Assembly (NCBI GenBank): GCA_027487685.1
Contig: JAIYDC010000017.1
Coordinates: 1 to 57,457, forward strand
Length of the DNA: 57,457 nt
Reading direction: 5' to 3'
From: Pseudomonadota bacterium
GTDB lineage: Bacteria > Bdellovibrionota > Bacteriovoracia > Bacteriovoracales > Bacteriovoracaceae
A program made the position numbers and the translations under genes. The notes under the pieces were generated by a model that worked only from the letters and a program-made list of their open reading frames with translations, did no database searches and was not told where the DNA came from. Positions 1 through 57,457 of this stretch are shown piece after piece (position 1 is the first letter of the stretch; each line of letters begins with the position of its first letter).

Positions 1-2
1 AG

Positions 3-698
3 CAAGAGGCCCAGCTGCAGCTGCTAACCTTCGTCGGCGACTTCATCCGAGATTATTATCAAAAGGTGGAAGGCCATCGCCAGACCCTCGCCGTTCTGAT
101 GGACCATCCTGACGTTTATGTTTTAGGTTATACCGGAGGCGCCCAGGAAGAGAGATCAGAAAAAGCCTTTAAAGTTGAGGAAGCCGAGGGCCTGTCACGC
201 TTTTTTGAGTTCAAGGCGCTGCAGAGTAAGCGGAAGTTTGCGGTCATTACCGAAGGTCATCGGGTCAGTAATCTGATGGCGAACAAATGGCTTAAACTTC
301 TGGAGGAGCCATACGGAGAAGCTACGATCTTTCTTCTGAATCCTCGCAGGGTGCAGTTGCTTCCTACAATTCATTCCCGCGCCATTCATCTGCGATTGCC
401 GTCTGAGCAGCGGCCCGTTGACTCCTCTGATTGGAAGGCGTTCCTGGAGGATGTAAGACAAATGACTCTCTCTCAGTTCCTTGAGAAGCACTCACGGGGA
501 GAAGAGCCCTTTGGCCAGCGTTTAAACCAGCTGATCGTCTGGGAGTCCGAGCGATCCGATCGCTTCGCCGCGAAAGAAGCCCTTCCCTACTGGCTGAAGA
601 AATTTGACGAAATGGAGACATTTCATCAACCTACGGCAACAAAATGGTCACTCTTCTACGCCTACTTAAAAGAGCACGTTTTACCTCGCTTGCCCTGA
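3..698 (+). CDS. holB: DNA polymerase III delta-prime subunit (clamp loader), 5' end missing
   Basis: Clamp-loader component that helps load the sliding clamp on DNA during replication. The reading frame is open to the left edge of the window, so the true start lies outside; the GTG at 66 is an internal codon. The stretch with 'LLEEP' followed by 'LLPTIHSR' (about 291-385) matches the delta-prime/tau AAA+ core, where this block carries the sensor and arginine-finger region. The nucleotide-binding loop and zinc region expected upstream are outside the window. The next gene is a PSP1/RicT gene 42 bases on; holB followed by a ricT/yaaT gene is a recurrent arrangement in bacteria, which supports the call. 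The C-terminal domain is poorly conserved, as is usual for this subunit. Confidence 0.8.
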   Translation, partial: QEAQLQLLTFVGDFIRDYYQKVEGHRQTLAVLMDHPDVYVLGYTGGAQEERSEKAFKVEEAEGLSRFFEFKALQSKRKFAVITEGHRVSNLMANKWLKLLEEPYGEATIFLLNPRRVQLLPTIHSRAIHLRLPSEQRPVDSSDWKAFLEDVRQMTLSQFLEKHSRGEEPFGQRLNQLIVWESERSDRFAAKEALPYWLKKFDEMETFHQPTATKWSLFYAYLKEHVLPRLP

Positions 699-740
699 TC
701 GTTCATTGACTTCATATTCCTTTCTGGCGACAATCAGCAG

Positions 741-2372
741 ATGACTCAAGAGCAAATCGTAGGTGAGGACCAGCATCCTCCTACGGAAGAAGATATTAAT
801 TCTGAGGATAATTTCTCAGAAGATTCAGAAACGTCCGACGAAAAGCAAAGCCGAGAAGATAGCAGATTCAAAGATGGCGACATGCTGCGTTTTGTCCGGG
901 TTCGTTTCCCAGGGAACTCTCGTTCCTTCCCATTTCTCGTAGGCAAACGCCACATCGAGTACGGCCAGAAAGTGGTAGCGATGTCAGACCGCGGCATGGC
1001 CGTTGGTTACGTTAACTCATTCCCCTATGATGTCACCTTTAACAAGTCGATGCTCCCCGTCCGTAGCATCGCCAAAGTCGCTAACTACGATGACATCGAC
1101 CTCGATCGGGAAGCCTACCGCCAGCAGAAGCTTGCGGAAAATGCTTGCACCGATCTCATCATGCGCTACAAGCTCGACATGCAACTCACCCACGTTGAGT
1201 TCACCTCCTTTGGAAAAAAGGCCATCTTCTACTTCATAGCCCCTTCTCGGGTCGATTTCCGTGATCTCGTTAAAGAACTTGTTGGCAAGCTCAAGACTCG
1301 CATTGAGCTGCGGCAAATTTCAGTCCGTGATCGTTCCGCCTCCATCGGTGGTATCGGACCCTGCGGCCGGGAGCTCTGCTGCTCATCTTTTTTGACCAAA
1401 TACGGTAACGTGGGCATCAAGATGGCGAAGAATCAGGACCTCACGCTAAACTTCTCCAAGCTCAACGGCGTTTGCGGACAACTCAAGTGTTGCCTCCAGT
1501 ACGAAGACGACGTTTATCGCGAGAAGCGCTCACGCCTTCCTAAGGAAGGGGATATCGTGACCACTCATACAGGAGAAACGGGTCGCGTTGACAGGATTCA
1601 TCTGCTCTCTGAGCAGTTCGATATGATGACGACTCGCGGTGTTCGTAAAAGGTTCGTAGTCGATCTCTTTAAGGAAACCCTCAACAAAGAAACGGCGAAC
1701 TTCCCCAAGGAATTTGAATCAGTTTCAGACGAAACGCATAAGATCATTGGAATGGATGAGGCGGAGACAAGTAAGATCAAAGCATTTGAAACTGAGATAA
1801 AATCCTATAAGGACAAAAGTAAGTCTTTCGCGGACTCGGTCTTTAAGGACCTCTTCGGTGACGCATCTCTAGATTACGCTCTTCCGGAAGTCCTGGAACT
1901 CGAGTCCCAGGTGGCCCGGGTCAAAACACCGGACGAAGAAGAAGAAATCATTTACACCCCTTCAGAAGATGAACTGCTTCCTGAAGATGAAGACGACGAC
2001 CTCATGGATCTCGAACCTGTGAGAACTCAGCTAGACAGGCCCGATCAGAGACAGCCCAGAGATTCTCGTCCTCGGGAGCGCCAGGACCAGCGTGGACGCG
2101 GGCCCAGGAACGACGGACGAAGCGAGCAGGATAACCGAGGACATCGTCCTGATAACCGCGGAGGTCGTGGAGGCCAAGGTAACCGCGGTGATAATCGGAA
2201 CCAGTCTGGCGGTGCTCGTCCGGAAGGTCCTCGCCCAGAGGGATCCCGTTCAGAAGGACAGCGCGGGAACGGAAGAGACTCAAACCGACAGGGCCGCCAA
2301 GGCGGTGGCCAAAGTCCTCAGGGTGGTGGACAGGGACAGAATCAAGGAAGAAATAGACCTCCCAGATCATGA
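741..2372 (+). CDS. ricT: PSP1-domain (RicT/YaaT-like) protein with long disordered RG/Q-rich tail
   Basis: RicT-type proteins act in a complex with RNA-processing and developmental regulators in Bacillus; the role here is inferred only from family. The N-terminal 45 residues are acidic. The PSP1 core spans about residues 50-260 and contains two cysteine clusters, C208/C213/C214 and C245/C250/C251, the pattern linked to iron-sulfur binding in RicT. Residues from about 400 are acidic, and from about 440 to 543 the chain becomes low complexity, rich in R, G, Q, D, N and P, and surely disordered. Typical RicT proteins are about 275 residues, so this one is twice as long because of the tail. The stop overlaps the sbcD start (ATGA), so the two are translationally coupled. 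Confidence 0.82.
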   Translation: MTQEQIVGEDQHPPTEEDINSEDNFSEDSETSDEKQSREDSRFKDGDMLRFVRVRFPGNSRSFPFLVGKRHIEYGQKVVAMSDRGMAVGYVNSFPYDVTFNKSMLPVRSIAKVANYDDIDLDREAYRQQKLAENACTDLIMRYKLDMQLTHVEFTSFGKKAIFYFIAPSRVDFRDLVKELVGKLKTRIELRQISVRDRSASIGGIGPCGRELCCSSFLTKYGNVGIKMAKNQDLTLNFSKLNGVCGQLKCCLQYEDDVYREKRSRLPKEGDIVTTHTGETGRVDRIHLLSEQFDMMTTRGVRKRFVVDLFKETLNKETANFPKEFESVSDETHKIIGMDEAETSKIKAFETEIKSYKDKSKSFADSVFKDLFGDASLDYALPEVLELESQVARVKTPDEEEEIIYTPSEDELLPEDEDDDLMDLEPVRTQLDRPDQRQPRDSRPRERQDQRGRGPRNDGRSEQDNRGHRPDNRGGRGGQGNRGDNRNQSGGARPEGPRPEGSRSEGQRGNGRDSNRQGRQGGGQSPQGGGQGQNQGRNRPPRS

Positions 2373-3499
2373 GGCTTCTTCATACCTCCGATTGGCATCT
2401 TGGGAAACGGCTTTTTAAGCTGGACCGTGCACCTGAACATGAACTTTTTCTTGCCTGGCTCCTGGAGGAACTCAAGACCCAGGACGTAGATGCCCTGCTA
2501 ATATCGGGAGACATTTTTGATACTCCCACTCCCCCTCACCAGGCCCTCGAAACTTTTTATAACTTCCTTCACCGGGTCTCTGTAGAGACCCGGACTGAAA
2601 CTTATATCATCGCCGGTAACCACGATTCTGGCCTTCTCCTTGAGGCCCCGGCCAGGCTCCTTGCCCCTCACCGGGTCAAAGTCTGGGGTAAGCTCTCCCT
2701 GAATCCTGAACACCACTGGGTGCGGGTGGGCCCCATCGACCTCTGCGCCATTCCCTTCTTTCGCTCCTATGAGCTCTTGCCTCAAGGGTCCGGCGACGCC
2801 ATCGAAGCACTCCGGCGCTACTTTATCCGAGAAAAAGACCGGCCTCAGCTTCTTATGCTCCATCACCTGGCAGGAATTTTTGAGGCAGCGGGATCGGAGC
2901 AAGTTATTGGGCTCTCTGGCGTAGACTCAATTCCCGCCGATCTGCTCTTACCCTTTGACTACGTGGCGCTGGGACATATTCATAAACCACAAAAAATCGG
3001 CCCTCGTGCCTATTATTCTGGATCTCCAATTCCTCTGCGTTTTTCGGAAACCGCGAAGAAATCGGTCGTCATCATCGACGAGATCGGGGGCGCCGTCATA
3101 CCACGGATACAACCGATACCGACTTTCAGAGACCTCTTTATTGTGAAGACCACTGAGAATACCTTCCGTGAAGCCCTCACCTCTCTGATACGAACCGCGG
3201 AACTCACTCCTCAAGTCGAGGTTCAAATTGAACTCTCGCAGCCGCGCATGGGTCTGGTCGAGGAAGTCAAAGATCTCCTCTCGGAATCAGGCATGGAGCT
3301 TCTGTCGTTTATACCCATTTTCCAACAGAGCGAGGCGCCTCTGCGACGGCCAGAACGGATCTTCGAGCTCCAACCGCTGGAACTGTTCGCTGAATTTTAT
3401 GCAATTAAATACCCCCATGCCAGTGAAGTCCCTGAAGATCTGGCCCTGGATTTCAAAACGCTCCTCGAGAAGGTAAGTCATGCGGCTCCTTCGGCTTAA
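2369..3499 (+). CDS. sbcD: Exonuclease SbcCD, nuclease subunit D
   Basis: Metallophosphoesterase subunit of the SbcCD (Mre11-Rad50-like) complex, a Mn-dependent nuclease that opens hairpins and trims blocked DNA ends. Motifs are in order: D8-x-H10 in 'TSDWHLG', D48 in 'SGDIFD', N84-H85-D86 in 'GNHDS', then 'LMLHH' and 'ALGHIHKP' for the remaining metal ligands. Length (376 residues) is usual for the family. The start ATG overlaps the stop of the PSP1 gene by four bases, and the 3' end overlaps sbcC by 20 bases, consistent with one transcript and coupled translation of two partners. Confidence 0.95.
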   Translation: MRLLHTSDWHLGKRLFKLDRAPEHELFLAWLLEELKTQDVDALLISGDIFDTPTPPHQALETFYNFLHRVSVETRTETYIIAGNHDSGLLLEAPARLLAPHRVKVWGKLSLNPEHHWVRVGPIDLCAIPFFRSYELLPQGSGDAIEALRRYFIREKDRPQLLMLHHLAGIFEAAGSEQVIGLSGVDSIPADLLLPFDYVALGHIHKPQKIGPRAYYSGSPIPLRFSETAKKSVVIIDEIGGAVIPRIQPIPTFRDLFIVKTTENTFREALTSLIRTAELTPQVEVQIELSQPRMGLVEEVKDLLSESGMELLSFIPIFQQSEAPLRRPERIFELQPLELFAEFYAIKYPHASEVPEDLALDFKTLLEKVSHAAPSA

Positions 3500-6400
3500 G
3501 CTTCGAAACATCGCCTCCCTTCGGGGCGATCACGACATCGACTTTCGCGAGATTCAGCAGCAAAGTCCGCTCTTTGCGATCACAGGGGAAACTGGCGCTG
3601 GCAAGTCTACAATTCTTAACTGCATAGGACTGGCCCTGTATGGCGAGGTCTATAAAAAAAACCTCAACCAACCTGATGTCGTCACCTTGGGGGAGAAGGA
3701 TGCTTCGATTGAACTCAGCTTTCAGGTTAAGGGTAAGGTCTATCTCGCTGACTGGCGGATTCGTATCCTGCGCCATGACGGCCGCCCTTTTGCGAACGCG
3801 CCGACTGCTCAGCGCATGCTCTACATCCTCGACGGAGAGGCGATGGATTCCTCTAGGACACCGACATCCCTCTCTGCAGCGGAACTGCTGAATCTGGACT
3901 TTGATCAGTTTTGTAAATGCGTCATCCTAAATCAGGGAGAATTCGCACGATTTCTCACAAGTTCCTTTACCGATCGAAAGGATATCCTGGAGAAACTTTA
4001 TCCGGGTGTCCTTCTGGATAACATTTCCCGGGAGCTCGAGCAGGAGAAAAAACTGCTCGAAAAAGCGCGCCATGATACTGGCATCGAACTCGAGACTCTC
4101 CGAGGGAGTACTGTCCCCGGAGAAGATCTGGAGCAAAAAAAAGAAATGCTCTCGAAAGAGGTTGAAAAACTCGAAGAGGCCCAACGGCGTTTCGAGGCAT
4201 TGGACTCTCGCTTCATTGAGCTCGTTCAATCTTTTGATAAGTACCACGATACAGAGCGGAGAAAGGTTCCCCTAAGGACCGAACTCTTAAGCGTCACTGG
4301 GCGCTACAATGAGCTCCTCAAACGCGGCGAAGGATTGCTGGCCAGAGCGGAAGAACTCAGACGGCATCAGACGACCGAGATTCCCCGGCTCCAGACGTTT
4401 TTGGAGAAAGAAAATTCATTGCTGCATCTCGAGAACGGATGGAAACGTGTCCGTCGGGACCTTGAAGCGCTAATTGCCGCAAACAAAGATCTCATTCAAA
4501 AGCTCAACGCCCTGGAGCAACTCGAAGCGGAGAGTGCAGCGAAACTCTCCACACTCGTGGGAACGCTCTCGTACCCTCTTGCCGAGCTTAAAATCCGCAA
4601 GGATGACTTGCGCGAACTCTTCGATCTTTTTGGAGAGCACGAGCTTCTGGATCGGGAAATTGCGGGAAAAACTCTTCGTCTTCGGGATCTCGAGGAATCC
4701 GGCAAGGATCAAAAAGGTAAATTCGAAGGACTCTTGGAGGCGATCGGAAAGCTCCCCCCAAACACTCACGAGCTGGAGGCCAAAATTTCTCTCGACCGCA
4801 GGGAACTTGCAATCCGCCACGATGAAAAACAGCGGGCAGAAATACGTGCGCAAGAGCTTCAAGGCCAGCTTTCGGCCCAGCACAAGGAACTCGCAGACCA
4901 GTTGGAGCGCCTTCTGGCACTAGATACTCTTCGAACAAAGACCGAGGAAGAAATCCTTCCCTACGAGGCCACCCTTAAGCTGCAAGAGGTCTTCACCGCC
5001 GTTGGCACTTGCGTGAACCATGCCCTCATGAACGAGGCCAGCGCATGCCCTGTCTGCGAGGGGCCAGTAGAACGCGAGCGTTGGGAAACTTTGCGTGGGA
5101 AGCTATTAGGTACTGATTTAGAAACTCTCCGCCGAAAATACCAGGCAGGAGAGGGTGTTATTCTTAAGAGTCTCACAGAAAAAGATTTCCTTCAAAAAAA
5201 GTCCGATGACCTAAGGTCAGAGATCCAGCGCAAGAGCGATGAGCTCAAGACACTCCAGGTTCCCCGGACGCGAGAACTCTCCTCCTTGGAAACACTCGAC
5301 CGTGAGCTTGATCGGGTCAGAAAGGACGCTCTCCTCCTGGCACAACTCCTTCGGGAGAAGGAGGTCTGTGAGCAGGAGCTCCTTAAAGTTCGCAAGCAGT
5401 ATAAAGAACTCCGAGAGGACCTTGGGCGCACCGAGGCCCTGGCCAGTTCCGCTGAGCAGAAGCTTGCCAACATCTCACTAAAGTTTTCCCCTCTCTTCAG
5501 CGTTCTCAGCACAGAAGTCATCCGCGAGCTTAAATCAGAATCACGTATCCTCGAGCAGTGCCTCGCAGAAGAACGCAACCTTGAAGGAATCCAACGCGAA
5601 AAGAACTTCCTTCGTCAGAAAAAAGACGAAGCCGCCCAAGAACTCGGGAAGCTCAGCGCCCTTGATCGCAGCGAGGCGGACAAGATAACGGAACTCAAGA
5701 CTGAACTCGATAGAGCTCTGGGCGGCGAGCGGGCCTCGGTCCTCATCCAACGTATCACGGCTGCCGTCCACGAAGCGGCCGATGCCTGGGCCAGACATGC
5801 CGAGGCACAGCAGCGCGAAGAACTGTCGATGAAAGACACTCAAGTGCGTCTTGCAGGCCTGGAAGACCTGAGTAAGTCCTATGACCTGCTTTTCACCGGC
5901 GAGCTTCACGCTCTTCGGGAGCTCGCGGTCACCCCCGTTGTACGGGAGGAGTCGCGGGCACTTCTGGAAAAGCTGGTCAGCTTCAACCTGACCTTGACTG
6001 ACCCGAGGGACCTTTTTGTTCCTGTGGCAGCACTGATTTCTAGTGAGCGGGAACAGTATCGCTTGGGTGCCAACGATCGGCGGATGGAACTAGCAAGTGT
6101 GACCACCAGGCTGACCCAGTGGGAGGCCCTCCAGGAGCGCATCCGGGGTCTCGAGGACCGCTCGAGACAGATCGGCTCAGAGCTGGATCGAAAACTGCGC
6201 CTTTTTGAAGTTCTGGGCCGAGATGAACTCCGCAACTTTGTCCTCTCGCGGGTCGAAGAGAACCTTATCTACCAGACCAATGACGAGCTTCAAAAACTCT
6301 GCCAGGGCCGTTATGAAATCGTCCACCAGAACCGGTCGCTGAAACTCTCCCCGGAGTTCTACGTTCTGGATAAATTTAGGGGGGGTGGTCGGCGTAAGGT

Positions 6401-6695
6401 TTCCACACTCTCCGGTGGTGAGACCTTCATGGTCTCACTAGCGATGGCCTTAGGGCTGGCCGAGTTGAGCCGAGGTCAGGCGGAAATTGATTCGCTTTTT
6501 ATTGACGAGGGCTTTGGCACTCTGGACCAGGATTCTCTCGAGGACGTACTAGATATGCTTCAGCAAATCCAGAATAGAGGCCTCATGGTAGGGATCATCT
6601 CTCATGTGAAGCCTCTTACTGCGGCCCTGCCGGTCAACCTGGTTTTGAGCAAGCGAACGGACGGAACTTCGCTCATAAGCCTTCGACATAACTAA
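3480..6695 (+). CDS. sbcC: Exonuclease SbcCD, ATPase subunit C (Rad50-like)
   Basis: SMC-like ATPase partner of SbcD. Walker A is G36-x4-GKST in 'GETGAGKST'. A long coiled coil follows, broken near the middle by the zinc hook C523-P-V-C526. The second coiled-coil arm runs to the C-terminal ATPase half with the signature 'LSGGE' near residue 980 and Walker B 'LFIDEGFGTLD' near 1007. At 1071 residues it is within the family range. The gene starts inside the 3' end of sbcD. No terminator is obvious in the 52 bases before the next gene. Confidence 0.95.
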   Translation: MRLLRLKLRNIASLRGDHDIDFREIQQQSPLFAITGETGAGKSTILNCIGLALYGEVYKKNLNQPDVVTLGEKDASIELSFQVKGKVYLADWRIRILRHDGRPFANAPTAQRMLYILDGEAMDSSRTPTSLSAAELLNLDFDQFCKCVILNQGEFARFLTSSFTDRKDILEKLYPGVLLDNISRELEQEKKLLEKARHDTGIELETLRGSTVPGEDLEQKKEMLSKEVEKLEEAQRRFEALDSRFIELVQSFDKYHDTERRKVPLRTELLSVTGRYNELLKRGEGLLARAEELRRHQTTEIPRLQTFLEKENSLLHLENGWKRVRRDLEALIAANKDLIQKLNALEQLEAESAAKLSTLVGTLSYPLAELKIRKDDLRELFDLFGEHELLDREIAGKTLRLRDLEESGKDQKGKFEGLLEAIGKLPPNTHELEAKISLDRRELAIRHDEKQRAEIRAQELQGQLSAQHKELADQLERLLALDTLRTKTEEEILPYEATLKLQEVFTAVGTCVNHALMNEASACPVCEGPVERERWETLRGKLLGTDLETLRRKYQAGEGVILKSLTEKDFLQKKSDDLRSEIQRKSDELKTLQVPRTRELSSLETLDRELDRVRKDALLLAQLLREKEVCEQELLKVRKQYKELREDLGRTEALASSAEQKLANISLKFSPLFSVLSTEVIRELKSESRILEQCLAEERNLEGIQREKNFLRQKKDEAAQELGKLSALDRSEADKITELKTELDRALGGERASVLIQRITAAVHEAADAWARHAEAQQREELSMKDTQVRLAGLEDLSKSYDLLFTGELHALRELAVTPVVREESRALLEKLVSFNLTLTDPRDLFVPVAALISSEREQYRLGANDRRMELASVTTRLTQWEALQERIRGLEDRSRQIGSELDRKLRLFEVLGRDELRNFVLSRVEENLIYQTNDELQKLCQGRYEIVHQNRSLKLSPEFYVLDKFRGGGRRKVSTLSGGETFMVSLAMALGLAELSRGQAEIDSLFIDEGFGTLDQDSLEDVLDMLQQIQNRGLMVGIISHVKPLTAALPVNLVLSKRTDGTSLISLRHN

Positions 6696-6747
6696 TATTT
6701 CTAGCAGTGCACTCAAGACATGAGGGAGAATATCCGATACGTCCGGT

Positions 6748-7350
6748 ATGAAGTACCTCCTCGTGCTTATGTTCTTAGTTTCTTGCGCCCAAAGGCCAGG
6801 CATTGTCCGTCCCGATTGGGTCAATGCCATCCGCACGGGCGAGGAGACCCTCAAGGTCACCAACGGAAGTAAAATTTACTACCGTCGGATTGCGGGCCAC
6901 CCGCAACTGCCAAGGGAAGTTTCGTGCGACTGGGCCACTCTGCGCGCCGAAGAAGACCTGCGCCGTGAGCACTCTGAGGAAATTCCTGCCACCGTTGAAG
7001 TCCTCTTCTTTGACCCTGAACACGGTGACTGTGCCGTGACTCTTTCGGTCGACCTGCGGGCCTCCCGAAGCGCCGCCAGTTTATCGGAACCAAATGAAGC
7101 GACCCTCCTTTTACGCAACCGAACTGAGCGCGCAACGAAGTATGCTCTTACGGGACTACGGCGCGAGGAATTTGAAAAGTTCGCCGGTGACAAAGTCGTT
7201 CTCTCAGATGGCGCTGGCCCTTGCCTTCACGGTTTCGGCACTATGAGCGCATCGATTCACGGAGGGACCCAGGTGTGCTGGAGGAATGATATCCTAGTAG
7301 GATACTGCTTTCTCAAAGACGGGCAGTGTTGGACGAACAACGCCGATTAA
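6748..7350 (+). CDS. Lipoprotein, LPP20-like
   Basis: Predicted outer- or inner-membrane-anchored lipoprotein of 200 residues. The N-terminus is a short hydrophobic signal ending in the lipobox L-V-S-C13. Shortly after the cysteine comes 'RPDWV' and a 'G-x-K-x-Y-Y-R' segment that recall the LPP20 lipoprotein fold, but the match is by eye only. Several C-terminal cysteines (around residues 165-195) could form disulfides. The Shine-Dalgarno sequence before the ATG is weak. It sits between sbcC and another exported protein and may be a separate unit. Function unknown. Confidence 0.65.
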   Translation: MKYLLVLMFLVSCAQRPGIVRPDWVNAIRTGEETLKVTNGSKIYYRRIAGHPQLPREVSCDWATLRAEEDLRREHSEEIPATVEVLFFDPEHGDCAVTLSVDLRASRSAASLSEPNEATLLLRNRTERATKYALTGLRREEFEKFAGDKVVLSDGAGPCLHGFGTMSASIHGGTQVCWRNDILVGYCFLKDGQCWTNNAD

Positions 7351-7439
7351 GTGTGATCGCCTGAAATTTTTATTTATGCAGCGCGTTAACCCTAGGTAAC
7401 TCAAGCTCTGTCATTGCAACTTATAGATTCGGTTGATAT

Positions 7440-7472
7440 AAGGGCCCTTTTAAATCACATCCCAAGGCCCTT
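7440..7472 (+). promoter_or_regulatory. 5'-leader hairpin covering the ribosome-binding region of the next gene
   Basis: Inverted repeat with 7-base arms, 7440-7446 and 7466-7472, whose right arm ends at the base before the ATG at 7473. The only purine-rich Shine-Dalgarno candidate (AAGG, 7464-7467) partly lies in the stem. If the stem forms in the mRNA it would hide the start site, so it may regulate translation; this is an inference. Confidence 0.35.
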
Positions 7473-9185
7473 ATGAAGTCTCTGCTCCTTTTCGGACTGA
7501 TCCTCTTATCCCCTCTGGCTCTCTCCAACGGCGGTGGGGGTAAGGGTAGCATGGAAAACGAATTCGGACGAACTTCTCAGATGTTCCTACCTTTGTCCTA
7601 CTCGACCACAAGTGGACTTGCCTTTGAACTAGCAGGAATCGACCTCGCGGCCAGCGGCGGCGCCATCGAAACAGAGACCCCCGCTGACGACATTGATTTA
7701 GATCTCGAGTTCCACCCCGAGATTGACGTAGGCTTTTCACGGATAAAACGGAAAGTCTTTACGACTGAGGCGCAGGTGCCTGAAGACCTCGTAGTCGCCA
7801 CCGCCTCGGTTCATGGGCCCTACGTGCTCATCGAAAGCAAGAGCTGGGACCTAGGACTCGGCTTAGTAACCGAGGCCCAGCTTCCACTACCAAACATTGG
7901 AATCGGCATCGGTGTCTCTTACCTCACTGGAAAAAATTACTATTCTCTACGGAGCTTCCAGGGTCAAGAGGAGCGTGCCCCCCTAAGACTTCCTAAGTCA
8001 GCAGAGGCCCTTGCTGAATGGCGCGTGGGAGATGAGCTCTCCTACTCATCCCGCGGCGGGCTCATGTTCAATCTTATTCTCGGGATTGATCCCATTGCAA
8101 AAATCGGCCCTCAGTACGCACATACCGGTATTCACCGCTTCCGCCTTCGGCGCGAAGACGAGTCAACCCTTGAGATCGAAGTCGCCACTCTAAAGACTGA
8201 TAGGATCAGCATCGAAGGAAGCTCCGTAGTCCTTGATCTCGAAGCAGGGATCGAGCGGGGTGTTTCTCGCTCCGTGATTTACGAGATTGACCTGACCCAC
8301 CCTGCGGCCTTCCAGGTGATTGATCTTGTCCTCCGTGGGCGGCTTGACCTCGCCGGCACAGTTGCCTTTAGCTCAGCAGGCAGGATTGGCCTTCGAACCA
8401 ATCTTACTCAGCGCAATGCCTCTCTTTCTGGCTCTTTCGGCGTCCCCTTTTTATACTTTAATAACCGCGGGGCAGGTGTTTACCGCAACAGCGGCACCAT
8501 CATAGGAGACAATGGATCAACTGATATCTTTACAACTACCTACACCCGCGAACGGTTCACTCGTGGTGCGTTCTCCAAGCAACAATGGGAAAATCAAAGT
8601 GTCATAAGCACAATCTTCTCAGGCCCCGAGTCTCTGATCGCTGCTGCCTTCTCCTGGTCTTTCTCCATAAAAAAAGCGAGCGCGGAACTCATCACCGCCA
8701 AACTCCGCCAACTCCACTGGATCTTTGGCTATCCAGCGCTCGCAAAACTGCGCTTCTCTGAGGAGCGGTTGGGATACATGAAGGCCGATTTCATCGTGAA
8801 CCTGAGTGGTCAAGAAATCATCTCAGTCCTGGCACCCGCAACGATCGAGGCCCTTGAGGCCAGAGCGCTGAAAGACCTTGAGGCAGAATTCGGCCAGAAC
8901 GGGCACGAAGACTTCTGCCGCATGCGTTCTTACACGAACTGTCTTATGCGGTACCGCGAGCTCGTGAAAAGTAAGGCACTGACTCTCCGCCTGCTAAGAG
9001 AAGACATCGAAAGTGCTTACCAGTCCCGGACCCTCTCTCAGGTGACTCAGAAACTCTCAGCATTGCTTCGAGTCCTCTTCTCTTCACGCTACCTCGCCCG
9101 AGCGTTCGTTGAAACCTACCCGTCGCTTAAAAAGGAACTACGGCTCGAGGGTGAGAAAATCGAGCGACACCGCTTCGATCTCTAG
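7473..9185 (+). CDS. Large exported protein of unknown function
   Basis: A 570-residue protein that I do not recognise. It begins with a clear Sec signal peptide (about residues 1-18, 'ALS' before a run of glycines). The body has many alternating hydrophobic/polar stretches and glycine-rich turns that would fit beta structure, and the last 150 residues look helical and charged, with one cysteine pair near 'DFCRMRSYTNC'. It could be an outer-membrane or periplasmic protein. It is followed by two more exported proteins in the same direction, so this may be a small secretome cluster. Confidence 0.6.
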   Translation: MKSLLLFGLILLSPLALSNGGGGKGSMENEFGRTSQMFLPLSYSTTSGLAFELAGIDLAASGGAIETETPADDIDLDLEFHPEIDVGFSRIKRKVFTTEAQVPEDLVVATASVHGPYVLIESKSWDLGLGLVTEAQLPLPNIGIGIGVSYLTGKNYYSLRSFQGQEERAPLRLPKSAEALAEWRVGDELSYSSRGGLMFNLILGIDPIAKIGPQYAHTGIHRFRLRREDESTLEIEVATLKTDRISIEGSSVVLDLEAGIERGVSRSVIYEIDLTHPAAFQVIDLVLRGRLDLAGTVAFSSAGRIGLRTNLTQRNASLSGSFGVPFLYFNNRGAGVYRNSGTIIGDNGSTDIFTTTYTRERFTRGAFSKQQWENQSVISTIFSGPESLIAAAFSWSFSIKKASAELITAKLRQLHWIFGYPALAKLRFSEERLGYMKADFIVNLSGQEIISVLAPATIEALEARALKDLEAEFGQNGHEDFCRMRSYTNCLMRYRELVKSKALTLRLLREDIESAYQSRTLSQVTQKLSALLRVLFSSRYLARAFVETYPSLKKELRLEGEKIERHRFDL

Positions 9186-9277
9186 CTGCGTCGCGACTTC
9201 ATTTCCTTCTTCAAAGTGTTGGATAATGGAAGGTGCCCCCTCCTCCCCCACCACTCTAGACAAAGGAAAGGAAACCT

Positions 9278-9886
9278 ATGAAAAAGCTTCTCCTCCTAGT
9301 GACCATTGTTATTGCTACAGTAACTGCGTCCCATGCGCAGATTCTCGAGGCACGTAATGTGACAGATCTGCAAAAGGCCCTGAAGAACGAGCGTTTTACC
9401 TACAAGGGTAAAGGCCTGATCTTTGGCTTCGATACCATCGAGTCCTGCCTTTACACTTCTCAAAACTTCGCCATTTTTAAAAACTACTGCTTCCCGGCAA
9501 GACCTTACCCGGCCAAGGGTTACACTATTATGTCGAGGGAGTTCGGCATCGTTGATCTCTACCTCGAGGAGCTTACAGGCGTGGTCAAGAGGGACATAAG
9601 ACTCTCGGAATTTCCCGCCCTGCTCGCTCCGTACCTCTCAGGTCCTCTCCCTGAAAGCAGTGTCAACGGCCTTTCGGATGTGATCCAGAAACTCTACGAT
9701 CTCTACAATCCGGCATGCTGGTCCACCAACTTCGACCAATTCACTGAGCGCCCCATTGCCGGCTGTACCGTAGCTAGCGACCGAATCGTAAACTACAGCG
9801 CCTGGGAGAGTGAGAGCCAGTGGATTGTGGGCGATGAGAACATCTACGCCGACCTCATGAATTCCATCGAAGCTGCGATAAAGTAA
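9278..9886 (+). CDS. Exported protein of unknown function
   Basis: A 202-residue protein with a standard Sec signal peptide (residues 1-20, ending 'SHA'). The mature part has five cysteines, suggesting disulfide-stabilised periplasmic or secreted folding. No family recognised. The start has a good Shine-Dalgarno region (AGGAAAGGAAACCT before the ATG). A stem-loop follows the stop codon, so transcription may end here before the metzincin gene. Confidence 0.6.
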   Translation: MKKLLLLVTIVIATVTASHAQILEARNVTDLQKALKNERFTYKGKGLIFGFDTIESCLYTSQNFAIFKNYCFPARPYPAKGYTIMSREFGIVDLYLEELTGVVKRDIRLSEFPALLAPYLSGPLPESSVNGLSDVIQKLYDLYNPACWSTNFDQFTERPIAGCTVASDRIVNYSAWESESQWIVGDENIYADLMNSIEAAIK

Positions 9887-9894
9887 TTTCATCC

Positions 9895-9928
9895 TCGAGG
9901 TGGCCTTACCTTAATGAGACCACCTCGA
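9895..9928 (+). terminator. Probable intrinsic terminator after the 9278-9886 gene
   Basis: Perfect 9-base arms, 9895-9903 and 9920-9928, with a 16-base loop that can pair further, followed by a pyrimidine-rich run (CTCCCTCTTTC). The T tract is imperfect, so efficiency is uncertain. Confidence 0.45.
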
Positions 9929-10023
9929 CTCCCTCTTTCATCATGAATAAATTTCACAGACCGTCTATAAACTGCCATAACACTCAAAATAGCTTTAAAG
10001 TCGCCTGCACAAAGGACACCTTC

Positions 10024-11301
10024 ATGAATAAGCTCCCCCTTCTCCTTTCACTAGCTGTCACCACCTCGAGTTTCGCTGCTCCTTTGCACCTCGACCTAGA
10101 AATGAGTTCGGAGGAGTACCGTATTCTTCTTTTGAAGCAGCGGGGAGAGCGATCGATTCGTAAAGGTATGCCAAGCGCCGAACATCCGGGGATAAGCGAG
10201 GCGATCCGCCTCGGTGAACGGCTCTCTCGCTGGATCGCTAAAGTCAATGAAGGCCGCACCCCGGAGACCGCAATTCGATTGACCTCTGCTAGCACACGCA
10301 GAGGAATTCCCATCGATAAGCCAAACATGTACTCTCCTGAGATTATTCGGACGGACCTCCGGAATGTTCTTTCAGAACTCCCGAAGGAGATGCGTGAAGT
10401 CCTCGTCGGCAGCGGCGAACTACCGGCCACAATTCCTCTCGAGGATGCAACTTTCATTACGCTCGCGCGCAAAGTCGACAAGAGCTACCAGTCTGCAGCT
10501 CGATATAAGTCAGTAGACCAGTACCGCCAGTGGTACATCCAGGCAGCGGCCCGGGACGTTCGCGGCTACCACTACCTTTCGACAAATAAAATTGGAGCGG
10601 CAGAGCTCAAGGATGTTGCCGTTATACCCCAGTCAAAATTAAAACCGATCCAAGATGCCCTCACACTGGTGTGCTTGAACGACCTGGCCGACCTTCAGGA
10701 ATGTAAGGCGGCCGTCGCCGCTGCGTTCACTAACAATACCGTCGCAGACTTCTTTAACGAACACATTTCTGGCGCCCAGGCGAACTGGGAAAGTTTCTTC
10801 GCTATTCCAGGAGACGCCCGTCGAAAAGACATAAGCTGGGGCAACGGCGTGGCCACAGTTCCCTTTAACACTCCTGAAATTCCAAAGTTCCTCCCTTATC
10901 TAAAAGATAATATTGAAGACGAGTTCCGCTGGAATGGCTGGGCCCTTAAACTCAGCTTCGGTACCTTCCCCGACGGTCCACTCCTGAAGTTCGAGCCCGG
11001 CGTTGTACCCCACGTCAATGCTCTCGGTGGAAACGAGATCGTTATGGATGCGAATCAGCCGATCGAGGAATATGAATCTCAGTGGACCATCAGGCACGAG
11101 TTCGGCCACGTCCTGGGTCTTCCGGACTGCTACCACGAGTTCTACGATACGACGGCCGAGGCTTACGTCAACTACCAGCTCGACGTAACCGACCTTATGT
11201 GTTCCCGTGCCGGAAATATGAATGAGCGTATCTTCCTTGAACTCGAAGAAGCTTACTCTCCTTCCCTCACTCAAGTACCTGTGCCCAGCACTCAAGAATA
11301 A
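10024..11301 (+). CDS. Secreted metzincin-type zinc metalloprotease
   Basis: I place the start at the ATG at 10024, because it is preceded by AAAGGA at good spacing and opens a clean signal peptide ending 'SSFAAP'; an in-frame ATG at 9943 would put 27 polar residues before it. The 425-residue product carries H358-E-F-G-H362-V-L-G-L-P-D368, the HExxHxxGxxD form of the zinc site in which aspartate is the third ligand, as known for snapalysin-type metzincins; H371 is a possible alternative. A methionine-turn candidate follows in 'DLMCSRAG' (M392). The long N-terminal region (about residues 20-340) is unrecognised and may be a propeptide plus substrate-binding domain. Likely exported to the periplasm or outside. 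Confidence 0.75.
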   Translation: MNKLPLLLSLAVTTSSFAAPLHLDLEMSSEEYRILLLKQRGERSIRKGMPSAEHPGISEAIRLGERLSRWIAKVNEGRTPETAIRLTSASTRRGIPIDKPNMYSPEIIRTDLRNVLSELPKEMREVLVGSGELPATIPLEDATFITLARKVDKSYQSAARYKSVDQYRQWYIQAAARDVRGYHYLSTNKIGAAELKDVAVIPQSKLKPIQDALTLVCLNDLADLQECKAAVAAAFTNNTVADFFNEHISGAQANWESFFAIPGDARRKDISWGNGVATVPFNTPEIPKFLPYLKDNIEDEFRWNGWALKLSFGTFPDGPLLKFEPGVVPHVNALGGNEIVMDANQPIEEYESQWTIRHEFGHVLGLPDCYHEFYDTTAEAYVNYQLDVTDLMCSRAGNMNERIFLELEEAYSPSLTQVPVPSTQE

Positions 11302-11340
11302 GACTCTCTGGGGCCCACCGTTCTATGGTAGACTTAAGAG

Positions 11341-11967
11341 ATGGACCGTTACCGAAAGGCCTTCCGCCAGAAAGTCATCCCTTCTTACTACCGTGGGGCC
11401 CTTCACGTGGCCGCATTCGCCGTGATTCAATTCGTGGCGGTCGTGGTGGTGGCCTCTCAGGTGGTTTGGAGCTTGAAAGCGGTTTTTATCATTGCCATGG
11501 CCCTGGCCTATGCAACGACCTTCACGTACTTCCTTCACCGCTTTTTCTTACATCGAAAAATACCGGGTCTTGCCTGGGCCCACAAGATGCACCATTGGCA
11601 TCACACCTTCTACCAATCCCGGGCGATGGAGTACGATACGCTGGATGACGTTTACATGCTTCTTATGCCTCCCTGGATCCAGCTGCTCTACTACATCGTT
11701 TACTTACCCCTCCTCACAATCGTGGCAGGGCTCATCTTCGGGAATGAAGTCATGGTACCCTTCGTATTGGGTTTAACTCTTTGGTATGGCATTTATGAGC
11801 TGGTCCACTGGATGGAGCACCTGCCACCAGGAAAAGGACCGCTGCGATTCTCACTCTTTTGCAAGCTGCGCGAGCACCACGTGATTCACCACTCACGCCT
11901 AAAGGACGAGGCCAATTTCGGGATCGTGGAGCCGAGCTGGGATTACGTCTTCGGAACTAAGAAGTGA
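11341..11967 (+). CDS. Fatty acid hydroxylase superfamily membrane enzyme (di-iron, histidine-box)
   Basis: Integral membrane di-iron oxygenase of the fatty acid hydroxylase/carotene hydroxylase superfamily, 208 residues. Histidine boxes: H66-RFFL-H71, H81-KMHHWH-H88, H156/H160 and H179-H-V-I-H-H184, closing with 'NFGIVEPSWDYVFGT', the usual end of the family. Four membrane segments are likely (about 22-42, 44-64, 108-130, 135-155). The substrate cannot be told from sequence: a fatty acyl chain, a sphingoid base or a carotenoid are all possible. The 3' end overlaps the 3' end of the opposite-strand hydrolase by 69 bases. First member of a four-to-five-gene lipid cluster. Confidence 0.8.
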   Translation: MDRYRKAFRQKVIPSYYRGALHVAAFAVIQFVAVVVVASQVVWSLKAVFIIAMALAYATTFTYFLHRFFLHRKIPGLAWAHKMHHWHHTFYQSRAMEYDTLDDVYMLLMPPWIQLLYYIVYLPLLTIVAGLIFGNEVMVPFVLGLTLWYGIYELVHWMEHLPPGKGPLRFSLFCKLREHHVIHHSRLKDEANFGIVEPSWDYVFGTKK

Positions 11968-12717
11968 ACTATTAATTAAGGTCACCATGAGACTACGACG
12001 GAAGGCCGTGTCTTCGCTGGAGAGCCTGGACGAGGTGAAAAGGTCCGAGTGGTCCATCTCCAGGACAAGCTCTCTGTAGGGTGCGCGAGAGATAGTTTGC
12101 TCGTCGAGAGTCAGGAGTCCGTCGCTAGGAGCACCGGCACGCTTCATCACAAAATGCAGGGGCCGGATCACCCATGAGACATCTCTCGAGCGTGCCTTGA
12201 AGGTCCGGATTACAGTCACTCGGTCTCGCAGGAAAGCGCTCCGCTCTGGTATGGCCAAAAGCTCGCGCTGAAAGAACTCGGTGTAGAAATCTTTGGTCAA
12301 TGACGCTAGGCCCGGCCACGCCTTCAGCAGCGGCTTTAAGATGGGCGCATCCAGGACTTCGGATCCTTTGAAGGGAGGCTGGACACAAATGATCCGTTCT
12401 ACCGCTGACCGAAAGAAATCGAACTCTTTTCCAAGGGCCAGAAGCACCTCGAGACATGCCTTACTGTGAGAGAAGATAATAAATTTTTTCTCACCCGCGG
12501 CAAACTTACTTCGCAAGACCTCTACGAGTTTACGGGAGTTGCGATGGGCGGCGTTGAATGAACTCAAGGTCATGGTGTGAATGTCCTGAACTCCGAGCTC
12601 CCGGAGGATTCTCTCATTCTCCCGAAGATAGTTTCCAACCACTGGAAGCTCGAGGAGTTCGCCGAGGATTCCCCCTAGGAACAGATACTGGTAGCGGTTG
12701 GCCTCGGTCCTAAGCAC
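11899..12717 (-). CDS. Alpha/beta hydrolase (lipase/esterase-like)
   Basis: Start chosen at GTG 12717, which overlaps the stop of the upstream hydroxylase gene and follows GGAGG at good spacing; the frame is open further upstream but that part lies inside the hydroxylase gene. The product is 272 residues. It has the strand-elbow 'FSHSKA' with S85 as likely nucleophile, in a degenerate form of GxSxG (S-H-S-K-A), D199 in 'PSDGLLT' and H223 in 'MDHSDL', spaced like a lipase triad. No signal peptide is visible, so it probably acts in the cytoplasm or at the inner membrane face. Its pairing with a lipid hydroxylase suggests turnover or remodelling of the same lipid. Confidence 0.65.
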   Translation of the reverse strand: MLRTEANRYQYLFLGGILGELLELPVVGNYLRENERILRELGVQDIHTMTLSSFNAAHRNSRKLVEVLRSKFAAGEKKFIIFSHSKACLEVLLALGKEFDFFRSAVERIICVQPPFKGSEVLDAPILKPLLKAWPGLASLTKDFYTEFFQRELLAIPERSAFLRDRVTVIRTFKARSRDVSWVIRPLHFVMKRAGAPSDGLLTLDEQTISRAPYRELVLEMDHSDLFTSSRLSSEDTAFRRSLMVTLINSSLLSSEDVIPARLHDPEIGLVL

Positions 12718-13372
12718 GGAGTGCCTCCGAGGTTTTCTCTGTGATGAGCGATTTCCGGGTTGCGGCCGGCATGAGGTAGTTCTTGTAGCGAGCATCGTAG
12801 GTGCCGAGGAGCCAGTCCCAGAGGTGAGACGTATTCCCGAAATTCTTGTGGGGGGCCCGGTCGTGGTGATGAAAATGGTAGCGCTGGATGTAACCCAGGT
12901 ATCCGCGGTCATAGGCCCGGTAATGGAGGAGAAAGTGAACGCATTCATAGAAATAGTAAGCACCCGTAAGTCCCAGAGTCAAAGAGGCAAGGAAAGCGGG
13001 GTCGCGGGTGACCAGAAGCACTGGTGCCAGAACGGTGGGTGTGAGCAAGTAAATCATCCCAAAACCTGCATTGTAGACCCGACGGTCCCCCATGTCTTGG
13101 TGATGGTAGAGGTGAAAAGAGCCCAAAAGATAATTCAGGGTCCGGGACTTAAAATGGGTGTGGTAGAGCCAACGGTGGATGGCATACTCGAGGAAGGTCC
13201 AGTAAAGAACTCCCAGAACAAGCCCTGCCAGAGAAGGGCCAGAGCGCTCCAGGATATAGAGTGCAAAACTCCAAAGCGGAAGGACAAAGAAGAGCAGCTG
13301 GCCCGGGTTCTTCGAGGCGAAGAACCTAACGAGCTCCGGATGATCCGAAATCATAAACTGGCTTTTTTTCAT
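12710..13372 (-). CDS. Fatty acid hydroxylase superfamily membrane enzyme
   Basis: Second histidine-box membrane enzyme, 220 residues from the ATG at 13372 (a TTG 36 bases upstream has no Shine-Dalgarno sequence). Boxes: H66-RWLY-H71, H87-LYH-H91, H146/H150 and H166-FHH-H170, then 'NFGNTSHLWDWLLGT'. The layout with 'EYAIHR' and 'GSFHLYHHQD' recalls fatty acid 2-hydroxylases. Membrane segments lie around 26-62, 104-122 and 128-146. It is coupled to the downstream alpha/beta hydrolase by a start/stop overlap and is divergent from the sterol-desaturase-type gene at 13483, with 110 bases between them for both promoters. Confidence 0.8.
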   Translation of the reverse strand: MKKSQFMISDHPELVRFFASKNPGQLLFFVLPLWSFALYILERSGPSLAGLVLGVLYWTFLEYAIHRWLYHTHFKSRTLNYLLGSFHLYHHQDMGDRRVYNAGFGMIYLLTPTVLAPVLLVTRDPAFLASLTLGLTGAYYFYECVHFLLHYRAYDRGYLGYIQRYHFHHHDRAPHKNFGNTSHLWDWLLGTYDARYKNYLMPAATRKSLITEKTSEALRA

Positions 13373-13482
13373 ATCTCGAAGTGTATCGGGACACCTCCCC
13401 AGGAACAAGACAACGAGTTACGAATTACAAGGGGGTGTAAAAAGATGTTGCACCCCGCGGTACTCGCCCCTAAACTTTCCTC

Positions 13483-14292
13483 ATGCTCACATCACAAGAC
13501 ACGGTCGTGTTCGCCGGTTTACTCACCTTATTCCTAGGGGTTAACTACCTTGTCTTTGCCTACGGTGGCCACTGGTTCTTCTACCAATTCCTGGGGCCTA
13601 AGATCCCCCACCGCCGCATTTTAGAGGCCGAAGCGAGTGCCTCCCAGGTGGCACTGGAAAAACGCCGCTCCGTCATGACTCAAGTGATTTTCTTCCTCAC
13701 CGCGATCACACTCTATGTTTTCTTTAAACTCGGATGGACCCAAATATATCTGGCCTGGGACGAGAGGGGAACGGTTTACTTTGTCTTATCATTCTTCATC
13801 GTCCATCAGATACACGACGCCTACTTTTACTGGTCTCACCGCCTCATGCACGAGTGGCGCCCACTGGTGCGTTTTCACTTCGTACACCATGAATCAGCAC
13901 CTCCGACTCCCTTTTCAGCGCTCTCATTTCACCCTGTGGAGGCGTTCATTCAAGGATTTTTCTGGATCCTTATCTCCCTCATCGTTCCCGTCTCCGCCTT
14001 CTGGCTCTTTGTCTTCTACTCTTTCATGTTCTACATCAACATGTGGGGCCATTCGAGCTATGAGTTCTGGCACCGTGACCTCCTGTCTCATCCCATCTTA
14101 AAAGCGCTGAACACTCCCACACACCACAACGTTCACCACAAGTACCACAAGTATAACTACAGCATTTACTACAACTTTTGGGACCGGCTTTGCGGCACAA
14201 ATCACCCGGAGTACGAGAATCACTACCGGGCCGTCAAGGCCCGGACTGAAGCGGCCAAGACCTCACGCCTCATGAAGCTCCTTAAATTATGA
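13483..14292 (+). CDS. Sterol desaturase/SUR2-type hydroxylase family membrane enzyme
   Basis: Third di-iron membrane enzyme of the cluster, 269 residues, closest by eye to the sterol desaturase (ERG3/SUR2) branch. Histidine boxes: H119-RLM-H123, H132-FVH-H136 and H214-HNVH-H219 followed by 'YSIYYNFWDRLCGT'. Four to five membrane segments (about 8-26, 68-86, 98-114, 155-188). Bacterial relatives hydroxylate or desaturate sterols, sphingoid bases or fatty acids; which applies here is unknown. The stop overlaps the start of the E2-type gene (ATGA), so both proteins are made together. Confidence 0.82.
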   Translation: MLTSQDTVVFAGLLTLFLGVNYLVFAYGGHWFFYQFLGPKIPHRRILEAEASASQVALEKRRSVMTQVIFFLTAITLYVFFKLGWTQIYLAWDERGTVYFVLSFFIVHQIHDAYFYWSHRLMHEWRPLVRFHFVHHESAPPTPFSALSFHPVEAFIQGFFWILISLIVPVSAFWLFVFYSFMFYINMWGHSSYEFWHRDLLSHPILKALNTPTHHNVHHKYHKYNYSIYYNFWDRLCGTNHPEYENHYRAVKARTEAAKTSRLMKLLKL

Positions 14293-15107
14293 TCACAAAA
14301 AACGTTCATCTCCTTCCCGCCAGGCCACTATCGGCCTGGCGCAAAATCTCACTCGGTTCCTGGCGTCCCAACGGAGATTCTCAGGTGTATGCAGAGATCG
14401 TCGTGGATGCGGCCCCGGTTCTGGGACGGATCAAGGAGCTTAATAAGGATACCGAGGCACAAATCACGCTCACTCACTTTATGGGAAAGGTGATGGGAAA
14501 AGTCATGGCCGAGGTGGCGGATCTTAACGCCATCGTGCGCTTCGGGAAGATTTATCCGAGAAAGAACGTGGACATCTTTTTCCATGTCGCCTATGCAGAA
14601 ACCGAACTCTCCGGTCACGTGGTCCGTAGCATCGACGGGAAGAGGTGTCGGGAAATTGCGGAGGAACTTACCGCGGTGGCACTCAAAATTAAGAAGGGTG
14701 AAGACGTGAGCTTCGAGAAGATCAAGGCCAGCTGGCGCTTCATTCCCGGGTTTCTCGCCCGACCGATACTGGATCTCATCGGGCTCTTGAGTTACACCCT
14801 TAATTTGAATATCCGTGGTGCAGGTATCCCTCTTGACTGCTTCGGATCAATGATGATCACCAACATCGGAAGCCTGGGCTTTACTCAAGCCTTCGTTCCT
14901 ATTCCCCCCTACACACGGGTTCCGCTGATCTTGGCCCTTGGGAAACCAGAACTCCGACCTGTTTCGTTGCCCGATGGATCGGTGGTCTCAAGAGAACAGG
15001 TGAGTCTTAATTTCACTTTCGACCATCGGATCATGGATGGGTCCCGAGGTGCGAAGATGTCATTCCTATTAAAGAAGTACATGCGCCATCCGGAACTCAT
15101 TGATTAA
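14289..15107 (+). CDS. Stand-alone 2-oxoacid dehydrogenase E2-type acyltransferase domain
   Basis: 272 residues covering only the catalytic (chloramphenicol-acetyltransferase-like) domain of E2 proteins, with no lipoyl domain and no peripheral-subunit-binding domain. The catalytic motif 'FDHRIMDG' is intact (H246, D250). The region 'GSMMITNIGSLGFTQAFVPIPPYTRVPLILALG' (about 186-218) is the conserved substrate-channel segment of the fold. A hydrophobic stretch near 150-172 is unusual for soluble E2. Coupled by start/stop overlap to the sterol-desaturase-type gene, which suggests it transfers an acyl group in the same lipid pathway, not in central metabolism. No E1 or E3 genes are nearby. Confidence 0.8.
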   Translation: MITKNVHLLPARPLSAWRKISLGSWRPNGDSQVYAEIVVDAAPVLGRIKELNKDTEAQITLTHFMGKVMGKVMAEVADLNAIVRFGKIYPRKNVDIFFHVAYAETELSGHVVRSIDGKRCREIAEELTAVALKIKKGEDVSFEKIKASWRFIPGFLARPILDLIGLLSYTLNLNIRGAGIPLDCFGSMMITNIGSLGFTQAFVPIPPYTRVPLILALGKPELRPVSLPDGSVVSREQVSLNFTFDHRIMDGSRGAKMSFLLKKYMRHPELID

Positions 15108-15133
15108 GGTCAAGGTCTTTGCCAGAGTGCGGA

Positions 15134-15715
15134 TTAGTTCATCACCGCCGGGAGCTTATCCAAGCGACGGTCGCGAATAACTCCGGGCATCTCCAAAGCA
15201 TAACTGATCGATTGCTCCCGATCCGAAGGGATAAATTTCTTTGAACTAAACGAGTTCAGAACACAGGCCTTGAACTTGCCAGAAAGTCCCTCACCATCCA
15301 CTGAAAGATTGGTGAGATGTCCCGTCGTATTGATAAGGAAGTTCAGGATAACCTTTTTAGTCGTCCTAGAGTTTCGGCCATCATCACTGTCGATGCTATG
15401 ATTGACATAGCAACTGTAGATCAATCCCTGGTTAGAATTAATCAAAGCAAAGTTTTGATTCGGTGCCCGGCCCCGTTGTTCTTCGAGGTTAAAGCACGAG
15501 CCCTGATCGCCGAGCTGGCAAGCACGGGCCGTATAGTCAAAATTTTTCGTCAAATAACCAAAGCGAGCGCAGGCAAGGGCCATGGATTGAGTCTCGCACT
15601 CAATCTTCAGTTGCCCCAAAGACTCAGTCGGTTTTCCAGGGGCCGTGGTCGTATTCACCTTCGCAGTGGCACAAGAAAAAAGGATCAGAAGAAAAACAAG
15701 TTTAGAACTCGGCAT
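15134..15715 (-). CDS. Lipoprotein with AgmX/PglI-type C-terminal domain
   Basis: 193-residue lipoprotein: lipobox L-F-S-C15 after a short hydrophobic signal. The middle holds several cysteines in a pattern like small Sel1-type modules ('ACARFGYLTKN', 'ACQLGDQGSC'). The C-terminal 70 residues follow the AgmX/PglI C-terminal pattern: a strand with 'NTTGHLTNLSVDG', then 'FKACVLNSFSSKKF'. Such domains are common in gliding and predatory deltaproteobacterial relatives, function undefined. The start lies 14 bases inside the 3' end of asnS, so it is the last gene of the rsmJ-kinase-asnS run. Confidence 0.65.
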   Translation of the reverse strand: MPSSKLVFLLILFSCATAKVNTTTAPGKPTESLGQLKIECETQSMALACARFGYLTKNFDYTARACQLGDQGSCFNLEEQRGRAPNQNFALINSNQGLIYSCYVNHSIDSDDGRNSRTTKKVILNFLINTTGHLTNLSVDGEGLSGKFKACVLNSFSSKKFIPSDREQSISYALEMPGVIRDRRLDKLPAVMN

Positions 15716-17096
15716 TCTTCGGTGTCCGTGGGAACGGAATAACGTCTCGGATGTTTGTCATGCCGGAGATGTACATCACTGCGCGCTCGAAGCCTAGACC
15801 AAACCCCGCGTGGGGAACAGAGCCGTACTTACGAAGGTCGAGGTACCACCAGTAGTTATTCACATCCATCTTCATCTCTTCCATCCGCTTCACGAGGCGC
15901 TCGTAGTTATCCTCACGCTGTGAGCCGCCGATGAGTTCTCCGACACCTGGAACCAGGACATCCATAGCACGGACCGTGCGTCCGTCATCGTTTTGCTTCA
16001 TATAAAACGCCTTGATGTCCCTCGGGTAATCCGTCACGATGGTTGGGCGCTTGAAGTACTGCTCGGCAAGGAAGCGCTCGTGCTCGGTCTGAAGGTCAAT
16101 ACCCCACTTCACCGGGAAGTCGAACTTATGTGTTTTGGAGACCTCCTCAAGAATGGCGATGGCGTTGGTGTAGGTGACGACCTCAAAGGGCGAGTTCATC
16201 ACGTGTTCCAGAGTCTTGAGATTCTCCGGAGCATAGCGATTGGCCAGGAATTCAAGTTCATCCGGGCACTCGACCATCGCCCGACGAATCAGGTGCTTAA
16301 CATAACCGGTTGCAAGCAAAGCGTTGTCTTCAAGAGTATTGAACGCGGCTTCCGGCTCCACCATCCAGAACTCAGATAAGTGGCGCGCGGTATTAGAATT
16401 CTCCGACCGAAATGTGGGGCCGAAGGTATAGACTCTGCCCAGGCCTCCGACCGCAAAAGTTTCGGCTTCAAGCTGACCTGAGACTGAAAGAAAAGTCTCC
16501 CGCCCAAAGTAGTCCTGCTTAAAGTCGATGGCCCCCTTGTCGGTGCGAGGAAGTTTATCCAAGTGAAGTGTTGAGATGCGGAACATCTCGCCCGCGCCCT
16601 CAGCGTCCGAGGCCGTAATGATTGGCGTATGAAGATAGGTGAAGGATTCGTTTGAAAAAAACTCATGGGTCGCCTGGGCCAGGACGTGGCGGAGTCGAAA
16701 GACGGCCGAGAAGGTGTTAGTGCGAGAGCGAAGGTGCGCGATCTCTCGCAGGTACTCAAGGGAGGTTTCTTTCTTCTGCAGCGGATAGTCTTCGCCATTG
16801 AGGCAGAAGATATGAACCCGCCGCGCCTGCATCTCTACGGGCTGCTTGCCCTGAGAGGCAACCACTAAGCCCTCAACTTCTACTGATGAGCCGATCGTTA
16901 GTTTAGTAACTTCTTCGTAGTTGGCCAGAGACAGGTCCACAATGATCTGAAGGTCTTTCTGAGTAGTGCCGTCATTTAAGACGAGGAAGGAGAACTTCTT
17001 CGATTGCCGAAGAGACCTCACCCACCCCTTGACCACGATGGTCTGATCCACCGGTTTTGTTTCATAGACTTTCTTGATTAAAAGATACTGAGACAT
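15702..17096 (-). CDS. asnS: Asparaginyl-tRNA synthetase
   Basis: Class IIb aminoacyl-tRNA synthetase that charges tRNA-Asn. N-terminal OB-fold anticodon-binding domain (about residues 17-105), then the catalytic domain with motif 2 'FRSENSNTARHLSEFWMVE' and motif 3 'GLGFERAVMYISGMTNIRDVIPFPR'. 'GVGELIGGSQRE' is typical of AsnS as against AspS. Length 464 is usual. Its presence suggests direct charging of Asn. The upstream kinase ends 11 bases before the start. Confidence 0.95.
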   Translation of the reverse strand: MSQYLLIKKVYETKPVDQTIVVKGWVRSLRQSKKFSFLVLNDGTTQKDLQIIVDLSLANYEEVTKLTIGSSVEVEGLVVASQGKQPVEMQARRVHIFCLNGEDYPLQKKETSLEYLREIAHLRSRTNTFSAVFRLRHVLAQATHEFFSNESFTYLHTPIITASDAEGAGEMFRISTLHLDKLPRTDKGAIDFKQDYFGRETFLSVSGQLEAETFAVGGLGRVYTFGPTFRSENSNTARHLSEFWMVEPEAAFNTLEDNALLATGYVKHLIRRAMVECPDELEFLANRYAPENLKTLEHVMNSPFEVVTYTNAIAILEEVSKTHKFDFPVKWGIDLQTEHERFLAEQYFKRPTIVTDYPRDIKAFYMKQNDDGRTVRAMDVLVPGVGELIGGSQREDNYERLVKRMEEMKMDVNNYWWYLDLRKYGSVPHAGFGLGFERAVMYISGMTNIRDVIPFPRTPKNAEF

Positions 17097-17107
17097 GGTC
17101 TTCCTCC

Positions 17108-18103
17108 CTATCCGAGAACTTTGTGCTTGATTTCGATCAGCTCTTCGCGCCTGAGTCTTGGGCCGAACTGGCCTACGACCCGGCTGGCGGCGAAGGAAGC
17201 GAGACTACCGGCCTCTGTGAAGTGATGGCCATTAGTAATGGCGTAGAGGAATGCCCCGGCATACATGTCACCAGCGCCATTGGTATCAATGGCCTTGACA
17301 GCGTAGGGTTCAATATCAATGAAGGTTTTCCCGTCAAAGACAATGGCCCCATTCTCTCCTAGTGTGATAACAAAGGTTTTAGCGACATCTTTGAGTTTCT
17401 CCCGAGCGACAACAATGTCTTCAGTCCCGGTGAAAGTGCAGGCCTCAGACTCATTACAGAAGAGCAAATCGACGCCATCGCCGATCATCTCCCGAAGCCC
17501 CTCCTTGAAGAACTTGACCATATTCACGTCGGAGAACGTGATTGCTGTCTTGACTCCAGCGGCCTCGGCGATTTTTCGGGCGTGGATCGCGGCTTCACGT
17601 CCCGATGGAGAGGCCACAAGATAGCCTTCCATATACATGTACTCAGACTGGCGAATAGCTTCGGGATCAACCTGAGACTTTGAAATCGTGGAAGTAATCC
17701 CTAAAAAGGTATTCATCGAGCGCTCAGCATCCGGAGTAACAAGGACAAGGCACTTGCCAGTAATGCCGTCTTCACGATCCTGATGGATCAGGTTCGAGTC
17801 CACTCCGTTATCCTGAAGATCCTGGAAGTAGAAATTTCCAATCGGGTCCTTGGCAACCTTACAAGTGAGAAACGCCCGAGCACCAAGTTGAGCAGCCGCA
17901 ATCGCCGTATTAGCGGCAGAGCCACCACACTGCTGCTTTTTAGGTGCCGTTCCAAGAGCGTCGAGGAGGTAGTTCTGCCGTTCCTCATCCACTAAGGTCA
18001 TGAGACCTTTATCAATATTGTGCTTCAAAAAAAATTCATCGTGAACTTCGTATTCCATGTCCACGAGAGCATTACCGATAGCATACAGATCGTATTTCTT
18101 CAT
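17108..18103 (-). CDS. PfkB-family sugar/nucleoside kinase (adenosine-kinase-like)
   Basis: 331 residues from the ATG at 18103, which has GGAG seven bases upstream. PfkB signatures: 'CGGSAANTA' near 59-67 (substrate side) and D273-TNGAGD279 (anion hole and catalytic base). The overall look, including 'EYMYMEGYLVA' and the spacing of the two motifs, resembles the adenosine kinase/ribokinase branch annotated in many Bdellovibrio-like and alphaproteobacterial genomes. Substrate not certain; adenosine or another nucleoside is the best guess. It lies between rsmJ and asnS on the same strand. Confidence 0.8.
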   Translation of the reverse strand: MKKYDLYAIGNALVDMEYEVHDEFFLKHNIDKGLMTLVDEERQNYLLDALGTAPKKQQCGGSAANTAIAAAQLGARAFLTCKVAKDPIGNFYFQDLQDNGVDSNLIHQDREDGITGKCLVLVTPDAERSMNTFLGITSTISKSQVDPEAIRQSEYMYMEGYLVASPSGREAAIHARKIAEAAGVKTAITFSDVNMVKFFKEGLREMIGDGVDLLFCNESEACTFTGTEDIVVAREKLKDVAKTFVITLGENGAIVFDGKTFIDIEPYAVKAIDTNGAGDMYAGAFLYAITNGHHFTEAGSLASFAASRVVGQFGPRLRREELIEIKHKVLG

Positions 18104-18138
18104 TTTCAATCTCCAAATAGACCATTACCTTAATAGTT

Positions 18139-18864
18139 TTAGACCGAAAAATACACATCATATCGAGTCGACTTACCGATATATTCCGTCGCTGGGGCAA
18201 GACCCAGATGGGCCGAGTGCCGAGGTCTTTTGACGACCAAGCGCCGGGGATGGGTTTCAAGGGCCCTCCAGAAAACCTGTTCCGCATCTTGATCCTTACC
18301 AACCAACCCTCGGAATATCCGCATCTCTTTTTTAGGAGAAGTCTTCTGATTAGCATCTTCAAACATGGGATCAAAAAAAATGGTGTCTACGGACGGCGGT
18401 TGCCGAAGGACCTGCTCGGCTTCGTCAGAAATAAAGTGGAGCTGACTCATCCGGGGATTGCTGGCATTCTGCATCGCAGTCTGGATGAGGAAACGAATGA
18501 CTGGATGGCGCTCGACGACCCAAACCTCGCAGCCGAAACTCAAAAAGAGGAGCGAATCACCAAGAAGACCCGCAGTTAGGTCAAGAACTCGAGGCCTGAA
18601 GGCCCCCTTGAGCCCTACCGCACGGGCGAGGAGTTCGGATTTAAGACCTGCCTTTTGGAAGTAGGCCTCATGCTGATTGAGCTCGCTATCGATAGCGATG
18701 CCTATCGGACGCTCCTTGGGGATGTCCGAGTGGAGCCAGAACTGCCCATCGATCCACTCAAAGGTGAGATCGCGCTGGTTTTCAGAGCAAAACTTGTTTA
18801 GCTCAAAATATTGACGGTCGTCGGAAGGGAGGATGATTCCCGCCCGCTTGAGTGTGAGGCCCAT
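18139..18864 (-). CDS. rsmJ: 16S rRNA (guanine1516-N2)-methyltransferase
   Basis: SAM-dependent methyltransferase of 241 residues. Family hallmarks: SAM site 'VLDLTAGLLGDSLLFLSFG' (about 92-110), 'VVERHP', catalytic-type 'FFDPMFED', and 'KKEMRIFRGLVGKDQDAEQV' (note the RsmJ-typical K-K-E-M-R and V-G-x-D-x-D-A), followed by 'RLVVKRPRHS'. These together fit RsmJ, which methylates G1516 of 16S rRNA. It is divergent from gcvP with a 136-base intergenic gap and leads a minus-strand run with the kinase and asnS. Confidence 0.88.
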   Translation of the reverse strand: MGLTLKRAGIILPSDDRQYFELNKFCSENQRDLTFEWIDGQFWLHSDIPKERPIGIAIDSELNQHEAYFQKAGLKSELLARAVGLKGAFRPRVLDLTAGLLGDSLLFLSFGCEVWVVERHPVIRFLIQTAMQNASNPRMSQLHFISDEAEQVLRQPPSVDTIFFDPMFEDANQKTSPKKEMRIFRGLVGKDQDAEQVFWRALETHPRRLVVKRPRHSAHLGLAPATEYIGKSTRYDVYFSV

Positions 18865-19000
18865 GATGACCGAGTGTAGAGGTTCAGAGAAGAGTTGACC
18901 ATACGCATTTTTCTAGCTGGGGCATCTTAACAAATCATCCGCCTTAGCACTAACATAGGGGGGATTTCACCAGCTTATTTTCTGTGACCAAGGAAGCATC

Positions 19001-22000
19001 ATGAAGACGTCCCATGTCCCTCTCACTTATCACCCGGAAAAACTCAAGCGCGAGCTCAAGCCATTCTACATCGGTGCTGACGAAAAAGACGTCCGCGAGA
19101 TGCTGGCCGCCATCGGCCTTAAATCCCTCGAGGACCTGTACGCCCACATCGACGACTCTGTGAAGATGGCAAAAGTGCCAATGCCGAAGCATCTTAGTTA
19201 TGAAGAGCTCATCGCCCTTGTGAATGAGGTCGCTCGGAAAAATAGGCCAAAGATTTCTTTCCTCGGGGACGGACTCCCTCAGTACAAAGTGACTGACGTC
19301 GTGGGCCCGGTGTGCAGCATCCGTGGGCTTACCACCGCTTATACGCCATACCAGCCGGAGCGCTCACAGGGAACACTCCAGACCCTCTGGATTTACCAGT
19401 CGCTGGTCTCACAACTCACGGGCTTCGAGGCGATCAACGCTTCTCTCTACGACCGATCAACCTGCCTCTTCGAGGCCATGAACTGTGCTCTGCGCTTGGT
19501 AAAAGACTCGACCACAGTGATTGTTGCCAACACACTTTATCCTGGGGACATCGAGGTGATCGAGACCCACGCTCGTGAGACTGGCATGAAGATCGTCCGT
19601 GCTCCGGTCAACCCGCAGAATGGAAAGCTAGACGTCGAGGCACTGAAAAAGCTTCTCAACACCACTCCTCTTGTCGCATCGGTAGCATTTCCGCAAGTGA
19701 ACAACCTCGGAAACCTCGAGGCCGTTGACGAGATCGTGGACCTTTGTTCTCAAAATAATGTGAAGTCAATTGCAGTGGTCGATCCTATGCTTCTTGGCAA
19801 AGGCGGTCTCAAGGCGCCGGTGAAGTTTGGCACCCGGATGCAGGGATCGGATATGGTCGTGGCGGAAGGTCAGCACCTCGCCATCGGTCCTAACTTCGGC
19901 GGACCGGGCCTGGGTATTTTCGGCATCCGCTACCACGAAAACGATAAGCTCTCGATCCGCTCCACCGCTGGCCGGTATATCGGGAAAACCACTGACCTAA
20001 AGGGCCGTGAGTGCAAGGCACTCATCCTCTCAACTCGTGAGCAGCACATCCGGCGCGAAAAGGCGACATCGAACATCTGCTCAAATCAGTCCTTCGTCGC
20101 GACGGCGGCCGGGGCCAGCATGCTCGCCCGTGGCGATGAGGGCTTCGAGGCATCTCTCAAGATCGCACGAACTCTCGCTGAGAAAGCGGCCGAGGGTCTC
20201 ACGCAGTTCGAAGGCGTCGAGTTGAAGTTCAAGGGATCACCTTTCTATAACGAGTTTACTCTCAAACTTCCGGTCACCGCCTCCGATTTCATTCACACTG
20301 CAAGTGCCGCCGGTTTCCAGGTCGGCGTCGATGTGTCTCAGCGGCACCAGGAACTCCAGGGCGAAAACCTTCTCCTCATGAGTTTCACCGATATCCACTC
20401 CGAAAAAGACGTCGATCAGCTTCTCGCGTTCTTCGCGACTCAGTTTGAGAGAACGAAGAGTGCTACTCCGCCGCAGAAAATCCCATCGGTCATGCTGAGG
20501 ACAGACGCTCCGGAAATTCCGAAGCTCTCCACGAGTGACATCTTGAGCTACTACGAGCGCCTCGGGAAGCAGAACCTCTCACCGGATGACGGGATCTACC
20601 CGCTGGGCTCATGCACGATGAAGTATAACCCTTACATCAATGACTACGCGGCTTCTCTCCCGGGCTTTACCAACATGCACCCTGAAGCACCACTGGAAGA
20701 CGTCCAGGGCTGTTTGGAGGTCCTCTTCGAAATTCAAGAAGCCTTTAAAGCAATCACCGGTCTTCCTGGAGTCGTCACTCAATCCGTCGCGGGTGCCCAA
20801 GGAGAACTTGTGGGGATTAAAATGTTCCAAGCCTACCACCGCGACCGCGGCGAGGCGGACCAGCGGAACGTCATTATTATCCCTCGTTCGGCCCATGGTA
20901 CAAACCCAGCGACAGCGACAATGGCCGGCTACGAATCCAAAGTCGTCGAAGGTAAGGTCTACGGTATCTATACTGTCGAAGCCCTTGCAAACGGCGAGAT
21001 GAACTTAGGCCAGATAAAGGAATTCCTTAAGACCGATGGCCACCGCGTAGCGGGAGTCATGGTGACCAACCCGAATACTGCGGGAATCTTTGAGACACAG
21101 TTTAAAGAAATGAGTGCCCTCATTCATGAGGCCGGAGGCCTCGTTTACATGGACGGCGCCAACATGAATGCTGTGGCCGGGATCGTTGACCTCAATAAGC
21201 TTGGTGTCGATGCCGTTCACAACAATCTGCATAAGACTTGGACCATCCCCCACGGCGGCGGCGGCCCGGGCGACGCCATTGTCGGCGTCTCCCATCGACT
21301 CCTCGACTTCATGCCGGGAGTACAAGTGGCCAAAAAAGACGGCCGCTATGATCTCACCCGAGCGTCCAAGTCCTGTGGCTCATTCCATCGGCATTTTGGA
21401 AACTTCGCCCACAAAATCCGCGCTTACACTTACATCAAGGCCCTAGGTGCCGACGGTGTCCAGCGCATGAGCCAGGTCGCCGTGCTCTCGGCCCGCTACC
21501 TCTTCCACAAGCTGGCCAAGTCCTTCCCGACTCTACCGGCCCAGGCGCAAAGCTCTCCCAGGATGCATGAGTTTATTCTGACTCTCTCGCCAGAAATTTT
21601 TAAAAAAATAGAGGCCGCAGGTACCCCGAAAGCGAACTCCATCGCGCGCATAGGAAAGCTGTTCCTTGATTTCGGCTTCCACGCACCTACGGTTGCCTTC
21701 CCGGAACAGTACGGACTTATGTTTGAGCCGACCGAGACGTACTCAAAGAGTGAGCTGGATGAGTTCGCTGAAGTTGTCGAGGCAATCCTCAAGCTCGTGA
21801 GTGAGCATCCGGAAGTCTTAAAAACTGTGCCGCACTTCACTCCGATCGACCGAGTGGACGAGGTCCAAGCGAATAAGAATCCTGTCCTCACCGAGAAGAT
21901 CACCGCCCACCTGCCGGAGATTATTCCTGACCGAGTGGATGCTGCGCGACTGAGAAATTCTACGCCTGGTGACCTTTGCGCTCACATCTTAAAGGCCCAT

Positions 22001-22015
22001 CAGAATTCGATCTAA
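19001..22015 (+). CDS. gcvP: Glycine dehydrogenase (decarboxylating), fused subunits 1 and 2
   Basis: P protein of the glycine cleavage system, PLP-dependent. Residues 1 to about 470 follow GcvPA ('RGLTTAYTPYQPE', 'YDRSTCLFEA'), and from about 510 the chain follows GcvPB of the two-subunit type ('GIYPLGSCTMKYNP', 'SVAGAQGELVG'). The PLP lysine is K745 in 'NLHKTW', before the glycine-rich 'PHGGGGPG'. So the two-subunit form has been joined in one 1004-residue chain. gcvT and gcvH are not nearby. A strong terminator follows; I saw no glycine riboswitch in the 136-base leader region. Confidence 0.92.
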   Translation: MKTSHVPLTYHPEKLKRELKPFYIGADEKDVREMLAAIGLKSLEDLYAHIDDSVKMAKVPMPKHLSYEELIALVNEVARKNRPKISFLGDGLPQYKVTDVVGPVCSIRGLTTAYTPYQPERSQGTLQTLWIYQSLVSQLTGFEAINASLYDRSTCLFEAMNCALRLVKDSTTVIVANTLYPGDIEVIETHARETGMKIVRAPVNPQNGKLDVEALKKLLNTTPLVASVAFPQVNNLGNLEAVDEIVDLCSQNNVKSIAVVDPMLLGKGGLKAPVKFGTRMQGSDMVVAEGQHLAIGPNFGGPGLGIFGIRYHENDKLSIRSTAGRYIGKTTDLKGRECKALILSTREQHIRREKATSNICSNQSFVATAAGASMLARGDEGFEASLKIARTLAEKAAEGLTQFEGVELKFKGSPFYNEFTLKLPVTASDFIHTASAAGFQVGVDVSQRHQELQGENLLLMSFTDIHSEKDVDQLLAFFATQFERTKSATPPQKIPSVMLRTDAPEIPKLSTSDILSYYERLGKQNLSPDDGIYPLGSCTMKYNPYINDYAASLPGFTNMHPEAPLEDVQGCLEVLFEIQEAFKAITGLPGVVTQSVAGAQGELVGIKMFQAYHRDRGEADQRNVIIIPRSAHGTNPATATMAGYESKVVEGKVYGIYTVEALANGEMNLGQIKEFLKTDGHRVAGVMVTNPNTAGIFETQFKEMSALIHEAGGLVYMDGANMNAVAGIVDLNKLGVDAVHNNLHKTWTIPHGGGGPGDAIVGVSHRLLDFMPGVQVAKKDGRYDLTRASKSCGSFHRHFGNFAHKIRAYTYIKALGADGVQRMSQVAVLSARYLFHKLAKSFPTLPAQAQSSPRMHEFILTLSPEIFKKIEAAGTPKANSIARIGKLFLDFGFHAPTVAFPEQYGLMFEPTETYSKSELDEFAEVVEAILKLVSEHPEVLKTVPHFTPIDRVDEVQANKNPVLTEKITAHLPEIIPDRVDAARLRNSTPGDLCAHILKAHQNSI

Positions 22016-22021
22016 CCCAAA

Positions 22022-22049
22022 GGGGCCCATTCTTGGGCCCCTTTTTTTT
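22022..22049 (+). terminator. Intrinsic terminator of gcvP
   Basis: Perfect 8-bp stem, 22022-22029 with 22034-22041, TTCT loop, and eight Ts directly after. Textbook rho-independent terminator, seven bases past the gcvP stop. Confidence 0.93.
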
Positions 22050-22069
22050 GCCCGCCCTCGCCTAAGTCC

Positions 22070-23449
22070 TTAGTGAAGCGCAAGTCCCCACTCCTCCCCT
22101 GTTCTGTTTGGGAGCTGGAGTCTGAACGTGGTATGGGGACAGTCCGGAAGATACACCAATTCACCACCGTGCTTTTCGACAATCCCCTTCGCTAGTGAGA
22201 GCCCAAGCCCAGTTCCCTTACCGATATCTTTGGTGGAGAAAAAGGGTTCCATAACTCGAGTTGCGATCTGTGGCGGTATGCCAAAACCCGAGTCTTTAAA
22301 GAAGAGCTGAAGTTGACTGTCCTTTTCAAAACAGCTGACCTCAATCCATTTATCGGGAAGGAATTCGATGGCATCGAAGGAATTATTCAAGAGATTCAAA
22401 ATCACCTGCTCCAGCTGGATCTTATTCCCCTGAAGCGAGATGTTCTCCAAACCATAGAACCGAAGACTGACACCATGGTTCTTCATTCGTTGCCCACAGA
22501 AGCCAAGCACGTCCTCGAAGAGTTCCTTGACGGAGATATCGCGCACCGGCCCCTTCTCGTCCTGGTGGACGAAGTCTCTTATTCCCTGAATAATGCGACT
22601 GATGCGTTCACTCGTCTTCAGGATTTGATGAAGCCCTTCCCCGACTTCCTTTTGCTTTTCGGTGTCTTTATGAATCCGCAAAAGCTGCGAAGTGCGCGCC
22701 TGGATGACGGCAAGGGGATTATTGATCTCGTGGGCGATCCCGGCGGACATCATACCAAGTTCAGAAAACTTATTATGCCCCAAAAACTTTTCGCTTCGAT
22801 CATGGAGTACCCGCTGCAACTCCCTGCTATGCCGTAATTGAAGAAGTTCCAGGTACGATCCAAGGCCCGTTGCCGCAAATCCGACCAAGAACAAAATCTC
22901 TAAGGCCATGCCCAGTTCGGTCAGCTGGGGATTTGTCCGCCAGAGTGGGTACAAAAGTCGTCGAAGAAAGAAGAGACCCAGGAGTAAGAAGGAAGCAAGG
23001 TGCAGGACTGAACGCTGATCCGTGGGTATTCCGCGGAATGAGGCCACGGTGACATAAAGACCAAGCCCTCCCACGGCCAGTGAAAAGGGGGCAGTAAAGG
23101 CCACGAAAGGAAAACCGTTGCCGCCAAGAGCAATAGTTAAAAAGGCTCCACCACCAAAGATAAGGTAGTACCAGCGCTGGTAGATACTCACCCCAGAGAT
23201 GTCTTCGGTCACCAGCATCACCGTGCGCAGAGGCCAGATCCAACCTATCATGGAAAAAGCGGCCATGGGCACGGTTTGGGTGGCGAAGACCATCATCGTT
23301 ACGACGCTCACAACCATCGAGGCCCAAAATTCTGTCAGATGCCCCAACTCTTTTTCTTTTCGCCGCTGGTACAAAGGCCATGTGAGCGCCAGCATCAGCA
23401 GGGGGATAAGGAAGCAGAGGCCATAAAGTATCTGTGTCCAATTACTCAT
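22070..23449 (-). CDS. Membrane-bound sensor histidine kinase
   Basis: 459 residues. The N-terminal 205 residues hold about seven hydrophobic segments (near 7-27, 42-60, 64-80, 93-110, 114-136, 148-170, 183-203), with almost no periplasmic loops, so sensing is probably within the membrane. The dimerisation and phosphoacceptor helix has H240 in 'AGIAHEINNP'. The ATPase domain has the N box 'LLNNSFDAI', G1 'DSGFGIP' and G2 'GTGLGLSLAKGI'. No response regulator gene is adjacent, so it is an orphan kinase here. It converges on gcvP and is divergent from prfC. Confidence 0.87.
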   Translation of the reverse strand: MSNWTQILYGLCFLIPLLMLALTWPLYQRRKEKELGHLTEFWASMVVSVVTMMVFATQTVPMAAFSMIGWIWPLRTVMLVTEDISGVSIYQRWYYLIFGGGAFLTIALGGNGFPFVAFTAPFSLAVGGLGLYVTVASFRGIPTDQRSVLHLASFLLLGLFFLRRLLYPLWRTNPQLTELGMALEILFLVGFAATGLGSYLELLQLRHSRELQRVLHDRSEKFLGHNKFSELGMMSAGIAHEINNPLAVIQARTSQLLRIHKDTEKQKEVGEGLHQILKTSERISRIIQGIRDFVHQDEKGPVRDISVKELFEDVLGFCGQRMKNHGVSLRFYGLENISLQGNKIQLEQVILNLLNNSFDAIEFLPDKWIEVSCFEKDSQLQLFFKDSGFGIPPQIATRVMEPFFSTKDIGKGTGLGLSLAKGIVEKHGGELVYLPDCPHTTFRLQLPNRTGEEWGLALH

Positions 23450-23588
23450 GACATGAGTTTAAGCAGTAAATTTCTTACAGGGACTTGAATTAATTCTTAA
23501 GAGCGACAGACGTATTTAATATACATTTCTTACATCCGCTGATATCACATTTTTACGCAGAAGATCACTTATTCAGGACAGCTTACCT

Positions 23589-25190
23589 ATGAGTTCAAGC
23601 CCTCGTTGCACCTTTGCCATTATCTCCCACCCCGACGCAGGTAAGACGACCATGACGGAAAAACTCCTCTGGTTCGGAGGTGTTGTCCGTGAGGCCGGAA
23701 TGGTGAAGTCTAAAACAGGCGACTATGCAAAGTCTGACTGGATGGAACTGGAAAAACAGCGGGGTATTTCTATTACCTCGTCGGTTATGAGCTTCGAATA
23801 CAACGATCGCGCTCTCCACCTCCTGGATACACCAGGCCACAAAGACTTCTCTGAGGACACCTACCGGACTCTGACCGCAGTCGAGTCGGTGCTTATGATG
23901 ATCGACTCTGCGAAAGGGGTTGAGGCCCAAACCATCAAGCTGATGGATGTCTGCCGAATGCGAGATACGCCCATCGTGACCTTCATGAACAAGTATGACC
24001 GGGAGGCCATGGATCCCTTTGCCCTCCTCGACAATATTGAGTCGATCCTCAAAATTCAATGCATCCCTATGACCTGGCCGGTAGGTAATGGGGTCGACTT
24101 CAAGGGCGTCTACGACTTTAAGACTCAACAGATCCTGAGCTTCAAGAATTCGAAGGATCCGTTCTCTCCGAGTTTCATCGACGCTAGTGACCTCACTTCA
24201 AGCGCTCTTTTGGAAGAGTTGGGAGCCCCTCTCAGGGACAAGCTCCGGGAGGAGCTTGAGATGGTGGAGACACTCATTCCCACCTTTAGTATGGACGAGT
24301 ACCAGGCCGGTATTCAGACTCCAGTCTTCTTCGGTTCGGCGCTGAAGAACTTTGGAGTTAAAGAAACACTTGATCTCATCACGCAAATTGCTCCAACGCC
24401 TAAGCCCCGCGAAGCGGTCTTGGCCCCCTTTGACTCAAGCGCCGATAGGATTACGATTGATCCTACAGATCCAGAATTCACTGGTTTCGTTTTCAAGATT
24501 CAGGCCAACATGGACCCAAAACACCGGGACCGGATCTCGTTTATGCGTGTCTGTTCAGGGAAATTTAGCCGGAATGATAAAATCTTTCATGTGCGCTCAG
24601 GCAAGGACATCCGAATCGCTACCCCACTCATCTTTCAGGCGCGAGACCGAGAAATTGCTGAAGAGGCGGTAGCGGGAGATATCATAGGCCTCTATGATAC
24701 GGGCAAGTATCAGATCGGTGATACATTCACCATGGGCAAGAAGCACATCCGCTATACTGGAATTCCGAGCTTCTCTCCTGAACTCTTTATGCGAGTCACG
24801 GCCAAAGATCCGATGCGGGCCAAACACCTTGAAAAGGGTCTGGCCCAACTCTCAGAAGAAGGCGCCACTCAGCTCTTCATCCGTCGGCACACCAACGAAA
24901 AAATGCTCGGGGCCGTTGGGGCGTTGCAGTTTGAAGTCGTCAAATTCCGCCTCGAAGACGAATACTCCGTCGAAGCAACCTATGAAACTGTCGCCTGGGC
25001 CGGAGTTCGCTGGCTCAAGTTTCCGGATAAGAAGGCGGAAGAAAAGTTTGCTCAGGAATACTCATCGGTCATTATGGAAGATAAGGAAAAGCGGCTTTGC
25101 TTCGCGGTTCGTACCGAATGGGATCTGCGGCTCGCGATGGAGAAGAATCCGTCGGTAGAATTCTTTAAGAATTCAGATTATATCGAGTAA
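23589..25190 (+). CDS. prfC: Peptide chain release factor 3 (RF3)
   Basis: GTPase that recycles RF1 and RF2 after termination. 533 residues, usual length. G1 'SHPDAGKTTMTEKLL', switch I 'EKQRGISITSSV', G3 'DTPGHKDF', G4 'NKYDR' (leucine is usual at the third position; here tyrosine). Domains II and III are present to the end. A Shine-Dalgarno AGGA lies 12 bases before the ATG. Single gene, divergent from the histidine kinase. Confidence 0.95.
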   Translation: MSSSPRCTFAIISHPDAGKTTMTEKLLWFGGVVREAGMVKSKTGDYAKSDWMELEKQRGISITSSVMSFEYNDRALHLLDTPGHKDFSEDTYRTLTAVESVLMMIDSAKGVEAQTIKLMDVCRMRDTPIVTFMNKYDREAMDPFALLDNIESILKIQCIPMTWPVGNGVDFKGVYDFKTQQILSFKNSKDPFSPSFIDASDLTSSALLEELGAPLRDKLREELEMVETLIPTFSMDEYQAGIQTPVFFGSALKNFGVKETLDLITQIAPTPKPREAVLAPFDSSADRITIDPTDPEFTGFVFKIQANMDPKHRDRISFMRVCSGKFSRNDKIFHVRSGKDIRIATPLIFQARDREIAEEAVAGDIIGLYDTGKYQIGDTFTMGKKHIRYTGIPSFSPELFMRVTAKDPMRAKHLEKGLAQLSEEGATQLFIRRHTNEKMLGAVGALQFEVVKFRLEDEYSVEATYETVAWAGVRWLKFPDKKAEEKFAQEYSSVIMEDKEKRLCFAVRTEWDLRLAMEKNPSVEFFKNSDYIE

Positions 25191-25350
25191 GACTACAGAG
25201 CACGCCAAACATAAGAAGAGCAAAGGCCAACTTATTAAACCTATTCCTTCATGGTGTAGGATTAATTTAGAGGGGCACGACCTTGCACAACTCGTCGCAA
25301 CATTAAAGAGATTGCTATAAATTGAGTACTCCGCATGTCACAATATTAAG

Positions 25351-26169
25351 ATGAATGCGACTTCAAAAAATACCAACTATTCCCATATCCTTTTCAGCTT
25401 ATTTGGATGTTTTATCCTGGGTACAGCGAATGGAGAGAGCATCCCTGGTGTAGTCGTTCCAAAATGCTTTTCTTGGCTGGGAGATTCGGAACCTGCTGAT
25501 GGCTTTGTTTCCTTAAGAGAAACCCCAAGTTCAAAAGGAAAGCTAGTGGCAAAAATGATCTTGAGTCCGGGAGACTTAAGATCTGTAAAATCCCTCGGGT
25601 CATGCAGTCCTGAAATGTCGATACAACAAACCCTCACACTACCACCATTAGAGCAGAAGAAACTGCTAGATGCACAGTGGTGTTCTGTGGAGTACAAAGG
25701 AATGAAAGGTTGGGCGAAATCCAGCTTAATGGACGAAGGAGTGTGTAACGACCAAGCTGTTGTGCGAAAAGCACACCCATTTTTTGTTTGCTCAACTTCA
25801 ACGGATGATCCCGTTTTAGTTTTATCGAAGAAAAGCACAGGCTCAGATTTTTTGCTAGGTTTCTACACCGAATCTCAGTCAGGCCATAAGGCACATTTGA
25901 AGACAATCATTGCAGTCGAAAATCTGACTATGAAAGATGGAAAGAATCTTGAATTTGAAGGCATGGAATTACAATTCTCATCACCCGCTGAATTGTTAAG
26001 CTGGGACCTTGATACTAAGAATCCCATTCTTTTCATTCCTAAAAAGAAATGGCCAAGCCTAGACCAAAAGTTTCGAAATTTGTTTTCCCGATTCGTTCAG
26101 TCTCCTCACAGCGATGTAAAAGTTAGTTTTAACTGCCGTCCTGGTACCGACAGTAGGCTAGCACGCTAA
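25351..26169 (+). CDS. Exported protein with SH3-like domain, AT-rich
   Basis: 272 residues. A hydrophobic segment at about 11-27 ends 'TANG' and reads as a signal peptide with a longer than usual N-region. Residues about 48-130 look like a bacterial SH3 domain: 'GFVSLRETPSSKGKLVA', then 'WCSVEYKGMKGWAKSSLM', the conserved last strand. The C-terminal half is unrecognised. Base composition is more AT-rich than neighbours, and the 160-base region before it has no gene. Such domains often bind peptidoglycan or cell wall peptides; the role here is a guess. Confidence 0.6.
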   Translation: MNATSKNTNYSHILFSLFGCFILGTANGESIPGVVVPKCFSWLGDSEPADGFVSLRETPSSKGKLVAKMILSPGDLRSVKSLGSCSPEMSIQQTLTLPPLEQKKLLDAQWCSVEYKGMKGWAKSSLMDEGVCNDQAVVRKAHPFFVCSTSTDDPVLVLSKKSTGSDFLLGFYTESQSGHKAHLKTIIAVENLTMKDGKNLEFEGMELQFSSPAELLSWDLDTKNPILFIPKKKWPSLDQKFRNLFSRFVQSPHSDVKVSFNCRPGTDSRLAR

Positions 26170-26264
26170 CTACCTTCATCCGTTTGGCCTCAGATTGAGA
26201 CCACGAATGCCATTGATTAGTTTACGATCAAAGACTGAAACCTCTCTTACCGCGTCCGCAGCTA

Positions 26265-26294
26265 GAAAAAAAACCCACATCCGAAGATGTGGGT
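26265..26294 (-). terminator. Intrinsic terminator of the 26347-27210 protease gene
   Basis: On the minus strand a perfect 9-bp stem (arms 26286-26294 and 26273-26281) with a TTCG loop, followed by an eight-T run. Very strong candidate. Confidence 0.9.
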
Positions 26295-26346
26295 CATAGC
26301 TAATCAGGAATAACGACCATTTTAAATGCTCAGAAAAAAACTTGTC

Positions 26347-27210
26347 CTAGCTCTTAGGCTTGAACCAGCAGAGAGGGCGAGTGCCAACTTGGTGACCAAG
26401 CTTCGTATGACAAGTCCCGCGGACTTCATCTGACTGAGAGACATCTTCGTTGAATGAAATCTCACAAAGTGAGCCCTGAAAGTATGTATCCAGACGGCAC
26501 TGGTGGGCCGGATGGTTATCATCGGTACGAGCAACAACCTTTGAATCAGGAGTATCAAACTTCGCCTCCGGCTGATTCCTCATTGATGCAAAGAGTGCTG
26601 CGACGGAAGCGCCCGCCATGCCATTTCTGATACAGATACCACGGTCAACTGAGTTGCCCCAGGCCTTGGTACAGGCATCAAGCAAGGTCTGTGGGGCATT
26701 GAGTCTACGAACGATGGCGTCGTTGTTATCGTTCAGGAAGGCCCGGCGAAGACATTTCGTCGTGGCGAAATAGTCGGACTGGCCCTCATTAGATGCCCAG
26801 CGGTTAATGATACTGGAAACCTTTGGAGCTCCACCGAGGTGATGCCCAATTTCGTGACAAAGAACGAGAGCGAAGCCGTCAGCAGTGATCGTCTGATGAC
26901 GAGCAAGACCGCCGAACATATTAACAACCCAACCACCGATGCGAGTAGCATTGGCGTTAACAGTGGCATCAGTCCACTTACGATTCACGATAAGCTTTCC
27001 ACCCATGTTTGAGACAATCGGTGCGTAAATGGTCTCAATCTTTTGAATCACTGAATTGAACTGCGCCTCAGTGAGACCACCGTTTGTCTTCATCCCAACA
27101 GGAATTCGCATGTTATTTTCTGGTAGAAAACCGGTCTTTCCATTCTCGGCACAAGCAAAGACTGCTCCTGCGAGGGTGAGAGAAAGGATGAGGGTAACAA
27201 AATGTTTCAT
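26347..27210 (-). CDS. Secreted gluzincin-type zinc metalloprotease, paralogue 1
   Basis: 287 residues with a Sec signal (about 1-19, ending 'AVFA' before C20). The zinc site is H119-E-I-G-H123-H in 'ADGFALVLCHEIGHHLGG', with E142 in 'NEGQSDYFA' as probable third ligand, as in M48-like gluzincins. The C-terminal third is rich in cysteines ('CRLDTYFQGSLC', 'GTCH', 'PLCWFKP') that probably form disulfides. The family is not one I can name. It is one of three tandem paralogues, each with its own ribosome site and terminator. The lone cysteine at the signal end could also be lipidated, though phenylalanine at -2 makes that less likely. Confidence 0.75.
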   Translation of the reverse strand: MKHFVTLILSLTLAGAVFACAENGKTGFLPENNMRIPVGMKTNGGLTEAQFNSVIQKIETIYAPIVSNMGGKLIVNRKWTDATVNANATRIGGWVVNMFGGLARHQTITADGFALVLCHEIGHHLGGAPKVSSIINRWASNEGQSDYFATTKCLRRAFLNDNNDAIVRRLNAPQTLLDACTKAWGNSVDRGICIRNGMAGASVAALFASMRNQPEAKFDTPDSKVVARTDDNHPAHQCRLDTYFQGSLCEISFNEDVSQSDEVRGTCHTKLGHQVGTRPLCWFKPKS

Positions 27211-27307
27211 TGATTCTCCTTAAAGATGTCCGCGTGAAACTTAGAATTATTCTAAGAAAAGACAAGTTTGTTCGTCAGTAGGGATTTGAGGGAAGTAAGA
27301 AAATAAG

Positions 27308-27343
27308 AGAGAGGAAGGAGAACACCGGGGACGAACCCCGGTG
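27308..27343 (-). terminator. Terminator-like hairpin after the 27362-28252 protease gene
   Basis: Perfect 8-bp GC-rich stem (arms 27336-27343 and 27323-27330) with a five-base loop. The following minus-strand sequence is pyrimidine-rich but interrupted (TTCTCCTTCCTCTC), so the T tract is imperfect. Confidence 0.6.
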
Positions 27344-27361
27344 CAGAAGATCTAATTCAAA

Positions 27362-28252
27362 CTAAGGAGCAACTGAGGGCTTGAACCAACAGAGTGGACG
27401 AAGACCACGGCTAAAGCCAGTCGTTGCGTGGCAAGTTCCAGTGACTTCTGAAGTCGCAGTCACGTCTTCATGCCAAGAAACGTTACAAAGAGAGCCTTGA
27501 AAATAAGTATCAAGACGGCATTGGGTGGCCGGATGGTTATCATCTGTGCGGGTAACAACCTTGGTATCTGGAGTATCAAACTTCGGCTCAACATCAGATC
27601 CGCGCAAGGCTTGGAAGAGCTTGGCCACAGAGAGACCCGCCATGCTTCCGCGGATACAAGTCCAGTAGTCAGCGTTAAACGTGTGCATCTTGCCACAGGC
27701 CCTGACGACGTCTTGAGGGACCTGATCCATCATCTCGCGAACGATGGCTTCATTATTATCATTTTCCCAGCCACGGCGCAGACACTTCAAGTTCGCGAAG
27801 TAATCGGCCTGACCTTCGTTAGAGGCCCAAGGTGAAGACCAAGGGGACGCCTTCCGAGGAGCTCCGCCAATATGGTGACCGAGTTCGTGACACACGACGA
27901 GTGCAAAGCCATCGGCAGTGATCGTCTCGTGACGTGCGAGACCTCCAAACATGGAGACCTTCCAAGTCTTGCCGATCTGCTGGGCGTAGGCATTGACTGT
28001 GCCATCGGTCCAGTTGCGCTCGATGTCCAGATCACCACCATAACTCTTTACAATGGGATTGTAGAGAACTTCAAACTTATCGATAACTGCATTGAACTGG
28101 GCTTCGGTAATCCCGCCCACTCTTTTAGCATGGACGGAAATGTTAAGGTTGTTCTCTGGAACAAAACCTTCGAGACCGTCTGGGGTACACGCCAGAGACG
28201 GTATTGCGAGTACCAGGGATCCTAAGAGCAGTCCTTGCTTGAACATTTTCAT
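27362..28252 (-). CDS. Secreted gluzincin-type zinc metalloprotease, paralogue 2
   Basis: 296 residues, clearly homologous over its whole length to the genes on either side. Signal peptide about 1-21 ('PSLA' before C22). Zinc site H122-E-L-G-H126-H, third ligand E146 in 'NEGQADYFA', the fullest form of the E-x-x-A-D pattern in the trio. Conserved block 'WTDGTVNAYAQ' lies before the active site, and 'CRLDTYFQGSLC' plus 'LRPLCWFKP' at the end. Start ATG at 28252 has AAGGAG seven bases upstream. Probably periplasmic or secreted; a predator could use it on prey protein, but that is inference. Confidence 0.75.
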   Translation of the reverse strand: MKMFKQGLLLGSLVLAIPSLACTPDGLEGFVPENNLNISVHAKRVGGITEAQFNAVIDKFEVLYNPIVKSYGGDLDIERNWTDGTVNAYAQQIGKTWKVSMFGGLARHETITADGFALVVCHELGHHIGGAPRKASPWSSPWASNEGQADYFANLKCLRRGWENDNNEAIVREMMDQVPQDVVRACGKMHTFNADYWTCIRGSMAGLSVAKLFQALRGSDVEPKFDTPDTKVVTRTDDNHPATQCRLDTYFQGSLCNVSWHEDVTATSEVTGTCHATTGFSRGLRPLCWFKPSVAP

Positions 28253-28381
28253 TTGAGTTCTCCTTGAAAATAAAAACGCGTTCTTAACGTGATTCTGACA
28301 TATTTGGATTCGAGAAAACGAGACGAAAATCTTGAAGTAAGATTATGTTGGTTGGAGCATTTCACTCAGGAAATACGCAGA

Positions 28382-28411
28382 ATAAAAAACACCGGGCAAA
28401 GGGCCCGGTGT
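28382..28411 (-). terminator. Intrinsic terminator of the 28442-29320 protease gene
   Basis: Perfect 9-bp stem (arms 28403-28411 and 28389-28397) with a five-base loop and TTTTTTATT after it on the minus strand. Confidence 0.85.
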
Positions 28412-28441
28412 CGATTTAAAAGCAAGAAACGAGAATGAAAA

Positions 28442-29320
28442 TTACTGAACTTTCGGCTTGAACCAACAGCGAGGACGTAGACCAATAGAGCTGCCGGTTG
28501 AGCTATGGCATACGCCGCTGACTTCATCCTTCTGACCAATCTCTTCGTTGAAAGATTTCTCACAGAGCGCACCCTGGAAGTAAGTATCCATGCGGCACTG
28601 AGTGGCAGGATGAGAATCCTGAGTCGAGCTTACCTGGCGTGTGTCAGGAGTGTCGAACTTAGGTGCCTTGGAAGACCAAGATAAAGCTGCAAAGAGCTTA
28701 GCGACGGACTCACCCGCCATTGCGCCACGAACGCAAATGTCGCGATCTTGTGCATTGCTAGGCCATGCCTTACTACAAGCTGTCGTTAGTACCGCAGGGA
28801 CCTCAAGCTTACTAATAACGGCTGCATTGTCTTCATTTTGCCAAACGCGGCGAAGACACTTCGTGGTAGCGAAGTAATCAGACTGGCCTTCGTTCGATGC
28901 CCAATCATTCCCGCCGCCATAACGAGGAACACCACCTATGTGGTGACCGATTTCGTGGCAAACGACGAGGGCAAAGCCGTCCGCAGTGATCGTCTTGTGC
29001 CGGGCGAGACCGCCGAACATAGAGACCTTCCAAATGCTGCCTTCCTGCTCGGCATAAGCATTGACCGTACCATCGGTCCATTTACGAACGACCTCGAGTT
29101 TGCCGCCGTACTCTGCGACGATTGGCGCATAGATACCTTCCACTTGGTCGATGACTGTGTTGAACACCGCCTCGTCAATAGTGTTGATACTTTTGGCGTT
29201 AACAGGGATGAAGAAATCGTTTTTGGGAACAAAACCTTCAGAGCCATTCTTTGTACAAGCAAACACTGGCTGGGACACGATAACGGATGCCATAAGCAAT
29301 CCAAGGGATACGTTCTTCAT
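28442..29320 (-). CDS. Secreted gluzincin-type zinc metalloprotease, paralogue 3
   Basis: 292 residues, same layout as the two downstream paralogues: signal peptide about 1-21, 'WTDGTVNAYAE', zinc site H122-E-I-G-H126-H, third ligand E144 in 'NEGQSDYFA', cysteine-rich end 'CRMDTYFQGALC' and 'PRCWFKP'. A strong Shine-Dalgarno (AAGGAGG) precedes the ATG. Transcribed alone, with a terminator 31 bases past the stop. The loop after the zinc site is glycine-rich here (GGGND) and differs from the other two, so substrate preference may have diverged. Confidence 0.75.
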   Translation of the reverse strand: MKNVSLGLLMASVIVSQPVFACTKNGSEGFVPKNDFFIPVNAKSINTIDEAVFNTVIDQVEGIYAPIVAEYGGKLEVVRKWTDGTVNAYAEQEGSIWKVSMFGGLARHKTITADGFALVVCHEIGHHIGGVPRYGGGNDWASNEGQSDYFATTKCLRRVWQNEDNAAVISKLEVPAVLTTACSKAWPSNAQDRDICVRGAMAGESVAKLFAALSWSSKAPKFDTPDTRQVSSTQDSHPATQCRMDTYFQGALCEKSFNEEIGQKDEVSGVCHSSTGSSIGLRPRCWFKPKVQ

Positions 29321-29428
29321 TAATCCTCCTTGATTAACTGTTTCTTCCTATGATGTTGTCGAAGTTATTTTATTAGCGCCAGCAAACTTGCAAGGTTGTA
29401 AGTTTTTGTTGGAATTAAAAAAAACTAA

Positions 29429-30343
29429 TTAGGGATAGGTTCGCCCAAGTACGAAGAACCAGAAACCCAGTGTTATAAATGAAAGCGGTACGCCAATTCC
29501 TACCATCATCCCGGCAAGCCGCGGCCTGAGATGATGAGAGGACGCCAGGATACTCGACGTAATCATCGGCGCCATGCCGGCCTAGAGCACTGACACCTTG
29601 ATGATCTCAAGGTCCACACCGAGCGAGTGGTAGAGAAGCAAGATCACGAGCGGGGCAAGAATAAGTTTATAGCCCAGACCCAGGCAAAGAAAACGCAACT
29701 CCTCTCTGAGATTGCGCCACTGAAGCTGGAGCCCCACAGAGATGAGAGCAAGTGGCGTCAGGAGAGCTGCCAGTCGCTCGAGAACCTCACGGAAAGGCCC
29801 CTCTGCGCGCCAGCCCCAAGCACCAGCGCTAAGCCCAAGGGTGAAAGCGATAAAGGGTGGGAATAGTAAAATTTTCTTGAACAACATGCGCCTCTGAAGT
29901 TTCCCCGATGAATAGGAAAGTGCTAAGTATATGCCAAAAGTTGAGACGATGAGAAAGCTTCCGGACTGGTCCAAAAAGATGGCGTGCTTCAAGGCCTCCT
30001 GGCCCAGAAGGGCCTCGATCACGGGAAATCCGACAAAGGCGGAATTGCAGAAACCGGCGGTAAGGATAAGGCAGCCCACGGCATCCCGGGGGAGGCGCCA
30101 GCGTTTCCCCAAATAATTCGCGAGCGCCCAAGCAAGTCCAAAAACGATCCAGGTCACGAGAGCGAGAGAGATTAGGGATCGTTCCCATTTAAGATCGGGC
30201 AGTGAAAGGAGGCAGATGGCCGGGAGGGGCACATACAGGATCAGTGCCCCGAGGGTCGCAGGCGCATTCTGAGGAATTGTCTTGACCTGCCGGAGGAAGA
30301 CACCGAGAACAAGAGACACCGCGAGGATCAAAAGACTGGCCAT
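29429..30343 (-). pseudogene. AEC-family permease interrupted by one in-frame amber codon
   Basis: Auxin-efflux-carrier family membrane transporter. The frame runs 253 codons from 30343 to a TAG at 29582-29584, then continues open in the same frame for 50 more codons to TAA at 29429-29431. The sequence after the stop ('AGMAPMI', 'LAGMMVGIGVPLSF', 'LGFWFFVLG') is exactly the last two helices expected of AEC proteins, where the residue at the stop position is usually glutamine. A CAG-to-TAG change explains it. With readthrough the protein is 304 residues, the normal family length. Without it, the last helices of the second bundle are lost. TAG is an ordinary stop in other genes here, so suppression is unlikely. 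A base-calling error is also possible. Confidence 0.8.
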
Positions 30344-30451
30344 GTATTTCCCATTCTAATAACGGCAGAGAATCTTGGCAAATGAGAACTCTTTAAGAGA
30401 AGATGAGTCAAAGAATTTTGGCGAATAATAAATTCAGCGCACAGAGGCGAT

Positions 30452-31888
30452 ATGAGAGACCGAGTCGTATTCTACTTAAATGGCGTTCGTACTGAGGCGG
30501 GCCCTGAAGACGCCTCTCTCATGCTAGCCGAGTACCTCCGAACGAGACGAGGTCTCACCGGGACAAAGATAGTCTGTGCTGAGGGCGACTGCGGGGCCTG
30601 TACAGTCTTGCGCCTTTTTCCCCACGCGCCAGGGACTGATGGTCAGAATTTTCTGCCCGTAAACTCCTGCATTACTTTGGTCGCTCAGCTCGATGGCTCA
30701 AGTCTTGTTACGGTGGATGCACTCCAGGATAAGGGTCAACTTCACGAAACCCAGCGGGCCATGGTCGACTGTCATGGATCTCAGTGCGGATTCTGCACCC
30801 CGGGGTTCGTCATGGCACTTACGGGCATGGTGGAAGAGAAGCTCTCCCGCAGTGATGCAACCGTCGACATCAAGGAAGCCAAAAACTGCCTGACAGGGAA
30901 TCTCTGCCGCTGCACAGGGTACCTTCCGATCATCGATGCCGCCCTTAGCATAGACCTCTCAAAATGCCGGCCTCTCAAAGAGCGCTTTTACTCAAATGCC
31001 CAAGAAACCGCACTCGCAGAAGTTTTTGGCCAGAGTGCTCTCGTCGAAGATAAAACCTTCTCTTTTTTTGCACCAACCACTCTTGAGGAGGCCCTGGCCT
31101 ATCTCGCACGCTACCCTGACACCAGAATTCTGGGCTCAGGAACAGACCTCAGCGTGGTCCATAACAAACGAAAAGCCACACTCTCCAGGCTCCTCGGACT
31201 CCATCTGATCCCCTCGCTTTATCAGATCAGGGAAGACTCTGGCCTTGTACACGTTGGTGCCCGCGTCACCCACGCTGAGTTTAGGCATTTCCTGAAAACT
31301 CATGTGCCCGAGTTCGCGAGCTACCTCGACGTCTTCGCAAGTCCTCAGATCAAGAATATGGGGACCGTCGTTGGTAACATTGCAACGGCTTCACCCATCG
31401 GCGACACGCCCCCCGCTTTCCTGGCGCTGGATGCCATCATCGGCGTCAGAGGCCCGACCGGAGAGCGGGAAATACCTATCTCGAAATTCTTCCTCGCCTA
31501 CCGAAAGACCGCACTCGCTCCAGGAGAACTTATCACTTATGTGAAGTTTCCTATCCCAGAGAAGGCGACAGACCTCCGCTTCTACAAGTCCTCCAACCGA
31601 AAGGACCTCGACATCTCAGCAGTCAACCTCGCGGTCCGTGTCACCTGGAAGAACGAGGCCCGCCTAGAAATCCGCGATATCGCCGTCGCTGCTGGTGGTG
31701 TGGCGCCCGTGCCCTACCGCTTTTTCCGCACTGAAGAACTTCTTCGCCAGCGGTATGACATCGAAGCTGCGGTCAAGGAACTTCAATCGGAAGTCACCCC
31801 TATCAGTGACCTCCGGGCTTCGGCCGGTTACCGGAGGGTTATTCTCGAAAACCTCTTCCGAAAGTTTTTCCGGGAGGTGGTACCTTGA
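30452..31888 (+). CDS. xdhA: Xanthine dehydrogenase small subunit (2Fe-2S and FAD)
   Basis: Electron-transfer subunit of molybdenum xanthine dehydrogenase, which oxidises hypoxanthine and xanthine to urate. 478 residues. First [2Fe-2S] site C42/C47/C50/C73, second C112/C115/C152/C154 ('GFCTPG', 'LCRCTGY'). The FAD domain begins near 205 with 'LGSGTDLSVVHNK' as the flavin-binding loop. The bacterial two-subunit layout (small FeS/FAD plus large Mo subunit) is clear. The ATG follows AGAGG. Divergent from the AEC permease, with a 108-base gap. Confidence 0.93.
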   Translation: MRDRVVFYLNGVRTEAGPEDASLMLAEYLRTRRGLTGTKIVCAEGDCGACTVLRLFPHAPGTDGQNFLPVNSCITLVAQLDGSSLVTVDALQDKGQLHETQRAMVDCHGSQCGFCTPGFVMALTGMVEEKLSRSDATVDIKEAKNCLTGNLCRCTGYLPIIDAALSIDLSKCRPLKERFYSNAQETALAEVFGQSALVEDKTFSFFAPTTLEEALAYLARYPDTRILGSGTDLSVVHNKRKATLSRLLGLHLIPSLYQIREDSGLVHVGARVTHAEFRHFLKTHVPEFASYLDVFASPQIKNMGTVVGNIATASPIGDTPPAFLALDAIIGVRGPTGEREIPISKFFLAYRKTALAPGELITYVKFPIPEKATDLRFYKSSNRKDLDISAVNLAVRVTWKNEARLEIRDIAVAAGGVAPVPYRFFRTEELLRQRYDIEAAVKELQSEVTPISDLRASAGYRRVILENLFRKFFREVVP

Positions 31889-34299
31889 GCCTTCCTCACG
31901 ATAGCGCCCGGGGGCACGTGACCGGCGAGAGCGAATTTATTGACGACCGACCTGTGATGCGCCATGAGCTCTTTGCCGATGTGTTTTACTCGACCCGTGC
32001 TCACGCTCGCATCAAACACCTCGACTTCGAAGAGGTGTTGAAAACTCCAGGCGTCATCGCAGTCTTCACCGGCCACGACTTCTCTCACAATCTTTGGGGA
32101 GCTATCTTTAAGGATCAACCGATCCTTGCCACCGACGAAGTGAACCACGCCGGCGAGGGGATCGCTTTGATCGTCGCCGAATCCCGCGAGATCGCCCAGC
32201 GAGCGAAGCGGAAGGTTGTGATTGAATACACAGATCTCGAGGGGATCCTAAGCATCGACGCCGCCAAGAGGGCCAAGTCCTTCATCATTCCGGCGCGCAA
32301 GATCGAGCGCGGGAACGTCGAAACTGCTCTTGCCGCTTCCCCTCTGCGCCTAAACAGCACAATCAAGATCCAGGGCCATGATCACTTTTACCTCGAGTCC
32401 CAGGCATCGGTCGCCTACCCCTTAGAAGATGGGCAGATCGAAGTCCACTCCTCCTCTCAACACCCGACGGAGACCCAGCATGTGGTCGCCCACGCCTTGG
32501 GCCTTCAGGACAAGGACGTGGTCTGTATCGTTAAACGGATGGGAGGAGGTTTTGGCGGTAAAGAATCTCAGGCCGCTCCGTTCGCGGCAATGGCAGCGCT
32601 CGCGGCCCTGAAACTGCGAAGACCAGTACGCCTGTGCCTGACTAAAGACGACGACATGATCATGACAGGAAAACGTAACCCCTTCGAGAACGAGTATGCC
32701 GTCGGTTTCGACTCTGATGGCCGCATCCATGCGCTTGACGTACGCCTTTTTTCCGACGCTGGCGCCTACGCAGATCTTTCAACGTCGATTATGGAGCGAG
32801 CAATGCTTCATACGGACAACGCCTACTTTATTCCGCATATGCGCGTGGTGGGTCAGGTGTGCCGGACCCATAACCACTCCCATACCGCTTTCCGGGGCTT
32901 CGGTGGCCCGAAAGGTGTCGCAACCGTGGAGAAGGTCATCGAAGAAATCGCCCACTTTCTGAATAAGGACCCGATGGATGTCCGGCGCTTAAACCTCTAT
33001 GCAGAAGAGGGGGGCAAGGACATCACGCACTATGGGCAGAAGGTTGAAAACAATACTCTCGGTCGCCTGCTCTCAGAGCTCGAAGCGAGCTGTAACTACC
33101 GCCAGCGCCGCAGTGAGGTGCAAGCGTGGAACTCCGGGAATGAGAGCACGATTCGAGGCATCTCCCTTACCCCGGTGAAGTTTGGAATTTCCTTTACGAC
33201 CCGTTTCCTAAACCAGGGAAACGCCTTCGTTATCATCCACACCGATGGCACTCTTCAGATCTCCACCGGAGCGACGGAAATGGGCCAGGGTGTGAACGCT
33301 CGCATCGCAGAGCTCGTCACCAGTGAACTCGGACTTCCCCGACAAACCGCACGCGTGATGCCGACCAGAACAGATAAAAATGCTAATACCTCCCCAACCG
33401 CTGCCTCTTCAGGCACCGATCTCAACGGGGCCGCTGCCCTACTGGCCGTGCGAAAAATCAAAAAGCGCCTTTCCGAGCTAGCACTTAAGCTTATCGACAT
33501 CCCTCCGGAGAAGTGGGCGTCGAAGACAGCGGGACTGGGCTCTGAACCAGAGGTTGACCTCGAGGATCCGTACTTGAACGAGAATGACCCGAATGCCGGC
33601 GCCGATTGGGTCTCCGGGACGGCGACCTACTTTGGCATCTGCTTCGAAGGCGGTGAGGCCTTCCACCCATCTCATCCCAAGAAGAGGATCACATTCGGGT
33701 CGCTGGTGCTTGAAGCGTACCTTAACCGCATCTCTCTTTCAGACTATGCCTTCTACAAGATTCCAGGGATCGAGTTTAATAAACTCACGGGCCAGGGGAA
33801 CGCTTTCCTCTATTTTACTCAAGGTGCGGCATGCACAGAGGTCGCCCTTGATCGCGATACCGGTGAAGTGAAAGTCCTTCGAACCGATATCCTGATGGAC
33901 CTGGGCCGGCCCGTCAATGAGGCCCTTGACCTGGGCCAGATCTCTGGTGCTTATATCCAGGGTCTTGGATGGTGCACGACGGAGAACTTGGTCTACGACC
34001 AACAGGGCCTTCTCCTCACACACGCACCGAGTACCTATAAAATTCCCAATATCCAGGACACTCCTCGAACTTTTAACATTAACCTTCTTAAGAATGACGA
34101 GAACTACGCCAATGTCCGGGGCACTAAAGCGGTAGGAGAGCCTCCACTTCTTCTCGCTGTTTCCGCCTGGACCGCCATCAACGATGCTCTGAGACACCTC
34201 CCCCACTATCGTAAGAGCTATCCGATGGTTCGAATTCCAGCGACTGCTGAAAATATCCTGAGGGCGATAGCACCTCAAAGGTTCGAGTCATGGGAATGA
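31885..34299 (+). CDS. xdhB: Xanthine dehydrogenase large subunit (molybdopterin)
   Basis: Mo-cofactor subunit, 804 residues. Start is TTG at 31885, overlapping the xdhA stop (TTGA) with GGGAGGTGG just upstream. Conserved elements: 'GGGFGGKE', 'FRGFGGP' with its active-site arginine, 'KFGISFTTRFLNQ', 'ATEMGQG', and near the C-terminus 'KAVGEPPLLL' with the catalytic glutamate. The last element is diagnostic of the xanthine oxidase family and tells it apart from aldehyde oxidases with altered pockets only weakly. After 'FGGP' the residue is lysine where glutamine is common. It overlaps xdhC by 10 bases. Confidence 0.93.
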   Translation: MSLPHDSARGHVTGESEFIDDRPVMRHELFADVFYSTRAHARIKHLDFEEVLKTPGVIAVFTGHDFSHNLWGAIFKDQPILATDEVNHAGEGIALIVAESREIAQRAKRKVVIEYTDLEGILSIDAAKRAKSFIIPARKIERGNVETALAASPLRLNSTIKIQGHDHFYLESQASVAYPLEDGQIEVHSSSQHPTETQHVVAHALGLQDKDVVCIVKRMGGGFGGKESQAAPFAAMAALAALKLRRPVRLCLTKDDDMIMTGKRNPFENEYAVGFDSDGRIHALDVRLFSDAGAYADLSTSIMERAMLHTDNAYFIPHMRVVGQVCRTHNHSHTAFRGFGGPKGVATVEKVIEEIAHFLNKDPMDVRRLNLYAEEGGKDITHYGQKVENNTLGRLLSELEASCNYRQRRSEVQAWNSGNESTIRGISLTPVKFGISFTTRFLNQGNAFVIIHTDGTLQISTGATEMGQGVNARIAELVTSELGLPRQTARVMPTRTDKNANTSPTAASSGTDLNGAAALLAVRKIKKRLSELALKLIDIPPEKWASKTAGLGSEPEVDLEDPYLNENDPNAGADWVSGTATYFGICFEGGEAFHPSHPKKRITFGSLVLEAYLNRISLSDYAFYKIPGIEFNKLTGQGNAFLYFTQGAACTEVALDRDTGEVKVLRTDILMDLGRPVNEALDLGQISGAYIQGLGWCTTENLVYDQQGLLLTHAPSTYKIPNIQDTPRTFNINLLKNDENYANVRGTKAVGEPPLLLAVSAWTAINDALRHLPHYRKSYPMVRIPATAENILRAIAPQRFESWE

Positions 34300-35054
34300 G
34301 CCTTTGGGCAAAATGCGACGATCTCGCCAAAGGTGGAATCTCCTTCGTCACGGTGACCATGACCGGGGTTCGGGGATCGGCGCCCCAGGAAGTCGGTGCA
34401 AAAATGGTTGTGAGCTTAGAGGGCCTAGAGGCCGGAACCATTGGCGGTGGAAAAATCGAGCTCGCGGGGATCAACCAGGCCCTAGAGCTCCTGCGAGATG
34501 GCCAATCTCCGCCGTTGTTGGTCGTTTGGAACCTTCAAACCGATATCGGTATGAGCTGCGGGGGTGAGGTCACACTCCTCTTTGAGCAACATAGACAGGA
34601 CAACTGGCCCATTGTTATCTTCGGAGCGGGCCACGTCGCCCAGGCCCTGACACGACTCCTCTCCCATCTTAACTGCCAGGTGACCTGCGTAGATCCAAGA
34701 GAAGAGTGGGTCTCCAAATTAAATGGCGTCCGAGGAATCTGCCACCCCACACCTAAGGACCTGGTGGCAAGTTTTTCACCCAAAAGCTTTTTTCTTTCGA
34801 TGACCATGGGCCACGCCCACGATGTCCCGATCCTCCAGGAAATTGCTCGCCATGCGCCACTGGCCCCTTATGTCGGGGTTATCGGCAGCACGGTAAAGGG
34901 GATCAAAATCAAAGATGAATTGCGAAACCTTGGAGTTTCTGATGAGTTTCTGCATCGATTGCGGGTTCCCATGGGGCTTCCCATCGGGAAGAACGAGCCC
35001 TGGGAGATCGCAGTCTCTATTGCGGCCGAACTCCTGAAGGTGCGAGATGAATGA
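34290..35054 (+). CDS. xdhC: Molybdenum cofactor maturation/insertion protein XdhC
   Basis: XdhC binds and sulfurates the molybdenum cofactor before insertion into the XdhB subunit. 254 residues, slightly short. N-terminal domain with 'GSAPQEVGAKMVV' and 'TIGGGKIE', then 'DIGMSCGGEV' with the cysteine proposed to hold the cofactor, then a Rossmann-like domain 'IFGAGHVAQALTRLL', and 'MGHAHD' and 'YVGVIGS' further on. Position right after xdhB with overlapping ends confirms the role. Confidence 0.9.
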   Translation: MGMSLWAKCDDLAKGGISFVTVTMTGVRGSAPQEVGAKMVVSLEGLEAGTIGGGKIELAGINQALELLRDGQSPPLLVVWNLQTDIGMSCGGEVTLLFEQHRQDNWPIVIFGAGHVAQALTRLLSHLNCQVTCVDPREEWVSKLNGVRGICHPTPKDLVASFSPKSFFLSMTMGHAHDVPILQEIARHAPLAPYVGVIGSTVKGIKIKDELRNLGVSDEFLHRLRVPMGLPIGKNEPWEIAVSIAAELLKVRDE

Positions 35055-35943
35055 CAGAAATGCTGTGGAGAAAAGCTCGCAAATCGAGGCACTGGGCCAT
35101 TATGGCGCTCTTCTCTCCTTAGTCGAGCTTGGAGTCGGGACAACCCTTCAGGCCTTTCGAGTCCCTTTCGGAGGCCTATTGCTTTCACTGAATCAGGGCC
35201 ATCTTCTCACCTGCGCTTCGATCAAAACTGGAGATGCTAACATCGGGTATTCGATCTCAAACGTTGCGGCCATCATGAAGTCTCTCGCTCCGGCCGGAAA
35301 CAAGCTTGGCCCCATGCTCAGTCTGTCCATGCAAGGCCTTCTCTTCTCTATAGGCACCCGCCTCGGGGTCAATCTCCCTGGCCTCATTTTAGGCACGGTC
35401 TTACTCTCCCTGTGGTCTTTTGTTCAGCCGGTGGTTACCTACTACCTCTTCTTCGGAGATGCCCTCCTTGAGGCAATGAGCTACCTTTACCAGAAGACCC
35501 TGCCCTTCCACGCCCTCAAGAAAGAACACCTCCTGGCAAGTCTCTTAGGTCTGGTCGCGGCCAAAGCTGTGACTGCCATTGGCCTCACGGTCTTCGCTTG
35601 GAGGCAGGGAGGAGACGAGTCTCTCCAAGAGCGCCTTGTGGTCTATGCCAAAGCAAGACCCAGAAGCGCACAGCACCCTGCTCTCCTTGCCCTTAAGGAT
35701 CTTATGAAACCCATGTTTCTTGCTTCGTTGGGACTTACGGCAGTCTTTCTCTTCTTCTCCCAACACCACTTCTCTGGGATCATCTGGCATTTGCTCCGAC
35801 CATTGGCAGTGGGCTTCATTTTTTTTTACTTCTCCCGGACAATGACTCTCGACCGCTGGCTAGCACGGCTACACGGGGGGCGTTGGGAAGACTTTTCTAA
35901 GGGATGTGAAATGGCTCTCGCAAAGGTTCGGAAAGTGCTTTGA
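35047..35943 (+). CDS. Integral membrane protein of unknown function, last gene of the xdh operon
   Basis: 298 residues with about six hydrophobic segments (near 17-35, 95-130, 138-160, 170-192, 222-240, 250-270). The block 'AFRVPFGGLLLSLNQGHLL' and the later 'GNKLGPMLSLSMQGLLFSIG' (about 75-105) look conserved and functional, but I cannot assign a family with confidence. The start overlaps the xdhC stop by eight bases. Co-transcription with xanthine dehydrogenase suggests a purine, urate or molybdate transport or membrane role, which is inference only. An S-component-like transporter fold is one possibility. Confidence 0.55.
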   Translation: MNDRNAVEKSSQIEALGHYGALLSLVELGVGTTLQAFRVPFGGLLLSLNQGHLLTCASIKTGDANIGYSISNVAAIMKSLAPAGNKLGPMLSLSMQGLLFSIGTRLGVNLPGLILGTVLLSLWSFVQPVVTYYLFFGDALLEAMSYLYQKTLPFHALKKEHLLASLLGLVAAKAVTAIGLTVFAWRQGGDESLQERLVVYAKARPRSAQHPALLALKDLMKPMFLASLGLTAVFLFFSQHHFSGIIWHLLRPLAVGFIFFYFSRTMTLDRWLARLHGGRWEDFSKGCEMALAKVRKVL

Positions 35944-35956
35944 GCGAGGTGTATAA

Positions 35957-35984
35957 TGCCGCCCAGGAGGAATCCCAGGCGGCA
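35957..35984. terminator. Possible shared stem-loop between convergent genes
   Basis: Seven-base arms 35957-35963 and 35978-35984, with possible inner pairing. It lies between the xdh operon end and the convergent gene 35997-36596. On the plus strand a T run follows nine bases later; on the minus strand there is no T run. Weak. Confidence 0.35.
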
Positions 35985-35996
35985 ATGAGGGCATTT

Positions 35997-36596
35997 TTAC
36001 TTTTTAAGAACTGTGACTTCGAGAACCTTAACTACAACTTCTTTGAAAACAATCTTCGGCGTACAACCAGGAATAGGTAAAGGGTTGTTATCATAATCGT
36101 AGTATCGGCAGAAGACAGAGTTCTTCACGTCAACAACCATCCGTGTTCTATCCACTGGCCTTGTCTCAAAGCGGAAGAGTTTCTTCGCCAGGGGACCACC
36201 GGTTGAACGGAAGATCCTCCGGGCCCGCTTGAGCTGAGCGATTTCTTCTTCTGTAAACAAGTCGACTTTAAAATTGACCAGGTAAGTGGTGAAAGGATTT
36301 GTATTGTAGACGTCATCATCATGCCGACGCTCTACAGAGTGCCCAACACTCACCTGTATCACAGGCACTGATTCAAGAACAACAACATCGTCGCAATCCC
36401 CCGGTGCGCTATCACCATAAGTTGTACAACCAGGAATCGGCCGCACTTCAGTTTTAGTAGGAAGAATGCGGTACTCAGCAAACGAGAGTCCTACGTCCCG
36501 GGCATTGGCCGGAAAATCAACGCTATTGTCGAAACTGACTGATCCAAATGCCATGGACGATAAGCACAAGCTGGCAAGGATAACTAAGGTACGCAT
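35997..36596 (-). CDS. Exported protein, paralogue A of a tandem pair
   Basis: 199 residues with a Sec signal (about 1-18, ending 'AFG'). Mature part contains a recurring cysteine motif: 'RPIPGCTTYGD' then a cysteine after 'PGDC', and near the end 'FCRYYDYDNNPLPIPGC'. The gene at 36742 has the same motif set in the same order. I do not recognise the family. Expected to be periplasmic or secreted and disulfide-bonded. Upstream of it is the long inverted repeat that ends its paralogue. Confidence 0.6.
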   Translation of the reverse strand: MRTLVILASLCLSSMAFGSVSFDNSVDFPANARDVGLSFAEYRILPTKTEVRPIPGCTTYGDSAPGDCDDVVVLESVPVIQVSVGHSVERRHDDDVYNTNPFTTYLVNFKVDLFTEEEIAQLKRARRIFRSTGGPLAKKLFRFETRPVDRTRMVVDVKNSVFCRYYDYDNNPLPIPGCTPKIVFKEVVVKVLEVTVLKK

Positions 36597-36700
36597 GGGG
36601 CCTCCAATTAGAATTAGTCGGACAATCCTTCAGAAATTCAGACTATACAAACAAAGATCAAGGGTTCGGAAAATTATACACGGGATTCAAAGTGAAAATA

Positions 36701-36747
36701 AACTAAATCGATGATCGGGGGCATCACCCCCGATCATCGATTTAGTT
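36701..36747 (-). terminator. Perfect 21-bp-arm inverted repeat overlapping a stop codon; likely terminator
   Basis: Arms 36701-36721 and 36727-36747 are exact complements with a five-base loop. On the minus strand the right arm contains the TAA stop of the gene 36742-37359, and the far side is followed by TTTATTTTC. The stem is much longer than usual for a terminator. It sits in the 145 bases between two paralogues and may also act as an RNA-processing or attenuation site. Confidence 0.75.
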
Positions 36748-37359
36748 AGTCTTTGGCTTGCGAGAAACAGTCACTCTCTTGACCCAAACCATGACTGTCT
36801 TGTAGACAACATTCTGGACGCAACCAGGAAGTGGAATAGGATTCCCTTCGTTGTCGTAGGAGTCACAGATCGTAGAGTTTCTGTAATCGATGACCTGCTG
36901 GGCCTTTTGGACGTTCTTCACTTCCAGCGAAAAGTACTTTCGAGCGATGCGGATGTGCTTAGTAGAGAACGGTCGGCGCCAGTTAAATCGAGCGGCCTTG
37001 AACTCGGCCACTTCTTCCGCTGAAAATTCCGAGACACTGAAGTTTACGATCGCACCGTAAGGGGAGGCCGTCGACTCGGCGCTAGTTGTGTCACGAGGAT
37101 CATCGTAGGTAACCCCAACCTGAATAACTGGGTCTGTCTCAAGGACTATGACTTCTTCACAGCTCCGGGGGTAATCGTCATTGTATGTGGTACAGCCTGG
37201 AATTGGTCTCACTTCAGACTTTACCGGAAGTTCAACGAATCTTGCATGAGAGATACCGACATTGAGAACATGGCGATCAAGATCGAATGAATTCGGGTAG
37301 CTAGAAGCTGAGACTACGCTGTGAGCAACGAGGACAAGCAGAGATGCCAGAAACTTCAT
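36742..37359 (-). CDS. Exported protein, paralogue B of a tandem pair
   Basis: 205 residues, signal peptide about 1-18 ('SVVSA'). Shares with the downstream neighbour: 'RPIPGCTTYND', 'PVIQV' in the centre, 'EFSAEEVAEFKAAR' against 'LFTEEEIAQLKRAR', and 'NSTICDSYDNEGNPIPLPGC' near the end. The shared order shows tandem duplication and later divergence. Function unknown. Its stop codon is inside the 21-bp-arm hairpin. It is downstream of the aldolase gene but separated by 106 bases. Confidence 0.6.
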   Translation of the reverse strand: MKFLASLLVLVAHSVVSASSYPNSFDLDRHVLNVGISHARFVELPVKSEVRPIPGCTTYNDDYPRSCEEVIVLETDPVIQVGVTYDDPRDTTSAESTASPYGAIVNFSVSEFSAEEVAEFKAARFNWRRPFSTKHIRIARKYFSLEVKNVQKAQQVIDYRNSTICDSYDNEGNPIPLPGCVQNVVYKTVMVWVKRVTVSRKPKTN

Positions 37360-37465
37360 AAAAACTCCTAGATGATGTTTTGAAACACGCGGAATGTGTC
37401 CTAGAGGCCCCTTAAAAACAAGTTAAGTTCTCATGAGGCCAACCTACTCCGCGCGCCAGGTGAAC

Positions 37466-38530
37466 CTAGGAGTTGCGGCCAATGTTGTTTAAGTCCTCGA
37501 AAGCCACCTTGAGGCGCTTCACGAACTGATCTTCACCTTTCCGTAGCCAGACTCTCGGGTCATAGAACTTTTTATTCGGGGCCTCAGGCCCCTCAGGGTT
37601 TCCTAGCTGCCCCTGAAGATAAGACTTCTTCTCTTCGTAGAAGTTCTTGACCCCTTCCCAGAATGCCCACTGCAGATCAGTGTCGATGTTCATCTTGATG
37701 ACACCGTAATCGATCGCCTCGCGGATTTCACTATGCTGTGAGCCCGAGCCTCCGTGAAAGACAAAAGAAACGGGTTTTGTGCCTGTGCCGAACTTCTTCT
37801 GAACAAAATCGTTAGAGTTCTTAAGGATCACAGGTGAGAGCTTCACATTCCCAGGCTTATAGACCCCGTGGACATTACCAAAGGAGGCGGCGATGGTGAA
37901 GTTGGGCCCGACCTCGCGTAAGCGGGAATAGGCAAATGCGACGTCCTCGGGCTGGGTATAGAGCTTAGAGCTATCGACGTCGGAGTTATCGACCCCGTCC
38001 TCTTCCCCGCCGGTCACACCAAGTTCAATCTCGATGCCGGTTTCGATGGCACTCATTCGTTTAAAATAGCGCGCCGAGATCTCAACGTTCTCTTCCAGAG
38101 GCTCCTCGGAGAGATCGAGCATGTGAGAAGAAAAAAGAGGTTTCTTATGGACCTTGTAGTTGGCCTCTCCGGCCGCCAACATTTGGTCGATCCAAGGAAG
38201 GAGTTTCTTGGCCGCGTGATCCGTATGAACGACCACAGGAACCCCGTAGGCTTCGGCCATCATGTGGATGTGCTGGGCCCCGGAAATTGCTCCGAGTGCT
38301 GCCGCCCGATCATTCTCAAGCTTTAAACTTTTCCCGGCGTAAAACTGGCCACCGCCATGGGAGAACTGGATAATCACGGGGGAATTCACGAGGCGGGCCG
38401 TCTCGAGGACAGCGTTGATGGAGTCAGTACCGATCACGTTCACCGCCGGAAGGGCGAACTTATTTTCTTTTGCGTAATAGTAAAGGTCTGTGAGGGCGGA
38501 GCCGTAAACTAATCCAGGCCTGAATTTCAT
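37466..38530 (-). CDS. fbaA: Fructose-bisphosphate aldolase, class II
   Basis: Zinc-dependent aldolase of glycolysis and gluconeogenesis, 354 residues, the length of the FbaA type. Visible family motifs: 'QFSHGGGQFYAGKSL', 'VVVHTDHAAKK' with zinc-ligand histidine and the catalytic aspartate nearby, 'IEIELGVTGGEEDGVDN', 'ASFGNVHGVY' and 'FHGGSGS'. Divergent from the NIF3 gene with 66 bases between, so each has a separate promoter there. No certain terminator follows. Confidence 0.94.
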   Translation of the reverse strand: MKFRPGLVYGSALTDLYYYAKENKFALPAVNVIGTDSINAVLETARLVNSPVIIQFSHGGGQFYAGKSLKLENDRAAALGAISGAQHIHMMAEAYGVPVVVHTDHAAKKLLPWIDQMLAAGEANYKVHKKPLFSSHMLDLSEEPLEENVEISARYFKRMSAIETGIEIELGVTGGEEDGVDNSDVDSSKLYTQPEDVAFAYSRLREVGPNFTIAASFGNVHGVYKPGNVKLSPVILKNSNDFVQKKFGTGTKPVSFVFHGGSGSQHSEIREAIDYGVIKMNIDTDLQWAFWEGVKNFYEEKKSYLQGQLGNPEGPEAPNKKFYDPRVWLRKGEDQFVKRLKVAFEDLNNIGRNS

Positions 38531-38596
38531 TGTCGAATCCTTTGTTTAAGACCGCAAAATTGTATTAAACTGACCGTCGATTGAAAAGGAAACAGC

Positions 38597-39367
38597 ATGG
38601 CCGTATCTCAATTTAGCCTCCTCTCTTATTTCACCCAGCTCTTGAAACCTGAGCTCTTCGATGATTACGCTCCGAACGGGCTTCAAATCGACGGGAGGGC
38701 CGAACTGAAGCGCCTGGCCTTCGCCGTGTCTGCGACACAAGACTCACTCAGTAAGGCCCTGGCCTGGGGCGCCGATGGGCTAGTCGTGCACCACGGAATC
38801 TTTTGGAAGGGCCAGGGTGCCAGACCTGTGGTCGGTCCATGGGGGGAACGGGTAAAGCTCGCTGTTCGGAACGATCTTAACCTTTTCGCCTACCACCTCC
38901 CTCTTGACGCTCATCCTGAGGTAGGAAACGCCGCCACCCTCGCCAAGGCGCTGGGTCTTTCACAGCTGGAACCGTTTGCCATCACTAAGCGGCAGCCGCT
39001 AGGCATTAAGGGAGTGCTTCCAGCTTCACTTTCTGCTAGCGCTCTCCGAGGTGAACTGGGGAAACTCCTCGCCCATGAAGTCATCCTCGCCTCCACAGAC
39101 GAGAACAGTGAAATTCGTACGGTGGGCATTATAACCGGCGGGGCGAATAATGAATGGGTCCGTGCTCAAGAGGAGGGCCTCGATGCCTATCTTACGGGCG
39201 AGATCTCGGAATACAATTGGCACGATGCCATCGAAGCGGGAATTCATTACTTCGCTGGCGGTCATCACGCTACTGAGCGCCCAGGAATCATCGCCCTGAT
39301 GGAAAAAGTAAAGGCAGATCATCCAGGGCTTGAGGTCACTTTCCTTGACTCGGACAACCCTGCCTAG
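38597..39367 (+). CDS. NIF3/YbgI-family metal-binding protein
   Basis: 256 residues of the NIF3 (GTP cyclohydrolase 1 type 2 homologue) family, which forms hexameric rings with a di-metal site; the cellular role is still unclear. Motifs: 'DYAPNGLQIDG', 'VHHGIFWKG' with metal ligands, 'AYHLPLDAHPEVGNA', and C-terminal 'AGGHHATERPGI'. RBS AAAAGGAAACAGC precedes the ATG. The stop codon shares four bases with the stop of the convergent mltA gene. Confidence 0.88.
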   Translation: MAVSQFSLLSYFTQLLKPELFDDYAPNGLQIDGRAELKRLAFAVSATQDSLSKALAWGADGLVVHHGIFWKGQGARPVVGPWGERVKLAVRNDLNLFAYHLPLDAHPEVGNAATLAKALGLSQLEPFAITKRQPLGIKGVLPASLSASALRGELGKLLAHEVILASTDENSEIRTVGIITGGANNEWVRAQEEGLDAYLTGEISEYNWHDAIEAGIHYFAGGHHATERPGIIALMEKVKADHPGLEVTFLDSDNPA

Positions 39368-40539
39368 GGAGACTTGCGGCCCGTTCGACGAAGCCTGGCA
39401 GTCTTCTTCACCAGAAAGTACTGCTCCCCTTGGTCATTCATATTATAAGCGGTGAGCTCCGCCTGAGGGCCATAACCAAAATAGAGGTCGCAGCGGGCAT
39501 TGCCTCGGATCGCTCCTCCAGTATCTTGTGCCACGAAGAAGCGAGAGAACGGGACCTTCACCACGCGGCCATTCTCGTCTATATGAGAGGCCTTAACCGC
39601 CTTCACGAAATTCAAAAGCCCCATTGTTTTGTAGATCCGAGAATCAATCGCCAGTGAGCGGCCTTCTGTCAGAGGGATGTTGTTCAGTCCGACGGGCTCT
39701 TCGCTGGATTCCTTAAAGTAGACGTAAGAGGGACATGTTCCAAAGATCTCCTCTTCCTTGTCCGGATTCTCTTCTAGGAAGCGGCGCTGGTGAGGGATCC
39801 CTGCGGCACCTGGTCTGATGTACCCCTTCTCCAGCATGTAGTGGTAAATCATCTTAAAGGGCTGACGGTTTTTTCCATCATAGGAGAGGTACTTCACCTC
39901 TTTGGTGCCATCACCTTTATCGATATTGATCCGGCCACCACCCTGAACATGAAGGAGGTAGAGATCAAAGAAGGACTCCTCCACCCAGAAAATCTCCATT
40001 CCCTTTCCGGCCAAAGCCCCTTTGTAATCGATGTCAACTCGCTTGTAGTTCTCATGGGGCGCCGGTGGCGTGCGGTAAATGGCCCTGCTATAGCGCTCCG
40101 TAGGGCGCCGGGACCCGTGGAGATCAGGAGAGTAGTACGACGTGAACTTGGTGGTGGCGGTCTGGCCATACCCTGGTTCGGTGGTCGCCGGAACCGGCAC
40201 ATAGATATCAAACTTCTGATTTAACTCGGTGTTAAACTCCTGCATACAGGACAACTCGGATTGGCGCTTGAGGCAACTGCGCGCACGATCGACGATCACT
40301 TTAAAAAGAACCAAGGAATCACGGAGTATGGTCTTAGGATAGGTCTTCTGCCCAAACTTTATATCTCCCTTGAGCCCGATGCGACGGAACGAGGCGAGCT
40401 GCCGCTCCACCACCCTATCTATATTTGAGAACATCAAGTCATCAGCGAAGGTGACACTCTGATTCAGGCGGGCCGTGGGCGTCTGCTCTGCAAAAGAAAG
40501 GGTAATACCTAAGAGGAGCCAAGTGACGAAGTACTTCAT
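39364..40539 (-). CDS. mltA: Membrane-bound lytic murein transglycosylase A
   Basis: Cleaves peptidoglycan glycan strands with anhydro-muramyl end formation. I start it at the ATG at 40539, giving a signal peptide 'MKYFVTWLLLGITLSFAEQ' (391 residues); a TTG 12 bases upstream is less likely. MltA domain: 'FTSYYSPDLHGSRRPTERY', the long insert with 'HVQGGGRI', and the 3D domain 'FFVAQDTGGAIRGNARCDLYFGYG' with the catalytic aspartate. No lipobox cysteine, unlike E. coli MltA, so it may be soluble in the periplasm. Cell wall enzymes are of interest in predators. Confidence 0.9.
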   Translation of the reverse strand: MKYFVTWLLLGITLSFAEQTPTARLNQSVTFADDLMFSNIDRVVERQLASFRRIGLKGDIKFGQKTYPKTILRDSLVLFKVIVDRARSCLKRQSELSCMQEFNTELNQKFDIYVPVPATTEPGYGQTATTKFTSYYSPDLHGSRRPTERYSRAIYRTPPAPHENYKRVDIDYKGALAGKGMEIFWVEESFFDLYLLHVQGGGRINIDKGDGTKEVKYLSYDGKNRQPFKMIYHYMLEKGYIRPGAAGIPHQRRFLEENPDKEEEIFGTCPSYVYFKESSEEPVGLNNIPLTEGRSLAIDSRIYKTMGLLNFVKAVKASHIDENGRVVKVPFSRFFVAQDTGGAIRGNARCDLYFGYGPQAELTAYNMNDQGEQYFLVKKTARLRRTGRKSP

Positions 40540-40597
40540 GTGACCTGCCAAAAGTTTGATGCGTTAGGTTTAGGTTAAGACTCGAGAGATAAATCTG

Positions 40598-41128
40598 TCA
40601 AAGTGATTTACCAGACAAGTTCTTACCCATGAGCAAGATGGGAGTCCCCTTGAAAGTTTCTAACACTTGATGATCAAAACCAAGCTTGTGATAGAAAAAC
40701 TTATTAGAAGAGTCGGGTGAAGTCATGATGTGCAGACCTATGATGCTTTCCGCTCGTAAGAGTTCTTCAATCATCTCCATCATAAGACGACCTATCCCTT
40801 GACCACGGGCCTCGTGGTGACAATTCATGTGAAGGTGCGCAGGGAAAGCCACGAACTCTTTCTTAAAAACCTCAAGGTGCGGCTGAAGACTCAACAACTC
40901 CTTACCACCCGTGGACGGCGATGCAACGAGATAGCCCAGGATCCTGCTTTGCTCGAGGGCCACCAGGCAGAATTTCGGAAAATGCTGCAAGTAGTACCCT
41001 ACATACTTTTCAAAAAATCGCTCCCGCTCCTCCTCGTTTTGAAACTTCTTTCGGGAAGACGTCTCAAAAAAAATCTGCCGGACCTCGGGAAGGTGATGAG
41101 GTTTAAGGTTAACTAAAGCCGCTGGCAT
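40598..41128 (-). CDS. GNAT-family acetyltransferase
   Basis: 176 residues from the ATG at 41128 (GGAG shortly upstream). The acetyl-CoA loop 'HHEARGQGIGRLMMEMI' (about 110-126) with its Q-G-x-G core is the GNAT signature, followed by 'NKFFYHKLGF', the typical motif B end. Substrate unknown. It overlaps the 3' end of the tRNA nucleotidyltransferase gene by 16 bases, so the two are co-transcribed. Confidence 0.8.
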   Translation of the reverse strand: MPAALVNLKPHHLPEVRQIFFETSSRKKFQNEEERERFFEKYVGYYLQHFPKFCLVALEQSRILGYLVASPSTGGKELLSLQPHLEVFKKEFVAFPAHLHMNCHHEARGQGIGRLMMEMIEELLRAESIIGLHIMTSPDSSNKFFYHKLGFDHQVLETFKGTPILLMGKNLSGKSL

Positions 41129-42297
41129 AGACTCCAAACCTGATACTTCGCACGGAAGGGAGGATCAATATGCTTAACATCTTTTGGCGGCTCGAATCGG
41201 AAAAGGTGAATCCAGTGCGGGAGGTATTCTTCAATCATCGAAAGGAGCGGGAGGTCCGGGTTCTTTTGGAGAAGCTGCTTGGTGGTGAAGTACCAGTCAA
41301 AGAGAACTTCAAAGTCAGGCCGAAGTTTGATCTCGTCGAACTCACCATGGAAGCTTTCCGGATACTCCGCGCCGAAGGCACGGGAAGAAGTGGCCCACCG
41401 AGCAAGTCGTCGGGAGGTATCAGTACTCATAGAAAAATAGCGGGACCAGCTTTCCGAAGAAACTCCGATCCATTCCAGTCCAATAACCCAGGTCTCGAAG
41501 CGCCGCGGATCCGCCAAGACTTTTTTGAGCTCAGTAACCCGGTCGGTAAAAGTCCGGTCCAGGGGAACGCGGAGTTCCTGATTCTTCTCTTGCACCAGGT
41601 AAGAGATAAAGTTGACGGGATCCGCGGACTTTCTCATCTCGCTCCAAAGATAGGCGGGAGTAATTCCGGACAAGGGCATACTCTCGAGCACCTCCCGCAG
41701 CTCCGAGGAGAAGGAGAATTTGAGCTTGTTGGCGAAGCGGTGGGCACGGAGGAAGCGCACGGGATCTTTCCCGAAGTCAGGGCCCGCATAATGCAGCACC
41801 TTTTCACGAAGGTGGCGAAGACCCTCTAGAGGGTCAAGAAATGCGATCCCTCGCCCAGGCCCTAAAAAGCGTAGCCCCATCGCATTGATCGTGAAGTCTC
41901 TTCGCTTAACCGCCTCTGCAAAAGGGAGAGTAAAGACGTACTCGGCATCAAAGTTTGAATGGTCCCGAGCGGACTCTCGAAACCGCTCCAGCCGCGGGGG
42001 AGAAAACTCCAGTTGATAATTCCCTGCCTCGAGCCGGATGATCTCGTAAGGTAGAAATTGCGTCTTCCCGAATTTACCAAGGGCCTTACTAAGCTCCTTC
42101 CACATCCCCTTCTCAAAGTTCAGAGTCTCATGGGTTAACTCGATATCCCAGTCAAGGCCGGGAGTCCCGGTCCTAAAATAGTCCCGGACCGCTCCGCCCA
42201 CTAAGGTCGCAACCAGTCCGAAGCGCTGAAGCTCGGTAAGAAGAGGAGTAAAGAATCCTGGAAGGCAAGCCTCGAAGTTCTTTTGGTCAAAGTTCAT
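41113..42297 (-). CDS. cca: CCA-adding tRNA nucleotidyltransferase / poly(A) polymerase family (class II)
   Basis: 394 residues. N-terminal catalytic domain: 'LVGGAVRDYF', metal-binding D-W-D in 'LDWDIEL', then 'RRDFTINAMGL' and 'DPLEGLRHLREKVLHY', and 'KDPVRFLRAHRFANKL' (the neck helices). These are shared by CCA-adding enzymes and by poly(A) polymerases, so the exact activity is uncertain; CCA-adding is the safer call, as this is the only copy in the window. The C-terminal half is weakly conserved and no HD domain is visible. Confidence 0.8.
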   Translation of the reverse strand: MNFDQKNFEACLPGFFTPLLTELQRFGLVATLVGGAVRDYFRTGTPGLDWDIELTHETLNFEKGMWKELSKALGKFGKTQFLPYEIIRLEAGNYQLEFSPPRLERFRESARDHSNFDAEYVFTLPFAEAVKRRDFTINAMGLRFLGPGRGIAFLDPLEGLRHLREKVLHYAGPDFGKDPVRFLRAHRFANKLKFSFSSELREVLESMPLSGITPAYLWSEMRKSADPVNFISYLVQEKNQELRVPLDRTFTDRVTELKKVLADPRRFETWVIGLEWIGVSSESWSRYFSMSTDTSRRLARWATSSRAFGAEYPESFHGEFDEIKLRPDFEVLFDWYFTTKQLLQKNPDLPLLSMIEEYLPHWIHLFRFEPPKDVKHIDPPFRAKYQVWSLCQRL

Positions 42298-42372
42298 CAG
42301 ATAAGTATCAGAGAATTCCGTATCTTTGGATAGAGCAATTCCCAGAGATGAAGCAGGACTAACAAGGCGCTC

Positions 42373-43263
42373 CTAGAGGTCCTTAGCGACCTCGAGCAAA
42401 AACTTATAAAGCTCAGTTATCTTGTAGCTCTTCGCCTCGTCCGCGTGAAAGGCAAAAGAAACCTTGTTACTGAAGACCTCGAATTCTTTGCCGACGGTCT
42501 TCACCTTCGTTTTCATATGAGAGCGCTTCAGGACGTGAGTCGGAACAACGGCCAGTCCTAGGCCTTCATTGACCGCCTGGAGCATCTGACCGAAGGAGTT
42601 AACCACGAGCCGAGGCTTAATGTTTCTTGGAACCACACCGAACTTCTCTCGACACCAGCGGTAGAAATTCGGATCATTATTTTCATAAAAAATAATCGGC
42701 AACGCGAGAATATCTTTAAGCTCAGTTGCTTTGGTAATAGCAAAACGGTCAGAAAAAACCAGCGTCGTATACTCGTCATGGAGGTCCCGCTTCTCGGCGA
42801 ATGCCGGAACAAGATACTCAGGCATAATGAGGCAATCGATCTCATGCTGTTCGAACTTCTTAACAATGTTGTCCGGAAAATCCATGGAGAGCCTTACCTC
42901 AAGATCCGGATGGCCTGTGAGGAAATCAAGCATGCGGGAGGAGAGCCATGTTTTACCAAGTCCGTAGAGCGATCCTACGTGGAGCTTCCCCTTAATCTCG
43001 TGGTTCTCTAGGTGGATCTGCTCAATGGTCTCTTCAATCCGTTTAAAATATTGCTTAGCAACCTTTGCGAGGCGCATGCCATTTTCCGTGAGAGTCACGG
43101 ATTTCCCCTGCCGAGTAATCACGGGAAAACCCACTTTCGACTCGAGGTTTTTCAAGGCCTGGGAAACTGCGGACTGGGTGACATTCAGTTCCTCTGCGGC
43201 CTTAGAGATATTTTCGTTATGCGACAAGGCTATAAGCACCTGTAACATGGAGGTTTCAACCAT
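42373..43263 (-). CDS. LysR-type transcriptional regulator
   Basis: 296 residues from the ATG at 43263, which has GGTGGA upstream; an in-frame upstream ATG at 43386 would add 41 residues that do not look like protein of this family. Helix-turn-helix 'NISKAAEELNVTQSAVSQALKNLE' (about 15-40), then the LysR linker and the effector-binding domain to the end. The divergently placed exported gene at 43441 is a candidate target, with a 177-base space between. Ligand unknown. Confidence 0.9.
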   Translation of the reverse strand: MVETSMLQVLIALSHNENISKAAEELNVTQSAVSQALKNLESKVGFPVITRQGKSVTLTENGMRLAKVAKQYFKRIEETIEQIHLENHEIKGKLHVGSLYGLGKTWLSSRMLDFLTGHPDLEVRLSMDFPDNIVKKFEQHEIDCLIMPEYLVPAFAEKRDLHDEYTTLVFSDRFAITKATELKDILALPIIFYENNDPNFYRWCREKFGVVPRNIKPRLVVNSFGQMLQAVNEGLGLAVVPTHVLKRSHMKTKVKTVGKEFEVFSNKVSFAFHADEAKSYKITELYKFLLEVAKDL

Positions 43264-43440
43264 GGAGTCCACCTTATACTTTGCATTAGATTTACTAATA
43301 CATGAGGCTGCTGCTGTAAACATAATACTTGAAGTCGGCCCAACTAAGTATCTAGCGTCGAGAGAAAAAAAATACATGGACTCCACTCCCCGAAGGACAA
43401 ATCAGTTATGTTACTCCTAACTAAAACACAGGATGACTTC

Positions 43441-44175
43441 ATGAAAAAGCTTTTAGGTGTAGTGGTGCTGTCCCTGCTTTCATCAGTATCGATGGCAAAG
43501 GAAAGAGAATTTCGCATAAATGCTGGAAGCGTTGCCGGAGGTGTTGCAGTTGCATGGGGCATTCCGGGGGAAAAAATTGACTTCGAGAAGATCGAGGAAA
43601 GCGATGAAGCTGTTACAGACTTCGTCACGGCCCGCTTATCGGCCATCCAAAATTTGATCGTCGATCTCGAGACTGAAAAAGTCCTCAAAGTGTTTACTAA
43701 TGAAGGCGATGGTGAATTTGTAGACTTCCGGCTGGGGGGACTGAGGTACGGCAACCACTACAGCATGAGTCTGGCCGAGGTCACTGTTATTAAAAATTCA
43801 GGAACCACGGCCATTGCTATGATTCAAAACTTCAAGTGGTCTAACCACATTAGCGCTCTGTATATGATCGATCGTCAGAATGGAGTAAAGATCTCCAAAG
43901 AAGAACTCGGCGCTCATCAAAAGATAATGACGGCCATAAAAGCAAAACTAACAAAGCGCCAATTAAAGCTCATCGACGTAAGGGAAGAAACCGTCTCCAT
44001 CACGAGCGACTTCTCTCAGAAGAATGGCTACGTAAACAAGGTCAGCATCACTGCCGAAATTCCTAAAAGTGAAGAAGCAGCCTATGGGATTGAAGCCAAT
44101 GTTAAGCTCAGCTATGAAAATGAGACCCTTGCCGTGGATGTGGCCTCAGTCAAATTCAAAAAGATCCAATATTGA
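43441..44175 (+). CDS. Exported protein of unknown function, divergent from the LysR gene
   Basis: 244 residues from the ATG at 43441 (AGGA upstream); an earlier in-frame start at 43408 would precede the signal peptide with 11 residues. Signal peptide 'MKKLLGVVVLSLLSSVSMA'. Mature protein has no cysteine, is rich in K and E, and is predicted mostly beta/alpha with no motif I recognise. The AT-rich region that follows (44176-44939) holds no gene. Confidence 0.6.
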   Translation: MKKLLGVVVLSLLSSVSMAKEREFRINAGSVAGGVAVAWGIPGEKIDFEKIEESDEAVTDFVTARLSAIQNLIVDLETEKVLKVFTNEGDGEFVDFRLGGLRYGNHYSMSLAEVTVIKNSGTTAIAMIQNFKWSNHISALYMIDRQNGVKISKEELGAHQKIMTAIKAKLTKRQLKLIDVREETVSITSDFSQKNGYVNKVSITAEIPKSEEAAYGIEANVKLSYENETLAVDVASVKFKKIQY

Positions 44176-44587
44176 TCGAACGAAAGAAGTGAGAATAAAC
44201 TCGTTACTTGTAGATATTGAGACATGATCTAATAATTCGATATATCACAGAGGATTTAATTACCTAAGAGAGACGTCGGGAATTCTCCTTTGGCTTGCTC
44301 TTACTAGATAGCATCTCTAACGAAAGGAAACTCGATGTCTTATCAGGCCAACACGACAATGATTAAAAAAAAGTTGGACTCTTAAATCTCACCCTCAAAG
44401 TTGGGAACATTTCCAAGGCATTGGCCATCGGTAAGTTTGAGCAGAATGGTAAACAGGCGATGACAAGCATAAGCCCCTAGGCCGACTGCTAAGATAACAA
44501 ATGAGTGGTGACATTTTTCAAGACGTCAAAGTCAGATCTTAACGAGAGGAAAGAATTTAAGACAGATGAGAACATGTGATCTAAGGT

Positions 44588-44604
44588 CTTCGATTAAATC
44601 GAAG
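44588..44604. repeat. Short palindrome in the AT-rich gap
   Basis: Arms of eight bases (44588-44595 and 44597-44604) around a single central base, extendable outward by three pairs with one bulge. It could be an operator or a small hairpin; no function shown. Confidence 0.4.
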
Positions 44605-44871
44605 CCTAATCGTATGGATTAAGAACTAAGGATAAACCAAGTCACCTCAGAAAGGTATCTCATCATTCCGGGGAGTTCCAAATGCCAATATGCTGCAAAC
44701 AGACGATTTGGTTCGACTGAATTTAGATTCGTCTGACTTTCTTTTGTCTTGCTCGTCGCCAGCCTTGGCGAGCTAAGTTTCAGGAAAAAAATTACATGAG
44801 GCTCGAAAAGAGAATGATTGAAAGCTTGTAAAACCTCTTTAGGGCACCTGGGCGACAATAGGTTTTAAGAC

Positions 44872-44899
44872 TTGATAAACTACTGTGTGAAATTATAGG
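44872..44899 (+). promoter_or_regulatory. Candidate sigma-70-type promoter for the pilin/S74 fibre gene
   Basis: TTGATA (44872-44877), 16-base spacer, TATAGG (44894-44899), 40 bases before the ATG at 44940. The spacing and -35 element are good; the -10 is off consensus in the last two positions. Confidence 0.45.
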
Positions 44900-44939
44900 A
44901 TTTTAATTCAAGGGATGAAATCTATTTCCAAAGGTATCC

Positions 44940-46454
44940 ATGAAGTTAAAATCTGCTGGCTTTTCTCTAGTTGAAGCTATGGTCGGTTTAGGTGTTATCA
45001 GTCTTGGTGCAGTTGCAATGATGCAATTGACTCAACACCAAAGTAAGAATCAGGTTACGGCAGATACAAAGTTCGAAGTCCTTGAGGTGAAGCGTCAGAT
45101 TGCTAATAGCTTTGCATCAAAACAGGCCTGCGAGTTGACTCTTGCAAATTTCATCATTGGTCAACCACTAACCCAAGTCTTGAATGCTCAGGGTACACCT
45201 GTATTTACTGTCGGCGAAAATTATGGGAACAACTCAGTAAAACTCACTTCAATCACCTCTGAACTTAAAAGAGATAATGGTGACCAGACTTATAGTGCAG
45301 ATCTTATTTTTTCCTTCGAAAATCTTAGGAAGATGGCCCTCGTCAAAAAATTACCCGTATTCCGACTGGCCTTGCAAGTAGGAGCTCCTACAGTTAATTC
45401 AAAAGTGGAGTCTTGTTTTTATAAGGATTCGCTTTGGAGTTTAAATGATCTTGATATATATAATTCAAACCCAGGTAACGTAGGCATTGGCACAGACACG
45501 CCAAAAAGCCAATTACATCTAATGCATCCACAAGATGCAATGGTTGGTGGCCCAGCAGTTACTTTGGAAAACTCGACATCAAATAAAACTTTCTCCATCT
45601 CAAGTCGATCAGATAATTCGGTCCCACGTTTTTCAATTGCTGACGACACCTTAAACCAAGAGCGGATTGTTATCAACACTGCAGGACTGGTCGGAGTCGG
45701 CACCATGTATCCTCGAACTATATTACATCTAATGCATCCACAAGATGCACTAGTTGGTGGACCAGCAATAACTTTAGAGAACTCTACATCAAACAAAACT
45801 TTCTCTCTCTCAAGTCGATCAGATAATTCTGCCCCACGTTTTTCAATTGCAGATGACACCTTAAATCAGGAGAGGCTTACCATCAATTCTGCAGGTTTGG
45901 TCGGAGTTGGAGTCGTTGATCCCAAGACAGAACTTCAAGTGTCTGGAGTTATTTCACCTGCGACTGATAATGGCCATTCTCTTGGAAACTCAACTTTTAG
46001 GTTTACTGACGTGTATGCTGCGAATGGAGTCATTAACACCTCAGATCGCCGGGAAAAGAAAGATATTAGGGAAGCAGACTTAGGGATGGATTTCATTAAT
46101 AAACTTCGCCCTATTTCGTATCGTTGGAATACTGGTATTGATACTGAAATTCATTATGGCCTAATTGCCCAAGAAGCAAATGAAGCACTTGCAGAGATTG
46201 GCAAGGTCGAAAAGACATCTATAATCTCTCATGACGCAACAACAGATCGTTATGGAATTCGTTACTCTGAGCTCTTGTCTCCGATGATAAGAGCAGTTCA
46301 AGAGCTATACATTAAGTTCATTGTGCTTAATGGTGAAATGGAAAACATCAAAGCGACAAATGCTCTTTTGAAAGCGAATGATCATGCAAAGAACATAGAG
46401 ATTGCTGAACTCAAGGCTCGTTTGGATAAAATCGAAAAGACATTACTCAAATAA
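44940..46454 (+). CDS. Pilin-like/fibre protein with S74 intramolecular chaperone domain
   Basis: 504 residues joining two systems. N-terminus: prepilin-type signal 'MKLKSAG/FSLVEAMVGL' with cleavage after G7, F8 next and E12 at mature position 5, followed by the hydrophobic helix, as in type IV pilins and type II pseudopilins. Middle: repeated 'VGIGT-x-x-P' and 'LHLMHPQDA' blocks, two full copies of 70 residues (from about 192 and 262). C-terminus: 'SDRREKKDI' at S368, then 'RPISYRW' and 'YGLIAQE', the Peptidase S74/endosialidase chaperone domain that cuts itself before the serine after trimer folding, and a final coiled coil. Fits a surface fibre or adhesin. AT-rich; lies in a gene-poor island. 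Confidence 0.85.
   Translation: MKLKSAGFSLVEAMVGLGVISLGAVAMMQLTQHQSKNQVTADTKFEVLEVKRQIANSFASKQACELTLANFIIGQPLTQVLNAQGTPVFTVGENYGNNSVKLTSITSELKRDNGDQTYSADLIFSFENLRKMALVKKLPVFRLALQVGAPTVNSKVESCFYKDSLWSLNDLDIYNSNPGNVGIGTDTPKSQLHLMHPQDAMVGGPAVTLENSTSNKTFSISSRSDNSVPRFSIADDTLNQERIVINTAGLVGVGTMYPRTILHLMHPQDALVGGPAITLENSTSNKTFSLSSRSDNSAPRFSIADDTLNQERLTINSAGLVGVGVVDPKTELQVSGVISPATDNGHSLGNSTFRFTDVYAANGVINTSDRREKKDIREADLGMDFINKLRPISYRWNTGIDTEIHYGLIAQEANEALAEIGKVEKTSIISHDATTDRYGIRYSELLSPMIRAVQELYIKFIVLNGEMENIKATNALLKANDHAKNIEIAELKARLDKIEKTLLK
45513..45932 (+). repeat. Two direct 210-bp repeats within the fibre gene
   Basis: Copies begin at 45513 and 45723 and are nearly identical over about 150 bases, less similar at their ends. 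The period of 210 bases equals 70 codons, so copy number can change without breaking the frame. Their product is the 'LHLMHPQDA ... SSRSDNS' block. Confidence 0.8.
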
Positions 46455-46720
46455 TTTTATCCTTTTGGAGTAGAACCGCCACCTATTCTATCAACGCTCA
46501 TTTGCCCTTAAATGGCCGAGCGACATCTCGTAAGAGTTCCCTTCCTTACGAAAGAAGTTAATAACTCAAAACGAAGGCACTGGAACACTATCGACGTATG
46601 GCCATGTGTCTCAAAGGATACCTCGCAGTCTTATCATAAATGAGTTCGATACCTCTGCGCTCGCTTTAAGCTCAAAGCGACTAACCCGCTTGGCCATGAG
46701 CACGACATGTTTTCAGACTC

Positions 46721-46864
46721 CTCTTTTTGCATCTTTACGTCGATCACAGTCTAGAGATCCATGCCTACAACGGAGAGCTAGAAATCACTTCACCTCTCGA
46801 CGGTACGAACTTCTCTATCAGAGTTGAGGAGCGATTAGAGAAAGTAAGTGCTCTATTCGTCTAG
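46721..46864 (+). pseudogene. Fragment resembling the C-terminus of a histidine kinase ATPase domain
   Basis: A 47-codon open stretch ending at TAG (46862-46864). Its order 'SLEIHAYNGELEITSPLDG' followed by 'TNFSIRV' mirrors the final part of HATPase domains (His ... G-x-L-E-I-x-S ... G-T-x-F-x-I). Upstream the frame is stopped within about 30 bases, and no other kinase motif precedes it, so this would be a relic. Short, thus uncertain. Confidence 0.35.
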
Positions 46865-46866
46865 GA

Positions 46867-47004
46867 GTGAGCGATGAGGGGATCGAGCAAATCATCGCTC
46901 TTCTGGCGGGTGCCCAGAATCGTCAGGAAATTGGCGAGAGCTGTAGGGATCTAACGGCGGTGGGATTCGATGCGTCCGCCGAAGCAAAATACGTCTTTTC
47001 CTAA
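46867..47004 (+). pseudogene. Possible fragment of an unknown gene (45 codons)
   Basis: GTG-started frame in another phase from the previous fragment, with protein-like composition ('GIEQIIALLAGAQNRQEIG'). The frame is open a little upstream of the GTG. It could be a decayed C-terminus or a tiny gene; no family recognised. Confidence 0.25.
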
Positions 47005-47154
47005 TCGCCACGAGAGAGAGAAAACTATCAGTCGCTAGTCGACTATGCGTCAATCCGGAGTCAAAGGAAGAGGACTCGCGAGAGCGCCCGTCGTTGCCGT
47101 TATCAATGTCGTAAGGGAGATAAAAAAAGTATGTGAGGTAAGTGAGAAACAGCA

Positions 47155-47184
47155 ATAAAAAAGGGGCCGCAAATGCGACCCCTT
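47155..47184 (-). terminator. Intrinsic terminator of fusA
   Basis: Minus-strand stem of ten pairs (arms 47175-47184 and 47161-47170, one G-U pair), ATTT loop, then TTTTTTA. It begins 26 bases past the fusA stop. Confidence 0.88.
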
Positions 47185-47209
47185 AAGAGCATTCAAAGTG
47201 CTTTTGGAA

Positions 47210-49381
47210 TTATTCAGCTCGCTCAGCAAGCTTCTCTTTCCGTGCCACGATGACCTTCTCTTGAACGTGAGAAGGACAAGGCTCGTACTTGGCGAATTCC
47301 ATCGAGTACCCGGCCTTACCAGCAGTACCAGATCGGAGAACGGTCGCGTAACCGAACATTTCAGAAAGGGGAACGTGAGCGTTAATGATCGCATCGCCCG
47401 TCTCGGTAGTTTCAGAACCGAGGATAACTCCCCGGCGAGAAGAAAGGTCACCGATGACGAAGCCCTGGAACTCTTGCGGGCTTTCAACTTCGACCTTCAT
47501 GATTGGCTCAAGCAGGATCGGGTTAGCGTTCTTAATCGCTTCTCTCATCGCCATACGGGCAGCAATCCGGAAGGCCATATCAGACGAGTCAACGTCGTGA
47601 TACTGACCGTCTTGAAGGAAGGCTTCAACGTCGATAACCGGGAAGGCCGCGAGAGGACCTTTGTTCATTACGTCACCGAAACCGCGGTCACAAGAAGGAA
47701 TGAATTCGTTAGGAATAACCCCTCCTCTGACTTCGTTCACGAAGCGGTAAACCTGATCCTCACGCTCTTTGCGGTCGGCAGCGAGTGGCTTGATCATCCC
47801 GGCAACTTTTGCGAACTGACCAGATCCACCGGTTTGCTTCTTGTGCGTGTATTCGAGCTTAGCTGTTCCGCGGATAGTTTCGCGGTAGTTGACCTGTGGA
47901 GCACCGATTTCAACTTCGGCCTTGTATTCACGCTTCAGGCGCTCGACATAGATCTCAAGGTGAAGTTCACCCATTCCCGCAATCCGAGTTTCGCCAGATT
48001 CTTCATCAGTGAAGAGATGGAAGGTAGGGTCTTCTTTAATAAAGCGCTGGAGCCCCTTGGACATGCGGGCCTGCATTTCTTTATCTTTGGCACGGATAGA
48101 GAGTTCGATAACTGGAATAGGAATGTGCATGCCTTCGCAAGACAGGTGGTCAACGCCTCCGTCTTCTGCCACGAAAGTGTCACCAGAAGCGCAGTCCACG
48201 CCAATCATAGAGATGATGTCCCCTGCAGATGCAGAATCGATGTTCTCACGATCATTAGCGTGCATACGGACGATACGGCCAATTCGGACTCGCTTCTTGG
48301 TACGAGTGTTTACGAGAGTGTCCCCCTTGTTCAGAGTGCCCTGATAAATTCTCGTGTAAGTCAGCTGACCGAACTGTTCCTCAGTAATCTTGAAGGCCAT
48401 ACAGACCAAAGATTTGTCCATCTCTGGGACAAGATCAATCTTAGTGTTGGTTCTAGAGTCGATCGCCTTAGGTTTTTCACAACTAAGCGGCGACGGCAGG
48501 TAGCGGGCAACAGCGTTAAGGAGTAACTGAACACCCTTGTTCTTAAACGCTGACCCCATAAATACTGGAGTGAATTGAAGTGCGTTAACGCCCTTTCTCA
48601 CGGCAGCGTGAATTTGGTCTTCGGAAATGTCTTTTCCGTCGAGAATCGCTTCCATCATCACGTCGTCAAAAGCTGAAACGATGTCGAGCATTTCTTCCCG
48701 TGCCTTGTGGGACTGATCAGCGAGATCCGCAGGAATCGCCTCTTCTCGAACGATCTCCCCGTTATCACCGTCGAAGTAGTATGCCTTCATAGTGATGAGG
48801 TCAACGACGCCTTTGAAGTTCTCTTCAGCGCCGATAGGGATCTGCATGAGAACGGCGTTATGGTTAAGCTTCTCACGGAGGGCCTTTGTTCCGTTGTAAG
48901 GGTTAGCACCCATACGGTCCATTTTGTTAAGGAACGCGAGTCGAGGAACACGGTACCGCTTCATCTGACGGTCAACCGTGATTGACTGTGACTGAACGCC
49001 CGCAACAGAGCAGAGAACGAGGATCGCGCCGTCGAGAACTCTGAGAGAGCGCTCAACTTCAACAGTAAAGTCCACGTGTCCCGGAGTATCGATGAGATTA
49101 ATCTTGATGGATTTTCCATCACCCTCAGCACAAGAAATGCCTTTCTTATCGACGCCAACCCAATCGATGGTGGTTGCGGCAGAAGTGATGGTAATCCCTT
49201 TCTCTTTTTCAAGCTCCATGTGATCCATGGTGGCCCCGGCGCCGCCGCCCTTCACGTCCTCGATTTTGTGGATCTTAGAACAGTAGAAGAGAATACGTTC
49301 TGATAGGGTCGTCTTACCAGAGTCGATGTGGGCAGAAATCCCGATGTTTCTGGTTTTCGACAGGTTTTTGTCAATACTCAT
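47210..49381 (-). CDS. fusA: Translation elongation factor G
   Basis: GTPase that moves tRNAs and mRNA on the ribosome. 723 residues, slightly longer than E. coli EF-G. G1 '[15 protein letters not shown]', switch I '[13 protein letters not shown]', G3 '[18 protein letters not shown]', G4 'NKMDR'. The G domain has a small insertion after 'TTIDW' ('[17 protein letters not shown]'), between switch I and G3, and '[12 protein letters not shown]' before switch I. Domains II-V continue to the end. It is not in a str operon: neither rpsL, rpsG nor tuf is adjacent. A terminator follows; divergent from the gene at 49530. Confidence 0.94.
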
Positions 49382-49529
49382 CTGTACTCCAAATGGTCTA
49401 GAGGGTTAGTTCACTGATTTTTTAAACTGCATCATAAGTTAGCGGCTGGGGGGTCGTCAATTCTTTTCCCCTACTTAGGGGGCGTTTTTGCTAGTTGCCA
49501 AAGGCCAAATTTTCGAGGAGATTCTCCCC

Positions 49530-50162
49530 ATGTCAGGAAAGAAAGATCTCGATAAATCAACCCTCTACGAAGCGGTAAAGTCGTTACTCGAATGCCCCGC
49601 AAAGCATATTCACCTCGACCAGCAAAAGCGCTTTACACTCTTTAGCATTGCGTTCCAGTACATCCTCTTCCGCTCTACCAAGCACCCCGGACACTACATC
49701 ATTCGGATTGAAGACCCTATGCTGGCCGAGAAACTCTTGCGCAAGGCCAAGGACGAGACAACGCGTAAGTTTATGGGCCGGCTGGTGGTTCCGCGTCGTC
49801 TTGCTTACGGAAATTCGACGTTCCATCTGGACTACTTCCCACTTGCAACCTGGGGGGTAACCAAAGACCTTCCTAAGGAACGCATTCAGGGGGCCATCAT
49901 TGTCAAAAATACTTCACACAATCCTCTCATCGATGAATCTGACTTCCGCCACATTACTGAAGACGAGCAAGGGATTGCTCTTTTTGGGAAAAACTATTTC
50001 TTAACCACACTGATGGAAGTTGCTCCGATTACTATCACGATTGCGTTCGAAGAGGTTTTTGAAGGGCTCGAGAAGATTAATTTTGATTTCATTGAGGAAA
50101 AGAGCGACCGAATGGTCGATGGAGTTACCATTTCCGACGACATCCAACTTGACGAAGATTAG
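49530..50162 (+). CDS. Conserved-looking cytoplasmic protein of unknown function
   Basis: 210 residues from the ATG at 49530, which has GAGGAG nine bases upstream; the frame is open to 49488, but that extension lacks an RBS. No signal peptide or membrane helix. The sequence is a mix of strands and helices with charged ends ('DDIQLDED' at the C-terminus). A middle stretch 'RLVVPRRLAYGNSTFHLDYFP' could be a beta-barrel strand pair as in PilZ-type folds, but the RxxxR signature is not in the right place, so I do not assign it. Its 3' end shares four bases with the convergent MORN gene. Confidence 0.55.
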   Translation: MSGKKDLDKSTLYEAVKSLLECPAKHIHLDQQKRFTLFSIAFQYILFRSTKHPGHYIIRIEDPMLAEKLLRKAKDETTRKFMGRLVVPRRLAYGNSTFHLDYFPLATWGVTKDLPKERIQGAIIVKNTSHNPLIDESDFRHITEDEQGIALFGKNYFLTTLMEVAPITITIAFEEVFEGLEKINFDFIEEKSDRMVDGVTISDDIQLDED

Positions 50163-50932
50163 TCCTTCCTTACTCCCTGATCAAACAGCACCTCCGACAC
50201 CACCCCGTTTCGGTCCCACTCTCGCCAACTGCCGTGCTTTTGGTCGTTAAAGTATTTTCCTTCAGATTTTTTGTTCCCTGAACTGAAATGAAAAATCCAA
50301 TTTCCAGTTTTCTCTCCGTTGATGTAGTCGCCACATGCGAGGAGTGCCCCTGTCTCATAGAAATGCTGCCATTCACCGATCCGGCGGCCCTTGACGTAGG
50401 TCCCTTCCGCTGCGAGTACCCCGTTTTCAAAATAAATCTTCGCGACTCCGTCCTTGTATTGCTTGGGAAAATACAGTTCCTGGGGAGGAAGGCTCCAGCG
50501 AAAACCGAGAATACGCTCTTCCAACTGTAGCTTCCGGGCCAGCTTAAGAATAAAAGTGCGTGCTCCGTCCCGTTCTGCTGGAGTGACCTCTTTCAGGTAA
50601 GAAAGCTCGTCTTTAATACGTCCAAAAAAGCGTGGGATGAGTGTCTCAAGCTCCATTACTTTTTCTGGCCCAGTACCGAAAAAGCACTTCGCAAAAAGGC
50701 CCGGGAGTTGATCCTGTTGAGATAAAATTGTTTCCACCTCGTCGCCATCTAAGCCCAAGAGATCATCAAAGGTCCGGATATTTTTCATCACGTAGCTCAT
50801 GTAGAGCGGGTCCTCGAGTACACCGGCCATAAAGATTTGCCCGCGAGTCTGTAACCCGGTGGTTTCCATGTTCACCACAAATTCTTTAAAGCCTAAAATC
50901 TGACGTTTTTTTATACGCTCAAGCATTCCCAT
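50159..50932 (-). CDS. FliG-C-like domain fused to MORN-type repeats
   Basis: 257 residues with two parts. Residues about 40-142 resemble the C-terminal domain of the flagellar motor switch protein FliG: 'NIRTFDDLLGLDGDEVETIL' matches the 'FxFEDLxxLDDxD' segment, followed by spaced helices ending 'ARKLQLEERI'. Residues about 150-255 are three to four MORN/YwqK-type repeats with the 'G-x-W-x-x-F/Y-x-x-(N/T)-G' pattern ('GEWQHFYETG', 'GNWIFHFSSG', 'GSWREWDRNG'). No signal peptide. Interaction protein of unknown role; both parts often mediate protein contacts. Confidence 0.6.
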   Translation of the reverse strand: MGMLERIKKRQILGFKEFVVNMETTGLQTRGQIFMAGVLEDPLYMSYVMKNIRTFDDLLGLDGDEVETILSQQDQLPGLFAKCFFGTGPEKVMELETLIPRFFGRIKDELSYLKEVTPAERDGARTFILKLARKLQLEERILGFRWSLPPQELYFPKQYKDGVAKIYFENGVLAAEGTYVKGRRIGEWQHFYETGALLACGDYINGEKTGNWIFHFSSGNKKSEGKYFNDQKHGSWREWDRNGVVSEVLFDQGVRKD

Positions 50933-51058
50933 AAAGACTGATTATACGGAACTGGGCCCCGGAAAAAAGAGGATTTTTTAATGGTTCGTCTAAAACAGAT
51001 GAAAACTAAGAACGCCCATACAACCAGTAAGTCCGGCAGCAAGGGCCAACTGTATTTT

Positions 51059-52228
51059 TCAGGTGGCACGGAGTCGAGCAAAAGCGAGTAGAAAGCGCTC
51101 CTCGATCTGGACCCTCTTCTCGGCGGTCAGGACGAAGCCCCAGGAGACTCTTAGGCCATTTCGGGCGAGGTCCTTAAGACCTCGCTGGATGAGCACGGGA
51201 CTAGGTCGAGCGGTTCCACTCGCACAGGCCGAGCCTGCACTAATCTCGATTCCAGAGAGGTCAAACATCGCTAGAGCTATGTCACTGGTCACTGTGGAAA
51301 GATAAAAATAGATCGTGTTACTGGCCGCTGGAGCCTCATCAATGACTCCACCAAGTCCTCCTGCAAGCTGGGCCTCAAAAAAGTGAAGTAATCTCGTGCG
51401 CTCTCCCTGTGTTTTCAAAACATCAACACTTTCGAGGTCACGGAGTGCAAGGTGGGTGCTGATAACTCCCATGACGTTTTCCGTACCAGAACGCTGATTG
51501 GCCTGCTGGCCTCCCCCCAAAAATAAGGGATGAAAGGGGACGGATGAGCGAAGAAGAGTAAAGCCCACGCCTTTCAGTGCACCAAACTTGTGAGACGAGA
51601 AGCTCCAAGCATCTCCCTCTGAGAGATTGCGCCAGTCAACGATCTTTCCGGGTGCCTGGACAGCGTCCACATGGATAATGAGATCAGTAAGTGAACGAAG
51701 CGGCCGCAGGTCTTCCAACGGAGAAACCTGCCCCGTCTCATTATGCACCCAAAGGTGATGGTACAAGATGAGCAGCTCTGGATTGTTTTCCTTGCGGTCC
51801 TGGAGATGTGAAATGTTCTCAACATGAAGGTAACGCAGATCTGCGCCACGCTTTAATTCAAAAAACTTCACATGGGGACCGAAATAAGAGTTCTCTAGAG
51901 AAGTCACAGCAGGATGATCAATGCGAGAGAAGCAGATCAACAGATCCTTGCCGGCCAGTCGTGCAGCTTCTGAGAGAGAGTGGGCCAGGGTGTGAAAAGC
52001 CTCAGTCGCTCCAGAATGGAAGAAAAGACGGTCATCGGCCGGGGACCGATTAAAACAACGGAAGACAAAGTCCCGTGCCTCATTTATTTGCTTACGTGAG
52101 GCCTTACCATCGGTATGCTGGCTCGCAGGGTTCGCAAAAACAAAATCGCCGCTCTTCAACCAGTCATTGACCGATTGAGAGAGCGGCGATGTCGCGTTAA
52201 AATCAAGATAGAGACGGTCAGGGTTCAC
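51059..52228 (-). CDS. Cysteine desulfurase (NifS/IscS family)
   Basis: PLP enzyme that takes sulfur from cysteine for iron-sulfur clusters and other sulfur carriers. 389 residues. PLP lysine K214 in 'SSHKFGALKG'; 'GTENVMG' and the active-site loop C335 in 'SAGSACASG' are intact. Start is GTG at 52228, 19 bases after the Rrf2 stop, with a weak RBS, so translation may depend on the upstream gene. No iscU-type scaffold follows. Partner of the Rrf2 regulator. Confidence 0.88.
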   Translation of the reverse strand: MNPDRLYLDFNATSPLSQSVNDWLKSGDFVFANPASQHTDGKASRKQINEARDFVFRCFNRSPADDRLFFHSGATEAFHTLAHSLSEAARLAGKDLLICFSRIDHPAVTSLENSYFGPHVKFFELKRGADLRYLHVENISHLQDRKENNPELLILYHHLWVHNETGQVSPLEDLRPLRSLTDLIIHVDAVQAPGKIVDWRNLSEGDAWSFSSHKFGALKGVGFTLLRSSVPFHPLFLGGGQQANQRSGTENVMGVISTHLALRDLESVDVLKTQGERTRLLHFFEAQLAGGLGGVIDEAPAASNTIYFYLSTVTSDIALAMFDLSGIEISAGSACASGTARPSPVLIQRGLKDLARNGLRVSWGFVLTAEKRVQIEERFLLAFARLRAT

Positions 52229-52247
52229 CGGAAGAGATGTACCAGAT

Positions 52248-52787
52248 TTACTGGTTCATTTCTCCAACATTCTGGCGAATGACTGATTCTTTGCTGCCGT
52301 TTTCCTGAGCACCTGCTGAGAATGCAGCACCTGCACTCTTGCGAGCAAGATCACCGAGAGTCGTCGTAGCAAGATAATCCATCATGATTGTCCCGAGGTT
52401 TTCGAAATACGACTTTGTCAGGTTGAATTCCTTAGTATCGACAATCGCATTGATATCGTTACCGGACTCATCCTTCATGATCTCGATGCCCGAGCTAGGT
52501 ACCCCGAGAATGTCACGGGCCGGGTTGATATTCTCACCGACGCAATCTAGGACATCCTTGATTGAGATTTCGTCCTGTGATCGAGCCAGCACGTAGCCGC
52601 CCCCTGGACCACGGACAGACTTCACAACCTTACCCGTGCGAAGCTTTCTGAAAAGCTGCTCAAGGTAGTGAAGAGAAATTGATTGCCTTGTCGAGATTTC
52701 CTGCAACCGAACCGGATTTCCACTTGAGTGGAAAGTTAGGTCAAGCATTGCCCGAACTGCGTAGCGGCCTTTAGATGTTAGTCTCAT
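52248..52787 (-). CDS. Rrf2-family transcriptional regulator (IscR-like, lacking cluster cysteines)
   Basis: 179 residues from the ATG at 52787, preceded by GGAGGA; the frame extends 20 codons upstream without support. Winged helix 'MRLTSKGRYAVRAMLDL' to 'GPGGGYVLAR'. IscR regulators usually carry three cysteines after this, in C-x5-C-x5-C, that hold [2Fe-2S]; here only C82 remains in the protein. It therefore may sense something else or act without a cluster. The cysteine desulfurase gene is directly downstream. Confidence 0.87.
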   Translation of the reverse strand: MRLTSKGRYAVRAMLDLTFHSSGNPVRLQEISTRQSISLHYLEQLFRKLRTGKVVKSVRGPGGGYVLARSQDEISIKDVLDCVGENINPARDILGVPSSGIEIMKDESGNDINAIVDTKEFNLTKSYFENLGTIMMDYLATTTLGDLARKSAGAAFSAGAQENGSKESVIRQNVGEMNQ

Positions 52788-52915
52788 TGTCTTCCTCCAT
52801 AAATCCAAAAAAAGTTTGTAGATCTTTTTCTCGGGCTCCGAAACCATCCTTGTCGCCCGGGAGACTTTCGCCTAGATGTCGCTCCCAACAATCCAGACTA
52901 AATATCTCCTAAATA

Positions 52916-52944
52916 GTATGACCTTTTCTATTTTCTCACGTCAA
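52916..52944 (-). promoter_or_regulatory. Candidate promoter of the Rrf2/cysteine desulfurase unit
   Basis: On the minus strand TTGACG (52944-52939), 17-base spacer, TCATAC (52921-52916), about 130 bases before the Rrf2 start. The -35 is near consensus, the -10 is weaker. The leader may carry the autoregulatory site. Confidence 0.45.
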
Positions 52945-53086
52945 CTTCTAAATCTGAAACATTCCTGTATTTTTCGACAAGGTCTTGCGGAAGGGTAAAA
53001 AGTCTTTGGATTCTGAGTGCTTAACCCCAGACTAATGACCACCTAGTGTGCTTTTGTCTCCAGGCAAAAACTTCCGACGGACTAAG

Positions 53087-53545
53087 TTAGTCTTCGTGAA
53101 GCGAAGAAAGAAAAAAGTTCCGGGAGTGACCTTCAGGATGATCAGTGGCACCGGAGTTTACCTTGATATCGAGGAGGTAAAGGGAGAAGTTCTCCGGAAC
53201 TTCTCGTACCAAGCGGCGAGCAAACTTAAGTCCCCACTCGACAAAAAAATACTGCTTCCCCTCGAGATAAATTGGAAGCTCGAGCTGGAGGATGTCCTCG
53301 TTCTTTTCGATCCGATAGAGATCCGCATGCAGAAATGTTTTGGTTTCTGACAGGATAGAGTATGTTGGACTCAAGGTCTCCCCTTCACCCGTGAATGCCT
53401 GGACAAACGAAGTTTTGCCCGCGCCCAGTTCTCCTTCAAGGATCACCAGAGCTGGGTTTTTTGTCAGGTCTTTTAACTCGTAAACGATATAGGAAAGGTC
53501 TGACTTATAAACTTTCTTCCACTCGCGGATCGGCTTGGTATTCAT
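53087..53545 (-). CDS. tsaE: tRNA threonylcarbamoyladenosine biosynthesis ATPase TsaE
   Basis: 152 residues. P-loop G38-ELGAGKT45 and the TsaE-specific 'SPTYSIL' follow in order, with 'HADLYRIE' after. TsaE works with TsaB and TsaD to make t6A in tRNA; tsaB and tsaD are not in the window. The start is one base past the nnrD stop, so the two are coupled. This nnr-tsaE pairing is widespread in bacteria. Confidence 0.92.
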   Translation of the reverse strand: MNTKPIREWKKVYKSDLSYIVYELKDLTKNPALVILEGELGAGKTSFVQAFTGEGETLSPTYSILSETKTFLHADLYRIEKNEDILQLELPIYLEGKQYFFVEWGLKFARRLVREVPENFSLYLLDIKVNSGATDHPEGHSRNFFLSSLHED

Positions 53546-53546
53546 G

Positions 53547-55139
53547 CTAATCTTTTAAAAGTTCGTCGAGCGCTTTAAACGCCTCTGGAAGGGCCTCGAT
53601 AAGGCTCGTGGCAGTCATGGGACGGACACCAAGTTTCTCCGCTGCTGACCGGCCTGACCAGGTGTGGATCAGAACCCCCAGGAGGATGGTACGGTTAAGG
53701 TTTTCGTAGATGTTATAGAGTGAATCGCGCTTCTTCAGGTTCGCTTCCTGAGCAATGAATCCTCCAAGAATACCCGCCAAAACGTCACCTACTCCGCCCG
53801 TGGCCATGCCATCATTAGGAGAAAAATTAAAAAACGTCTTACCATTCGGGAAACCGAGGTAAGTGCAAGGTCCCTTAAGAATGACTGAACAGTTGATCAT
53901 TTCGATGGTGCCCTTGAGGTACCGGTAGGGCTCTTTCATAACGTCTTCGAGGGGGATACCTGTGAAGCGAGAGAACTCTCCAAAGTGAGGTGTAAGGAGC
54001 GTCGGTGCACTCCGGACCCGGAACACCTCGGCGTCGTCTTTGAGGTTCAGGACGTTAATAGCATCGGCGTCGAGGACGACCGGACCTGAGAAGTTGTTAA
54101 GAATCTCGAGAACAAGGGTCCGGGACCGGAGCGATCTTCCCAGCCCAGGACCGATGACGATTGAGTCGTAACGGTCCAGATCCCGCAAGAGTTTACCCCA
54201 CTTCGCCTGATCGTTAGGGACGAAACCAGTCATGACTTCGGGGATAAGCCTGGAAATGAACTCCTGATACTGAGGCTCCCAGGTGCAGGCAGTGACGAGG
54301 CCCGCGCCAACTTTGAGTGCGGCACTGCTGGACATCACAAGGGCACCAGTGAGGCCATGGGACCCACCAATCACCAAAGTGTGCCCGAAGAGCCGCTTGT
54401 CACCAAATTTATTCCGGCGCTCAGGAAGATCGTTTTTCAGATCCTGATCGATAAGAAACTTATCTCCATTTGTTTCAATCACTTCACGGGGAAGACCTGA
54501 GGGGATGACCGAGACCTCACCCACTAACCGCGCCCCCTCTGACTGGTAGTAGCCAAGCTTAGGCAGCCCTACAGCAAGGGTTAAATCCGCCTCAATCGCA
54601 TTACCCTGAATCTGACCGGAGTCACCCTCTACACCAGTGGGAATATCAAGGGAAATGGTGTAAGCTTTTTCCTGATTAACAAGGTTGATAACGTCATAGA
54701 GGAAATGTGACAGAGGAAGCCGCACACCGGTTCCAAAGATCGCATCAATAATTATCTTCGGATTAGAGTTCTGCTGGAAATAGCCTTCCAGAGCAGTAAC
54801 CTCATCAATCTGTGTAGCACGAACCCCATAGGAGCGTGCAATTTTCAGCTGTTCTTTGACCTCGGTGGAGCACTCTCGCTCCTCAAAGAGGAGAAACGCC
54901 CGGGTTTCATGGCCCATGCTCGCGAGATGGCGAGCGATGGCAAGTCCAGTGCCGCCGTTGAAGCCTTTACCTATCAAGAAAATAAGCTCTCCTAGAGATA
55001 TCTCAGGTCCGAGCTTCTCGACGATAGCACGGGCCCCCAGTAAAGCGACGTTTTCGATGATAAGTTTCTCTGGGAAGTGAAAGCGCGTCTGGGCGAGCTT
55101 TTCCAGTTCCTTCATCTCGGAGTGTGTGACGATTCTCAT
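53547..55139 (-). CDS. nnr: Bifunctional NAD(P)H-hydrate epimerase/dehydratase
   Basis: Repairs damaged NAD(P)HX. 530 residues: N-terminal epimerase (YjeF-N) about 1-225, then ADP-dependent dehydratase from about 240. The dehydratase has 'VIGGSHGLTGA', 'IGPGLGRS', 'VLDADAINVL' and 'NDGMATGGVGDVLAGILGG', the ATP-binding and catalytic block. In the epimerase half the normally invariant 'GNNGGDG' is here G59-F-N-G-G-T-G65, so phenylalanine and threonine replace asparagine and aspartate; epimerase activity may be lowered. Overlaps pdxJ by four bases. Confidence 0.9.
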   Translation of the reverse strand: MRIVTHSEMKELEKLAQTRFHFPEKLIIENVALLGARAIVEKLGPEISLGELIFLIGKGFNGGTGLAIARHLASMGHETRAFLLFEERECSTEVKEQLKIARSYGVRATQIDEVTALEGYFQQNSNPKIIIDAIFGTGVRLPLSHFLYDVINLVNQEKAYTISLDIPTGVEGDSGQIQGNAIEADLTLAVGLPKLGYYQSEGARLVGEVSVIPSGLPREVIETNGDKFLIDQDLKNDLPERRNKFGDKRLFGHTLVIGGSHGLTGALVMSSSAALKVGAGLVTACTWEPQYQEFISRLIPEVMTGFVPNDQAKWGKLLRDLDRYDSIVIGPGLGRSLRSRTLVLEILNNFSGPVVLDADAINVLNLKDDAEVFRVRSAPTLLTPHFGEFSRFTGIPLEDVMKEPYRYLKGTIEMINCSVILKGPCTYLGFPNGKTFFNFSPNDGMATGGVGDVLAGILGGFIAQEANLKKRDSLYNIYENLNRTILLGVLIHTWSGRSAAEKLGVRPMTATSLIEALPEAFKALDELLKD

Positions 55140-55903
55140 AATGAACCCTTGAGTGGATGCTGGTTAATGAGTGTGAGGAGTTCTTTCACGACGTGACCTA
55201 GGCCAATGAATACTGACTCGGCCACAATCCAGTGGCCAATATTATATTCCTCGAAGTCTCCCTCCTGAAGGAGAGGAACCAGGGAATCAAACGTAAGGCC
55301 GTGTCCGGCGTGATAGCCAAGACCCGCCTGCTTAATGAGAAGCGAGCCTTTTTTATAGCGTTCAAGGTGGTGGAGGAGGCTTTTCTTTTCAAGAAAATCC
55401 CGGGCAAAATCTCCGGTATGGATTTCCACCGCGTCTATTTTTAAGGTCAAGCAGCGACGGAGGACCTCATCACTGGCCTCAACAAAGAGGGAGATCTTGG
55501 TTGAGGGGGAGCTGTCCTTAATCGACGCACAGGCGGCGGCAAGACGAGCATAATTGACCGGATCCACCAAGTCCAGACCACCTTCAGTCGTCCGCTCCTG
55601 GCGCTTCTCCGGAACGAGGCAGACCCAGTCGGGGCGCTCTTTTACGGCGATGGCGATCATCTCGTCCGAGGCACCCATTTCAAGATTCAGAGGCTTTCCG
55701 ATGTGCCGACAGACAGCATGAACCTCAGGTACGTCCCGGTCCTGGATGTGACGGCGGTCTTCCCGGAGATGGATCGTAATCTGATGGGCACCGGTGGCCA
55801 GAGAGACCTCGGCGGCGCGGGCAACAGATGGGTAAAACTCCCCGCGCTGTTGGCGCAGGGTCGCGACGTGATCGATATTGACGCCGAGGCGAGCAAACTT
55901 CAT
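55136..55903 (-). CDS. pdxJ: Pyridoxine 5'-phosphate synthase
   Basis: Condenses 1-deoxy-xylulose 5-phosphate with aminoacetone phosphate in vitamin B6 synthesis. 255 residues. Visible motifs: 'LGVNIDHVATLRQQRG' at the start, 'ITIHLREDRRHIQD', 'NLEMGAS', 'VCLVPEKRQERTTEGGLD', 'EIHTGDFA' and 'AGHGL'. Starts 10 bases after glmM, and overlaps nnr by four bases. Confidence 0.95.
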   Translation of the reverse strand: MKFARLGVNIDHVATLRQQRGEFYPSVARAAEVSLATGAHQITIHLREDRRHIQDRDVPEVHAVCRHIGKPLNLEMGASDEMIAIAVKERPDWVCLVPEKRQERTTEGGLDLVDPVNYARLAAACASIKDSSPSTKISLFVEASDEVLRRCLTLKIDAVEIHTGDFARDFLEKKSLLHHLERYKKGSLLIKQAGLGYHAGHGLTFDSLVPLLQEGDFEEYNIGHWIVAESVFIGLGHVVKELLTLINQHPLKGSL

Positions 55904-55913
55904 GTTGTTCCTT

Positions 55914-57272
55914 CTAAGTAAGGGCCTTCTTCACAGTCTCAGAGAGTTCTGTGCAAATGGCCGACACAAGCTTCTGGTCACGGCCTTCCACCATGATCCG
56001 CGCGAGAGGCTCGGTTCCAGAATAGCGCAAGAGAATCCGTCCCTCTTTACCCAGTTTCTCTTCGGCAGCAGTACTCGCCTTGCGGATCGCCTCGACGTCT
56101 TCGAAGGGTACCCGCTTAGCGACGGTGATGTTCTTGAGTTCTTGTGGAAAAAGCTCGACCTCTGCGGCGAGCTCGCCGAGTTCACGGTCGTAAAACTTGA
56201 TACTTTCGATAACTTTGAGAGCGGCCAGGATACCGTCTCCGGTCGTTGAATAGCGTTTGAAAACAAGATGACCAGACGGCTCTCCCCCGAAGAGTGCACC
56301 ACTGCTGCGCATGTGTTCTACGATGTACCGATCCCCTACTTGGGTACGGACGAACTTCATGCCATTCCCGGAAAGGAAAACCTCAAGGCCAAAGTTGCTC
56401 ATAACGGTACCGACAACTTCATTGGAGGCCCCAAGCTCTCGGTTGTCACGAAGGAACTTAGCACATAGGCCAATCAGCTTGTCACCGTGAATGACCTCGC
56501 CGTTACGATCGACGATAGTCAGACGGTCACCGTCACCATCGAGGCAAACGCCAAGGTCTGCACGGTATTTACGTACATTCTCAGCGCACTGCTGGGGGTG
56601 GAGGGCCCCACACCCCCGGTTTATATTCGTTCCATTCGGGGAGTTACCAAGAGAAATCACCTCAGCTCCGAGTTCCTCAAAAACCGTTGGGGCCAGCTTA
56701 TATCCAGCACCATTGGCGCCATCAACCACAATTCTTAGACCCTCGAGAGAGTACTGGGGTGAAAGTGCCGCCTTGGTGTGGACAATGTAGCGGCCAATGA
56801 CTTCATCGAGTCGCTTGGCGCTCCCGAGCTCCTCTCCCGTCTTCTGAGGAATGAGGGCCGGTTCAAGTACCATCCTTTCAAGTTCGAGTTCGATCTCATC
56901 CGGCAACTTGTGACCTGTTCGATCGAAGATCTTGATGCCGTTGTCCTCAAAGGAGTTATGGCTGGCGGAAATCATCACCCCGACATCCGCGCGCATGCTC
57001 TGGGTCACGAAAGCGACGCCTGGAGTCGGTAGAGGGCCGGTTAAAATAGCGCGACCTCCCTGGGAGCATACCCCTGCAGAGAAGGCCTGCTCAAGCATGT
57101 AGCAGGATAAGCGGGTGTCTTTGCCAATAATGATGAGTGGCTTTCTGGAAAAATTTTTCTGAAAATAACTGGTCACGGCGCGGCCTAGAACGAAGGCGAC
57201 TTCGCCGGTCATCGGGTAGATGTTCGCTCGACCGCGAACGCCATCCGTGCCAAACAGTTTGCGACCTGACAT
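55914..57272 (-). CDS. glmM: Phosphoglucosamine mutase
   Basis: Converts glucosamine-6-phosphate to glucosamine-1-phosphate for UDP-GlcNAc, peptidoglycan and LPS. 452 residues. 'LFGTDGVRG' at the start; phosphoserine loop 'ISASHNS' with S104 as the phosphorylated residue; sugar-binding 'DGDGDR'; 'GEPSGH', and C-terminal 'RYSGTEPLARIMVEG'. Follows a CdaR-type gene, giving the cdaR-glmM order known from c-di-AMP operons. Confidence 0.95.
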   Translation of the reverse strand: MSGRKLFGTDGVRGRANIYPMTGEVAFVLGRAVTSYFQKNFSRKPLIIIGKDTRLSCYMLEQAFSAGVCSQGGRAILTGPLPTPGVAFVTQSMRADVGVMISASHNSFEDNGIKIFDRTGHKLPDEIELELERMVLEPALIPQKTGEELGSAKRLDEVIGRYIVHTKAALSPQYSLEGLRIVVDGANGAGYKLAPTVFEELGAEVISLGNSPNGTNINRGCGALHPQQCAENVRKYRADLGVCLDGDGDRLTIVDRNGEVIHGDKLIGLCAKFLRDNRELGASNEVVGTVMSNFGLEVFLSGNGMKFVRTQVGDRYIVEHMRSSGALFGGEPSGHLVFKRYSTTGDGILAALKVIESIKFYDRELGELAAEVELFPQELKNITVAKRVPFEDVEAIRKASTAAEEKLGKEGRILLRYSGTEPLARIMVEGRDQKLVSAICTELSETVKKALT

Positions 57273-57322
57273 CTCTCAAACTCACTTTTAAAGAAGGGGA
57301 ATCTAGATTTAAATATACCAGT

Positions 57323-57457
57323 TTATTGTATATTCACAATAATCGACTTCGGGGAGATTTCCAGCAAATGGATCGTTGGCGGGAGAATCACCTTGAGGGG
57401 AACCGTGATGCGACCCTTGGCCAGGTCCGGGACATCTGCCCAAACCTGGACAGTGGA
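57323..57457 (-). CDS. YbbR/CdaR-domain protein, C-terminal end only
   Basis: The last 44 codons run from the right window edge to TAA at 57323-57325. The text 'LKVILPPTIHLLEISPKSIIV' is cut here but has the YbbR repeat end pattern (hydrophobic strand, then 'xxISPxxVxV'). Next to glmM this suggests the cdaA-cdaR-glmM order, where CdaR controls the c-di-AMP cyclase CdaA. The cyclase gene would lie beyond the window. Identity is based on a short end plus context. Confidence 0.6.
   Translation of the reverse strand, partial: STVQVWADVPDLAKGRITVPLKVILPPTIHLLEISPKSIIVNIQ

Follow-up and report, generated by a model that had tools for sequence, protein, structure and literature searches.

A type IV pilin-like start joined to an S74 fibre tip in the Bacteriovoracaceae: a candidate modular minor pilin resembling the Bdellovibrio MAT fibres

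Gene and domain organization

The window analyzed here, a stretch of 57,457 nucleotides from a 149-contig draft genome of a member of the Bacteriovoracaceae, encodes a 504-amino acid protein in which a pilin-like N-terminal domain (N-domain) is followed by a shaft of two repeats and by a tip and chaperone of the S74 type (Table 1). The initial annotation of this DNA had proposed a pilin-type start joined to an S74 domain, and this architecture stands: the open reading frame was recovered exactly (44940-46454), both the N_methyl and the S74 families were matched, and the fusion recurs in relatives. The two 70-residue repeats described at the same time were found as well, with a period of 210 nt (70 amino acids) and 86% identity between the copies; 17 of the 27 differences between them fall on codon position 3, that is, are mostly silent. 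Three VGxGxxxPxxxL motifs, spaced by 70 amino acids and starting at residues 181, 251, and 321, are close to the capping-loop consensus of the MAT fibres (PMC10769870).

Table 1 Features of the gene in the window and other records with pilin-S74 fusions
Feature	Record	Position	Strand	Basis
Coding sequence: pilin-like N-domain, two-repeat shaft, S74 tip and chaperone	Window	44940..46454	+	ATG start, 504 aa
Short basic class III leader, MKLKSAG	Window	44940..44960	+	Gly-1 in 30/30 relatives; N_methyl match
Pilin alpha-1-like helix, residues 8-59, Glu at +5 (E12)	Window	44961..45116	+	AF2 N-domain model; Glu+5 in 26/30
Remaining pilin-like domain, residues 60-180, antiparallel strands, C64/C159/W166	Window	45117..45479	+	Wider alignment, AF2, homologues
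MAT-like capping motif 1, VGIGTDTPKSQL, residues 181-192	Window	45480..45515	+	VGxGxxxPxxxL motif
Shaft repeat copy 1	Window	45512..45700	+	Repeat comparison
MAT-like capping motif 2, VGVGTMYPRTIL, residues 251-262	Window	45690..45725	+	VGxGxxxPxxxL motif
Shaft repeat copy 2, 86% identical to copy 1	Window	45722..45910	+	Repeat comparison
MAT-like capping motif 3, VGVGVVDPKTEL, residues 321-332	Window	45900..45935	+	VGxGxxxPxxxL motif
Predicted mature tip, residues 330-367	Window	45927..46040	+	Alignment with 4uw7, 4uw8, 3gw6
S74 core, residues 368-421, SDxxxK motif	Window	46041..46202	+	Pfam and PDB sequence matches
Rest of chaperone, ending in long helix 443-503	Window	46203..46451	+	AF2 full-length, helix pLDDT ~60-87
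Pilin-S74, Bacteriovoracaceae UBA4096	L109			
Pilin-S74, two in tandem, another Bacteriovoracaceae	L141			
Pilin-S74, Bdellovibrionales SI034_bin15	L149			
Pilin-S74, Bdellovibrionaceae MAG	L131			
Pilin-S74, three in tandem, Oligoflexia	L164			
Pilin-S74, Oligoflexia	L179			
Pilin-S74, alphaproteobacterial MAG	L135			
Pilin-S74 with Shufflon_N, cultured Rhodovibrio sodomensis DSM 9895	L118	4609-6378		

The gene is solitary, with no pilus genes beside it. Its G+C content is 40.6% versus 51.1% for the window, which fits recent acquisition or exchange. The regions on either side (44176-44939 and 46455-47209, each about 750 bases, the upstream one with 39% G+C) contain no convincing open reading frame and are perhaps remnants of decayed genes or of an insertion. 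Elsewhere in the genome, the machinery of type IV filaments is encoded. Its prepilin peptidases are open frames of 288 and 175 amino acids, the latter sharing a contig with a secretin and a T2SSE-type ATPase; in addition, there are three large ATPases of the PilB/GspE type, three secretins, pseudopilins of a T2SS, and a type IVa-like pilin.

The S74 tip and chaperone

S74 (PF13884) matched residues 368-421 with 53.1 bits against a cut-off of 22 (E 3.8e-14), and the SDxxxK motif is intact (S368-D369-R-R-E-K373). When the protein was searched against PDB sequences, residues 331-367 aligned with the mature T5 tail fibre (chain 4uw7, 294 residues), which ends exactly before S368; further matches were to 8ond, the Bdellovibrio fibre Bd2133 (E 6e-11), and to 4uw8 and 3gw6. 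Self-cleavage is accordingly predicted where the first reading of the gene had put it, immediately before S368, and the T5 alignment suggests a beta-helical tip directly upstream of the cut. Residues 332-456 show 42% identity (112 bits) to a protein of cyanophage P-SSP2. The full-length AF2 model, with a mean pLDDT of 45.7, is of use for secondary structure only. The S74 part is probably a self-removing folding chaperone rather than a peptidase acting on other proteins.

The pilin-like N-terminal domain

The protein starts with MKLKSAG/FSLVEAMVGLGVISLG (the slash marks the predicted cut) and reads MKLKSAG/FSLVEAM around the cut, with Gly at -1, Phe at +1, and Glu at +5; the hydrophobic run lies C-terminal to the cut, not before it. 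Cleavage by a prepilin peptidase is predicted after G7. N_methyl (PF07963) matched residues 4-27 with 19.9 bits (E 5e-4), slightly below the cut-off of 21.2, in the Pfam scan of the protein, and reached 24.6 bits, above the cut-off, in the genome scan; a match to Shufflon_N was not found in the window protein by the Pfam scan. The 30 pilin-S74 proteins with readable starts from the same GTDB family all keep Gly-1, and 26 of them keep Glu+5, within a start-search pattern that limited both positions (G or A at -1; E, Q, A, D, or S at +5), and chance is therefore ruled out as the origin of the pilin-S74 architecture. In a wider alignment of the N-domain, C64 and C159 are invariant, and W166 is almost invariant.

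An AF2 model of residues 1-180, of moderate confidence (pLDDT 62, pTM 0.50), has a 52-residue helix (8-59) that begins at +1 and is followed by antiparallel strands 98-112, 115-128, and 141-152. At that level of confidence, the order of secondary structure elements fits a type IV pilin. Fold searches with this model (Foldseek, VIA-align) returned NTF2-like sheets as the best matches (E > 0.01), and the single type IV filament match shown, the pseudopilus model 9a1f_R (Z 4.0), stood among equals; we dropped the claim of a pilin fold from the fold search, given that NTF2-like sheets came out on top and pilins were not singled out.

Residues 7-163 are 30% identical over 158 amino acids (E 5e-19) to a pilin-like protein of genome G104 that lacks S74 and is encoded in a run of three pilin-like genes, one of its neighbors scoring above the N_methyl cut-off. 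The nearest relative of the N-domain, a 306-amino acid open frame of G104 (47% identity over 178 amino acids), combines the same N-domain and one VGIG capping motif with a different, non-S74 end. The best reading of these similarities is that the N-domain is a pilin-type module common to pilin-like proteins that lack S74. In the G104 gene at L224:1724-2641 (minus strand), a pilin-like N-domain and a single capping motif precede a Cys-containing end that is not S74; L039 similarly combines VGIG motifs with a pilin-like start and an end other than S74. These two are pilin counterparts of the NS74 MATs.

Distribution of pilin-S74 fusions

The window genome contains seven S74 genes; the five with complete starts are all pilin-like, and the other two run off contig ends. 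In an alignment, the N-domains of the paralogues share Gly at -1 and Cys at 64, and two paralogues, on contig C20, carry A or Q rather than Glu at +5. Two long S74 fibre genes of G000 with closely similar repeats (L009 and L012, on contigs C87 and C43) stop at contig ends, probably because the draft assembly failed within the repeats.

In the class, represented here by one GTDB family, the N-domain profile matches 124 of 129 genomes, and S74 is present in 84 of the 129. At least 20 of the family's genomes have fusions of the two, as judged from open frames matched across both lists together with fetched regions; thus, the search for paralogues with pilin-like starts and S74 ends that the initial annotation called for was successful both in the genome itself and across the family. 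The fusion protein of G087, which has the same genus code as the window, is almost identical to that of UBA4096. One scan of named genomes extended the list to Bdellovibrionales, Oligoflexia, and Alphaproteobacteria (Table 1). N_methyl was matched in 7 of the 9 proteins of an alignment that combined the window protein with eight from named records (A7), and is also found in the alphaproteobacterial MAG protein (L135) and, weakly, in the tandem Oligoflexia proteins (L164). The N-terminal part of the Rhodovibrio protein matches Shufflon_N (E 3.9e-8), the domain of PilV, an adhesin of plasmid pili, and its main matches in PLSDB are plasmid PilV proteins; a PilV-type minor pilin has therefore also been joined to S74.

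Several other arrangements were observed in these genomes. In G104, three consecutive pilin-S74 genes with overlapping ends (L083:8044-12769) immediately follow ftsA-ftsZ, where a cell-wall and division cluster ends, and, at another locus of the same genome (L087:2001-8021), three pilin-like genes with Cys-rich ends are found beside a gene on the same strand for a 1083-amino acid RCC1-type repeat protein; the products could form a pilus tip complex with a propeller-type adhesin. Bdellovibrionales F1-80-MAGs081 (L110:34-9860) encodes an S74 fibre of more than 2100 amino acids, followed on the same strand by a secreted protein and two pilin-like genes. An alphaproteobacterial S74 fibre of 1059 amino acids (L176:3325-6501) has a membrane helix at its C-terminus and, at its N-terminus, a hydrophobic stretch that is a possible Tad/Flp-like start.

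Exchange of tips among anchors

The S74 fibres of the GTDB family have three types of start, namely, a Sec signal followed by an LSYSGRLVN-type domain, a lipoprotein signal, and the pilin-like domain. The LSYSGRLVN-type domain, which together with a signal peptide is seen in the long S74 fibres of the family, fits the MAT N-domain as described. A tree of 55 S74 tips requires 15 changes of anchor, against a least possible number of 2 and a mean of 21.9 after shuffling, and the starred branches alone force at least 3 pilin, 5 Sec, and 4 lipoprotein changes, where the anchor labels are N-terminal patterns (four corrected by eye) and the tips are a subset of the existing fibres. Judging from this tree, the anchors are clustered and yet have been exchanged repeatedly.

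The window tip itself forms a trio with one lipoprotein-anchored and one Sec-anchored fibre (support 100/98). Closest to it (residues 330-504) is a 459-amino acid frame of G086 (53%) with an unclear start, along with a 1511-amino acid lipoprotein-anchored fibre of another genus (55%) and a 985-amino acid Sec-type fibre (51%), whereas the other S74 tips of its own genome score no more than 57 bits against it and are thus more distant than the protein of phage P-SSP2 (112 bits). These relationships indicate that N-domain and tip have been inherited independently, as modules swapped with other anchors and tips. Once the GTDB family is left aside, the window tip is most closely related to fibres of phages, such as that of P-SSP2; a direct origin from a phage is weakened as an explanation, the family fibres being closer (51-55%) than the phage protein (42%). 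The pilin-anchored fibres are shorter than the others: S74 starts at a median position of 379, versus 1159 and 1283 in the other two classes, for which long open frames were chosen; G104 gives a fairer view of length, with five pilin types of 387-546 amino acids and the others mostly above 1100.

Proposed mechanism and alternative explanations

We propose, with a probability of roughly 60%, that the window protein is a modular minor pilin bearing a trimeric phage-like fibre, that is, a homotrimer from which the chaperone has been cut off and which displays a receptor-binding tip on a type IV filament. Under this scheme, the prepilin would enter the inner membrane and be cut by PilD after G7. 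In the periplasm, by homology to Bd3182, T5, and K1F, three S74 chaperones would join three chains and fold the shaft and the tip into an intertwined triple beta-helix; self-cleavage before S368 would then release the 137-residue chaperone and expose the tip. Its pilin helices would then place the trimer in the tip of a type IV filament, an arrangement already proposed for CofB and TcpB, and as the filament grows, the trimer would be pushed through a secretin to the surface. To our knowledge, CofB and TcpB have no S74 chaperone. Finally, and speculatively, the tip might bind a glycan or protein on the surface of another cell, which retraction could pull in.

The marginal N_methyl score, the moderate N-domain model, a fold search that did not single out pilins, the solitary gene, and the draft state of the genome speak against the pilin-fibre reading. 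The pilin or pseudopilin route is nevertheless the best reading of the sequence because Gly-1 and Glu+5 are kept, the helix starts from +1, the N-domain is common to pilin-like proteins that lack S74, and the machinery genes are present. An unlikely alternative is that the pilin-like start is a mere membrane anchor and that the trimer stays in the inner membrane or periplasm, or is shed, without entering a filament. Glu+5 is important for filament entry in many major pilins, and the two paralogues of the window genome with A or Q at this position, like the isolation of the gene, are compatible with simple anchoring. However, the constant Gly-1 and the Glu+5 in 26 of 30 relatives are as expected under selection for both cleavage and assembly, this N-domain also occurs at the start of a series of pilin-like genes that carry other tips, and a receptor-type tip facing the periplasm would have no obvious target. 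We consider it more doubtful still that the protein is a pseudopilin-like component of a T2SS, comparable to GspK at the tip, rather than part of a pilus: GspK is indeed a modular tip pseudopilin (PMC8179133), and a T2SS locus is present (contig C24), but this locus already has its own set of pseudopilins, and a long fibre with a receptor-type tip would be more at home on the cell surface than in a periplasmic piston. An ordinary Sec signal peptide, which would make the protein a short MAT held by some surface partner, appears highly improbable: there is a possible AxA site within the helix (A24-V-A26), and other S74 fibres of the GTDB family do use Sec or lipoprotein signals, but the relatives keep Gly-1 and not AxA, Sec signals seldom have a Glu in their hydrophobic stretch, no MAT-type N-domain (LSYSGRLVN...) is present, and the N-domain is common to pilin-like proteins.

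For the pilin-borne fibre that we favor, the role of a surface adhesin is plausible by analogy with MAT and PilV; the architecture also occurs outside predators, in Rhodovibrio. More tentatively, the family might keep a set of fibres built combinatorially, with trimeric, self-processing tips of phage type passing between Sec/MAT-domain, lipoprotein, and type IV pilin anchors, so that some pili would end in phage-like receptor-binding fibres able to reel in a bound cell. Such exchange amounts to a shuffling of domains within a cellular adhesion system, comparable to that of phage tail fibres, and the anchor-swapped tips suggest a mix-and-match set of sticky fibres, some of them probably on pili. 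These observations touch on the open questions of how predators such as Bdellovibrio recognize prey and what is carried at the tips of their pili.

Comparison with known systems

The closest counterparts are the MAT fibres of Bdellovibrio bacteriovorus, in particular the S74 subgroup exemplified by Bd3182, which share with the window protein a shaft of the triple-beta-helix type with capping motifs, a C-terminal S74 chaperone with SDxxxK, mosaic tips, and hosts among the Bdellovibrionota (PMC10769870); the tip of the MAT Bd2133 is homologous in sequence to the window tip (8ond, E 6e-11). Self-cleavage has been demonstrated for Bd3182, at S782 (PMC10769870). In contrast, MATs are about 1000 amino acids long and have a signal peptide and a conserved beta domain of about 130 amino acids, whereas the 504-amino acid window protein has a pilin-like N-domain. 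In N-domain alignments, the MAT N-terminal domain (LSYSGRLVN...) is absent from it; judged by its sequence, it is MAT-like but not a MAT. The MATs of B. bacteriovorus HD100 are taken here to lack pilin starts from their published description (PMC10769870). That work, of 2024, left the surface partner of the MATs unknown and names pili only as a possible interplay, with the word pilin absent from the text (PMC10769870). A pilin-anchored class of MAT-like fibres offers a testable answer for part of the repertoire.

With the modular type IV pilins, such as PilB and PilC of Streptococcus sanguinis (PMC8179133), the protein shares a class III N-terminus with a grafted C-terminal module: the class III leader, Gly-1, Glu+5, the hydrophobic helix, and the extra C-terminal S74 module are all present. 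Bimodular pilin adhesins are a precedent, and the architecture IPR012902-IPR030392 (N_methyl + S74) was among the 15 commonest in the 2021 InterPro survey of modular pilins, where S74 was read as a peptidase activity (PMC8179133). A fibre shaft, a chaperone role, the MAT link, and exchange between anchors and tips do not figure in that survey (PMC8179133); the architecture gains a new reading here, with S74 probably a self-removing chaperone. Our literature search found no paper that links N_methyl + S74 modular pilins with the Bdellovibrio S74 fibres. Hence, the N_methyl + S74 domain pair (2021) and S74 fibres without pilin in Bdellovibrio (2024) were already known, and what is new is the link between pilins and MAT fibres, the chaperone reading of S74, and the exchange of tips among three anchors.

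The protein can also be likened to CofB and TcpB, homotrimeric minor pilins with an elongated C-terminal part that is displayed at the filament tip (PMC9565799), and to the plasmid adhesin PilV, a minor pilin whose exchangeable adhesive ends decide the partner cell (PMC9045228); the window protein lacks the Shufflon_N domain, which the Rhodovibrio protein has. S74 fibres and spikes of phages (the T5 L-shaped fibre, the K1F endosialidase, and P-SSP2) align with it in the tip and chaperone, across the cut site, but are attached to the virion rather than to a pilin.
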